A stretch of DNA of 43,273 nucleotides from Ilumatobacteraceae bacterium (lineage in GTDB: Bacteria; Actinomycetota; Acidimicrobiia; Acidimicrobiales; Ilumatobacteraceae), in contig JAHEKY010000017.1 of assembly GCA_024644465.1 (NCBI GenBank), positions 1-43,273 on the forward strand, read 5' to 3'. This document shows positions 1 through 43,273 of this stretch, one piece after another. Below the pieces are notes generated by a model. It saw only the letters and a list, made by a program, of their open reading frames with translations, did not search any database and was not told the DNA's origin. How positions within the stretch are numbered: position 1 is the first letter of the stretch; each line of letters begins with the position of its first letter. Both the position numbers and the translations under genes were made by a program.

Positions 1-56
1 AACACCGGCTCGCCGTCGGCCTCGGGCTGGCCCGGCAGCAACCCAGCCGCCGTCAC
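1..56 (-). CDS. Nitrile hydratase accessory/activator protein, N-terminus only (partial)
   Basis: The reading frame enters the window's left edge and starts at GTG 54-56, overlapping the beta-subunit stop as GTGA. The 18 visible residues begin [18 protein letters not shown]. The LP...DGEPVF pattern is typical of the N-terminus of the small nitrile hydratase activator that delivers cobalt to the alpha subunit and is usually the third gene of the operon. Position and overlap support the call. The rest of the protein lies outside the window, so family assignment rests on a short stretch plus context. Confidence 0.6.
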   Translation of the reverse strand, partial: MTAAGLLPGQPEADGEPV

Positions 57-721
57 GAGTCGTCCCCGGCGGGGGAGAGGTACGACTCCCACGCGTCGAC
101 CGACACCCGCTGGCCCGGCCTGGCGTCGTCCCACAGCTCCTGCGCGTCGAACACGACCGTGTACAGCCACTCCGGCTGCTCGCCCAGACCGTGCGCGTTC
201 GCGTCCGGCAGCACGTGCGCGCCGTGCAGCCGCTCGACCGTGCCGACCCGACCCGCCACATACCCCGGCAGGCGAGTGTGGTGATCGACCCGCCCCGCCC
301 GTGTCAGCACCCGATCACCCACGTCGAACTTCGCCGGCTCGTCGACCGGACGCGACGCCGGCCCGCCCCGTGCCAGCACCGCTGCCACCTGTCCGGCCGC
401 CAGCACCCGTCGACTCGGATCACCCGGCGCAAACGCATGTCCAGTCGCCAACTCGTCGGCCGACACCAGCTCGCCGGCGGCCAGCAACCGCTCCAACGCC
501 ACCGTCCACGTCTCGTAGTACGACTGGTCGGCATAGTTCGGCAGCGTCTCGCGCGCCGCGCGAATCATGTCGATGTTCCACCCGCCTGGCGCACCGGCCG
601 CAAGCGTGAGCGCCAGCGCCTTCGCCTCCCACACGTGGTGAAAGACCACGCCCTCCGGCTCGTACTCGATCGGGCCATGGCCCGTCGTGCCGCCCAGGTC
701 GGCGTGCGTCACGTAGTTCAC
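53..721 (-). CDS. nthB: Nitrile hydratase beta subunit
   Basis: About 222 aa. It forms the heterodimer with the alpha subunit that hydrates nitriles to amides in the cytoplasm. The N-terminus ([20 protein letters not shown]) matches the beta-family opening M-N-x-HDLGG-x-G-x-GP. [13 protein letters not shown] and WNID.IR..RE..P..Y....YYE.W..ALE.LL follow. The C-terminal SH3-like half contains [23 protein letters not shown] and a closing YL. The start is GTG 721, which overlaps the alpha stop as GTGA; the longer open frame upstream is only a shadow of the alpha gene. The stop overlaps the next gene in the same way, so three genes are translationally coupled. Confidence 0.93.
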
Positions 722-1347
722 CCCGGAGCCGCCTCCGTCGAGGCAGCGTCGAGGGGCAGGCCGACGCCGATCATCGAGTCGCGCGTGACCAGGTCGGCGA
801 GCTGCTCCTCGGACCACCCGTCGGTGCCGGCGGGGCGCTGTGGGATCACGAGGTAGCGCACCTCGGCCGTCGAGTCCCACACCCGCAGCTCGACATCGTC
901 GGCCGGCTCCACCCCGAACTCCGCCAGCACGCCGCGCGGGTCGCGCACCGCCCGCGACCGGTACGGCGCGCTCTTGTACCACGTCGGCGGCAGGCCGAGC
1001 ACCGGCCACGGATAGCAGCTGCACAGCGTGCACACCACCATGTGATGCGTGTCGGCCGCCTGCTCGACGGCCACCATGTGCTCGCCCTGCCGGCCGCCGT
1101 ATCCGAGCGAGGCGATTGCGGCCGTCGCATCGGTGCGCAGCCACTCGCGGAACTCGTCGTCGACCCACGCGCGCGCCACCACCCGCGCCCCGTTGCGCGG
1201 CCCGATTCGGGTCTGGTACGCGTCGATCAGCTCGTCGAGCGCGGCCGGGTCGACGTAGCCCTTCTCGGTCAGCAACGTCTCCAGCGCGCGCACCCGGACG
1301 TCCATCGGATCGAGCTCGCTGTGCTCGTGATCGTGATCGTGGCCCAT
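718..1347 (-). CDS. nthA: Nitrile hydratase alpha subunit, cobalt type
   Basis: About 209 aa. This is the metal-binding catalytic subunit. The metal claw is VCTLCSCY, with C106, C109 and C111. Thr after the first Cys and Tyr after the last are the cobalt-type signature (iron-type enzymes have CSLCSCT). [15 protein letters not shown] and the following [10 protein letters not shown] match the family. The N-terminus MGHDHDHEH is His/Asp rich, as in many actinobacterial homologues. ATG 1347 is chosen because TACGCT at 1356-1361 (minus strand) lies 8 bases upstream, giving a near-leaderless transcript; the longer open frame has no family similarity. First gene of the operon. Confidence 0.94.
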
Positions 1348-1355
1348 CGTTGTCG

Positions 1356-1361
1356 AGCGTA
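1356..1361 (-). promoter_or_regulatory. Candidate -10 box of the nitrile hydratase operon
   Basis: TACGCT on the minus strand, 8 bases before ATG 1347. This would place transcription start at or next to the start codon. No convincing -35 is visible. Confidence 0.4.
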
Positions 1362-1476
1362 GACCGGGGCCGCAACCGCGCGAGTTCTGCCCGACCGACC
1401 ACAGTTCCCACCCGGCACCGACCGATGTAACGATCCGGACTTCAGTACGCAGCACTTCTTGCCGATCTCTTGACAC

Positions 1477-2337
1477 ATGGGCAAGAAACTGATCAACCTG
1501 CGCCAGCACGACACGTGCGCAGCGTGCTACGGCGGCGTCGCCAGGGCGACGCGGGCCTGGTGGGACACGTCACGTGGCCACGTCGTCTGCACACGCTGTC
1601 GCCCCCTCGAATTCCAGCCGGTCGAAGCCGCGCCGATCGACGTCGTCGTCGATGTGCGCGCCGATGACGTCGCGGTCTCCGAGTCCGTCGCCGCCAGCAT
1701 CGCCCGCCACCCCGCGAATCAGCCCCGTCGCACTGCTGCACGTCCAGCCGGCGACACCGCCGATGACGACGGCGGGGCCGGCCCCGCGGGGTTGCCGCTG
1801 CACATCGCGGCCTGGGAACAGCGCGCCGCTGATGAACGGACCCTCGTGCGCTACCTCGACGAGATCACCGCCGGCCGGGCCGTCGTGCTCCACGATCGCA
1901 TGGTGCCCGCCCTCCGGGCGACGATCGACCACGTCGTCGTCGCGTCCAGTGGCATCTGGGTGATCGACACGAACCGCTTCGGCGGGCGGATCGGGTATCG
2001 GTCGAGCGACCTCGTCCACCCGAGCGCGGCGGACCTCCAGGCCGGCCCCCGACGCGAGGCGAAGCTGGTGACGGCGATGGCCGAGTTGTGCGACGCCGTC
2101 CGGTCGATCGTCGCGCCGGTCGGTGACGTCGCCGCGTCCTCGATCCGGCCCGCAGTGTGCTTCACGCACGGGCAGTGGCCCGGCCCGGCGCACACCGAGA
2201 CGATTCACGACGTGATCGTCGCGCCGCCCGTTGCCCTCGGCGCGGCGATCCTCCAGGACGGTTGGCTCGGCCCGGACGCGATCAACGCGATCGCCACCCA
2301 TCTCACGGCCGATCTGCCGCCCATCGCCCGCCGCTGA
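1477..2337 (+). CDS. NERD-domain protein with N-terminal CxxC pairs (paralogue 1)
   Basis: 286 aa. The N-terminus carries CAACY (residues 14-17) and CTRC, a likely four-Cys zinc site separated by a WWD motif. A low-complexity linker follows (about 60-105). Then comes a nuclease-related (NERD) domain: [32 protein letters not shown], and a later [10 protein letters not shown] strand. NERD domains resemble PD-(D/E)xK nucleases. Here the usual Glu/Asp-x-Lys lysine is Asn (VIDTN), so catalysis is doubtful. It is clearly paralogous to the genes at 9266-10084 (full length) and 31876-32475 (NERD part only). Its biological role is unknown. Confidence 0.8.
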
Positions 2338-2478
2338 CCCCGGGCACCGACGCGGGTCGTGACACCCCGGCGGTACGGTTGCTCGCACCGACTCCCTCCG
2401 ACAGTCCCACGACTGGAGGACCGATGTCGCAACCACCCACCCCGCCCCGAGCGCTCGCCGCGGGTGGTCATACCCGGT

Positions 2479-2484
2479 TATACT
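2479..2484 (+). promoter_or_regulatory. -10 box of the toxin-antitoxin operon (leaderless)
   Basis: TATACT followed by exactly six bases and then ATG 2491. Transcription would start at the A of the start codon. No Shine-Dalgarno sequence precedes the ATG, consistent with a leaderless mRNA. Confidence 0.6.
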
Positions 2485-2490
2485 CCGGTC

Positions 2491-2727
2491 ATGAAGACTG
2501 CGGTGTCGATCCCCGACGTGATCTTCCGGGCGGCCGATCGCCTCGCCCAGCAGCGCAAGATGTCCCGCTCCGAGCTCTACGCCGCCGCGCTGGCCGAGTA
2601 CCTCGAAGCGGCCGATCGGGAGAACGTGACCGAGCGGCTCAACGAGGTGTACACCGCCATCGACCAGGAACCCGATCCGTTCTTCACGGCAGCCGTGCAG
2701 AGCTGGCTGACCGAGGAGGAGTGGTGA
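2491..2727 (+). CDS. Ribbon-helix-helix-type antitoxin (MazE-like)
   Basis: 78 aa. MKTAVSIPDVIFRAADRLA is the N-terminal beta strand and first helix of a ribbon-helix-helix DNA-binding fold. MSRSELYAAALAEYLEA is the second helix. The acidic C-terminal tail (PDPFFTAAVQSWLTEEEW) is the type of segment that wraps the toxin. It probably represses its own promoter and neutralises the downstream toxin. The start at ATG 2491 is supported by the TATACT box six bases upstream. It overlaps the toxin gene by 4 bases (GTGA), the usual arrangement for these pairs. Confidence 0.88.
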   Translation: MKTAVSIPDVIFRAADRLAQQRKMSRSELYAAALAEYLEAADRENVTERLNEVYTAIDQEPDPFFTAAVQSWLTEEEW

Positions 2728-3074
2728 TCGAGCGCGGGGTCATCCACTGGGCTGCGCTCCCCGAGCCGATCGGCTCGGCGCCGGGGTTCCGCCGGCCGGT
2801 GCTCGTCGTCTCGGCCGATCGCTTCAATCAGAGCCGGCTCAACACGGTGATCGTCGCCTCGATCAGCTCCAACCTCGCCCTCGCGACTGCGCCCGGCAAC
2901 GTGCTCGTCGCAGCCGAGGCGTCAGGGCTCCCACGCGACTCCGTCGTCAACGTCACCCAGCTCTACACCGTCGACCGTCGGTTGCTCGGCGAGACGGTCG
3001 GCCGACTCGACTTCGCCACGCTGGCCGCGGTGGAAGCCGGCCTCCGCCTCGCCCTCGACCTCGACGCGGCGTGA
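2724..3074 (+). CDS. MazF/PemK-family mRNA interferase toxin
   Basis: About 116 aa. ERGVIHWAALPEPIGSAPGFRRPVLVVSAD matches the MazF/PemK opening (RG.iw...LP.P.G.....RPvlvvq.d). FNQSRLNTVIVASISSNL and VNVTQLYTVDR are the other conserved strands; the Thr/Ser and Arg positions of the active site appear retained. These toxins cleave mRNA at short sequence motifs. GGAGGA at 2715-2720 lies inside the antitoxin's last codons. GTG 2724 gives the 4-base overlap. GTG 2721 is an equally readable alternative and would begin MVIERG like other family members. Confidence 0.88.
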   Translation: MIERGVIHWAALPEPIGSAPGFRRPVLVVSADRFNQSRLNTVIVASISSNLALATAPGNVLVAAEASGLPRDSVVNVTQLYTVDRRLLGETVGRLDFATLAAVEAGLRLALDLDAA

Positions 3075-3086
3075 GTCACCATCGCC

Positions 3087-3100
3087 GCGCCCGAGGGCGC
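3087..3100. terminator. Possible hairpin between convergent genes
   Basis: GCGCC-CGAG-GGCGC lies in the 37 bases between the toxin stop and the convergent ABC ATPase stop. The stem is short and there is no T-run, so this is a weak terminator candidate. Confidence 0.3.
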
Positions 3101-3111
3101 TCGCCGCGCCG

Positions 3112-3768
3112 TCACGTGGCGTCGACACCGACCCCGTCACCCGCACCGGTCACGACGCCGTCGCGCATGTGGAACACCATCGTGCAACGATCCAGCAGCC
3201 GGCCGTCGTGAGTCGCGACCAACACGCACGAGCCGGAGGCGGCGACGTCGGCCAGCGCCTCGCCGACGCGGTCGGTGTTCGCCTCGTCCTGGTGGCTCGT
3301 CGGCTCATCCGCGATCAGCAGGCCGGGCGCGGTCACCAGCGCCCGGGCGACCGCCGCCCGCTGCTGCTCGCCGAGCGAGGTCTCCTCCGGCGGCCGGTCG
3401 GCGAGCAGCCCGATCCCGAGCCGCTCCATCACCTCCCCGACATCGGTCGCAGCCGGCGCACCGAGACGAATCGGCAAGCCGACGTTCTCACGCATCGTCA
3501 GCTCCGGCAGCAGCCCGATCGTCTGCGGCACGATCGCCAGCTGCGACCAGTCCGCCGTGTCGTGCGGTCCCGCGATCGTGCCGTCGTCGGCCTCGTCGCC
3601 ACCGCAGATCAGGTTGAGCAACGTCGTCTTGCCCGACCCCGACGGGCCGACCAGCGCGATCATCGAACCCGGCGGCAACTCCAGCGACACGTCGTCGACC
3701 GCGGTCACGACTTCGCGGCCGCGTCGATACCGCTTGGTCACCCCGGCGAGCCTGACGATCGCGGTCAC
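3112..3768 (-). CDS. ABC transporter ATP-binding protein (LolD/MacB type), second subunit
   Basis: About 218 aa. Walker A is GPSGSGKTT. The Q-loop region is IVPQTIGLLPELT, the signature is TSLGEQQR (a variant of LSGGQQ), Walker B is LLIADEPTS and the H-loop is ATHD. It is the downstream ATPase of a three-gene exporter operon that reads permease, ATPase 1, ATPase 2 on the minus strand. GTG 3768 overlaps the stop of ATPase 1 as GTGA. Two different ATPases with one large FtsX-like permease suggest a heterodimeric nucleotide-binding pair. The substrate cannot be predicted. Confidence 0.9.
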   Translation of the reverse strand: MTAIVRLAGVTKRYRRGREVVTAVDDVSLELPPGSMIALVGPSGSGKTTLLNLICGGDEADDGTIAGPHDTADWSQLAIVPQTIGLLPELTMRENVGLPIRLGAPAATDVGEVMERLGIGLLADRPPEETSLGEQQRAAVARALVTAPGLLIADEPTSHQDEANTDRVGEALADVAASGSCVLVATHDGRLLDRCTMVFHMRDGVVTGAGDGVGVDAT

Positions 3769-4586
3769 GGCTCCTCCACGGTGAACGTCCGGCGGTCGGC
3801 GTCCCACGAGACGCGCGCCCGCCGGTCCGGGAAGTGCTCGCGGACGTCGGGTGGCAGCTGGATCCGCCCGGCGTGATCGATCACGGCCAGCTCGGTGCCG
3901 GCCTCGGTGACCGACGCGATCGACCCGTCGCGCAACGTCACGACCTCGTCGACCCGTGAGAGCACGCGCTGATCGTGGGTCGCCACCACCACGGTGATGC
4001 CGTCGCCGGCCAGCCGCTCGATCGCATCGAGGACACGGTCGGTGCTCGCCGTGTCGAGTTCGGCCGTCGGCTCGTCCGCGATGATCACCGCCGGCGCACC
4101 CACCGCGCCACGGGCGAACGCCAGTCGCTGCTGCTCGCCGCCCGACAACTGATCCGGCAGGTGGTCGGCCCGGTCGGCGAGACCGAGCCCGTCGAGCATC
4201 TCCCGCGCCGCGTCGACGCCCACCCCGCGCCGTTGCGCGACGCGCACCACCTGATCGAGTGCGGTGAGGTGGCCGAGCAGGTTGTCCGTCGGCCGCTGGT
4301 GGACGTGCGCGAGCAGTCGCGCCCGCATCCTTCGCCGGGCAGGATGCGAGAGGCGGACGAGGTTCACGCCGTCGATCGTGACATCGCCCGCGGTCGGTTC
4401 GTCGAGCCCCCCGATCATCCGCAGCAGCGACGACTTGCCGCTTCCCGACGGCCCGACCACCGCGACCGTACGGCCGGACTCGATCGTCAGGTCGACGCCA
4501 CGCACCGCCTGCACGCGGCCGGTCGCCGATTCGAAGACACGGAGCAGGCTGACGCACTCGATCACCGGACGCCGATCACGTTCCAC
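3765..4586 (-). CDS. ABC transporter ATP-binding protein with C-terminal AbrB-like extension
   Basis: 273 aa. Walker A GPSGSGKSS, signature LSGGEQQR, Walker B VIIADEPTAELD and H-loop ATHD are all intact. After the ATPase core (about residue 228) comes a roughly 40-residue tail, ELAVIDHAGRIQLPPDVRE, which resembles a SpoVT/AbrB or MazE swapped-hairpin strand (VD..GRI.LP...R). GTG 4586 is supported by GGAGG six bases upstream; GTG 4565 (MIECV) is the alternative. The start overlaps the permease stop (4576) by about 11 bases. The tail may bind the partner ATPase or permease; that is inference. Confidence 0.9.
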   Translation of the reverse strand: MERDRRPVIECVSLLRVFESATGRVQAVRGVDLTIESGRTVAVVGPSGSGKSSLLRMIGGLDEPTAGDVTIDGVNLVRLSHPARRRMRARLLAHVHQRPTDNLLGHLTALDQVVRVAQRRGVGVDAAREMLDGLGLADRADHLPDQLSGGEQQRLAFARGAVGAPAVIIADEPTAELDTASTDRVLDAIERLAGDGITVVVATHDQRVLSRVDEVVTLRDGSIASVTEAGTELAVIDHAGRIQLPPDVREHFPDRRARVSWDADRRTFTVEEP

Positions 4587-7227
4587 GGAGCACCTCCGCG
4601 TACGAGCGCCGCCTCGACATCGAGTCGTTGGCCAGTGCCGCGACGACCACGACGACGGTCGCCGCGGCCCCGACCGCAGCGACGAGGACCCACGGTGGGT
4701 CGAGCCCCGTGTCGGGCACGATCCGCGGCTCGGGCTCGAAACGATCGAAGATGCGGCTCGCGAGCACCACGCCGGTCAGCGTGCCGGCGACGAACGCGAC
4801 CACCACGATGCCGAGCACCTCGACGACTGCCGCCACCGCGGCCGAGCGACGTCGCAGGCCCATCCGCTCGGCCATCACCATCGAGAGCTGGCGTCGCTCC
4901 CGCTGCTCGGAGAGGTAGAAGAACAGCGTGCCGACCGCAGCGAGGCCGGCGATCGCCGCGAGGAGGCCGAGGTAGCCGAACGTCCATCGCGCCGTCCGGT
5001 TCCCGACCAGATTCGAGTGGTCGGACAGCGTCAGAACATCGCTGACGTCGACACCGTTCGTGGTGAGGAACGTGGTCGCGGTCGTCGCGTCGAGCTGCGA
5101 GAGCAGGATCGGGCGATACAGGGCAAGGGGCGAGCGAAAACCGGCGGCCCATTCGTCCGGATCGACGTCCGCCGGTCGCTGCGCCTCGTGATCACGGCGC
5201 GCCACCGCGACCACCTGGTCGGCATCGACCACCAACGTCGGGAAGACCTCCGGCGTCAGCGGCGCGGCGGCGACGTCGTCGATGACGACGTAGGACAGAA
5301 CGCTCGACGTGCCGAAGCCACCGTCGCCCGGCACCGCGAACCTGCCGGCGGCGACGGCCGCGACGTCGGCATCGACCGGCGTGGCGAGCGCGTCGACGAG
5401 GTCGGCCGCGGACGACCCGAACGACGGATGCCACGACACCGCATCCGCATACGTCTCCGGATCGATCGCCAGGATGTTCACCGGGTCGCCGCCGATCGTC
5501 AGCCGCGTCGTCTGGGCGAGCACGAGTGTCGTGTCCTCGGGAATCGGGCCGTCGAACGGACGATTCACGCGGACCTGCGTCTCCCCGCCGACGACCGTCG
5601 TCGCCTTCGCCTCGCTCGCTGTGTCGAGCGAGTCGACGAGGCTCGTCGAGAACACGATCAGACCGAGGGCGATACCCATCGCCACCGACATCAGGACGGC
5701 ACCGGCGTCTGCTGAAGTGATCCGGCGCCATGCGAGGAAGAGCGCAGGCGGAAGCGTGCCACCGGTGCGATGGATGCGCCGCATCAGCCGGCTCACCGCG
5801 AGCACGACGAGGCCGACGCCGGCGACGAGGCCGATCAGCGGGAACGCGATCACGAGCGGATCGACCTCGCCGACGTCGCCACCCGCACCGACCTGGACCC
5901 AGGCCGCCGCCGCGACGCCGACGACCGGCAGGAACCACGCCAGCCGCAGAGCAGCGACGGCGGCACGCCGCGTGTGCAGCACCCGCATCGCCGCGAACGC
6001 AGTGATCGCGGCCGCGAGCACGAGACCGACGGCGACCGTCCCGACGATCGCGCCGACATCGATCGCGCCGGCTCCGGATCGGCCGGGAACGAGAACCAGC
6101 GCCGATGCCACGGCGACACCGAGCAGGGCGCCGACCACCGCCGGAGCGGTGAACTGCACCAGCGCCCGCGCCGCGAACCGCCACGCCGCGTCGCCGTCGG
6201 CGCGCAGCAACCGGACCTCGGTCTCCCGCTTGCGCACGGCGAAGGCAGCGCCGGCCGCGGTCACGATCAGACCGAGGGCGATCCCGCCGATCGCCGCCGT
6301 CGCGATCGGCTGGTCCAGTTCCGCGATCACCGCCTCGATGTCGAACCGCAGGTCGAAGACGTCGGTCGCCACGACGGGGACCGGACCACCCTCGCCGGAG
6401 AACGCGGCGATCGCGCCGGCCACGTCGGCGGACTGGGTGAAGGAACCTTCCAGCCCGCGCATCCGGCGGCTGTGGCCGACGAGCTCGTCGTACGAGTCGG
6501 GACGGTCCGCGACGTCGCTGTCCCAGCGCACGATGCCGTCGACGCCGAGGTCGAGCATCAGCGGTTCCGGGACGAAGATCGCCTCGAACAGCGGCCCGCC
6601 GAACACTGCCGAGAACGTCGGCACGAAGACCGCCGGCACGTCGTCCCAGTAGGGATCCCGCGCGCCGTCCCACAGGTCCGCGTACACCGCGCTGATCGGC
6701 ACCGGTTCCCCGGGCCCGACGGCGACGAGCGACCCGGCAGGGAGGTCCAACCGCGTCGACAGGCGCTCGGAGATCCAGAGGCCATCGACCGAGCGATCCC
6801 CTTCGAGTACGGCGAGTGCCTCGATCGCGCCCTCCCGCGCGACGAAGCGGGCGGCGGAGCCGATGATCACCTCCGGAGGTGACTCGCCATCGGCCGGCGG
6901 ATCGGCGAGCGAGAGGTTGGCGTACACCGTCCGCACGGGCGCGTCCATCCGGCCACCGCGGCCGAGCTGCTCGCGCAGCGCCGCGTCCAGCCCGGCGACA
7001 GCGGTCGATTCGAGACGTCCGGTGGCCGTCACGGTGACGTCGAGCCCGCCCGGGTTGTCGTCGAGCACCTGTCGGGTGATCGAGTCGGACGCACCGACGA
7101 GGAACACGTCTGCGCTCGCGGCCATGAATGCCGGGAGCGCGAACGACGCGATCAATGCCGTGATCAGCCCGCCCGAACGCCACGGTCGGACGATCCATCG
7201 CCACCATGTCGCGATGCTCCTGCCCAC
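4576..7227 (-). CDS. FtsX-like ABC transporter permease
   Basis: About 883 aa from GTG 7227 (GTG 7263 would add 12 residues; neither has a clear ribosome binding site). An N-terminal membrane helix (LITALIASFALPAFMAASA) is followed by a large extracytoplasmic domain of about 270 residues. A helix bundle follows (AIGGIALGLIVTAAGAAFAV, FTAPAVVGALLGVAVASALVL and others), then a second extracytoplasmic part. Helices near the C-terminus (LGLLAAIAGLAAVGTLFFYL, AAVVEVLGIVVVAFVAGTL) end in a short cytoplasmic tail. This is the two-FtsX-domain layout of type VII exporters (MacB/LolCDE family), which move substrates out of the membrane mechanically. It forms one operon with the two ATPases. Confidence 0.88.
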   Translation of the reverse strand: MGRSIATWWRWIVRPWRSGGLITALIASFALPAFMAASADVFLVGASDSITRQVLDDNPGGLDVTVTATGRLESTAVAGLDAALREQLGRGGRMDAPVRTVYANLSLADPPADGESPPEVIIGSAARFVAREGAIEALAVLEGDRSVDGLWISERLSTRLDLPAGSLVAVGPGEPVPISAVYADLWDGARDPYWDDVPAVFVPTFSAVFGGPLFEAIFVPEPLMLDLGVDGIVRWDSDVADRPDSYDELVGHSRRMRGLEGSFTQSADVAGAIAAFSGEGGPVPVVATDVFDLRFDIEAVIAELDQPIATAAIGGIALGLIVTAAGAAFAVRKRETEVRLLRADGDAAWRFAARALVQFTAPAVVGALLGVAVASALVLVPGRSGAGAIDVGAIVGTVAVGLVLAAAITAFAAMRVLHTRRAAVAALRLAWFLPVVGVAAAAWVQVGAGGDVGEVDPLVIAFPLIGLVAGVGLVVLAVSRLMRRIHRTGGTLPPALFLAWRRITSADAGAVLMSVAMGIALGLIVFSTSLVDSLDTASEAKATTVVGGETQVRVNRPFDGPIPEDTTLVLAQTTRLTIGGDPVNILAIDPETYADAVSWHPSFGSSAADLVDALATPVDADVAAVAAGRFAVPGDGGFGTSSVLSYVVIDDVAAAPLTPEVFPTLVVDADQVVAVARRDHEAQRPADVDPDEWAAGFRSPLALYRPILLSQLDATTATTFLTTNGVDVSDVLTLSDHSNLVGNRTARWTFGYLGLLAAIAGLAAVGTLFFYLSEQRERRQLSMVMAERMGLRRRSAAVAAVVEVLGIVVVAFVAGTLTGVVLASRIFDRFEPEPRIVPDTGLDPPWVLVAAVGAAATVVVVVAALANDSMSRRRSYAEVLRGT

Positions 7228-7280
7228 GGCCGCAGTCTCACACGTCCGGTCGGCACGGCCCACCGGACGGCGACGCGGCG

Positions 7281-8747
7281 TCAGCCTCCGCCGGTCATCA
7301 CGTCAGCGGCCAGTTGGCGCGCGGCAACCTCGACTCCGGCGAGCTGCGGCTCGATCGCAGCGGCGAGTGCCGGCGGAAACGTCGGGCCGGGCACGGTCGG
7401 CGGCGCGTAGCGCGCGAGTGCGGCGGCCATCTCGGCGTCGAACGGTGCGAGGTCGATGTCGTCGGCGATCAGGCCACCGAGGCCCTTGCGCCGGCACATC
7501 AGGAACGCGAGGCGCGCCTCGCTGACCGTCCCGACGCAATCGGTCGGCTTGTAGCTCTCCAACCCGAGCATCTTGCGCAGCACCGTCCGGTTCTCCGGCA
7601 GCGCGAACAGGTTGACGCCGCCCCACCGCGCCGGGTCACCCGACCCCGCGCCGGCCGACCGCCGGAACGTGTCGGCGACGACCTGCTCCGGCAGCCACGC
7701 CACGTAGCTCATCCAGACGTAGATGCACTTCGCGCAGCGACAGCACCACGGCTTGAGCTGCGCGCAGGAATGCGTTGCGGGCACCGCGTCGAGGTTGCGG
7801 TGCAGCAGGGTGAACACGCCGACGTCGTGCACCGGGCGCAGGATGTGGAACATCGACAGGTTCGACACGAGATGCTCACGGACGTAGTCGTGCAGCAGTT
7901 GCTCGGCGGCGCTGCTCATGCCCCACAGGTAGTTGACGTCCTCGCCGGTGCGCTCCCAGTGCAGGTTGTGCTCGTCGGTGCTCGCGGAGACGCCGAGCGC
8001 GACGTTCGTGTACCCGTGCTGGAGCGCGACCGGCAGCGCCGTCAAGTACGAGCTGACCGTCTCCGCGGCGATCATCCGGGCGACGCCGCGAGCGGGATCG
8101 ACGTTCGCCGCCGGCGAGTCGAGCGCATCGTCGAACACCCACCCGCGGTGCAGCCGGCCGTGACCGGTGTGTGCGAGCAGCCCGTCGATCAGCTCGTGCT
8201 GGTGCGAACCGCGGCCGTAGGTCGAGTGGCTGTACACGAACGCGTCGTAGTCGACGCCGCCGCCCTCGAGCAGCGTCATGCTCGCGAGGCTGTCCTTACC
8301 CCCGCCGCAGAGCATCAACGTCTCGACGTCACCGGGCACGACCTCGACGGGTGCGGTGCCGACGGGTGCGGGCCCGCCTTGGTCGGGCCGGGCATTGCGC
8401 CCTGGCCGGGGCAGGCGGTAGCCGGGGAGATCGTTCTCGAACCGCCACACCGCCCAGACGTTGTGGAAGATCGTCTCCCACAGCTGCCAGAACTCGTCGG
8501 TGACGAGATCCGCGTACGGCCCCGCGTCGATCGAGTCGGGTGCGAGGCTCGCCGCCTTGTTCGCCTCGAATGCGAGCAGGTGGAACTCGATCGTGCGCAG
8601 GTACGCCGCGCCGTACCGCTCGGCGAGCTCGTCGAAGTCGACCGTGTCGTACCAGGAGCTCGTCGAGAACCGCACGCCGTCGATGCGGTACCGCAGCACG
8701 ATCTGTCGGCGGCTCCGCTCGACCGCCTCGAACACCAACACGGCCAC
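7281..8747 (-). CDS. PP-loop ATP pyrophosphatase-type enzyme, MurL-like (possible UDP-MurNAc-L-Ala-L-Glu epimerase)
   Basis: About 488 aa. The phosphate-binding PP-loop is LCGGGKDSLASM (about residues 147-157), typical of N-type ATP pyrophosphatases that adenylate a substrate. WCCRCAKC further on is a Cys cluster. This combination and length resemble MurL, which epimerises the terminal L-Glu of UDP-MurNAc-L-Ala-L-Glu after AMP activation. I recognise the family by motif only, and no MurD2 is visible nearby. GTG 8747 is chosen because TACGGT stands six bases upstream on the minus strand (leaderless pattern). GTG 8786 would add 13 residues. The gene ends 17 bases before the first possible permease start and may be co-transcribed. 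Confidence 0.7.
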   Translation of the reverse strand: MAVLVFEAVERSRRQIVLRYRIDGVRFSTSSWYDTVDFDELAERYGAAYLRTIEFHLLAFEANKAASLAPDSIDAGPYADLVTDEFWQLWETIFHNVWAVWRFENDLPGYRLPRPGRNARPDQGGPAPVGTAPVEVVPGDVETLMLCGGGKDSLASMTLLEGGGVDYDAFVYSHSTYGRGSHQHELIDGLLAHTGHGRLHRGWVFDDALDSPAANVDPARGVARMIAAETVSSYLTALPVALQHGYTNVALGVSASTDEHNLHWERTGEDVNYLWGMSSAAEQLLHDYVREHLVSNLSMFHILRPVHDVGVFTLLHRNLDAVPATHSCAQLKPWCCRCAKCIYVWMSYVAWLPEQVVADTFRRSAGAGSGDPARWGGVNLFALPENRTVLRKMLGLESYKPTDCVGTVSEARLAFLMCRRKGLGGLIADDIDLAPFDAEMAAALARYAPPTVPGPTFPPALAAAIEPQLAGVEVAARQLAADVMTGGG

Positions 8748-8753
8748 AGATGA

Positions 8754-8759
8754 ACCGTA
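8754..8759 (-). promoter_or_regulatory. Candidate -10 box, leaderless start of the MurL-like gene
   Basis: TACGGT on the minus strand, six bases before GTG 8747. The same spacing is seen at several other genes in this window. Confidence 0.45.
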
Positions 8760-8943
8760 CCGCCGACGCGCGATCGGGTCCGACACGTCTCCGACCCCGG
8801 TGTCGCAGCCACCGGAGGCGCACATCGGCGCCCCGATGTGTGATCGCGGCGCGGCCTGGGTATCCGCTCCGCATGGATCGCACCGACCCGGCTCCCCTCA
8901 AGGAACCCTCAAGCGCCGGGTCGAACCTGCCGATAGGTCGGAC

Positions 8944-9159
8944 ATGACCTTCGACCAGATGGTGCTGCGCCCGGCCGAGCCGGCCGAGGCGGTGACGGAA
9001 CCGTCGACGACGTCGTTCCTGCACTGGTGCACCCTCGACGGCACAGGGCGGGCGCTGGTGTGTGCGGCGTGCGACGTCAGCTGGCTCCTCGACAGCGGCG
9101 AAACGTGTTGGGTGTGCGGTGGCCACGGCCGCCGCATCGGCGAACTCCGCCGCAGCTGA
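8944..9159 (+). CDS. Small double-CxxC protein (probable zinc ribbon)
   Basis: 71 aa. The core is CTLDGTGRALVCAACDVSW followed about 15 residues later by CWVC. The two CxxC pairs can hold one zinc ion. The CAAC pair followed by a Trp resembles the N-terminal zinc site of the NERD paralogues, one of which starts 106 bases downstream on the same strand. ATG 8944 has no clear Shine-Dalgarno sequence; ATAGGT at 8933-8938 ends five bases upstream and could be a -10 of a leaderless transcript. No function is recognised. Confidence 0.65.
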   Translation: MTFDQMVLRPAEPAEAVTEPSTTSFLHWCTLDGTGRALVCAACDVSWLLDSGETCWVCGGHGRRIGELRRS

Positions 9160-9265
9160 ACCTGCCACGGACGGCCATTCGCCCGGTCGGAACACTGAGT
9201 CCGCCGCGGCCGAAATCGGCCACGCTCCGCTACAGCTGACCGCGGAACGCGCCGATGAACTCCAC

Positions 9266-10084
9266 ATGGCAATGAAGCTGATGACGCTGCGCAGCGAATC
9301 GACGTGTGCAGCCTGCTACGCAACGACCCGCGTCTCGTCGATGGCCTGGTGGGACTCCTCGCGAGCACAGGTGATCTGCACCCGGTGCCGCCCGCTCGAC
9401 TTCGAACCGGTCAGCGCGAACACCGCCGCACTCGTGAGTGCCGCCGCCGGCGACGTGACGATCACGTTCGGCGACGCCGGTCCGGCAGCCGACCAGGGGC
9501 GCTCCTCGCGCTACGGCGACGGCGCGCCGTCCGACCTCGACGACCTGCCCGCCCACGTCGCCGCGTGGGAGCGTCACGAGCCTCGGGCGCGTCGGGTCGC
9601 CGACTACCTCGACGAGATCGCGACGGACAACGCCGTCGTGCTCCACGAACGCAAGCTGCCCGACGCCGCCGGGACGATCGACCACGTCGTGATCGCCGCG
9701 AACGGCATCTGGGTGATCGACTCGACGAACTTCGCCGGACGCATCGGCTACCGGTCGACCGACTGGGTCCACCCCGGCGACTCGGACATGCGCGTCGGCA
9801 CGCGCCGCGAAGCGAAGCTCGTCCAGGCGATGGAAGTACTGACCGACGCCGTACGAACGCTGACCGAACCGATTGGGATGGGCGCCGTACCGATCCGGCC
9901 CGCCGTGTGCTTCACCCACTCGCACTGGCCGAGCCGCGACCACATCGAGACGATCCACGAAGTCATCATTGCCCCGCCCACCGCGCTCGGCGCGGCGATC
10001 CTCCAGGAAGGGTGGGTCGACGCCGACGCGATCAACGAGATCGCCACGCAGCTGACGGCCGGCCTCCCGGCCACCGCCGGTTGA
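9266..10084 (+). CDS. NERD-domain protein with N-terminal CxxC pairs (paralogue 2)
   Basis: 272 aa. It aligns over its whole length with the gene at 1477-2337: M..KL..LR....CAACY, WWDSS......CTRCRPLDFEPV, then a variable linker. The NERD core is LHERKLPDAAGTIDHVVI, GIWVIDSTNFAGRI and VCFTHSHWPS. As in paralogue 1, the nuclease-motif lysine is absent (VIDST). ATG 9266 is chosen over the internal ATG 9272 because it restores the MxxKLxxLR alignment. The stop lies just before two palindromic elements shared with the convergent neighbour. Function unknown. Confidence 0.8.
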   Translation: MAMKLMTLRSESTCAACYATTRVSSMAWWDSSRAQVICTRCRPLDFEPVSANTAALVSAAAGDVTITFGDAGPAADQGRSSRYGDGAPSDLDDLPAHVAAWERHEPRARRVADYLDEIATDNAVVLHERKLPDAAGTIDHVVIAANGIWVIDSTNFAGRIGYRSTDWVHPGDSDMRVGTRREAKLVQAMEVLTDAVRTLTEPIGMGAVPIRPAVCFTHSHWPSRDHIETIHEVIIAPPTALGAAILQEGWVDADAINEIATQLTAGLPATAG

Positions 10085-10091
10085 CCCGCAG

Positions 10092-10116
10092 CAAAGTCGT
10101 GTCAGACACAACTTTG
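10092..10116. repeat. TGTGTCTGACACA-class palindrome, copy 1
   Basis: CAAAGTCGTGTC-A-GACACAACTTTG, one mismatch in the 12-base arms. It lies between convergent genes. It is AT-rich compared with the surroundings. First of four copies. Confidence 0.85.
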
Positions 10117-10138
10117 TCGCCGACGATCAGCTGAAAAG

Positions 10139-10163
10139 CAAAGTTGTGTCTGACACAACTTTG
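10139..10163. repeat. TGTGTCTGACACA-class palindrome, copy 2
   Basis: Perfect 12-base arms (CAAAGTTGTGTC / GACACAACTTTG) around a single T. It is 22 bases downstream of copy 1 and three bases before the stop codon of the minus-strand gene. A hairpin here could terminate transcription from both sides. Confidence 0.88.
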
Positions 10164-10166
10164 TCG

Positions 10167-11285
10167 TCAGCTGAGGAAGCCGGCGTAGAAGTAGAGCGTG
10201 AAGCTGCCGTCGTCGTCGACGACGAGCGCGGTCGGCCGGACCCAACTGGCGGACGCCGACTCGAGCGGGAGTTCGTTCGACTCCGTATCGACCCGGTGGA
10301 TGCCGTCGGCCTTGACCCCCGGGCCGCTCGACGGTGTCCACATCAGCTCGGTCCAGTCGGGACAGCCGGGATTCGTGAACCCGTTCGCCGGCGCCGCGGT
10401 CAGGTCGGCGACGATCTGCGCCGCTCTGACGCCCTCGCGCAGGCGTACACCGATCGATGCCTCGTACGCCGCGTCCAGAGCGGCCGCCATCTTCGCGAGA
10501 TCGGTCCCGGTGCCGACCTGCTGATCGAGCGACAACTCACCGGGGCTGCACGCGAACCCGGACACCGCGACGCGGACCGAGTCGTCCAACGACAGGTCGA
10601 AGACGCGCGTCGGATCGGACGGCACGCCGAGCTCGTCCGCCGGGAACGGCTCCTCGCCCTCGCAGAATCCGATGCCGGCCAGGTCGGCGCAGCGCATGTA
10701 CGGCCGGACCTCGAGCGTGATCAACCCGTCCGAGAAGACGGCGGGGGCCTCGACGAACTCGGCGCGCAGGTTGTAGATGCCCGGCGCCAGCGGTGCGGCA
10801 GCGTCCGCGGGGACCGGTGGTGACGGCTCGCCGACCCAGTTCGCGCCGCAACACGCGATGAACGCGAGGTCGGGGAACTGCTCGGTCGCCGCGGTCCAGC
10901 CCGCTGCCGCTGGCGGTGGCGCCGTCGTCGATGTGGTCGGGACGGTCGTCGCCGGCACCGTCGTCGCCGGCAGCGTCGTCGCCGGCTCGGTCGTCGCCGG
11001 GACCGTCGTCGCCGGGGGGTCGGTCGGCGGCACGGTCGTCGGGTCGCCGGCAGGTGGCGCCGAGTCCGGCACCGTCGTCTCGGCCGGCGTCGTCGACGGT
11101 ACCGACCCGAGCACGTCGGGATCGTCGTCGCCCCGGTTCACGACGATCAACACGATCACGACGACCGCCACGACGAGCGCCGCAGCACCCGCGCCGACCG
11201 CGGTGCCGATCGCCCGCTCCCGACGCTTGCGAGCCTCCGCCTCGGCGATCGCATCGCCATCGCCGACCCACCGGTCATCCGACAT
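10167..11285 (-). CDS. Membrane-anchored secreted protein with Thr/Pro-rich linker, unknown function
   Basis: 372 aa. A short cytoplasmic N-terminus rich in Arg/Lys is followed by one membrane helix (about residues 28-50, ending VVIVLIVVN). An extracellular stalk of TTVPATT-like repeats follows (about 60-115), then a Cys-containing domain (FIACCGANW, MRCADLAGIGFC, FACSPGEL, NPGCPDW) that probably forms disulfides. ATG 11285 is preceded by AAGGGGG. The Thr/Pro stalk is a common actinobacterial way to hold a domain off the membrane. I do not recognise the C-terminal domain. It converges on the NERD paralogue at the palindrome pair. Confidence 0.72.
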   Translation of the reverse strand: MSDDRWVGDGDAIAEAEARKRRERAIGTAVGAGAAALVVAVVVIVLIVVNRGDDDPDVLGSVPSTTPAETTVPDSAPPAGDPTTVPPTDPPATTVPATTEPATTLPATTVPATTVPTTSTTAPPPAAAGWTAATEQFPDLAFIACCGANWVGEPSPPVPADAAAPLAPGIYNLRAEFVEAPAVFSDGLITLEVRPYMRCADLAGIGFCEGEEPFPADELGVPSDPTRVFDLSLDDSVRVAVSGFACSPGELSLDQQVGTGTDLAKMAAALDAAYEASIGVRLREGVRAAQIVADLTAAPANGFTNPGCPDWTELMWTPSSGPGVKADGIHRVDTESNELPLESASASWVRPTALVVDDDGSFTLYFYAGFLS

Positions 11286-11514
11286 CACAACCCCCTTCGA
11301 CTCGTGGGGCGACCGCACCTGCGAACGCCCGGACTGCTGACCCTCGAACGCTCCGACCAGCGGTCGGGAGCGACACGCTACACCCGCCGCGCCACCGCGC
11401 GTCACGACGTCTGAACGATGCGTGGTGGCGGTAAATGGCCTGGTGACGGGTGGTGTAGCGTGGGTCGCCCACCGGCGAACGCGGGTGGAACCAACATGAA
11501 CGAGGAGGGGCAGC
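11286..11514. promoter_or_regulatory. Divergent intergenic region with -10 TAGCGT
   Basis: 229 bases between the secreted protein gene (minus) and the PEP-utilising protein gene (plus). TAGCGT at 11456-11461 is a plausible -10 for the plus-strand gene. GAGGAGGGG at about 11501-11509 is its ribosome binding site. Nothing else recognisable is present. Confidence 0.4.
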
Positions 11515-13158
11515 ATGACCGAATGGAACCCGCCGGGCCCGGGGCCGTGGCAGCAGGATTCCGCACACACGCCGGTGTCGCAGTCGGCGATCATGCAGGA
11601 GGTTTACCCGGCGGGATTCAACCGCGGGTTCACCGAGACGTTCAGCCGCTACGGCGTGCTGCTCGACCGCCTGGCGATGGGCGTTGTCAACGGCTTCACG
11701 TATCACCAGCCACAACCGTTCGACATGCCGGGGCCCGACGGGCCGAAGACACCCGACGAGATCAACGCCGAGTTCGGCAGGCGCCTCGGGCTCGCCGCCG
11801 CCGTCTTCGAGAACAAGCTGTGGAAGCAGGATCTCGCCGACTGGGACGATGAGTGGAAGCCGCAGGCGATCGAACGACACCGCCACTTCGCCGGCGTCGA
11901 CCTGGCCGCCCTCGACGACGCCGCACTCGTCGAGCACGTGAACGCCGTCGGCGAGCACGTTTCCCAGATGGTGTACCAGCACCACCGCTTCAACATGGCC
12001 GCCGTCCTGCCGGTCGGCGACTTCGCGCTGCACGCCAGCCGTTGGTCCGGCCGGCCACCTCACGCGATGCTCGGCGTGCTCGACGGGTACTCGACCGTGT
12101 CGGGCATCCTCCCGGACGAGATGCGCGCCGCCGTCGACGCGATCCGCGCGTCCGACGAGGCGCAGCAGCTCCTCCGCGGCGACGGCGACCCCGCCGACCG
12201 TGTCGCCGAGTTGCGCCGCCTCGTCCCCGAGGTCGACGACTATCTGCAGACAGTCGACTGCCGCCTGATCGACGGGTTCGACGTCGTCAACCCGACGATC
12301 CGGGAGAGCCCCGCCCTCGTGCTCGGCAAGCTCGCCGCCGGGCTCGATGCCGACCCCGGGGAGGCCCGGCGCCGCGCCGACACGTTCGCCGCGGAAGTCC
12401 GCGCACAGGTGCCGGCCGAGCACCACGCCGAGTTCGACGAGCTGCTGAGCGAAGCGCGAGCCAACTACCGCCTCCGCGACGAGCGCGGCATCTACAGCGA
12501 GATGTCGGCGATCGGCCTGCTGCGCCTCGCGCTGATGGAGGCCGGACGACGGGCCCACGCCCGCGGCAACCTCGCACGAACCGAGGACATCCTCGACGCG
12601 ACACTCGCCGAAGTCCCCGCCGCGCTCGCCGACGGATCGCTCGCCGACACGCTCGACGAGCGTCGCCAGCGTCGTCGGGCACTGACCGCCGAGGGCGCGC
12701 CGCGCCATCTCGGCCCGCCGCCCCCGCCTCCGCCGCCGGTCGACGAACTCCCACCGCCGCTCGCCCGGCTGATGTCGGGCACCGGGTTCATGATCGAGTC
12801 GATCCTCGGCGAGCTCGATCAGGCAGCCGGTGACGATTCCACGATCGTCGGCCTGTCGGGCAACACCGGTTCACGTGAGGGCATCGCCCACCTGATCGGA
12901 CAGATCGACGACATCTTCGATCTCGCCGAGGGCGAAATCGTCGTCGCATCGGCGACGAGTGAGGCGTTCAACTCGATCCTCCACCTGATCGGTGGCATCG
13001 TCACCGACCACGGCAGTCACGCCTGCCACGCCGCGATCGTCGCCCGCGAGGTCGGGATCCCCGCCGTCGTCGGTACCGTCGATGCGACGAAGCGAATCCG
13101 CACCGGCGACCGCATCCGCGTCGACGGTACGAACGGCGAGGTACTCATCCTGTCGTGA
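11515..13158 (+). CDS. PEP-utilising-enzyme swivel-domain protein without ATP-grasp domain
   Basis: 547 aa. The C-terminal about 90 residues are the phosphohistidine swivelling domain of PEP-utilising enzymes: GSHACHAAIVAREVGIPAVVGT, with the expected His in CHAAIVAR (usual form SHAAIVAR), then a G.I..V.G..GEV..L ending. The first about 420 residues are mainly helical and resemble the middle part of PEP-synthase-like and rifampicin-phosphotransferase-like proteins. An eight-proline stretch (about 401-408) links the parts. No ATP-grasp nucleotide-binding domain is visible, so the phosphoryl donor would have to be another protein. The start at ATG 11515 is supported by GAGGAGGGG upstream. The ATG at 11496 is out of frame. 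Confidence 0.75.
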   Translation: MTEWNPPGPGPWQQDSAHTPVSQSAIMQEVYPAGFNRGFTETFSRYGVLLDRLAMGVVNGFTYHQPQPFDMPGPDGPKTPDEINAEFGRRLGLAAAVFENKLWKQDLADWDDEWKPQAIERHRHFAGVDLAALDDAALVEHVNAVGEHVSQMVYQHHRFNMAAVLPVGDFALHASRWSGRPPHAMLGVLDGYSTVSGILPDEMRAAVDAIRASDEAQQLLRGDGDPADRVAELRRLVPEVDDYLQTVDCRLIDGFDVVNPTIRESPALVLGKLAAGLDADPGEARRRADTFAAEVRAQVPAEHHAEFDELLSEARANYRLRDERGIYSEMSAIGLLRLALMEAGRRAHARGNLARTEDILDATLAEVPAALADGSLADTLDERRQRRRALTAEGAPRHLGPPPPPPPPVDELPPPLARLMSGTGFMIESILGELDQAAGDDSTIVGLSGNTGSREGIAHLIGQIDDIFDLAEGEIVVASATSEAFNSILHLIGGIVTDHGSHACHAAIVAREVGIPAVVGTVDATKRIRTGDRIRVDGTNGEVLILS

Positions 13159-13214
13159 CCCGTCGATGACCGGTGCGGCGCCGGTGAAGCTGTGCCGATG
13201 ACGGCACCGAACGC

Positions 13215-14432
13215 ATGACCGCCGAGCGCGGCGTCTCGACCGCGTCCGTGCTCGGCATCGCGGCCGCAGTCGGCCTCGTACCGCTCAACTCGACGATGAT
13301 CGCCGTCGCGCTGCCGGAGATCGCAGCGGACTTCGAGATCTCGACGGGGCGTTCGGCGATCCTGATCACCGTCTATCTCGTCGCGATGCTGATCGGCCAG
13401 CCGTTGGCGGGGCGGATCGGCGACGCGCTCGGCGCGCGCCGCACCGTGCGGTTCGCGTTGCTCGGCATGATCGTCGGTTCGGTCGCGGCCGCGGCGTCGC
13501 CGACATTCATCATGCTCGTCGTCGCGCGCACCGCGCAGGCGGCCTTCGCGGCGGCACTCTCGCCGTCGGTGCAGTCGTTGCTGCGGGCGGCGACCCCGCC
13601 CGCCGAACGGGGTCGGTCGTTCGGCCTGATGGGTTCCGTCCTCGGCGTCGGCGCAGCGAGTGGGCCCGTGATCGGCGGGCTGCTCACCCAGGCGTTCGGG
13701 TGGCAGGCGATCTTCCTCTTCAACGTCCCGGTCGCCGCTGCGGCCTACGTCGTCACGATGCGGGTCGACCCGGCGCCGGCCGCCGAGCGAGTCGAGGCTG
13801 CGACTCGCGCCACCCGCAGCGATGGTGCGAGCGACGACGGGAGCGACGGCGTGAACGGGCGGATCGTCAACGCTGTCTTCGTGTCCGCGTTCTCCGTGCA
13901 GGCGTTGACGACGCTCGCCCAGTACGCGCTCCTGTTGCTGACGCCGATCATCCTCGATGCCCGCGGGTGGGAGTCCGGCTCGATCGGCGTCCTGCTGTCC
14001 GCGCTGACGATCGGAATGATCGTCACGGGGCCGATCGGCGGCCGGCTGGGCGACCGCTTCGGTCGGCGCACGCCCACCCAGGTCGGGCTCGCCGTCGCGA
14101 CCGCGGCGACCGCCGCGCTGCTGATCGGCGGCGCAACGTCGGGTGCGGTGCTCCTCGTCGCTGGACTCGCGGTGTTCGGTCTCGGCCTGGGGACCGCGAT
14201 GCCGAACATGATGACCGCTGCGCTCGAATCGGTCGCAGCGCGACGCACCGGTTCGGCGGCCGGCGTGCTGTCGATGAGCCGCTACGTCGGCAGCATCGCG
14301 ACGAGCGTCGTCGTGTCCGCCGTCGTCACGTCCGATGCCGGTGGCACCCGCACGGTCCTCACTCTCGCCTTCGTCGCGATGATCGTCGCCGCGCTGCCCG
14401 CGACGCGCTTTCCGGGCCCCGTCACCCGCTGA
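13215..14432 (+). CDS. MFS transporter (drug:H+ antiporter type)
   Basis: 405 aa. About 12 hydrophobic segments. Motif A is GRIGDALGARRTVRF between helices 2 and 3 and is repeated in the second half as GRLGDRFGRRTPTQVG. An early PLNSTMIAVALPEIAADF resembles motif D1 of DHA2-type exporters, which usually have 14 helices; the length here fits 12. It probably exports a small lipophilic molecule by proton antiport. The substrate is unknown. It follows the PEP-utilising protein gene by 56 bases. Its stop codon overlaps a palindromic repeat. Confidence 0.87.
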   Translation: MTAERGVSTASVLGIAAAVGLVPLNSTMIAVALPEIAADFEISTGRSAILITVYLVAMLIGQPLAGRIGDALGARRTVRFALLGMIVGSVAAAASPTFIMLVVARTAQAAFAAALSPSVQSLLRAATPPAERGRSFGLMGSVLGVGAASGPVIGGLLTQAFGWQAIFLFNVPVAAAAYVVTMRVDPAPAAERVEAATRATRSDGASDDGSDGVNGRIVNAVFVSAFSVQALTTLAQYALLLLTPIILDARGWESGSIGVLLSALTIGMIVTGPIGGRLGDRFGRRTPTQVGLAVATAATAALLIGGATSGAVLLVAGLAVFGLGLGTAMPNMMTAALESVAARRTGSAAGVLSMSRYVGSIATSVVVSAVVTSDAGGTRTVLTLAFVAMIVAALPATRFPGPVTR

Positions 14433-14458
14433 CAAGTTGTGTCTGACACAACGTTGTC
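14431..14458. repeat. TGTGTCTGACACA-class palindrome, copy 3
   Basis: GACAAGTTGTGTC-T-GACACAACGTTGTC; the arms differ by one inserted base. The first bases are part of the MFS stop codon (TGA 14430-14432). The next gene starts 17 bases later on the same strand. Confidence 0.85.
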
Positions 14459-14474
14459 TCGCCAGACTGGGCGG

Positions 14475-15476
14475 GTGGCCGACGTCCGACGCTTCGTGAT
14501 CCAGCAGCACGATGCGACGCGCCTGCACTGGGATCTGCGGCTCGAACACGACGGTGTGCTCCGGTCGTGGGCGTTGCCCCGAGGCTTGCCGTGGAACCCG
14601 AAAGAGAACCGTCTCGCCGTCCAGACGGAGGACCACGGCCTCGAATTCCTCGACCACGAAGGAGACGATTTCGACGGCGAGTTCGGCGCCGGCCGCAGCA
14701 CGCAGTGGGACACCGGCACGTACGAGCCGCACAAGATGGAGCCGGAGAAGGTCGTCGTCACGCTGCACGGCAAACGGGTGTCGGGCAAGTACTCGCTGTT
14801 CTCGATGCGCGGCAGCCGGGACTGGCTGATCCATCGGATGGACCCGCCCGCCGACGACCAGCGCGTCGCCGTGCCGATCGGCGTCGTCCCGATGACCGCG
14901 ACGCCGGGCGACGTACCGGACGACGGGGGAGCGGTCTGGGCCCACGAGCGGCACTGGAACGGCGTCCGCGCGATCGTCACCGATGACACCGGTCGCGTCG
15001 TGATCACGGACGCGACCGGCGCCGACATCTCGCTCCAGTTCCCGGAGGTCCGCCGGATCGGCAGGGCGATCGGCCACCGCGAACTGATCCTCGACGGGGT
15101 GATCGTGCCCGTCGACACCGCTGGGGCGGTCCGCCACGACCGTGCCGGGCTCGCCCGCCGGCTGCGGATCCGCAGCGACAGCGGCGCCCGCAACGCGTCC
15201 CGAACCGGGGCGCCGGTCGTGTTCGTCGCGTTCGACGTGCTGTGGGTCGACGGGCGGCCGATCACGGCGCTGCCGTGGGAGCTGCGCCGCCGTCAACTCG
15301 ACGACCTCCGTCTCGACGGGCCCGGCTGGCGCACCGGCGAGGTGCTGTCACTCGACGAGGCGTACGCCATCCTCGACGACGGCGAGACCGGCATCGTCGC
15401 CAAGCGGCGCGACTCGATCTACACCGTCAACCGGCCGACGGGCGACTGGATCCGCACCGACGAAACGTCGCGCTGA
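14475..15476 (+). CDS. LigD-type 3'-phosphoesterase domain fused to a degenerate ATP-dependent DNA ligase domain
   Basis: 333 aa from GTG 14475 (GTG 14439 lies inside the palindrome). Residues about 1-130 are the LigD phosphoesterase domain: RFVIQQHDATRLHWDLRLEH, then TEDHGLEF and GEFGAGRSTQWDTGTY. Its expected His and Asp residues are present. Residues about 150-333 align with a ligase adenylation domain whose active site is gone. Motif I is HWNGVR (catalytic Lys replaced by His160, Asp by Asn162). Motif III is LDGVIV (Glu replaced by Val209). Motif IV is TGIVAK (Glu replaced by Thr305). Motif V is DWIRTD (Lys lost). There is no OB-fold. It may be an end-processing enzyme with a DNA-binding pseudo-ligase. 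Confidence 0.8.
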   Translation: MADVRRFVIQQHDATRLHWDLRLEHDGVLRSWALPRGLPWNPKENRLAVQTEDHGLEFLDHEGDDFDGEFGAGRSTQWDTGTYEPHKMEPEKVVVTLHGKRVSGKYSLFSMRGSRDWLIHRMDPPADDQRVAVPIGVVPMTATPGDVPDDGGAVWAHERHWNGVRAIVTDDTGRVVITDATGADISLQFPEVRRIGRAIGHRELILDGVIVPVDTAGAVRHDRAGLARRLRIRSDSGARNASRTGAPVVFVAFDVLWVDGRPITALPWELRRRQLDDLRLDGPGWRTGEVLSLDEAYAILDDGETGIVAKRRDSIYTVNRPTGDWIRTDETSR

Positions 15477-15508
15477 GACAAAGTTGTGTCTGACACAACT
15501 TTGTCTCA
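15474..15508. repeat. TGTGTCTGACACA-class palindrome, copy 4: perfect 35-base palindrome containing both stop codons
   Basis: Two perfect 17-base arms (TGAGACAAAGTTGTGTC and its complement) around one T. TGA at 15474-15476 ends the plus-strand phosphoesterase gene. TCA at 15506-15508 is the stop of the minus-strand LLM oxidoreductase. It probably works as a bidirectional terminator. Confidence 0.9.
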
Positions 15509-16318
15509 GGCGCCGGAGTAGCCGACGTTCACTTCGTCGCGCCAGGCGAGCCAGTCGTCGACGTGGTCGAAGGGGTAGTCCGGCCCGTTGGCACCGATCG
15601 TGATCTGCGTGAAGCCGAGTTCGATGAACGTGTCGGCGTGCAGCTCCAACATCCGCGCGCGGTCGTCGGGTTCGAGGCCGACCGCCCGCTCGATGGCGGC
15701 CGGGTCCCGGCCGAGCTCCGTGCACCAACCCTCGAGCGCGTCGATCACCGGCCGCAGCTCGTCGGGTTCCGACGGGAACATCGCATGCCACACGTCGGCG
15801 TGTTCGGCGACGATCCGCATCGTCTTGCGCCTGCCGGTACCGCCGACGAGGATCGGGATCTGCCGCGTCGGCGCCGGATTGAGGTGCTCCCACCGCGCGC
15901 GGATCACCGGCAGCGACTCGGCGAGCCGGTCGAGACGGCCGCCGGCGGTTCCGAATTCGTAGCCGTACTCGGCGTAGTCGCGCTCGAACCAGCCCGAACC
16001 GATGCCGAACACCAGCCGTCCGCCGGAGATGTGGTCGACGGTCCGCGCCATGTCCGCGAGCAGATTCGGGTTGCGGTACGAGTTGCACGTGACGAGACAC
16101 CCGAACTCGATGCGCGACGTCTGCTCCGCCCAGGCTGCGAGCATCGTCCACGCCTCGAAGTGCGCACCGTCGGCGTCGCCGTACAGCGGGTAGAAGTGAT
16201 CCCAGTTGTAGACGATGTCGACGCCGAGTGCCTCTGCCCGCGCGACCGCCTCGCGGATCGCCTCGTAGCGGCCGTGTTGCGGGTGCAGTTGCATCGCGAT
16301 GCGGACCGGACGTCTCAT
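15506..16318 (-). CDS. LLM-class (F420-type) oxidoreductase
   Basis: 270 aa. This is a luciferase-like TIM barrel. Landmarks are the N-terminal strand VRIAMQLHPQH, VDIVYNWDHFYPLY, IEFGCLVTCNSYRNPNLLADMARTVDHISGGRLVFGIGSGW and IPILVGGTGRRKTMRIVAEHADVWH. These match F420-dependent oxidoreductases of actinobacteria, which reduce or oxidise diverse substrates with deazaflavin F420. The substrate is unknown. ATG 16318 is preceded by TAGCGT and exactly six bases, so the mRNA is probably leaderless. The stop lies within the palindrome shared with the convergent gene. Confidence 0.9.
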   Translation of the reverse strand: MRRPVRIAMQLHPQHGRYEAIREAVARAEALGVDIVYNWDHFYPLYGDADGAHFEAWTMLAAWAEQTSRIEFGCLVTCNSYRNPNLLADMARTVDHISGGRLVFGIGSGWFERDYAEYGYEFGTAGGRLDRLAESLPVIRARWEHLNPAPTRQIPILVGGTGRRKTMRIVAEHADVWHAMFPSEPDELRPVIDALEGWCTELGRDPAAIERAVGLEPDDRARMLELHADTFIELGFTQITIGANGPDYPFDHVDDWLAWRDEVNVGYSGA

Positions 16319-16324
16319 GGCCCA

Positions 16325-16330
16325 ACGCTA
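16325..16330 (-). promoter_or_regulatory. -10 box of the LLM oxidoreductase gene (leaderless)
   Basis: TAGCGT on the minus strand with a six-base spacer before ATG 16318. No Shine-Dalgarno sequence is present. Confidence 0.5.
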
Positions 16331-16468
16331 GGCGATGCGCGGACTTCCCGCGTTCGGTGCCGCCCGAAGCGGCTTCCCGGCGCCGCGGATCGGCCCCGAA
16401 ATTCGCGAATCGCGGCCGGTGGTAGGCTCGTCGCGCAACGAACACAACTCGGAGAAGTGGGGTGCACG

Positions 16469-16921
16469 ATGGCCGACGTACGAGCCTCGACCTTGATCAA
16501 CACCGGGCCCGAGCCGATCTGGGAGCTGATGAACAGCCCGGAGCGGTATCCGGACTTCGTCGAAGCGACCGACCGGATGGTCGACGCCGGCAGCGGCGAA
16601 TTCGGTGACGGGTACGTCTACAAGGAGTACGGCGGGCTGAAACCGTTCAAAGGCGAGAGCGAATGGCGGGTCACCGCGTTCGAGCCGATGACCCACCAGC
16701 GCCACGTCGGTGACGACGGCAAGGTCAAGATCGTCCTCGACATCGACCTCACGCCGTCGGACGGCGGCACGCAATTGGCGCTCAACGTCGCGCTCGAACC
16801 GCGGTGGTTCATCAAGCCGGTGCTCGCGGTGATGTGGCCGCTGTCGATGCGCAAGCGGGCGCAGGCCGACATGGACACGACGGTCGCGAACGTCAAGCAC
16901 CACATCGAAGCCGCCGGCTGA
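16469..16921 (+). CDS. SRPBCC-superfamily (polyketide cyclase/START-like) protein
   Basis: 150 aa. ADVRASTLINTGPEPIWELMNSPERYPDFVEAT is the first strand and helix pair of the helix-grip fold. Strands then contain ESEWRVTAFEPM and KIVLDIDLTPSDGGTQLALNV, and the long C-terminal helix is about residues 118-148 (MRKRAQADMDTTVANVKHHIE). Such proteins bind a hydrophobic ligand; without extra motifs no reaction can be named. ATG 16469 is preceded by GGAGAAGTGGGG. TAGGCT about 40 bases upstream could be the -10. Confidence 0.82.
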   Translation: MADVRASTLINTGPEPIWELMNSPERYPDFVEATDRMVDAGSGEFGDGYVYKEYGGLKPFKGESEWRVTAFEPMTHQRHVGDDGKVKIVLDIDLTPSDGGTQLALNVALEPRWFIKPVLAVMWPLSMRKRAQADMDTTVANVKHHIEAAG

Positions 16922-16938
16922 CGCCGACCGCGGCCCCG

Positions 16939-17427
16939 TCAGGGGAGCGCGACGAGGAAGCGGCGCAGGATCGCCGCGAGGTTCGCCCGGTCGCGCTCGC
17001 CGAGCACGCCGACGATCGTCGCTTCGTTCGCGGCGTGGTCCGCGACGGCAGCATCGACGACCTGTCGGCCCAGCGACGTCAGCGTGACCAGGACGACCCG
17101 GCCGTCGTCGGGGTCGGGGGAGCGCTCGACGAGACCGCGCTGCTCGATCCGGTCGATGCGGTTCGTCATCGCCCCCGACGTGATCATCATCGAGTCGAGC
17201 AACTGACCGACCGTGAGCCGGAACGGCGCTCCGGAACGGCGCAGCGTGGCGATCACGTCGAACTCCCACGACTCGAGGCCGTGTTCTGCGAACGCCGCGT
17301 TCAAGCGGGGCCGAATCGCCCGTTCCAGTCGGCTGATCCGCCCGATGACGCCCATCGCGGACACGTCGAGGTCCGGGCGCTCTCGGCCCCACTGTTCGAG
17401 GATGTCATCGACCTGATCGCGTTCCAT
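16939..17427 (-). CDS. MarR-family transcriptional regulator (controls EamA divergon)
   Basis: 162 aa. The winged helix is FDVIATLRRSGAPFRLTVGQLLDSMMITSGAMTNRIDRIEQRGLVERSPDPDDGRVVLVTLT. Here LTVGQLLDSMMITSGAMTNRIDRIE is the helix-turn-helix, and the DDGR wing is diagnostic of MarR proteins. The long N-terminal and C-terminal helices form the dimer. It is divergent from an EamA transporter, and the shared region holds two ATCTTGAC palindromes. It probably represses both genes until a ligand binds. ATG 17427 is leaderless (TAGAGT, six bases). Confidence 0.93.
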   Translation of the reverse strand: MERDQVDDILEQWGRERPDLDVSAMGVIGRISRLERAIRPRLNAAFAEHGLESWEFDVIATLRRSGAPFRLTVGQLLDSMMITSGAMTNRIDRIEQRGLVERSPDPDDGRVVLVTLTSLGRQVVDAAVADHAANEATIVGVLGERDRANLAAILRRFLVALP

Positions 17428-17433
17428 CGCCTC

Positions 17434-17439
17434 ACTCTA
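17434..17439 (-). promoter_or_regulatory. -10 box of the marR-type gene (leaderless)
   Basis: TAGAGT on the minus strand, six bases before ATG 17427. The upstream palindrome at 17446-17463 covers the expected -35 region. Confidence 0.55.
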
Positions 17440-17445
17440 CACAAA

Positions 17446-17463
17446 TATCTTGACGTCAAGATA
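17446..17463. promoter_or_regulatory. MarR operator 1, perfect 18-base palindrome
   Basis: TATCTTGACGTCAAGATA. Dyad with perfect 9-base arms between the divergent marR and eamA genes. It includes TTGACG (17450-17455), which stands 17 bases before TAGAGA (17473-17478), a plausible promoter for the transporter. Confidence 0.7.
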
Positions 17464-17478
17464 ATGTGAGAGTAGAGA

Positions 17479-17496
17479 TATCTTGACATCGAGACA
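17479..17496. promoter_or_regulatory. MarR operator 2, imperfect copy
   Basis: TATCTTGACATCGAGACA. The left arm is identical to operator 1 and the right arm is degenerate. It is centred 33 bases (about three helical turns) from operator 1 and covers the expected transcription start of the transporter gene. Confidence 0.6.
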
Positions 17497-17509
17497 ATTG
17501 GAGAACGAG

Positions 17510-18469
17510 ATGACCACCGCCCAGCTCATCACCACTTCATCGGTCGCCGTCCCGGCCGATGAACCGGCAGGTTCGTCACTCCGGAGGATCGCGGCGATCA
17601 CGGCGTTCACACCGGCGGTGTGGGGCACGACGTACCTCGTCGCGACCGAACTGCTTCCCGCCGGCCGGCCGATGCTCGCCGCCACGGTGCGGGCCCTGCC
17701 CGTCGGCGTCGCCTTCATGCTCCGCACCCGGCTGCTTCCGGCAGGCGTCTGGTGGGTACGGGCGATCACGCTCGGCTTCCTCAACATCGGTGCGTTCTTC
17801 GCCCTGCTCTTCATCGCGGCATTCCGCCTGCCCGGTGGTGTCGCCGCGACCGCCGGCGCGATCCAACCGCTCGTCGCGGCGGCGATCGCCGCCGTCGTGC
17901 TGCACGAGGCGTTCACCCGTCGGACCGCGCTGGCCGGGATCGCCGGCATCGCCGGTGTCGGGCTGCTCGTCCTCCAGCCCGGCGCTCGCCTCGACGCCGT
18001 CGGCCTGCTCGCCGCATTCGCCGGCACCGTGTCGATGGCGACCGGCGTCGTGCTCACCAAGCACTGGGGGCGCCCGGTCGACCTGCTGACGTTCACCGGG
18101 TGGCAGCTGACGGCGGGTGGCGTGATGCTCGTCCCGGTCGCACTCCTCGTCGAGGGCGTCCCGCCCGTGCCGACCGCGACCAACCTGCTCGGATTCGCGT
18201 GGCTGTCGATCGTCGGCACCGGGCTCGCGTACAGCCTGTGGTTCCGGGGCATCGGGGCGCTGCCGATCGCGATGACGAGCTTCCTCGTCCTGCTCAGCCC
18301 GCTCGTTGCGACGGTGCTGGGCTGGCTCGTACTCGACCAGCGTCTGACCCCGCTCCAGGTCGTCGGGGCGCTGCTCGTGGCCGCCGCCGTCGTGACCCCT
18401 CACGTCCGGCGCCGCCGCGACGCCACCGTGAACGTTGCCACTTTCGGCCGGACCGGATTCGCGCGATAA
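17510..18469 (+). CDS. EamA/DMT-family transporter
   Basis: 319 aa. Ten hydrophobic helices fall in two EamA halves. The first opens AAITAFTPAVWGTTYLVATELLP and contains FRLPGGVAATAGAIQPLVAAAIAAVVL. The second contains GFAWLSIVGTGLAYSLWFRGIGALPIAMTSFLVLLSPLVATVLGWLVL. Family members export metabolites or amino acids across the inner membrane; the substrate is unknown. ATG 17510 is preceded by GGAGAACGAG. The open frame upstream from 17483 runs through the operator and is rejected as a start. It is divergent from, and probably controlled by, the MarR protein next door. Confidence 0.9.
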   Translation: MTTAQLITTSSVAVPADEPAGSSLRRIAAITAFTPAVWGTTYLVATELLPAGRPMLAATVRALPVGVAFMLRTRLLPAGVWWVRAITLGFLNIGAFFALLFIAAFRLPGGVAATAGAIQPLVAAAIAAVVLHEAFTRRTALAGIAGIAGVGLLVLQPGARLDAVGLLAAFAGTVSMATGVVLTKHWGRPVDLLTFTGWQLTAGGVMLVPVALLVEGVPPVPTATNLLGFAWLSIVGTGLAYSLWFRGIGALPIAMTSFLVLLSPLVATVLGWLVLDQRLTPLQVVGALLVAAAVVTPHVRRRRDATVNVATFGRTGFAR

Positions 18470-18520
18470 CTGGGGGGTGGCCGATCGAACGTCGGTCACC
18501 GACGAGCAGAGGAGCAGGAG

Positions 18521-19189
18521 ATGACATTGCGAATCAACGACGAAGCCCCGAACTTCGACGCCGACACGACCGTTGGCCGGATCAACTTCCACGAGTGGCT
18601 CGGTGACGGCTGGGGTCTGCTGTTCTCGCACCCGAAGGACTTCACGCCGGTGTGCACGACCGAACTCGGCGCCGTTGCCGCGCTCGCGGACGACTTCACC
18701 CAGCGCAACTGCAAGATCATCGGCGTCAGCGTCGACGGCGTCTCCGACCACGACGCCTGGGTCGGCGACATCACGAAGGCGACCGGCCAGACGGTGAACT
18801 ACCCGCTGATCGGCGACCCCGAACTCGAGGTCGTGAAGCTGTACGACATGCTGCCCGGTGACTCGGGTGACACCTCCGACGGGCGGACCGCCGCCGACAA
18901 CGCCACCGCCCGTTCGGTGTTCATCATCGGCCCGGACAAGAAGATCAAGGCGACGTTGACGTACCCGATGACGACCGGCCGCAACTTCGCGGAGATCCTG
19001 CGGTTGCTCGACTCGTGCCAGCTCACCGCCAATCACCAGGTCGCGACACCCGCGAACTGGAACCAGGGCGAGGACGTCATCATCGTGCCGAGCGTCTCCG
19101 ACGAGGCGGCGGCCGAGAAGTATCCCGACGGCTGGGAGACCCGCCTGCCGTACCTCCGCTTCGTCAAGGAGGACGCGATCGGCCGCTGA
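18521..19189 (+). CDS. 1-Cys peroxiredoxin (Prx6-type)
   Basis: 222 aa. LRINDEAPNFDADTTVGRINFHEWLGDGWGLLFSHPKDFTPVCTTELG contains the peroxidatic Cys in the PVCTTE motif (about residue 45). The remaining Cys residues (RNCKI and DSCQL) are not in the usual resolving positions. The C-terminal dimerisation extension with NWNQGEDVIIVPSVSDEAA and a YLRF ending is the Prx6/1-Cys form. It reduces hydrogen peroxide and organic or lipid peroxides in the cytoplasm. AGGAGCAGGAG precedes ATG 18521. The actinobacterial reductant (mycothiol or another) cannot be read from the sequence. Confidence 0.95.
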   Translation: MTLRINDEAPNFDADTTVGRINFHEWLGDGWGLLFSHPKDFTPVCTTELGAVAALADDFTQRNCKIIGVSVDGVSDHDAWVGDITKATGQTVNYPLIGDPELEVVKLYDMLPGDSGDTSDGRTAADNATARSVFIIGPDKKIKATLTYPMTTGRNFAEILRLLDSCQLTANHQVATPANWNQGEDVIIVPSVSDEAAAEKYPDGWETRLPYLRFVKEDAIGR

Positions 19190-19202
19190 CCGTCAGGCCG
19201 AC

Positions 19203-19221
19203 CCGGCGCCACCCCCGCCGG
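19203..19221. terminator. Hairpin between convergent genes
   Basis: CCGGCG-ccacccc-CGCCGG lies between the peroxiredoxin stop and the FMN reductase stop (19222). GC-rich, no T-run; a modest terminator candidate. Confidence 0.4.
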
Positions 19222-19824
19222 TCACGCGGCGCGGAGGCCGCGCGTCGCCGTGACGAAGGTCAGCAACTTGTCGGTCACGGCGGCCAGTGTCCGCGCCGCG
19301 CCGTCCGGTGCGGTGAACACGCCGTTGCGCACGTGGTCGTCGATGCGGGGCAGGTTGACCATGTCGGGCAGGGGGAACATCCCGAGCGTCGCCAGTACCT
19401 GCTTGGCCATCTCGACCGAGCGGACGCCTCCGAACGCGCCGCCCGAGTACGACACGAACGCCGCCGGCTTGTGTTGCCACTCCCAGTACAGGAAGTCGAG
19501 CGCATTCATCAGCGAGCCGGGCATCGAGCGGTTGTACTCCGGCAGGACGAACACGAGCGCGTCGGCGCTCGCGACCAGCCGGCTCCACCGCTTCGTGTGC
19601 TCGTGGACGTAGTCGCGCGCCGACGGGTGATGCGGCTCGTCGAGCAACGGCAGACCGATCTCAGCGAGATCGGCGACGGTCGCCCGGACATCGCCCCGCT
19701 CGGCCAGTTCGGTGTCGACCCACCTGGCGATCGATGGGCCGTTGCGGCCCGGGCGGGTGCTCGACACGACGATCAGCACGTGCGGCGGTTGTGGCAGCGG
19801 GACTCGGTCGGAAGTGTCTGACAT
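19222..19824 (-). CDS. NAD(P)H-dependent FMN reductase (flavodoxin fold)
   Basis: 200 aa. VLIVVSSTRPGRNGPSIARWV is the flavin phosphate-binding loop (S-T-R-x-G-R) of NADPH-dependent FMN reductases. ADALVFVLPEYNRSMPGSLMNALDFLYWEW is the second flavin-binding segment (PEYN...P..LKNALD-type). It reduces FMN or quinones with NAD(P)H. ATG 19824 sits inside a palindrome and 7 bases after TATACT. The longer upstream frame runs into the divergent MarR gene and is rejected. Regulation by that MarR protein is likely. Confidence 0.92.
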   Translation of the reverse strand: MSDTSDRVPLPQPPHVLIVVSSTRPGRNGPSIARWVDTELAERGDVRATVADLAEIGLPLLDEPHHPSARDYVHEHTKRWSRLVASADALVFVLPEYNRSMPGSLMNALDFLYWEWQHKPAAFVSYSGGAFGGVRSVEMAKQVLATLGMFPLPDMVNLPRIDDHVRNGVFTAPDGAARTLAAVTDKLLTFVTATRGLRAA

Positions 19825-19829
19825 GTCAG
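19818..19829. promoter_or_regulatory. MarR operator A over the start codon
   Basis: CTGACATGTCAG, a perfect 12-base palindrome containing the ATG of the FMN reductase gene and its presumed transcription start. Confidence 0.6.
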
Positions 19830-19831
19830 TG

Positions 19832-19859
19832 AGTATAGTGACGATTGCTGATATGTCAA
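19832..19859 (-). promoter_or_regulatory. Strong sigma-70-type promoter of the FMN reductase gene
   Basis: On the minus strand TTGACA (19859-19854), 16-base spacer, TATACT (19837-19832), then 7 bases to ATG. It is the best consensus promoter in the window. Its -35 lies in the second palindrome. Confidence 0.65.
19848..19859. promoter_or_regulatory. MarR operator B over the -35 region
   Basis: CTGATATGTCAA is a near copy of CTGACATGTCAG and starts 30 bases from it. It overlaps the -35 of the FMN reductase promoter and lies upstream of the MarR gene's -10. Confidence 0.55.
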
Positions 19860-19870
19860 ACAAATTCGGG

Positions 19871-19876
19871 TAGGGT
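19871..19876 (+). promoter_or_regulatory. -10 box of the second marR-type gene (leaderless)
   Basis: TAGGGT with a six-base spacer before ATG 19883. Confidence 0.5.
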
Positions 19877-19882
19877 CGGGTC

Positions 19883-20374
19883 ATGGCGACGACACGCTGG
19901 CTCGACCCGACCGAGGAACAGGCGTGGCGCGGGCTGCGCCGCATCGACTACACGGTGCTCGCCGAGATCCGTCGGGACCTGCTGCACGACGCCGGTCTGT
20001 CCGACGCCGACTACGAAGTGATGACGAACCTCTCGGACGCGGCCCACGACCGCCTCCGGTCGGGCGAACTCGCCGCCCAGATGCGCTGGTCGACGAGCCG
20101 GCTCTCGCATCAACTGCGGCGGATGGAGGAGCGCGGGCTCGTGGCCCGTGGCGGCGACGCCGCCGACGGGCGCGGCTCGACCGTCGAGCTCACGCCGCAC
20201 GGGCGCGCGCTGCTCGTCGAGACGGCACCGAAGCACCTCGCGTCGGTCCGCAGGCACCTGTTCGACCGGCTGCGACCCGATCAGGTCCCCCAGCTCGCCG
20301 ACATCATGGCGACGCTGCTCGCGCCGGAGCCGTCGCCGCGCGATGCGCCCGGCGACGGCCTGAGGGCGACGTGA
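19883..20374 (+). CDS. MarR-family transcriptional regulator (controls FMN reductase divergon)
   Basis: 163 aa. Winged helix: YEVMTNLSDAAHDRLRSGELAAQMRWSTSRLSHQLRRMEERGLVARGGDAADGRGSTVELT, with a recognition helix around STSRLSHQLRRME and the DGRGS wing. Long flanking helices are expected to form the dimer. It is divergent from the FMN reductase gene, with two TGACATGTCA-like dyads between them. By analogy with similar divergons, the regulator probably represses itself and the reductase and is released by a quinone or oxidant; the ligand is inference. The start at ATG 19883 is supported by the leaderless TAGGGT box. Confidence 0.92.
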   Translation: MATTRWLDPTEEQAWRGLRRIDYTVLAEIRRDLLHDAGLSDADYEVMTNLSDAAHDRLRSGELAAQMRWSTSRLSHQLRRMEERGLVARGGDAADGRGSTVELTPHGRALLVETAPKHLASVRRHLFDRLRPDQVPQLADIMATLLAPEPSPRDAPGDGLRAT

Positions 20375-21019
20375 TCAGTCGCCGCTGATGTTGACGTAGA
20401 TCCCGCTCCGCACGAGGTCGGCGCTCGGATCGGCCATGAAGCCGCCCCACAGTGCCTGCCACTCCGCGTCGGCCGCGGCCTTGTCGGCATACGCGCCGTA
20501 TGCGTCCAGGTCGGTGAAGCCGTTCGGGATCATGATCGTCGCCGGATACGCGCCGATCACCGATTGCATCGTGCGGCTGGTCCCACCCAGGCGCTCGATG
20601 ATCGGGGCTGCCTCCTGCACCCGCCCGAGGAACTCCTCGAGCCGGCCGGGCTTGGCGCGCCACTGCGTCGTCAACACGGCTCCGAGCGGCCGGCCGGGGT
20701 CCGGCTTGAACGTCGGGTCGAGATCGGCGAACAGCGACGACTCGACCTGTTCGGCGGCCTTCGCCTTCACCGCGTCGGCGTAGAACTGCTGCCAACCGGC
20801 GTCGGCCTGCACCTTCTGGAGGCCGGCGACGTGGTCGGCGTTGCTCGGGTAGTTGACGGCGACCGCGAGCGATCCGATGTCGGTCCCGGCGATCGGTTGC
20901 AGCGTGATCGCTGCCAAGCCGAGCCCCCGCAGCCGTGCGGTGGCGCCGACCATGAGCGCAAGATGATCCTCCAGTCGACCGGGCGCGGTCTTGAACGAGA
21001 CGAGGCTGATGACCCCCAT
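20375..21019 (-). CDS. Two-domain ferredoxin-like (NIPSNAP/ABM-like) protein
   Basis: 214 aa. Two internally similar halves of about 105 residues are visible. The first is SLVSFKTAPGRLEDHLALM...IGSLAVAVNYPSNADHVAGLQK....W.QFYADAV. The second is VLTTQWRAKPGRLEEFLGRV...PATIMIPNGFTDLDAYGAYADK...EWQALWGGF. This is the pattern of a duplicated dimeric alpha-beta barrel, as in NIPSNAP and antibiotic monooxygenase-like proteins. No catalytic role can be assigned. ATG 21019 is preceded by AAGGAGGG and a TACTGT box at 21056-21061. Its stop abuts the MarR stop. Confidence 0.7.
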   Translation of the reverse strand: MGVISLVSFKTAPGRLEDHLALMVGATARLRGLGLAAITLQPIAGTDIGSLAVAVNYPSNADHVAGLQKVQADAGWQQFYADAVKAKAAEQVESSLFADLDPTFKPDPGRPLGAVLTTQWRAKPGRLEEFLGRVQEAAPIIERLGGTSRTMQSVIGAYPATIMIPNGFTDLDAYGAYADKAAADAEWQALWGGFMADPSADLVRSGIYVNISGD

Positions 21020-21055
21020 GTGTGTGTCCCTCCTTGTGTTCTGTCCCCTGATCCG

Positions 21056-21061
21056 ACAGTA
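21056..21061 (-). promoter_or_regulatory. Candidate -10 of the NIPSNAP-like gene
   Basis: TACTGT on the minus strand, followed by a leader of about 30 bases that carries AAGGAGGG before ATG 21019. This is one of the leadered genes in the window. Confidence 0.45.
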
Positions 21062-21212
21062 CCAACGACGTCAATGGGCCCGCCCTGCCGCGCAGCGCGA
21101 GATCCCGAGGCGGAACTCGCCACGGGCAGTGGTTTCGGTCGCCTGCGACCACCCGCAGCACACCGCGCGGCAGCTGTCGGGACGACCCCGTGGAATCGGC
21201 AATGATGGGGGC

Positions 21213-21848
21213 ATGACCGATGGATGGACACTGGCCGCGAAAGCCCGCAAGGAGTACGCCGACATGGTCGCCGAACTCACGCCGCAGCAACTCGAGCACT
21301 CGACGCTGTGCGACGGATGGACGGCGCACGACGTCACGGCACACCTCGCGACGTTCGTCGAGGTGCCGTTCCCGAAGTTCATGTTCAACGTCGCCAAGAA
21401 GCGGGGCGACTTCGACGCCGCGGCGGTGACGATGGCCAAGGGCCTCGCCGAGCGGTCGACCGACGAACTCGTCACGACGCTGCGCACGAAGGCGGGCAAG
21501 AAGGCGTCGGTCCCGATCTTCCCCGGCGAGCTGACCGTGACCGACGTCGTGGTCCACGAACAGGACGTCCGGCGCGGCCTCGACCTGCCGGGAGCTCCCG
21601 ATCCCGAACTCGTCCAGACCGCCCTCGAGTTCCTGACGACGAACAAGCGCGCGTCGCTGCTGCTCGAGAAGAAGGGCGTGCTCGACGGCCTGCGGTTCGA
21701 GGCGACCGACCTCGACTGGGCGCACGGGGAGGGCGAGGTCGTCAAGGGCACCGGCGAGGCACTGTTGCTGGCGATGACGCGCCGCCCGGTCTTCGACGAG
21801 CTCGAAGGCGACGGCGTCGCGACACTGAAGGCGCGCCAGGAGGCTTGA
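21213..21848 (+). CDS. MDMPI/DinB-family mycothiol-dependent enzyme
   Basis: 211 aa. The N-terminal helix bundle is AKARKEYADMVAELTPQQLEHSTLCDGWTAHDVTAHLATFVEVP, where the LCDGWTAHDVTAHL motif supplies the conserved Trp and His of the mycothiol-dependent maleylpyruvate isomerase family. A further His is in DVVVHEQDVRRGL (canonical HxxDhrR). These three His/Glu sites normally bind a divalent metal. The substrate is unknown; members catalyse thiol-dependent isomerisation or detoxification. ATG 21213 has AATGAT with a six-base spacer upstream, suggesting a leaderless start. The presence of this family agrees with a mycothiol-making actinobacterium. Confidence 0.85.
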   Translation: MTDGWTLAAKARKEYADMVAELTPQQLEHSTLCDGWTAHDVTAHLATFVEVPFPKFMFNVAKKRGDFDAAAVTMAKGLAERSTDELVTTLRTKAGKKASVPIFPGELTVTDVVVHEQDVRRGLDLPGAPDPELVQTALEFLTTNKRASLLLEKKGVLDGLRFEATDLDWAHGEGEVVKGTGEALLLAMTRRPVFDELEGDGVATLKARQEA

Positions 21849-21871
21849 CCCCGTCGTTCAGCGACGGGGTC
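21847..21871. terminator. Bidirectional terminator overlapping both stop codons
   Basis: GACCCCGTCG-TTCAG-CGACGGGGTC. The stem has ten perfect pairs and a 5-base loop. It begins in the stop codon of the MDMPI gene, and its loop contains the stop of the convergent O-methyltransferase gene. Confidence 0.75.
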
Positions 21872-22517
21872 GGATCAGGGTGATGCCGTCGCCGATCGTG
21901 AGGACCACGGCGGTGCAGTCGTCGCGCTGCGCGACCGCATCGTTGAACGCACGGATCGCCATCGTGTCCGTCGACGTGTCGTCGGGGTCGACGACCGCGC
22001 CGCTCCAGAGCACGTTGTCGACGAGGATCGCGCCACCGTCGACGACGCGCGGGAGCAGCAGGTCGAGGTACGTCGCGTAGCCGGCCTTGTCGGCGTCGAT
22101 GAACGCGAGGTCGACGTGCGGTTCCTCCGGGAGCGCCGCGAGTCCGTCCGCGGCCGGACCGAGCCGCACCTCGATCCGGTCCGCGACGCCGGCTGCCTCC
22201 CAGGCCTCGCGCGCCGTGGCGAGGTACGTGTCGACGAGTTCGAAACAGATCAACCGCCCGCCGGCCGGCAGCCCGCGTGCCAGCCAGAGCGCGGACATCC
22301 CCGTGAACGTGCCGACCTCGACGACGGTCCGGGCACCGCTGATCGAGACGATCGCCTCGAGGAACCGGCCCTGGTCGCCGCCGATGTTCATCGCCGCGCT
22401 CGCGCCGAATCGTTCGCGCGTCCGCTCGGCGAGCTGCTCGGAGACCACGTCGCCACGGGGGTTGGCGTGCTCCACGGCGTAGGCGTGCACGGCGGGGTCG
22501 ATACCGAACGACTTCAC
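21858..22517 (-). CDS. Class I SAM-dependent O-methyltransferase (caffeoyl-CoA OMT-like)
   Basis: 219 aa. Motif I is VVEVGTFTGMSALWLARGLP; motif II is RLICFELVDTYLATAREAWEAAGV; LAFIDADKAGYATYLDLLLPRVVDGGAILVDNVLWSG carries the metal-binding Asp residues (D-x-D-K and D-N) of the family 3 enzymes. It methylates a hydroxyl, often of a catechol, using SAM and a divalent cation. GTG 22517 gives the usual VKSFG start, with CAGGCT and a six-base spacer upstream. The longer form starting at 22547 adds ten residues without similarity. Confidence 0.92.
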   Translation of the reverse strand: MKSFGIDPAVHAYAVEHANPRGDVVSEQLAERTRERFGASAAMNIGGDQGRFLEAIVSISGARTVVEVGTFTGMSALWLARGLPAGGRLICFELVDTYLATAREAWEAAGVADRIEVRLGPAADGLAALPEEPHVDLAFIDADKAGYATYLDLLLPRVVDGGAILVDNVLWSGAVVDPDDTSTDTMAIRAFNDAVAQRDDCTAVVLTIGDGITLIRPRR

Positions 22518-22659
22518 CGCCCGAGCCTGCCACACGTGCGCCGGCACGGGCGAGCGGTCCCCTCCACGCGACGGAGCGCGCGGTTTGAGGCGCTCCGGCG
22601 CGGGGTATGCGCGAGGTCGACGGGCGGCTGAGCAAGCCCAACCACAAGGAGTACGACCA

Positions 22660-22998
22660 ATGACCGACCTCTGGAACTACCGGCCGGACGCGAAGGCGAC
22701 CGACGTCGACCTCGTCGGGTACGACGTCGAGGCCACCGACGGCCACATCGGCACGATCGACGATTCGAGCGCCGAGTTCGACGATGCCTACCTCGTCGTC
22801 GACACCGGCTTCTGGATCTTCGGCAAGAAGCGGGTCATCCCCGCCCGGGCCGTGAAGCAGATCAACGTCGACGACGAGAAGGTCTTCATCGACATGACCA
22901 AGGAGCAGGTCGAGGGCGCCCCGGACCATCACGCCGACTGGCGTGACCCGGAACACCGCGGGGTGATGGGCGCCTACTTCGCCCCGTTCATCTACTGA
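22660..22998 (+). CDS. PRC-barrel domain protein
   Basis: 112 aa. The N-terminal PRC-barrel is VDLVGYDVEATDGHIGTIDDSSAEFDDAYLVVDTGFWIFGKKRVIPARAVKQINVDDEKVFIDM. An acidic, His-containing tail ends AYFAPFIY. PRC-barrel proteins bind RNA, other proteins or metals; this single-domain form is common in stress-related actinobacterial loci and its role is unclear. AAGGAG precedes ATG 22660 by about 9 bases. Confidence 0.85.
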   Translation: MTDLWNYRPDAKATDVDLVGYDVEATDGHIGTIDDSSAEFDDAYLVVDTGFWIFGKKRVIPARAVKQINVDDEKVFIDMTKEQVEGAPDHHADWRDPEHRGVMGAYFAPFIY

Positions 22999-23073
22999 TC
23001 TCACGCTGACCCGACGCGGGCCCGATCGCACGACGTGGTCGGGCCCGCGGCGCGTCCGAACCGGCCGCCGCAG

Positions 23074-23090
23074 CTTGACGAAACCTTGAC
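23074..23090 (+). promoter_or_regulatory. Direct repeat CTTGAC at 11-base spacing
   Basis: CTTGACGAAACCTTGAC, two CTTGAC hexamers one helical turn apart, about 60 bases upstream of the selenoprotein candidate. It has the geometry of an OmpR/PhoB-type response-regulator site. Similar pairs occur at 1458-1474 and, as CTCAAG, at 8897-8913. Confidence 0.35.
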
Positions 23091-23147
23091 GATGAGGCGA
23101 CGCGTTCCGATGCGGTCGCGACGCATCCGGCGGGCCATGATCGGGGC

Positions 23148-23810
23148 GTGACGAACGCTCCGTCCACGTTCACCGACGCCCTGCTCGATCTGCGGCGGGC
23201 CGGCAGGGCGATCATCCTGACGACCCTCCGCGGTGACTGGTGACCGTACTGCTGCGGCCAGCTCGTGCGGCTGGCGTTCGAGACGGATCGGATCCACGAC
23301 GCCGGCGGTGAGGTGATCGCGATCAGCGTCGACGACGACGAACGCCAGGCCGCGATGTTCGCCCGCTGGCCGACGCCGCACGTGCGCTACGTCTCGGACC
23401 CGGACGGCGTGACGTTCCTGCGGCCGCTCGGCCTGTACGACCCCGAAGAACGTGGCGGCATCGCCCTCCCGGGCACACTCGTGTTCGACCCCGACGGCAC
23501 CGAGGTCTACCGCCATCGCGGACGTGACTTCGCCGATCGGACACACGACGAGGAGGCCTACGTCGCGCTCGAGGGCCTCGGCCTCGACCCGATCGACCCG
23601 CCGGCCGGCGGCCCTGTCGGCGCGGTCGACGTCGAACAGCGCGGTGTGTTCCAGCCCCGGATGCTCGGCGCGTACTTCCGCGGCAACCGTTCCGCGGTGA
23701 ACGCGCTGAGCCGGCGCGCGGTCGGCGACGAGACGCAGGCACTCGCCCGGGAACACCGGCTGATGTGTGATGTCACGCTCGCTGCGTGGGATGCAGTACG
23801 CGCCCGCTGA
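23148..23810 (+). CDS. Probable selenoprotein: peroxiredoxin-like thioredoxin-fold protein with UPYC redox motif (in-frame TGA read as Sec)
   Basis: 220 residues if TGA 23241-23243 is read as selenocysteine (U32). The frame runs from GTG 23148 to the stop at 23808-23810 with no other stop. Around it the translation is LTTLRGDW-U-PYCCGQL. AhpC/TSA-like peroxiredoxin relatives have RGDWCPYC at this point, so the TGA replaces exactly the first redox Cys while the second (C35) is kept. The fold continues normally: GGEVIAISVDDDE, VRYVSDPDGVTFLRPLGLYDP, ALPGTLVFDPDGTEVYRHRG. A hairpin follows the TGA. CATGAT with a six-base spacer precedes the GTG (leaderless). The alternative is a recent TGC-to-TGA nonsense change. 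Confidence 0.78.
23257..23275 (+). promoter_or_regulatory. Candidate bacterial SECIS hairpin
   Basis: GCCAGC-TCGTGCG-GCTGGC: six pairs and a 7-base loop whose first base is 20 positions after the last base of the TGA codon. The distance fits the window known for bacterial SECIS elements (about 16-37 bases). The loop contains G residues, but not at its first two positions when the stem is fully paired. Confidence 0.45.
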
Positions 23811-23880
23811 CCGCGAGCTGGCCTGGCCGGCCACGAGCCGCTCATCACCGAGCGCGACCCGACGGCCGGCGTCGTGAACG

Positions 23881-24651
23881 TCAGGTCGGTGCCGGTGTCA
23901 GCACGTCGATGATCGCCCGCGGGCTGCGCCGCTCGGTCAGCCGCACCGCCAGCAACCCGGTCGAGCTGTACGGCCCCGGATGGACGATCGCGTGGCCGAT
24001 CGCGGCGACGATGCGGTCGTGCTCCGCGATGCGTGCCGCCGCCGCAGCAGGCTCCGCGGTTGCGAGGAACGTCGCCAGCTTCCACGCCTCGCCCCTGGCG
24101 CGGGCGATGCTGAAGTTGATCACCGCGCGATCGACCGCCCCGGACACCTCGTCGACGAAGCGGTAGAGCGGTGAGATGCGGTTCAGCTGGCCCTGGATCG
24201 CTGCCACGTGGCTCGCGAGGACGCGGTTGATCTCGTCGAAGTCCTGACGCAGGCCGGTGATCGCCGGGCCGGGCGCGACGTGCGCCGATGCGATTCCGAG
24301 GTCGAGGTTGATGTGTGCGTTCATCCCGAGCAGCAGGTGCTGGAGCACCGTCGGCCGCCACCGCTCGCCGGCGTCGAACGCCACCTGCCAACTCGCGCTC
24401 GGGCGATCGTCCGCCGCATCGCGCTCGAACCGCTCCCACGCGTCGAGGTACCGGCGCGCGAAGACGGTTGTCAGGTCGACCAAGCGATCGGGCGTCGCGA
24501 ACGCACCGGCCACCAGGCGTGCCCGGACGACGTCGGTGACGCCGAGATACATCGCTGCGAAGTAGCCGGCTGCACTGTCGCGTTCGGACGCCGAGGTCAC
24601 GATCGACCGCATCGCAGCCGCAACCTCGTCCAGCTTGTCGGCGTTGGTCAC
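23881..24651 (-). CDS. DUF5995-like helical protein
   Basis: About 256 aa. It is almost entirely helical. The most conserved-looking parts are AAGYFAAMYLGVTDVVRARL, RWRPTVLQHLLLGMNAHINLDLGIA and FDEINRVLASHVAAIQGQLN. LLGMNAHINLDLGIA followed by F..IN.VL is the hallmark of the uncharacterised DUF5995 family of actinobacteria and bacteroidetes. Conserved His/Asn/Asp in that motif hint at a metal or ligand site. GTG 24651 begins the conserved region; 24726 would add 25 residues. No function is known. Confidence 0.72.
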   Translation of the reverse strand: MTNADKLDEVAAAMRSIVTSASERDSAAGYFAAMYLGVTDVVRARLVAGAFATPDRLVDLTTVFARRYLDAWERFERDAADDRPSASWQVAFDAGERWRPTVLQHLLLGMNAHINLDLGIASAHVAPGPAITGLRQDFDEINRVLASHVAAIQGQLNRISPLYRFVDEVSGAVDRAVINFSIARARGEAWKLATFLATAEPAAAAARIAEHDRIVAAIGHAIVHPGPYSSTGLLAVRLTERRSPRAIIDVLTPAPT

Positions 24652-24836
24652 CGGGTGGTCACCACTGGTCGTGTCGACGTTCGCGGCATCGGCGCCAGCC
24701 TGCCACGCCGGAGCAACCACCTGCACGATCCACTCGCGTCCGTCCGCCGGCCCGGGCCTGTCGACATCGGTCGCGGCGTGCGCGAAGATCGAAAGTCCGC
24801 GGCACGCTCCAGCGCGCCGGGAGTGGAGGGGAAATC

Positions 24837-26114
24837 ATGTTCCGCACGATCCGTTCGCGTCGCGTCGCAGCGCTCGCCGCCGCGCTGGCGCTCGCCGCAA
24901 CCGCGGCATTTGCCAACCCGGTCGACGCCGGCGGCAAGGGCCAGCCGGACCCGGTCCGGTTCGCCACGTTCAACGCCTCGCTGAACCGAGGCGCAGCCGG
25001 CGCACTGGGCATCGAGCTCGCCGCGCCGGGCAGCGCCCAGCCCGACGTGATCGCCGAGATCATCCAGCGGGTGCGCCCCGAGGTGCTGCTGATCAACGAG
25101 TTCGACTTCGATCCGGCCGCACTCGCCGACTTCCAGGCGAACTACCTGTCGGTGCCACACGGCAGCGCCGCGCCGATCGTCTACCCGTACACGTTCATCG
25201 CCCCGTCGAACACCGGCATCTTCTCCGGGTTCGACTACGACAACAGTGGTGCCGCCGGCGACTTCACGCCGAACGACTCCTACGGGTTCGGCTTCTTCCC
25301 CGGCCAGTTCGGCATGGCGGTGCTGTCGATGCACCCGATCGACCACGCCAACGTGCGCACCTTCCAGATGTTCAAGTGGAAGGACATGCCCGGTGCGCTG
25401 CTGCCCGACGACCCGGCGACCGCCGCCCCGGGCGACTGGTACACGCCCGGACCGGAGCTCGACTCCTTCCGGCTGTCGTCGAAGAGCCACTGGGACGTGC
25501 CGATCCAGGTCGGCAAGAAGACGGTGCACTTCCTCGTCAGCCATCCGACGCCGCCGGTGTTCGACGGCCCCGAGGATCGCAATGGCACCCGAAACCACGA
25601 CGAAATCAGGTTCTGGGCGGACTACGTCGGCCCCGGGGCCGCCCAGGGCAGCTACATCTACGACGACAACGGCAACGTCGGCGGGCTGCAGCCCGGTTCG
25701 ATGTTCGTCATCGCCGGCGACCAGAACTCCGACCCGCTCGACGGCGACAGCATCCCCGGCTCGATCCAGCAGTTGCTCGACCATCCCCGGGTCAACACGA
25801 AGGTCACGCCGTCCAGCGCGGGCGGAACCGAGCAGTCGGCGCTCCAGGGCAACGCGAACACGCTGCACCTCAGCGACCCCGCGTTCGACACCGCCGACTT
25901 CTTCGACGGGTTCCCGCCGGCGCCGTTCGGTGGTGCCCCCGGCAACCTGCGCGCCGACTACGTGCTGCCCAGCAAGCAACTGCGGATCACCGACGCCGGC
26001 GTGTTCTGGCCACTGTCGACCGATCCGCTGTTCCCGCTCGCCGGCACATTCCCGTTCCCGTCCTCGGACCACCGCCTGGTCTGGGTCGACGTCAGCCACG
26101 GCGGCTTCGGATAG
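24837..26114 (+). CDS. Secreted endonuclease/exonuclease/phosphatase (EEP) family protein
   Basis: 425 aa. A Sec signal peptide is visible (RSRRVAALAAALALAATAAFANPVDA, likely cleaved after the last Ala). The catalytic motifs of the EEP/DNase I fold appear in order: FATFNASL, LLINEFD (metal-binding Glu), VHFLVSHPTPPVFDG, VIAGDQNSDP (Asp and Asn) and SSDHRLVWVDV (final Asp-His pair). The substrate may be extracellular DNA, a phospholipid or a nucleotide sugar; the motifs do not separate these. GTGGAGGGG precedes ATG 24837. It is followed on the same strand by a secreted 5'-nucleotidase. Confidence 0.88.
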   Translation: MFRTIRSRRVAALAAALALAATAAFANPVDAGGKGQPDPVRFATFNASLNRGAAGALGIELAAPGSAQPDVIAEIIQRVRPEVLLINEFDFDPAALADFQANYLSVPHGSAAPIVYPYTFIAPSNTGIFSGFDYDNSGAAGDFTPNDSYGFGFFPGQFGMAVLSMHPIDHANVRTFQMFKWKDMPGALLPDDPATAAPGDWYTPGPELDSFRLSSKSHWDVPIQVGKKTVHFLVSHPTPPVFDGPEDRNGTRNHDEIRFWADYVGPGAAQGSYIYDDNGNVGGLQPGSMFVIAGDQNSDPLDGDSIPGSIQQLLDHPRVNTKVTPSSAGGTEQSALQGNANTLHLSDPAFDTADFFDGFPPAPFGGAPGNLRADYVLPSKQLRITDAGVFWPLSTDPLFPLAGTFPFPSSDHRLVWVDVSHGGFG

Positions 26115-26243
26115 CAGGCGCGACGGTCGGCGGCGCGTCGTCCGGCGCCCGCCGGCCGGCCACGCGTTCTCCGACCCTCGTGAGATCGGCTACGTTCGCG
26201 CGTCGGCGGGAGGGAACAGGTTGCTTGCCGCCACGACCATCCT

Positions 26244-26269
26244 CTGATTCGGGTCACTGATTCAGGTCA
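26244..26269 (+). promoter_or_regulatory. 13-base direct repeat upstream of the 5'-nucleotidase gene
   Basis: CTGATTCGGGTCA then CTGATTCAGGTCA, 12 of 13 bases identical and directly adjacent, ending about 20 bases before ATG 26289. It could be a regulator-binding site or part of the mRNA leader. Confidence 0.4.
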
Positions 26270-26288
26270 CTGAGCAAGGGAGAGCACC

Positions 26289-28112
26289 ATGTCCACGAAG
26301 CGAGCAGGCACCGCGCCGACCGCCCGCCGGCGAGTCGTCGTCGGTCTCACGGTCCTCGCGATGTCGATCGGCGCAGCCGCGTACGGGAACACGACGTCGG
26401 CGGCCAGCCACAAGGAGAAGAAGCCGAAGCGCGAGAAGGTCGTCGAACTCCAACTCCTGGCGTTCAACGACTACCACGGCCATGTCGAGGCGAACACGCC
26501 CGGCACGCTCGACGGCCAGCCGGCCGGTGGCGCCGCGTTCCTGTCGACGAAGCTGAAGCAGCTCCGCGAAGGCAACAAGTACAGTCTGACGGTCGCCGCC
26601 GGCGACCTGATCGGCGGCTCGCCCGCCTTCTCGGGCCTGTTCCACGACGAGCCGTCCGTGCACACGCTCAACGAGATGGGTCTCGACATCTCCGGCGTCG
26701 GCAACCACGAGTTCGACGAAGGCGTCGACGAGTTGCTGCGGATGCAGCACGGTGGTTGTCACCCCGTCGACGGGTGTTACTTCCCCGAGCCGTATCCGGG
26801 TGCCGACTTCCAGTGGCTCTCCGCCAACGTCGTCGAGACAGCGACCGGTCAATCGCCGCTGCCGCCGTACAAGATCGAGAAGATCAAGAACGTGCGCGTC
26901 GCGTTCATCGGCATGACGCTCGAGGCGACCGACACGCTCGTCGCAGCGTCGGGCATCGCCGGCTACGAGTTCCTCGACGAGGCCGAGACGGCGAACGCGC
27001 TCGTGCCGATCCTCAAGGCGCAGAAGGTCGAAGCGATCGTCGTGCTGCTGCACGAGGGCGGTTCGCAGACGCCCCCGCCCGGTGATCTCGACGCCTGCGT
27101 CGGCATCTCCGGCCCGATCGTCGCGATCAACGACGCGCTCGACCCCGAGATCGATGCGATCATCACCGGCCACACGCACCTGCCGTACAACTGCGTGCTC
27201 GACGACCCAGCGGGCGACCCGCGGATCGTCACGAGTGCCTACTCGTTCGGCCGGGTCGTCACCGAGGTGAACCTCGTGCTCGACCGCAAGACGCGTGACG
27301 TCCGCCGCGATCTCAGCTCTGCGGCCAACCACGCCGTGATCCAGGCGGGCCCCGCTGTTCCGGCAGGCGCCCGTTCCCTCACGCCGGACAACACGCCGGT
27401 CGAGGCGGATCCTGCGATCCAGTCGATCATCGAAGAGTGGCAACCGCTCGTCGACGCGGCCGGTGGGACGCCGATCGGCACGATCACCGCCGACATCACC
27501 CGCGGTGGAATCCCGACGGGTAGTGATCGCGGCGTCGAGTCGGCGGCCGGCAACCTCGTCGCCGACGCCCAGCTGTGGTCGACGTCGGCCAACGGTGCCG
27601 ATGTCGCATTCATGAACCCGGGCGGTGTCCGGTCGGACCTCACATACGCCCAGTCCCAGGATCCACCGGAAGGCGACGGTGTCGTCACGTTCGGCGAGGC
27701 GTTCACGTTCCAGCCGTTCGGCAACACCCTCATCACGTACGCGATGACGGGGGCGGAGATCATCTCCGTGCTCGAAGAGCAGTGCCAGCCGGCCGGTTCG
27801 AGCCGGCCGTTCCTGCACCTCGGCGTGTCGGACGGGTTCACCTACGACCTGTCGAAGACGATCGCGGCCGGTGACTGTGTTGCGGTCTCGATCACCAACG
27901 TCGAGCTGGACGGCGTCGCGCTGGACCCTGCGGCGACGTACAACGTGACGGTCAACAGCTTCCTCGCCGACGGCGGGGACAACTTCGTCACCCTCGGCGG
28001 CGTCACGTCGCCGCGGCTCGACGGTGGCAACGACCTCAACGCGCTGACGAACTACCTCGGCACGTTCGGGCCGGTGGCGCCACCATCCATCGATCGGGTC
28101 AACGAGGTCTAG
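26289..28112 (+). CDS. Secreted 5'-nucleotidase / UshA-family metallophosphatase
   Basis: 607 aa. A signal peptide (RRRVVVGLTVLAMSIGAAAYG...) is followed by a basic linker (HKEKKPKREK). The N-terminal metallophosphoesterase contains FNDYHGH, GDLIGGSP, GNHEFDEG and GHTHLPY, which supply the two-metal site. The C-terminal 5'-nucleotidase domain contains ESAAGNLVADAQ, MNPGGVRSDL and TFGEAFTFQPFGNTL, the usual substrate-binding blocks. It hydrolyses nucleotides outside the cell to nucleoside and phosphate. GGGAGAG precedes ATG 26289. It is placed after a secreted EEP protein, so the pair could degrade extracellular nucleic acid or nucleotide material. Two strong hairpins follow. Confidence 0.94.
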   Translation: MSTKRAGTAPTARRRVVVGLTVLAMSIGAAAYGNTTSAASHKEKKPKREKVVELQLLAFNDYHGHVEANTPGTLDGQPAGGAAFLSTKLKQLREGNKYSLTVAAGDLIGGSPAFSGLFHDEPSVHTLNEMGLDISGVGNHEFDEGVDELLRMQHGGCHPVDGCYFPEPYPGADFQWLSANVVETATGQSPLPPYKIEKIKNVRVAFIGMTLEATDTLVAASGIAGYEFLDEAETANALVPILKAQKVEAIVVLLHEGGSQTPPPGDLDACVGISGPIVAINDALDPEIDAIITGHTHLPYNCVLDDPAGDPRIVTSAYSFGRVVTEVNLVLDRKTRDVRRDLSSAANHAVIQAGPAVPAGARSLTPDNTPVEADPAIQSIIEEWQPLVDAAGGTPIGTITADITRGGIPTGSDRGVESAAGNLVADAQLWSTSANGADVAFMNPGGVRSDLTYAQSQDPPEGDGVVTFGEAFTFQPFGNTLITYAMTGAEIISVLEEQCQPAGSSRPFLHLGVSDGFTYDLSKTIAAGDCVAVSITNVELDGVALDPAATYNVTVNSFLADGGDNFVTLGGVTSPRLDGGNDLNALTNYLGTFGPVAPPSIDRVNEV

Positions 28113-28121
28113 GAGTCGACC

Positions 28122-28141
28122 CACTGCCTCACGGGGCAGTG
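28122..28141 (+). terminator. Hairpin after the 5'-nucleotidase gene
   Basis: CACTGCC-tcacgg-GGCAGTG, seven pairs, starting 10 bases after the stop codon. Confidence 0.6.
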
Positions 28142-28150
28142 ATCACACGC

Positions 28151-28184
28151 TGACGACCCACCGCCCGCCAGCGGTGGGTCGTCA
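28151..28184. terminator. Strong bidirectional terminator containing a stop codon
   Basis: Fourteen perfect pairs (TGACGACCCACCGC / GCGGTGGGTCGTCA) with a 6-base loop. The right end is the stop codon of the convergent Gfo/Idh gene. Confidence 0.75.
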
Positions 28185-29141
28185 CGCGTGCGTGGCGAGC
28201 ACCTGCTCGACCAACTCCTGGACGGCGAGCGCCTCGGCGAACGTCGCGATGCGGTGCGGTTCGCCGCGCAGCATCTTCGCCAGCTCGCCGAGCTGAGCCG
28301 CGTACGCGTCCGCCGCCAGCGCGGCCCGATCGGTGCTCAACCGATCGACCCACTCGCCGCCGTCGGTCGCCTGCAGCCGGTACCAGTCCCAGATCCGCAA
28401 CGACCCGGACGTCCCTCGGATCGTCAGGTCGACGACGTCCGGGCCGACGCCGCCGCTCGTGCCGGACATCACCACGGGGACACCGTCGGCGTCGAAACGG
28501 GCGAAGGCGTCGGTTTCACTGAGCACTCCGCTCGGCCCGTCGGCGAACGTCACCGCAGCGGTCCCGAGCGTGACCGGGCCGAGTGTCCGGCCGGCGACGA
28601 AGAGGAAGTGCGACACGACCTCACGGATCCAGCCGCCCTGATCCCGGCGCGTCAACCACTGCGCGTTCGCGTGCCATGCCCGCGGCCACTCGGCGAAGTG
28701 CAGCCGGAGGTCGCCGCGCACGACGTCTCCGATCTCACCGGCCCGGACCAGCGCGGCGAGTTCCGTCGCGGACGGCGCGGCGCTGAACACGAAGTTGACG
28801 CCGGCGGGCAGCCCGCTCCGTGCAACCAGTGCGACGAGGGCCCGGCTCTCGGCGACGTCGATGCCGAGCGGCTTCTCGCAGAAGATCGCCGTGTCGGCGG
28901 CAACGCACGCCGCGGCGTACTCGCGATGGAACAGGGGCGGCACGGCGATGTAGACCGCATCGGCTGTATCGATCACGGCCGCGGCATCCGCCATGATGTC
29001 GACCGCATCCGCGTTTTCGGCGCAGGCGCCTGCGTCGGGATCCCACGCCGCGACGAGGTCGAAGTCGGCATGGCGGCCGAATTGCTCGACGAAGCGGGAG
29101 CCGACGGTGCCGAGGCCGATGATGCCGACGCGGTGAGCCAT
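28182..29141 (-). CDS. Gfo/Idh/MocA-family oxidoreductase
   Basis: 319 aa. The N-terminal Rossmann fold is VGIIGLGTVGSRFVEQF (GxGxxG). AVYIAVPPLFHREYAAACVAADTAIFCEKPLG contains the EKP motif in which Lys contacts the nicotinamide and substrate. The C-terminal alpha/beta domain follows, with WIREVVSHFL in the place of the family's catalytic His/Asp region. It oxidises or reduces a sugar or polyol-like substrate with NAD(P). ATG 29141 has CAGAAT with a six-base spacer upstream, so it may be leaderless. Confidence 0.92.
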   Translation of the reverse strand: MAHRVGIIGLGTVGSRFVEQFGRHADFDLVAAWDPDAGACAENADAVDIMADAAAVIDTADAVYIAVPPLFHREYAAACVAADTAIFCEKPLGIDVAESRALVALVARSGLPAGVNFVFSAAPSATELAALVRAGEIGDVVRGDLRLHFAEWPRAWHANAQWLTRRDQGGWIREVVSHFLFVAGRTLGPVTLGTAAVTFADGPSGVLSETDAFARFDADGVPVVMSGTSGGVGPDVVDLTIRGTSGSLRIWDWYRLQATDGGEWVDRLSTDRAALAADAYAAQLGELAKMLRGEPHRIATFAEALAVQELVEQVLATHA

Positions 29142-29203
29142 CGCGCGATTCTGCCAGGCGCTGCGCGCCGCAGGGCGCGCCGGCCGTCGACCGAACCCCG
29201 GTG

Positions 29204-30022
29204 TCAGGCCGCGTGGCCCGCCGTGCTCACCCACGCCCGGGCGAGCGCGTCGCCCTGGTCGTAGGCCAGACCGTGGCACTCCTTCGCGCGCGCCGGATCG
29301 AACAGGTGGTCCGGTCGGCGCACGAGTGCGGCGATGTCGGACGTCGGACGCACGACGGTCACCTCCGCGCCGCGGTGACGACGTTGCCACGCCTCGATCT
29401 CCCGGACGGTGCGCCGTTCGATCAGCCGGCCGGCCGGGCCGAACATCGGGCCGGACATCGGGAGTACGACGAGCAGCCGTGCGGCTCGATCGCCGAGGTC
29501 GGCGCTCGCCATCGATCGCAATCCGCCGTCGACGTAGCGGACGCCATCGATCCGCTGCGGGGCGAGCATCCCCGGTACGGCCGACGACGCGGCGACCAGG
29601 TCGGCGACGCGGTGCTCGTCCCCGCGCAGGGTCTCCCGTCGCAGCGTCGGCAGCGCGACGACGCCGGCGCGCACCGACGGACACAACGTGTCGGCGCCGA
29701 ACACGGCGCGGCAGATCGCGGCCATCCGGCCCCGGCGCAGGTCCGGGCGACGTGGAATCTCGTCCTGGAAGCCCTCGAACGTGTCGATGAAGCGCATTCC
29801 GAGCGCGAGGTGGGCCGCGGCCCAGGCGCCGGCAGACGTCCCGAGCGCGGCGGCGCGGCCGACGTCGATGCCCGCGTCCACGAATGCCTCCGCGATGCCG
29901 AGGTTGAACGCGATGCCGAAGACGCCGCCACCCCCGAACACGGTCGCGAGCTCGGTGGGGCGCCGTCCGGCGAAGGCGGTACTCGCAGGCGGTTCTGCGG
30001 CTCGCCGTTCGCTCGTGGTCAC
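29204..30022 (-). CDS. Patatin-like phospholipase
   Basis: 272 aa. The oxyanion loop FGGGGVFGIAFNLGIAEAF, the nucleophile elbow LGTSAGAWAAAHL (G-x-S-x-G) and the Asp of the catalytic dyad in YVDGGLRS (DGG) are all present in the right order. It is a cytoplasmic or membrane-associated acyl hydrolase acting on lipids. GTG 30022 is supported by GGAGG eight bases upstream; the much longer open frame upstream is an antisense shadow of the dioxygenase gene. Confidence 0.92.
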   Translation of the reverse strand: MTTSERRAAEPPASTAFAGRRPTELATVFGGGGVFGIAFNLGIAEAFVDAGIDVGRAAALGTSAGAWAAAHLALGMRFIDTFEGFQDEIPRRPDLRRGRMAAICRAVFGADTLCPSVRAGVVALPTLRRETLRGDEHRVADLVAASSAVPGMLAPQRIDGVRYVDGGLRSMASADLGDRAARLLVVLPMSGPMFGPAGRLIERRTVREIEAWQRRHRGAEVTVVRPTSDIAALVRRPDHLFDPARAKECHGLAYDQGDALARAWVSTAGHAA

Positions 30023-30151
30023 CTTCGTCACCTCCGTCTGCGTGTCCGCAGTGGTGTCAGCGGCGTGTCCGACACCGAGTGCTGCCGGATCGTCGATTCG
30101 TGGCACCGTCTTCGGGGCCACACCAAGAGATCGGAACAATCGGCAATCGGC

Positions 30152-30169
30152 TTGACACATTTCTTGACG
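30152..30169 (+). promoter_or_regulatory. Paired TTGAC motifs in the patatin/dioxygenase divergent region
   Basis: TTGACACATTTCTTGACG, two TTGAC motifs 12 bases apart, in the 200-base gap between divergent genes. Too far from the dioxygenase -10 to be its -35. Possibly a regulator site. Confidence 0.3.
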
Positions 30170-30211
30170 ATGTCCAGAAACCCCAGCGCAGGAGCGACGC
30201 ATCTCGCGCCC

Positions 30212-30217
30212 TACTGT
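30212..30217 (+). promoter_or_regulatory. -10 box of the phytanoyl-CoA-dioxygenase-like gene (leaderless)
   Basis: TACTGT with a six-base spacer before ATG 30224 and no ribosome binding site. Confidence 0.55.
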
Positions 30218-30223
30218 CGTGAG

Positions 30224-31045
30224 ATGACCACGCTCGCCGATCACCTCGGGGCGATCGCCCGCGATGGCTACACGATCGTTGCCGATGTGTTCGACGCGGC
30301 ACGGGCGGCGGCGATCGTCGCCCGGCTCGACGAGCTCGAGGGCGCGCTGGGGGTCACGCCGGCGGCGAACACGTTCGAGGGCGTCGACACGGTGCGGATC
30401 TACAACCTCCTCGCCCACGGCGCGCTGTTCGAACAGATCGCCACCGACCCGATCGTGCTGCCGATCGTCGAAGGCGTGCTCGACTCCGAGTGCCTCGTGT
30501 CGACGATCTCGTCGATCGCGATCGGGCCCGGCGAATCGGCACAACCGATCCACGCCGACGATCAGATCATGCCGCTCGACAAGCCGCACGTCGCGACCGT
30601 GTGCAACTCGATGTGGGCGCTGACGGACTTCACCGAGGCGAACGGGGCGACGCGGATCATCCCGGGCAGCCACCTCGCCGACCACTCGCCGGAGTACGGC
30701 GCGTCGTTCGAATCCGTGCCCGCTGAGATGCCCCGGGGCAGTGTCCTCGTGTGGCACGGCTCGCTCTGGCACGGAGGGGGAGCGAACACGACCGGCGAAC
30801 GGCGCTGCGGCATCGCGATGAACTACTGCGCAGGATGGGTCCGCCAGCAGGAGAACCAGCAGCTCGGGCTGCCGCTCGACACGATCCGCACGTTCGACCG
30901 CAGGCTGCAACGGCTGTGCGGGTTCGGCACGTACCGCGGATTGATCGGCCACATCGACAAGCAGACACCGGCCCGGCGCCTGCTCGGCGGGCAGTCGGAC
31001 GACGGCATGGTCTGGGACGCGGCCCACGGCGGGCGCGCCGAGTAG
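30224..31045 (+). CDS. Phytanoyl-CoA dioxygenase (PhyH)-family Fe(II)/2-oxoglutarate enzyme
   Basis: 273 aa. DHLGAIARDGYTIVADVFDAARAAAIVARLDELE is the typical PhyH opening. The iron site is IHADDQ (H-x-D), with the distal His in the RGSVLVWHGSLWHGGGANTTGERR segment followed by the Arg that binds 2-oxoglutarate. NSMWALTDFTEANGATRIIPGSHLADH is the central jellyroll signature. It hydroxylates an unidentified substrate, consuming oxygen and 2-oxoglutarate. The start at ATG 30224 is supported by the leaderless box. Confidence 0.93.
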   Translation: MTTLADHLGAIARDGYTIVADVFDAARAAAIVARLDELEGALGVTPAANTFEGVDTVRIYNLLAHGALFEQIATDPIVLPIVEGVLDSECLVSTISSIAIGPGESAQPIHADDQIMPLDKPHVATVCNSMWALTDFTEANGATRIIPGSHLADHSPEYGASFESVPAEMPRGSVLVWHGSLWHGGGANTTGERRCGIAMNYCAGWVRQQENQQLGLPLDTIRTFDRRLQRLCGFGTYRGLIGHIDKQTPARRLLGGQSDDGMVWDAAHGGRAE

Positions 31046-31048
31046 CGG

Positions 31049-31789
31049 TCACCTCGGGTCCGGCACCTCGGTCGCCGCCGTCGGGATCGAGTCGACGCGC
31101 ACCGGCAGGGACGCGAAGAACGCGTCCGCGTGACGTGCCGTCGCCTTCACCATGTAGGAGTTCAGCCCGTACCCGAGCGCTGCGCCCACGCCGAACGGGA
31201 TCGCCCGGCCGACCGCCAGCGCCCCCCGCCGCGTCCCGTACCGGGTCACGATCGCGACACCGATCGCCTTGTTCAGCTGCCGGACGGTCTCGGCCGGCAC
31301 CGAACGACCCGCCGAGCCGCCGAGCCCGCCGCCGAGTTCACTCGCCAGCTTCGTCACCATCGACGTCGCGCCGTCGCCGTACGTCAGGATCGACAACACC
31401 CACAGTCGCCGTTCCTCGACGGTGGCGTCGCGATGGCCGTGCAACGCGGCGATCGTCAAGACGAGGTCGGTGAGGCGTACGGTCGACCACGCCAACTCGA
31501 GCGCGAACGCGGCGGACGTCGTCGCGAGGCCGACGCCCGGCACGGCGGACGCACCGCCGGCGGCAGCGCCCGCGACGCCGAGCTCCTGGCGGAAGCCTGC
31601 CGTCACCGCCTGGACGCGGCCGTCGACGCTCGTGCCGTCCGCGGTGGCCGCACGCAGGAGCGCAGGGCCCCATCGCTGGTGCACGCCCTCTTCGACTGCC
31701 GCGACGATTCGCTGCCCGATCGCAGCGTGCGCGGGCGTCGCGTGCACGACTCGGGGCGCTCGTCTCGAGAACCTCGACGTGCGTCCCAT
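31049..31789 (-). CDS. EcsC-like membrane-associated protein
   Basis: 246 aa. Hydrophobic, Gly/Ala-rich blocks (GVAGAAAGGASAVPGVGLATTSAAFALELAW and AVGRAIPFGVGAALGYGLNSYMVKATARHADAFF) resemble the EcsC family, especially the RxIPF-G-GA-LG-x-N motif. A possible helical segment is RLTDLVLTIAALHG. EcsC-family proteins are poorly understood and sometimes linked to ABC exporters. ATG 31789 has TACGAT seven bases upstream. It converges with the dioxygenase gene (3-base gap) and is divergent from the third NERD gene. Confidence 0.65.
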   Translation of the reverse strand: MGRTSRFSRRAPRVVHATPAHAAIGQRIVAAVEEGVHQRWGPALLRAATADGTSVDGRVQAVTAGFRQELGVAGAAAGGASAVPGVGLATTSAAFALELAWSTVRLTDLVLTIAALHGHRDATVEERRLWVLSILTYGDGATSMVTKLASELGGGLGGSAGRSVPAETVRQLNKAIGVAIVTRYGTRRGALAVGRAIPFGVGAALGYGLNSYMVKATARHADAFFASLPVRVDSIPTAATEVPDPR

Positions 31790-31875
31790 CGACGAGATCG
31801 TAGGCGGCGCCGCCCCCGTGCCCGCCGCGCCGAAGTTTCGGCTTCAGTTGGGCGCTCAGCGGCCGATAGACGTGC

Positions 31876-32475
31876 GTGAACCGCCAGCTGCCCGGTGACT
31901 CCCGGGCGAACCATGTGCTCGGCCTCGAGCCGGCCCCGACGCCCACGCGATGGCTGCAGCGGCCGGTCCTCACGCGTCACGCGGACCGACATCTCGGCGC
32001 CCACCTCGACAAGGAATTGCGCGGGCTCGGCGACGTGCTGCACGACGTCGCGTTCCAGCCGCGTGATGCACGAGTCGACCATGTCGTCGTCGCGCCGTCG
32101 GGCATCTGGCTGGTGGACTCGATCCACCTCACGGGGCGCGTCGAGCGTCGAGCGCACGGCCAGCGCAACAGCGCCGAGCAGCGGCTGTATCTCGATGGCG
32201 TCGAGCGGATGGACCTCGTCGACCAGCTCGGCATCCTCCGCCACGCCCACGGCCGGCTGCGGGCGTTGGACGTCGGCGATGTGCCGATCCACCGCGTGGT
32301 CTGCGTCATCGACGCGGTCTGGCCGTTGATGGGTCGCCCGTTCCAGACCCGCGACGTGTGGATCACCTGGCCGCGCGCGCTGAGCGAGAAGGTCCGCTCG
32401 TCGGGCCTGCTGCCGATCGCCCGCGCCCGGGAGATCGGCCAGCTGATCCGCGAGCGCGTCCCCGAGCACGCCTGA
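31876..32475 (+). CDS. NERD-domain protein, short form (paralogue 3)
   Basis: 199 aa from GTG 31876. It lacks the N-terminal CxxC region of paralogues 1 and 2. The NERD core is LDKELRGLGDVLHDVAFQPRDARVDHVVVAPSGIWLVDSIHLTGRV, followed by RVVCVIDAVWPLMGRPFQTRDVWITWP, which matches the C-terminal part of actinobacterial NERD proteins. The Asp of the nuclease motif is present (VDS), but the usual Lys is Ile. It starts 86 bases from the divergent EcsC-like gene. Start choice is uncertain because no Shine-Dalgarno sequence or clear -10 is visible. Confidence 0.7.
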   Translation: MNRQLPGDSRANHVLGLEPAPTPTRWLQRPVLTRHADRHLGAHLDKELRGLGDVLHDVAFQPRDARVDHVVVAPSGIWLVDSIHLTGRVERRAHGQRNSAEQRLYLDGVERMDLVDQLGILRHAHGRLRALDVGDVPIHRVVCVIDAVWPLMGRPFQTRDVWITWPRALSEKVRSSGLLPIARAREIGQLIRERVPEHA

Positions 32476-32551
32476 GCCCGCTGGCACCGGATTCACAAGA
32501 GCACTAGGGTGGGGGCGACGTGCGAGGGGCCCTCGCGCGAAGGAGGCCACC

Positions 32552-33004
32552 GTGACCGCCATTCCCGCCCTGGTTCAGGCGCTGCTCGGATCGGACGCCG
32601 TCGCCCACGTGTGGACGACCAACCGGGACGGCAGTCCGCAGGTGTCGGTCGTCTGGGTGATCGCCCAGGGAGACGAGGTCCTGTTCGGCACCGACGCACG
32701 CAGCGAGAAGGCGAAGAACCTCGCCCGCGACTCGCGGATCATCCTGTCGATCGAGGACGAGGAGCGCAACGAGCGCGGCTATCAGCGGCACCTGGTGATC
32801 CGCGGCCGGGCGCGGATCGAACCCGGCCCGAACCCCGAGCTGATGGACCGGCTGGCGATGAAGTACACCGGTCTGCGCCGCCACCCGCTCGCCCTGCGTG
32901 ACTCGCCCACGAGTGTGGTCGTCCGCGTCGAAGTCGACCGGTTCAGCGGCGTCGGGCCCTGGATCGAAGCCGACGCGGACGCGACACTCGCGACGCAGTC
33001 CTGA
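32552..33004 (+). CDS. PPOX-class (F420-type) flavin/deazaflavin-dependent oxidoreductase
   Basis: 150 aa. AHVWTTNRDGSPQVSVVWVIAQGDEVLFGTDARSEKAKNLARDSRIILSIEDEE is the split-barrel signature of pyridoxamine-phosphate-oxidase-like proteins of the TIGR03618 type, which use F420 in actinobacteria. YQRHLVIRGRARIEPG and a C-terminal RVEVDRFSGVGPWI complete the barrel. The substrate is unknown. GTG 32552 has AAGGAGG eight bases upstream and TAGGGT (32505-32510) as a likely -10. Confidence 0.87.
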   Translation: MTAIPALVQALLGSDAVAHVWTTNRDGSPQVSVVWVIAQGDEVLFGTDARSEKAKNLARDSRIILSIEDEERNERGYQRHLVIRGRARIEPGPNPELMDRLAMKYTGLRRHPLALRDSPTSVVVRVEVDRFSGVGPWIEADADATLATQS

Positions 33005-33009
33005 CGCCG

Positions 33010-33033
33010 CGCGGCGACGGCGCCCGCCGCCGC
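33010..33033 (+). terminator. Possible hairpin after the PPOX gene
   Basis: GCGGCG...CGCCGC around a GGCGCC core, just after the stop at 33004. GC-only stem without a T-run, so weak. Confidence 0.3.
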
Positions 33034-33180
33034 GTGCGGCCGAAATCTCACGGTCGCGTGGTCGTCGCGCGCTCATCGTGGTCGTGACGGGGCGATCCAG
33101 CCCGCGCGTCGCCCGCGATCGACCTGAAACGACCCCTGATTCGCCCAATGCAGGCCTCATGTCGGGCAGTTCACGGACCG

Positions 33181-36100
33181 ATGAATCAAGTGGAGGTCAA
33201 GACGTTGGCACAGGAGCACGCGCGCGAGGCAGGCAGGTGGGCTGGGCGCCCGCGCGCGGCTCGGCTGATCAGGATCATCGCGTGGATCTTGCCGATCGCG
33301 GTGTCCGTCCTCGCGACGCACTACGTCGCGCGCGCGGTGACCAGGCCGCCGGGGGTCGCGCCGACGGTCATCTGGTTCATCGCGCTGACGCTCGTCGCGA
33401 CCTCGGTGCTCTATCTCGCGGACAAGGCCGCCCGCCGCTTGCTGCCACTCGCAGCACTGCTCCAGCTCTCGCTCGTCTTCCCTGATCGGGCGCCGTCGCG
33501 CTACCGGGCCGCGTTGCGCACCCAGACCGTGCGACAACTCGAGATGCGGGTCGCCGAGATCAAGGAGCGTGGCCTGCCCGACGACGCCACGGAGGGCGCG
33601 GAGACGCTGATCGAACTCGTCGCGGCGCTCAGCGCTCACGATCGCCTGACCCGCGGTCACGCCGAACGCGTTCGCGCGTACAGCCGGATGATCGGCGAGG
33701 AGATGGACCTCAAGGACGAGGATCTCGAGTTGTTGCAGTGGGCAGGGTTGCTGCACGACGTCGGCAAGTTGTTCGTGCCGGGCGAGATCCTGAACAAGCC
33801 CGGGCGGCTGACCGACGAAGAGTACGACGTGATCAAGCAGCATCCGGGCTGGGGCGCACAGCTGTGCGAGCCGCTGCGCGGCTGGCTCGGTGACTGGGTC
33901 GACGCGGTCGGCGAGCATCACGAGCGGTGGGACGGCAAGGGCTACCCGAACGGGCTGGCCGGCGAGGAGATCAGCCTCGCGGCGCGCATCGTCTCGGTCG
34001 CCGATGTGTTCGACGTGATCACGAGCGTTCGCTCGTACAAGCAGGCCGGTGGCGCCGCCGCGGGTCGCGAAGAACTGGCGCGGTGCGCCGGCACGCAGTT
34101 CGACGATCACGTGGTCCGGGCGTTCCTCAACGTCTCGCTGGGGCGACTGCGCATCGCGATGGGCCCGCTGTCGTGGCTGGCGCAGCTCCCGATGGTCGGC
34201 AGCACCCCGATCGCGCCCGTCATCGGCGGCGCCGCCAGTGTCGCGGCGACGGCCGCGACACTCGTCGTCGGTGGCGTGCTGGACAACGCGCCGCAGGAGT
34301 TCCAGCCGGTCGTCGACGCGGCCGCTCCGGCCGTGACGACCACGGCGCCCGTGGAGACCCTGCCGCCGCCGACCAGCCTCGAGATCGTCGTCGACACCAC
34401 GACCCCGCAGCCGACCACGACCACCACCACCACAACGACGACCACCACCACCACGACCACGACGACCGCGCCGCCGACCACCGCGCCCGCCGCGACGGTG
34501 CCGGCCACGACGGTTGCACCCCCGATTGCGGTGAACGACTCGCTCGAGACCGACGAGGGCGCGACGATCGTGTTCGACGTCGGCGCGAACGACGAACGCG
34601 CCGCCACGGCACGGGTCGCCTCGCCACCGGACCACGGAACGGTGACCCACCTGGGCGGCACGCGGTTCGAGTTCGCGACCCCCGACGACTGGTTCGGCAG
34701 TACCGAGTTCACGTACACGATCGAGGACGGCGCCGGCAACACCTCCTCGGCGGTCGTCACGATCACGGTTCGCCCGACACCGGACGCACCGGTCGCCGTC
34801 GCCGACACCGCCTCGGTCGACGAGGACGGCGTCGTGACGATCGACGTGCTCGCCAACGACCGCGACGGCGACGGCGACGCACTGTCGATCATCGCCGTCA
34901 GCAGCGACGACGGGGTGGCGACCACCGACGGGCGCACGATCACGTATCGGCCCGCACCGACGACGTTCGGCACGCACACGGTGACGTACGAAGTCGCGGA
35001 CGGCACCGGATTGAGCGCCATCGGCACGGTGACGGTGACGGTCGCGCCACGCAACTCGCGCCCACAGCTCGCAACGATCGGCGACCGCACCGTCGACGAA
35101 CTCGCCCGTCTCACGTTCACACTCACCGCCACCGACGTCGACGTGCCGGCAGACGTGCTCACGTTCTCGGCGAAGGGTCTTCCGTCCGGGGCGACCCTGA
35201 ACTCGGCGACCGGTGTCTTCGCGTGGACACCCAGCGAAACGCAGGGTGCGACGAGCTTCCTCGTGACGTTCACCGTCTCCGACGGCGAGCTCACCGACTC
35301 CGAGTCGATCGCGCTCCTGGTCAACGACGTCAACACCGCCCCGGTGCTCGGCCCGATCGGCGACCGGACGGTCGACGAACTGGCGGCGCTGGCGTTCACC
35401 GTCGGAGCCTCCGACAGTGACCTGCCGGCCGACGTTTTGACGTTGGCGGCGACGGGCCTCCCGGCCGGTGCGACGTTCGACAGCGCGAGCGGGGCGTTCG
35501 CGTGGACGCCGACCGAAGCCCAGGGCGGCCTCGCGGTGCCGGTCACGTTCTCGGTGACCGACGACGGGGCCGGCTCACTCACGGACACCGAGACGATCAC
35601 GATCACGGCCAACGACGTCAACGGTGCCCCGGTGCTCGGCCCGATCGGCGACCGGACGGTCGACGAGCTGGTGGCGCTGGCGTTCACCGTCGGAGCCTCC
35701 GACGCGGACCTGCCGGCCGACGCGCTGACGTTGGCGGCGACGGGCCTGCCCGCCGGTGCGACGTTCGACAGCGCGACCGGGGCGTTCGCGTGGACGCCGA
35801 CCGAAGCGCAGGGCGGTCTCGCGGTGCCAGTCACGTTCTCGGTGACCGACGACGGGGCCGGCTCGCTGACGGACACCGAGACGATCACGATCACGGTCAA
35901 CGAGGTCAACACCGCGCCCGTGCTCGCACCGATCGGCGACCGCACGGTCGACGAGACCGAACCACTCACCTTCACGCTCAACGCGATCGACGCGGACGTG
36001 CCGGCCGACGGGCTCTCGTTCTCCGCGACCGGTCTGCCCACCGGCGCGACGCTCGACCCCGCGACCGGCGCGTTCGCATGGACGCCGACCGAGGCACAGG

Positions 36101-39100
36101 GTGGAGCGACGTACCCGATCACGTTCCGGGTGACCGACGACGGTGCGGGAGCACTGTCCGATGCCGAGACGATCGACGTCACGGTCACCGAGGTCAACAC
36201 CGCCCCTGTGCTCGCGCCGATCGGCGACCGCTCGATCGATGAGCTCGTGACGCTCGCCTTCACCCTCACTGCCTCGGACGGCGACATTCCAGCCGACTCG
36301 CTCGCGTACTCGGCGACCGGGCTGCCAGTGGGCGCGACACTGGACGCGTCGACCGGCGACTTCGCATGGACGCCGGCCGAGACCGACGACGGCGACCACG
36401 CGATCACGTTCAGCGTCACCGACGACGGAACTGGTGCGCTCGTCGACTCCGAGTCGATCACCGTCACCGTGAACGAGGTCAACACGGCCCCGGTGCTCGC
36501 CACGGTCGGCGACCGTTCGGTCGACGAAGCGGCCACGCTCGCATTCACGTTGACGGCGACCGACGGCGATCTGCCCGCCGAGACCGTCACCTTCTCCGCC
36601 TCCGGGTTGCCGGCCGGGTCGACACTCGACGCGGTGACCGGCGACTTCACGTGGACGCCGTCGGAAGCCCAGGGTGGGGCGACGTTCACCGTCACGTTCA
36701 CCGCGACCGACGACGGCGCGAGCCCGCTGGCCGATTCCGAGACGATCGCGATCACCGTGAACGAGCTCAACAGTGCGCCGGTGCTCGCTCCGGTCGGGGA
36801 CAAGAACGTCGACGAATCCTCGCCGCTGGCATTCACGCTGAACGCCGTCGACAGCGACGTGCCCGCTGACTCGCTCGCGTTCTCCGCCACCGGTCTGCCC
36901 GCCGGCGCGACACTCGACCCCGTGACCGGTGACTTCGTTTGGACCCCCACCGAGTCGCAGGGCGCAGCAAGCTACCTCGTCACGTTCACGGTGACCGACG
37001 ACGGCACCGGTGCACTCTCCGACAGCGAGACCATCGCGATCCTCGTCGGCGAGACGAACCAGGCGCCCACCCTCGCGCCCGTCGGGGATCGTTCCGCCGA
37101 CGAACTCGCCCCGCTGACGTTCACGCTGACCGCGACCGATCCGGACCTGCCGGCCGACGGGCTGACGTTCACCGCGTCCGGGCTGCCCGCCGGTGCGACG
37201 CTCGACCCGGTGACCGGCGCCTTCTCGTGGACGCCCGCCGAAACCGACGACGGCCCGCACGTGATCACGTTCACGGTGACCGACGACGGCGCCGGTGCGC
37301 TGGCCGACTCCGAGACGATCACGATCACCGTCGACGAGGTCAACTCGAATCCGGCGCTCGGAGCGATCGGCGACCGGTCGGTCGACGAGCAGGCGACGTT
37401 GGCGTTCACCCTGGCAGCGACCGATTCCGACGTGCCGGCGAACGGGCTGACGTTCTCCGCAACGGGGCTGCCGGCCGGTGCGACGCTCGACCCCGTCACC
37501 GGTGATGTCTCATGGACGCCGGCCGAGGCGCAGGGCGGCATCGCGTACCCGGTCACGTTCAGCGTGACCGACGACGGCGCGGGAACGTTGAGTGACAGCG
37601 AGTCGATCACGATCACGGTCGATGAGGTGAACACGGCCCCGGTGCTGTCGCCGATCGGCGACAAGTCGGTCGACGAACTCGTCGCACTGTCCTTCACCGT
37701 GGCGGCCACCGATGGTGATCTGCCCGCCGACGGTCTCACCTACACGGCGTCCGGGTTGCCCGCCGGCGCAACGCTCGATCCGGTGACGGGCGACTTCTCG
37801 TGGACGCCGTCCGAACCTCAGGGACCGGCGAGCTACCTCGTGACGTTCGTCGTCACCGACGACGGCACGGGCGCCCTGACCGACACCGAAGACGTCGCGA
37901 TCCTCGTCTCGGAGGTCAACACCGCCCCCGTACTCGCCGCGATCGGCGACCAGACCGTCGACGAGCAGACGGCGCTGACCTTCACCGTGTCGGCGTCCGA
38001 CGCCGATCTCCCGGCGAACGGCCTCACCTACACCGCGTCCGGGCTGCCTGCCGGCGCGTCGCTCGACCCCTCGACCGGCGCCTTCGCGTGGACGCCCGCC
38101 GAGTCGCAGGACGGCGATCACGCAATCACGTTCACGGTGACCGACGACGGTGCGGGCGCCCTCGACGACACCGAGACGATCACGATCACCGTGAGCGACG
38201 TCAACACTGCACCGGTGCTCGGCGCAATCGGCGACCGAGCCGTCGACGAGCTGGCAGCACTCGCGTTCACGCTGACCGCGACCGACGCCGACGTCCCCGC
38301 CAACGGGCTGTCGTACTCGGCGGTCGGCCTGCCGGCCGGCGCGACACTCGACCCGTCGACCGGCGACTTCGCCTGGACGCCCTCCGAGGCCCAGGACGGC
38401 ACCCATCCGATCACGTTCACCGTCACCGACGACGGGGCCGGTGCCCTGTCCGACTCGGAGGCGATCACGATCACGGTCAACGAGGTCAACAACCCCCCGG
38501 TGCTGGCCGGAATCGCTGATCAGGCGAGCTACATCGGCGAAGCGATCAACCTGACCGTCACGGCGTCCGACCCGGATGTCCCACCGAACAACCTGACGTT
38601 CTCGGCCACCGGGTTGCCCGCCGGTCTGAGCATCGACGCCGTCACGGGTGTCATCTCGGGGTCGCCGACGAGCGTCGCGACGTACTCGGTGACGGTGACG
38701 GTCACCGAGACGGATGGTTCGCCGACGAACTTGAACGACGCGCAGGTCGTGGCGTGGACCGTCAACGCACTGCCGAACATCGTGATCAGCGAGATCACGA
38801 CGATTGGCCCGGGTGGTGTGGCCGACGAGTTCATCGAGCTGTACAACCCCACGTCGACCCCCGTCAACATCGGCGGGTGGGAGATCCGCCGTTCCGACGG
38901 GAACAACACGCCGTTGCCGACGATCGTGATCCCGAACGGCACGAACATGGCCGCGAGCGAGTACTACCTCCTCGCCGAGTCGAGTGTCGCCGCGGCGCTC
39001 GGTGCGGACCTCGCGTACACCGGCGAGCTCCCGAAGGGGGCCGGTGTGGCCCTGTTCACGAAGACGGGCGTCGAGGTCGACGCGGTCGGCACGGGCCCCG

Positions 39101-39834
39101 TCCCGTGGCAGGACGGACTCGGTTCGACTTATGGCGAGGGAACGCACCTTCCGCCGCTCGACGGAATGGTGGCCCAGAGCTACGAGCGGCGCTCGGGTGT
39201 CGGTCACTGCATCGACGTCGGCGACAACTCCACCGACTTCTTCCACAACTTGACGACTCGGAACCCTCAGAACTCGAGTGTGACCGAGGCGTGCGGGACG
39301 CCCCCGCCGTTCGTGCCACCACCGCCGGCTGATCACATCGTGATCAGCGAGTTCCGCTTCGACGGCCCTGGGGGCGGCAACGACGAGTTCATCGAGCTGT
39401 ACAACCCGACCGCGGCGACGATCAACCTGACCGGCTACGTCCTGCGCAACCAGAACAACGACATCGTCGCGGTGCTCGCCGGGTTCATCGACAGCGGTGA
39501 GCATCTCCTCATCGCCAGCGTGCCCTTCCAGGTCAACAACGGCATCACGCCCGACATCTGGCAGGCCGGTTCCGTCCAGAACAATTCCGGGGTGTACCTC
39601 CTCGATGCCTCCTCCACCGTGGTCGACGCGGTGTCGACCGGCGGCCTGTCACAGACCGAGGGCACGCCGCTGCCGCCGATCGGCGGGCGCGTGATCCAGA
39701 GCTACGAGCGCCGCATCGGAGCTGCGGGTGGCAACTGCGTCGACACCGACGTCAACGCAGACGACTTCTTCCACAACCTCTTCTCCAGCAACCCGCAGAC
39801 GCTCGCCGACCCGCCGGTCGCCTGCGGCTCCTGA
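33181..39834 (+). CDS. Giant membrane HD-GYP protein with extracellular cadherin/Ig-like repeats and two lamin-tail domains
   Basis: 2217 aa from ATG 33181 (TTG 33205 with GGAGG before it is the alternative). Order: two membrane helices (about 29-50, 60-80); cytoplasmic HD-GYP domain with HDVGK (H192-D193) and HHERWDGKGYP (from H246), the intact cyclic-di-GMP phosphodiesterase signature; a third helix (about 342-366); a Thr/Pro linker with 18 consecutive Thr; two tandem-95/cadherin-like units (about 449-628); thirteen Ig-like units of about 95 residues with GLPAGATLDPxTGxFxWTP; and two lamin-tail domains (ISE.....G...DEFIELYNPT, SYERR). The extracellular half looks like an adhesin or sensor joined to cyclic-di-GMP turnover. 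Confidence 0.88.
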   Translation: MNQVEVKTLAQEHAREAGRWAGRPRAARLIRIIAWILPIAVSVLATHYVARAVTRPPGVAPTVIWFIALTLVATSVLYLADKAARRLLPLAALLQLSLVFPDRAPSRYRAALRTQTVRQLEMRVAEIKERGLPDDATEGAETLIELVAALSAHDRLTRGHAERVRAYSRMIGEEMDLKDEDLELLQWAGLLHDVGKLFVPGEILNKPGRLTDEEYDVIKQHPGWGAQLCEPLRGWLGDWVDAVGEHHERWDGKGYPNGLAGEEISLAARIVSVADVFDVITSVRSYKQAGGAAAGREELARCAGTQFDDHVVRAFLNVSLGRLRIAMGPLSWLAQLPMVGSTPIAPVIGGAASVAATAATLVVGGVLDNAPQEFQPVVDAAAPAVTTTAPVETLPPPTSLEIVVDTTTPQPTTTTTTTTTTTTTTTTTTAPPTTAPAATVPATTVAPPIAVNDSLETDEGATIVFDVGANDERAATARVASPPDHGTVTHLGGTRFEFATPDDWFGSTEFTYTIEDGAGNTSSAVVTITVRPTPDAPVAVADTASVDEDGVVTIDVLANDRDGDGDALSIIAVSSDDGVATTDGRTITYRPAPTTFGTHTVTYEVADGTGLSAIGTVTVTVAPRNSRPQLATIGDRTVDELARLTFTLTATDVDVPADVLTFSAKGLPSGATLNSATGVFAWTPSETQGATSFLVTFTVSDGELTDSESIALLVNDVNTAPVLGPIGDRTVDELAALAFTVGASDSDLPADVLTLAATGLPAGATFDSASGAFAWTPTEAQGGLAVPVTFSVTDDGAGSLTDTETITITANDVNGAPVLGPIGDRTVDELVALAFTVGASDADLPADALTLAATGLPAGATFDSATGAFAWTPTEAQGGLAVPVTFSVTDDGAGSLTDTETITITVNEVNTAPVLAPIGDRTVDETEPLTFTLNAIDADVPADGLSFSATGLPTGATLDPATGAFAWTPTEAQGGATYPITFRVTDDGAGALSDAETIDVTVTEVNTAPVLAPIGDRSIDELVTLAFTLTASDGDIPADSLAYSATGLPVGATLDASTGDFAWTPAETDDGDHAITFSVTDDGTGALVDSESITVTVNEVNTAPVLATVGDRSVDEAATLAFTLTATDGDLPAETVTFSASGLPAGSTLDAVTGDFTWTPSEAQGGATFTVTFTATDDGASPLADSETIAITVNELNSAPVLAPVGDKNVDESSPLAFTLNAVDSDVPADSLAFSATGLPAGATLDPVTGDFVWTPTESQGAASYLVTFTVTDDGTGALSDSETIAILVGETNQAPTLAPVGDRSADELAPLTFTLTATDPDLPADGLTFTASGLPAGATLDPVTGAFSWTPAETDDGPHVITFTVTDDGAGALADSETITITVDEVNSNPALGAIGDRSVDEQATLAFTLAATDSDVPANGLTFSATGLPAGATLDPVTGDVSWTPAEAQGGIAYPVTFSVTDDGAGTLSDSESITITVDEVNTAPVLSPIGDKSVDELVALSFTVAATDGDLPADGLTYTASGLPAGATLDPVTGDFSWTPSEPQGPASYLVTFVVTDDGTGALTDTEDVAILVSEVNTAPVLAAIGDQTVDEQTALTFTVSASDADLPANGLTYTASGLPAGASLDPSTGAFAWTPAESQDGDHAITFTVTDDGAGALDDTETITITVSDVNTAPVLGAIGDRAVDELAALAFTLTATDADVPANGLSYSAVGLPAGATLDPSTGDFAWTPSEAQDGTHPITFTVTDDGAGALSDSEAITITVNEVNNPPVLAGIADQASYIGEAINLTVTASDPDVPPNNLTFSATGLPAGLSIDAVTGVISGSPTSVATYSVTVTVTETDGSPTNLNDAQVVAWTVNALPNIVISEITTIGPGGVADEFIELYNPTSTPVNIGGWEIRRSDGNNTPLPTIVIPNGTNMAASEYYLLAESSVAAALGADLAYTGELPKGAGVALFTKTGVEVDAVGTGPVPWQDGLGSTYGEGTHLPPLDGMVAQSYERRSGVGHCIDVGDNSTDFFHNLTTRNPQNSSVTEACGTPPPFVPPPPADHIVISEFRFDGPGGGNDEFIELYNPTAATINLTGYVLRNQNNDIVAVLAGFIDSGEHLLIASVPFQVNNGITPDIWQAGSVQNNSGVYLLDASSTVVDAVSTGGLSQTEGTPLPPIGGRVIQSYERRIGAAGGNCVDTDVNADDFFHNLFSSNPQTLADPPVACGS
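35065..38770 (+). repeat. Tandem Ig-like domain repeats inside the HD-GYP gene (13 units of about 285 bases)
   Basis: Twelve closely similar units share the frame IGDRTVDELxxLxFTLxATDxDxPADxLTFSATGLPAGATLD and end NxAPVL. The thirteenth is divergent. Units 2 and 3 (about 35341-35628 and 35629-35916) are nearly identical in DNA, indicating recent duplication. Two unit types differ by TEAQGGA... versus ETDDGDH.... Confidence 0.9.
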
Positions 39835-39899
39835 GCGCAGACAATCCCTGGTCAGCGATGATCGCGCGCTCGGTCCGGGCGCCGACACGCTGCGTCGCG

Positions 39900-39905
39900 T
39901 ACACT
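39900..39905 (+). promoter_or_regulatory. Candidate -10 of the GNAT-like gene
   Basis: TACACT, eight bases before ATG 39914, the same spacing as at the nitrile hydratase operon; near-leaderless. Confidence 0.4.
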
Positions 39906-39913
39906 CGCGACGA

Positions 39914-40636
39914 ATGGCATCCCCCCCACCACGCGACGCCGGTGTCCACGCACCGAGCGACGCCCGACGGACCGATCGTCGCCCGACGATTCTCCCGCCG
40001 ACGCGCGTCGTCCTCCCGAGCGCCCCTGGGGAGGAATCGGTATCGGCGGCCACGATCGGTGAGCGGCATGCGGCCTCGCCCGAGCTGTCCGTCACGCTGG
40101 AGTCGGTGGTCACCGGCGAGGACGCCGAGAAGCTCTGGAACACCTACCACGTCAACTTCGCCCCACTCGGCGAACTCGCAATGCTGCAACACGTGTTTTC
40201 GCGCGAAGAGATTCTCGACGAGCTCGCCAACCCGAAGATCACCAAGATCGTCGGTTGGGCGGGAACCGAACCGGCCGGTCTCGGCATGGTCACGAACGAC
40301 CTCGAGAGCGTCCCGCAGATCTCCCCGGACTTCCTCCGCGCCCGATATCCCGACCACGCCGCGGACGACAGGATCTACTACGGCATTCTCGTCGCCGTGT
40401 CGCACCGGCAACGTGGGCTGACGCTGTTCAACCGCATCTACACCGAGCTGTGGCAGGTCGCCGCGAAGGCCGGCGGCATCCTCGCGTTCGACATCTGCCA
40501 GTTCAACCGCGACGCGTTCGACACCGACTCGCTCGTCGGGCGGATCGCATCCAGCTTTCCCGATGGCACCGTGTCGATCGCCGATCAGCAGACCTGGTAC
40601 ATCGCGGAGTTGCCGCGACCGATCGAACAGATCTGA
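39914..40636 (+). CDS. GNAT-like acetyltransferase-fold protein
   Basis: 240 aa. The first about 55 residues are Pro/Arg-rich and look disordered. After them come LSVTLESVVTGEDAEKLWNTYHVNFAPLGELAMLQHVFSREEILDELANPKITKIVGW, a central strand IYYGILVAVSHRQRGLTLFNRIYTELWQVAAKAGGILAFDICQFNRDAF, and a closing TWYIAELPR. The ILVAVSHRQRGL strand-loop-helix resembles the acetyl-CoA-binding motif A (V....RG.G), although the canonical Q/RxxGxG/A is imperfect. The substrate is unknown. It sits between the HD-GYP gene and the GGDEF-EAL gene, with which it converges after 10 bases. Confidence 0.6.
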   Translation: MASPPPRDAGVHAPSDARRTDRRPTILPPTRVVLPSAPGEESVSAATIGERHAASPELSVTLESVVTGEDAEKLWNTYHVNFAPLGELAMLQHVFSREEILDELANPKITKIVGWAGTEPAGLGMVTNDLESVPQISPDFLRARYPDHAADDRIYYGILVAVSHRQRGLTLFNRIYTELWQVAAKAGGILAFDICQFNRDAFDTDSLVGRIASSFPDGTVSIADQQTWYIAELPRPIEQI

Positions 40637-40646
40637 GTCGTCGGCG

Positions 40647-43082
40647 TCAGGTCGTGCGCTCGGCGTCGCGACACCGCCGTTGCGACATCGTCATGCGACG
40701 GATCTTGCCATCGAGGTTGACCATCGTGGCAACGACCTCCTCGGGCGGTACGCCGGGCGAGAACAGGAAGCCCTGGAGCTGATTGCAGCCGAGCTCGATC
40801 AGCAGTTCGGCCTGCTCGACGGTCTCGACGCCCTCCGCCACCGTGTCGAGGCCGATCGCCTTGGCCATCGCGATGATCGCAGCGACGAGCGATGAATCGG
40901 ATTCGTTCTGGCCGAGCCCCATCACGAACGCCCGGTCGATCTTCACCCGGGCGACCGGGAACCGCTTCAGGTAGGCGAGCGAGGAGAACCCGGTGCCGAA
41001 GTCGTCGATCGCCAGCTTGACGCCGATCGCGAGCAGGCCCTGCATGACCGCGCTCGTCGTCAGCGTGTCCTCGATCAGCGTCGTCTCGGTGATCTCCAGC
41101 CACAGTGCCTCGCCGGGAAGACCGAAATCGTCGAGCACTCGTTGCGTCACGTCGACGATGTCGCTCGACAACACCTGGCGGGCAGAGAGGTTGACCGACA
41201 CGTAGCAGTGTTCGGCGCCCGGGATGTTCTGCCGCCACCACGCGACCTGTCGACACGCTTCGGTCAGGACGTGCGTGCCGAGCGGGATGATCAGCCCGCA
41301 CTCCTCGGCGACCGGAATGAACTGCCCGGGTGAGATGTTGCGGCCGTCGACCGACCAGCGCATCAGCGCCTCGAAGCCCTCGATGCGACCCGACAGGCCG
41401 CGCACGATCGGCTGGTACACCACCCCGATCTGGCTGCGGTCCAGCGCGTGCCGCAGCTCGCGCTCCATGTCGAGCCGCTCCTGGACCCGCTCCTTCATCG
41501 ACGCGTCGTACACGGTGGTCGAGTTCTTGCCCGCTTCCTTCGAGCGGTACATCGCGGTGTCCGCCTGCTGGATCAGGTCAGCGGCTCGCCCGCGCAGCTC
41601 GGCAACCTGCTCGGCGGTCGTCGCCGACCGGGCGGCTTCGTCGCCGATGATCAGTGCGATACCGATCGACGCGGACGTGAACACCTCACCCGTCTCCAGG
41701 CGGAACGGTTCACGCAGAACGCGCCGGATCCTGTCGCCGAACGCCTTCGCGTCGTCGGGTGACGGCAGGCTCGCGACGATCGCGAACTCGTCGCCGGAGA
41801 CTCGACCGACGACCTCGGTCGGGCGCACCGCATTGGCGATCCGCTCGGCGACGAGGATCAGCAACTCGTCACCCGCGCTGTGGCCCATCGAGTCGTTGAT
41901 GTTCTTGAACTCGTCGAGATCGAGGAACAGCACGCAGGCGCTGTGCGCCGGATCCTGCAGGCGGACGACGATGTCGTCGATGATCAGCGAGCGGCTGGGC
42001 AGGCCGGTCAGCTCGTCGTGCGTCGCGCGCTCGAGGAGTTCGCTCTGCAGCAGTTCCTGTGACTTGATCGCCCGCACCATCCGAACGACCGCGGCCAGTG
42101 CGAGGATGGCGCACATCCCGGCCTGGATCCACAGCGACTCGCCGTCGTTCGGCGTCGCGACGACGATCAACGGCGCGAACAGCGCCAGCAACAGCGCAGC
42201 GAGGCGATCGGCGCCGAGAATCGACTTCGCCGTCCGGGCAACCCGCTCCTCCTCGTCGTCGGCGTGGACGTCCGGGTTGAGGGCGACCGAGCCGAACAGC
42301 GCCGCCACGGCGAGGTACGGCAGCTCGAGGATCTGGCGGGGGAGTGCGAGCGTTCCGACCTCGCCGAGGGCGAACACGAGGTCCCCGAGCACGAGGCAGA
42401 ACGTGCCGGCCACGATGAACGAGAACCCCCTGCGCTGCTCGGAGGCCGCGAATGCGATCTGGGCTGCGAAGACGAGCAGACACGTCGAGATCGCGGGGTA
42501 GATCGCGATCGCCCACCGCGCCGCGATCGCCGTGTCCGCGAGGTCGAGCGTCGGGCCGATCAGCACTTCGTGGGCGATCAGCCCGGCGCCTGCGGTCAGG
42601 AGCACCGCGTCGAGCAGGACGTCGACGTCGCGGACCGGATTGCGCCGTTTGACGAAGCCGAACACGACGACGCCGAACAACGCATAGCCGGGAAGTGCGA
42701 AGAGGTCCGGCAGGAACGACCTCGCTCCCGTCAGGTCACCCGTGGCGTCGGTCGCGTCACGGACCACGCCGGCGATCGTCCACAGCAGGCCGACGACCAG
42801 CAGCGTCGCCCACGGCCAGATGATGCGCGGGCGGTGGCGCCGCAGACCGACGAATGCCATGACGACCGCAGCAGACGTGATCAGGGGGTATGTGAGCGTG
42901 CTCGCGATCCCGGTGGCGTGGACCGCACCGGCGACCGCGAACGCGGCGACGGCAATGATGTCGGGGCCGAATCGTTCGTTCTCGACCACGGCATCCCCAC
43001 GATCGGCGAGCCGGTCCGAGGTGCGCCGGCGCGTGCGCCGGGACGCGGCCGGAACGATCGGAGTCGTCGTGATCGATTGCAC
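40647..43082 (-). CDS. Membrane GGDEF-EAL cyclic-di-GMP signalling protein
   Basis: About 811 aa from GTG 43082 (a GTG at 43124 would add 14 residues; neither has a clear ribosome binding site). About eight to ten hydrophobic helices occupy residues about 40-310 (an uncharacterised MASE-like sensor). A GGDEF domain follows with SGDEF at about 429-433 (first Gly replaced by Ser, a variant found in some active cyclases). Then an EAL domain: EALMRW (E571), NLSARQV, ETTLIED, DDFGTGFSSLAYL, KIDRAFV and AEGVET, so the metal and catalytic residues look complete. It probably makes and/or breaks cyclic di-GMP at the membrane. Confidence 0.92.
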   Translation of the reverse strand: MQSITTTPIVPAASRRTRRRTSDRLADRGDAVVENERFGPDIIAVAAFAVAGAVHATGIASTLTYPLITSAAVVMAFVGLRRHRPRIIWPWATLLVVGLLWTIAGVVRDATDATGDLTGARSFLPDLFALPGYALFGVVVFGFVKRRNPVRDVDVLLDAVLLTAGAGLIAHEVLIGPTLDLADTAIAARWAIAIYPAISTCLLVFAAQIAFAASEQRRGFSFIVAGTFCLVLGDLVFALGEVGTLALPRQILELPYLAVAALFGSVALNPDVHADDEEERVARTAKSILGADRLAALLLALFAPLIVVATPNDGESLWIQAGMCAILALAAVVRMVRAIKSQELLQSELLERATHDELTGLPSRSLIIDDIVVRLQDPAHSACVLFLDLDEFKNINDSMGHSAGDELLILVAERIANAVRPTEVVGRVSGDEFAIVASLPSPDDAKAFGDRIRRVLREPFRLETGEVFTSASIGIALIIGDEAARSATTAEQVAELRGRAADLIQQADTAMYRSKEAGKNSTTVYDASMKERVQERLDMERELRHALDRSQIGVVYQPIVRGLSGRIEGFEALMRWSVDGRNISPGQFIPVAEECGLIIPLGTHVLTEACRQVAWWRQNIPGAEHCYVSVNLSARQVLSSDIVDVTQRVLDDFGLPGEALWLEITETTLIEDTLTTSAVMQGLLAIGVKLAIDDFGTGFSSLAYLKRFPVARVKIDRAFVMGLGQNESDSSLVAAIIAMAKAIGLDTVAEGVETVEQAELLIELGCNQLQGFLFSPGVPPEEVVATMVNLDGKIRRMTMSQRRCRDAERTT

Positions 43083-43143
43083 CCTTGTCAATCGGCAGTG
43101 AACACGGGCTGCTTGAGGCGCCAACGAAGGAAATGCGAGGCGG

Positions 43144-43273
43144 TCAGTGCGCTTCGACGTCGCCGAGCGTGGCGCCGGCGTCCGTCTTCGGCGTCCTGAC
43201 GTACTGCACGAGCAACACGACGCAGACGAGGCCGATCCACAGCAACGGGTTGCCCAAGACCCGGAGCACCAGA
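43144..43273 (-). CDS. Membrane protein C-terminus (partial)
   Basis: The frame enters from the right edge and ends at the TGA at 43146-43144. The visible 42 residues are a membrane helix (NPLLWIGLVCVVLLVQYV) followed by a polar tail RTPKTDAGATLGDVEAH. It lies upstream of, and in the same direction as, the GGDEF-EAL gene with a 61-base gap, so the two may share a transcript. The family is not recognisable from this piece. Confidence 0.5.
   Translation of the reverse strand, partial: LVLRVLGNPLLWIGLVCVVLLVQYVRTPKTDAGATLGDVEAH

Follow-up and report, generated by a model that had tools for sequence, protein, structure and literature searches.

Selenoproteins that pair a peroxiredoxin-like domain with a UxxC motif are a known kind, and reviews list among predicted selenoproteins both Prx-like thiol:disulfide oxidoreductases (PF00578, UxxC/UxxU) and a Redoxin family protein (PF08534, UxxC) (PMC13188914, PMC9312934), the latter of which PMC13188914 traces to the GOS study of 2008 and an ISME J study of 2016. 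Several Prx-like UxxC groups appear in the GOS study (PMC2398784), and for Actinobacteria a 2006 study gave 12 selenoprotein families, with apparently five selenoproteins counted in Rubrobacter xylanophilus (PMC1794560). The deep-Sep paper describes nine new families, for none of which a redoxin, Prx or AhpC word was found in its text (PMC12013277). The protein analysed here, encoded in a 43,273-nt stretch of DNA (the window) from an acidimicrobial actinobacterium, belongs to this known kind of Prx-like UxxC selenoproteins, and its branch is possibly already catalogued under a broad name; no description of this Acidimicrobiia Prx-like UxxC branch was found in the literature covered, namely the running text of mainly open-access papers. 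By description, it resembles the Prx-like thiol:disulfide oxidoreductase selenoproteins (published representative WP_010940744.1) in scoring over the PF00578 cut-off, in its UxxC motif (U32-P-Y-C35), in its predicted redox role and in having Sec for Cys, and differs from them in that the window branch carries a C-terminal helical extension, the signature RGD[W/F]UxYC, and Sec in 33/33 strong class homologues. It likewise combines UxxC with a score over the PF08534 cut-off, and compared by description with the Redoxin family selenoproteins (representatives HEU0032618.1 and MBA3499694.1) the two could be the same family. Sec peroxiredoxin (PrxU; PF00578, TxxU) shares the domain superfamily, and Cys35 of the window protein falls at its peroxidatic place; however, the window Sec stands three residues earlier, at the place of the Thr, PxxxTxx and the Arg are absent, and the NCBIfam PrxU model gives 14.8 bits against a cut-off of 270. 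The best NCBIfam match is to the SelL-related redox protein (NF040769), a model matched at E <= 0.001 by 22 of the 23 members of alignment A4 (the window protein and 22 relatives); the window protein scores 26.7 bits there, under the cut-off of 120, and no model of NCBIfam 20.0 exceeds its cut-off for this protein. The ResA/TlpA thiol-disulfide oxidoreductases also place a CxxC/UxxC ahead of the same helix, but no export segment is seen by eye in the window protein, whose N-terminus ahead of Sec is short, at 31 residues.

We infer, with a probability of roughly 0.93, that the gene at 23148-23810 (Table 1) is a functional selenoprotein gene of this acidimicrobial actinobacterium, with UGA decoded as Sec and a redox product. 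SelB and tRNA-Sec would decode UGA 23241 as selenocysteine, a hairpin just downstream would direct that decoding, and the resulting product, probably cytosolic, would combine the UPYC motif with a C-terminal two-helix extension.

Table 1. Coordinates of the predicted selenoprotein gene and of its features in the window
Feature	Position	Strand	Remarks
Predicted selenoprotein gene	23148..23810	+	GTG start, 220 residues, Sec32, terminal TGA 23808-23810
In-frame TGA, predicted selenocysteine codon for residue 32, which opens UPYC	23241..23243	+	conserved codon
Cys35 and Cys36	23250..23255	+	Cys35 unchanged throughout the alignments made; Cys36 present in the window's clade
Predicted bacterial SECIS-like hairpin	23257..23275	+	stem 23257-23263/23269-23275, 7 bp (one U-G); loop CGUGC 23264-23268
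Pro108	23469..23471	+	nearly invariant; 2cx3 and 2ywn have Arg at the aligned place
C-terminal helical extension, helices 170-190 and 194-219	23655..23804	+	AlphaFold2; beyond the Pfam matches, which end at residue 128

Translated with TGA as U, the gene has a single internal TGA, in the context RGDW-U-PYCCGQL with its two Cys residues just after Sec32, and its GTG is the sole ATG, GTG or TTG upstream of the internal TGA in the open frame. The translation bears out an earlier note on this DNA, which had described one frame interrupted only by this TGA, flanked by RGDW and PYC with Cys35 kept, and had expected a standard caller to report a headless fragment from GTG 23265: the standard code splits the UPYC gene at the UGA into a 31-aa stub (23148-23243) and a 181-aa fragment (23265-23810). 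The full product matches AhpC-TSA (PF00578) at 49.2 bits (cut-off 26) and Redoxin (PF08534) at 45.1 bits (cut-off 26.6), and scores 16.3 bits with AhpC-TSA_2 (PF13911), below the gathering cut-off of 27. By itself the open frame is weak evidence, because the DNA is G+C-rich and the antisense strand is open too (23001-23834, 277 aa, without a Pfam match), and frame length was dropped as a line of argument; what lifts the observation above chance is the conservation of the TGA in homologues. Moreover, dN/dS downstream of the TGA is 0.19 to 0.44 in five pairs, indicating constraint at the protein level. That the TGA is a true stop between two separate pieces, or is translated as an ordinary amino acid, we consider highly improbable. 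The in-frame GTG 23265 could begin the 181-aa fragment, but that fragment would be without both the first strand and the motif, and on its own it falls marginally below two Pfam cut-offs (26.1 bits where 26.6 are required, 25.7 where 26 are) that the whole product clearly exceeds. Stop-free relatives mostly have Cys at this place (9/12 read), which fits Sec and argues against an ordinary residue, and reassignment of TGA throughout the genome is unlikely because the gene itself ends in TGA where relatives use TAA, TAG or TGA.

Decoding as Sec calls on a machinery that the earlier note had suggested looking for, and selA, selB, selD and tRNA-Sec are all found in the window's genome, a MAG of 3.37 Mb in 195 contigs (82.9% complete, 2.7% contamination) in which the window is contig C46. 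The tRNA-Sec scores 65.1 bits (gathering 47) and is called tRNA-SeC with anticodon tca by ARAGORN, selA scores 395.5 bits, selB (276.6 bits, with a C-terminal SelB winged-helix domain) lies directly after selA on one contig, and selD (272.8 bits) is partial, being cut by the contig end. Searches for tRNA-Sec, selB and selD give some signal in 14/14 control genomes and exceed the curated cut-off in only 5, 2 and 2 of them; the hits used for the window's genome are all over the cut-offs. These genes sit on contigs of the MAG other than the window's. A binning mix-up is not needed to explain the pairing, because the single-contig genome G002 from the window's family has both selA and a strong homologue. 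This selD (L047, G000:C169:3-608, minus strand) is a selenoprotein gene in its own right: a TGA stands in its frame, in GAG-U-GCK, and a strong hairpin lies beyond it.

Homologues proved numerous, which refines the earlier note. In the 296 class genomes searched, 65 show some match at E <= 0.001 and 33 a strong one (E below 1e-16); all 33 strong homologues have exactly one TGA, which is seen at the same codon in 31 of them (30 loci read and L099), the other two giving the count only. The weaker class matches (E 9e-9 to 9e-4) include some with TGA and some without, and among those fetched four read as Cys redoxins and one as another TGA-bearing redoxin. One weaker match with one TGA (L139, G209:C1:1655904-1656275) has a frame reading RGYL-U-PFCRRHLAQLRDD, and by its sequence is probably a different Prx-like UxxC selenoprotein. 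A scan of genome_contigs took as its query the part of alignment A2 after the TGA, and because A2 covers only that part the scan is neutral as to Sec or Cys at codon 32, its pattern YC[NCH]GQL[VA]... favouring this branch. It returned 48 loci, of which 47 carry the motif, all with TGA, and the last, L095, is a short stretch that lacks it. No fewer than 22 of these loci repeat contigs of the whole-genome sets, and since the loci overlap the homologue sets are not to be summed. By record title the genome_contigs loci include Acidobacteria, Thermomicrobiales, a Deltaproteobacteria MAG and a Euzebyaceae MAG, with the proviso that the title of a MAG is not always reliable (L069 is titled Armatimonadetes, yet its protein is that of G280, a genome placed in the window's class). 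The isolate Actinomycetospora cinnamomea DSM 45771 carries a TGA-bearing copy together with selA over cut-off, which makes the Sec claim directly testable. The gene is patchy, since two genomes of the window's genus have selA and no homologue match. This distribution bears on the possibility of a pseudogene or sequencing error, by which the TGA would be a recent lesion of a TGC or TGT Cys codon. The draft MAG has one copy of the gene, its TGA is one base from TGC, and Cys forms exist in another family; against this, the same codon is TGA in 30/30 class loci read and in 47/48 genome_contigs loci, drawn from different assemblies as well as one isolate, and constraint acts on the frame downstream. 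Since the TGA is conserved, a lesion is refuted as a general explanation, and for this gene we regard it as exceedingly improbable.

We found Cys forms of the protein by a profile search (A1) of 396 phylum genomes, and thus rejected the idea that no Cys form exists. The search gave 46 matches at E <= 1e-20, of which 31 have one TGA (at the same codon in 31/31), 13 are stop-free and two, in G569 and G413, have several stops and were set aside. The G413 match (G413:C1:2540174-2540743; 83 bits) contains two TGAs, its genome gives no selA match, and it may be a pseudogene or a chance read-through. All 13 stop-free matches fall in one family, f66, and the 12 that were read (all but G522:C68) comprise eight with RGDWC.YC, in which the second Cys is retained, one with WCAYD, in which it is lost, two with Ser and one with Asp at the place of Sec. 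Position 32 of the homologues, which the earlier note had proposed to align, is therefore Sec, or Cys in one other family, and no Cys form occurs among the 33 strong class hits or the 47 motif-bearing genome_contigs loci. Four f66 copies have altered active sites (L127, WSPFC; L130, WDPYC; L131, WSAYD; L132, WCAYD), and these sequences suggest a loss of the redox motif. For the tree we used 87 rows (76 Sec, 8 Cys and 3 Cys outgroup rows), reduced from 111 by dropping near-identical rows and leaving out fragments, the two frame-broken rows and altered-site copies. The Cys rows lie inside one 26-row clade (f66 and one f56 row) together with 18 Sec rows, with poor internal resolution; the Sec label needs three changes on the tree, at least two of them forced by well-supported branches. 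This would fit Sec being the older state in this branch, although the outgroup is Cys and partly long-branched.

Sec-bearing genomes of the class tend to have selA. In fact selA is over cut-off in 200/296 class genomes, and in 32/33 genomes with a strong hit (all at E <= 4e-111) vs 168/263 others (one-sided Fisher p 1.9e-5, uncorrected for kinship), the exception being G280, which is 84% complete. Among the genomes behind the genome_contigs loci selA is over cut-off in 8/10, L063's having a partial match and L061's none. Across the phylum, selA is over cut-off in 31/37 genomes checked. A strict pattern of Sec only with selA and Cys only without it was not found there: three Sec-bearing genomes of the phylum sample (G541, G551 and G632), draft assemblies like G280, have no selA match, and all six Cys-only genomes read (G464, G474, G484, G522, G577 and G625) have selA over cut-off, so that selA does not separate Sec from Cys in the phylum. 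Sec in 33/33 strong class homologues makes this branch a place to ask why Sec is kept.

Additional support for decoding of the UGA comes from the predicted hairpin just downstream. The bacterial SECIS model asks for an upper stem of 4-16 bp, a loop of 3-9 nt, a distance of 16-37 nt from the UGA, and a G within the first two loop places (PMC13188914); compared by hand, the window hairpin, with its loop starting 20 nt after the UGA, falls within every listed limit. Its pairing is kept in the window's clade, where 98.9% of cells are paired in 13 rows, as against 11.0 to 48.4% for slid controls, and among 14 distinct clade rows 12 keep 7/7 pairs and two keep six. Double changes affect two pairs, one replacing G-C by A-U in two rows and the other C-G by U-A in a single row, and of 500 shuffles only two reach the covariation score and 15 the number of double-change pairs; the number of pair types, one of five covariation measures, is no better than in shuffles (251/500). 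Against controls with randomised codons and a preserved protein, 30/30 genes fold better than the mean at the hairpin place (mean z -1.39), and in a scan of 50 windows along 20 of the 30 genes the hairpin window has the lowest z (-1.47, negative in 20/20), the next being -0.77. Measured against dinucleotide shuffles, the 51-nt fold of the window does not stand out (z -1.03); in all, nine sequences were folded in this way, eight giving values between -0.01 and -1.05 and one -3.70. The hairpin loses regularity beyond the window's clade, where some Sec rows pair at only 4 or 5 of 7 in the better of two stems; Cys rows keep 3 to 5 pairs, overlapping these weak Sec rows. A bulged stem B, considered as one structure for the whole family, is only partly kept and was rejected. 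The proposal of the earlier note, that this organism decodes UGA as selenocysteine, thus gains support from the machinery, the conserved TGA, the Cys counterparts and the hairpin, and suggests that some acidimicrobial actinobacteria, represented here mostly by MAGs, use selenocysteine in a conserved redox protein.

The AlphaFold2 model (mean pLDDT 93.1, pTM 0.88, with A4 as input) predicts a peroxiredoxin/thioredoxin domain followed by the C-terminal helical extension, with residue 32 just ahead of a helix at 33-44. Foldseek returns peroxiredoxin matches (PrxQ/Bcp, AhpC and AhpE), many over about 130 residues, and the profile search also matches ResA chains. Cys35 coincides in the alignments with the Cys that 2cx3 and 2ywn have at the peroxidatic place of peroxiredoxins, and Pro108 takes the place of an Arg in these two structures that we take to be the catalytic peroxiredoxin Arg; a conserved catalytic Arg is a feature of classical peroxiredoxins, and in the two alignments shown, which compare sequences only, Pro is found there instead. 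Likewise the PxxxTxx(C/U) motif is replaced by R28-G-D-W-U32-P-Y-C35, in which Arg28 and Sec32 stand at the places of Pro and Thr. The description of the protein as peroxiredoxin-like that had been given from the sequence thus holds for its fold and domain, but not for a classical peroxiredoxin mechanism, as PxxxTxxC and the Arg are absent. Because these two are missing we prefer a thioredoxin-like Sec/Cys cycle, in which Sec32 would most likely be the attacking selenolate and Cys35 would most likely serve to resolve it, giving a redox cycle of the thiol:disulfide (selenenyl-sulfide) type, and Pro108 might correspond to the thioredoxin-type cis-Pro. Judged from these residues the protein is rather more probably a Sec-dependent thiol:disulfide-type oxidoreductase than a classical peroxidase. 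That the selenoprotein is instead a genuine Sec peroxidase, as the Sec peroxiredoxins are, is possible but doubtful: its closest relatives by fold and by profile come from the Bcp/PrxQ/AhpC group of peroxiredoxins, Cys35 lies on the peroxidatic place and Sec could itself reduce peroxides, whereas Arg28 and Sec32 in place of Pro and Thr, together with Pro where 2cx3 and 2ywn have Arg, speak against it. Within the extension, Tyr176, Arg178, Gly179 and Arg190 are kept in at least 90% of rows. Tentatively, and with somewhat less than even confidence, we suggest that the oxidoreductase represents a distinct family, in which Sec would be ancestral and normal across several phyla, Cys (or Ser, Asp) would have come later in one actinobacterial family, and the C-terminal extension would be family-specific and serve some partner or substrate.

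The surroundings of the gene were compared by setting all frames against all others in the 47 genome_contigs loci and about 10 kb of the window, and clusters of at least five loci consist of the protein itself, shadows of it in other frames, or neighbours within two groups of close relatives, one of which also touches L062. Searches of plasmids and with PADLOC gave no match. UshA-like proteins are known as a selenoprotein family elsewhere (PMC9312934); the window encodes, at 26289-28112 on the plus strand, a UshA-like 5'-nucleotidase family protein with no in-frame TGA, whose product scores 44.5 bits with the UshA-like (seleno)protein model (cut-off 275). The window also contains an AhpC-TSA / 1-Cys peroxiredoxin gene at 18521-19189 on the plus strand, about 4 kb from the selenoprotein gene.
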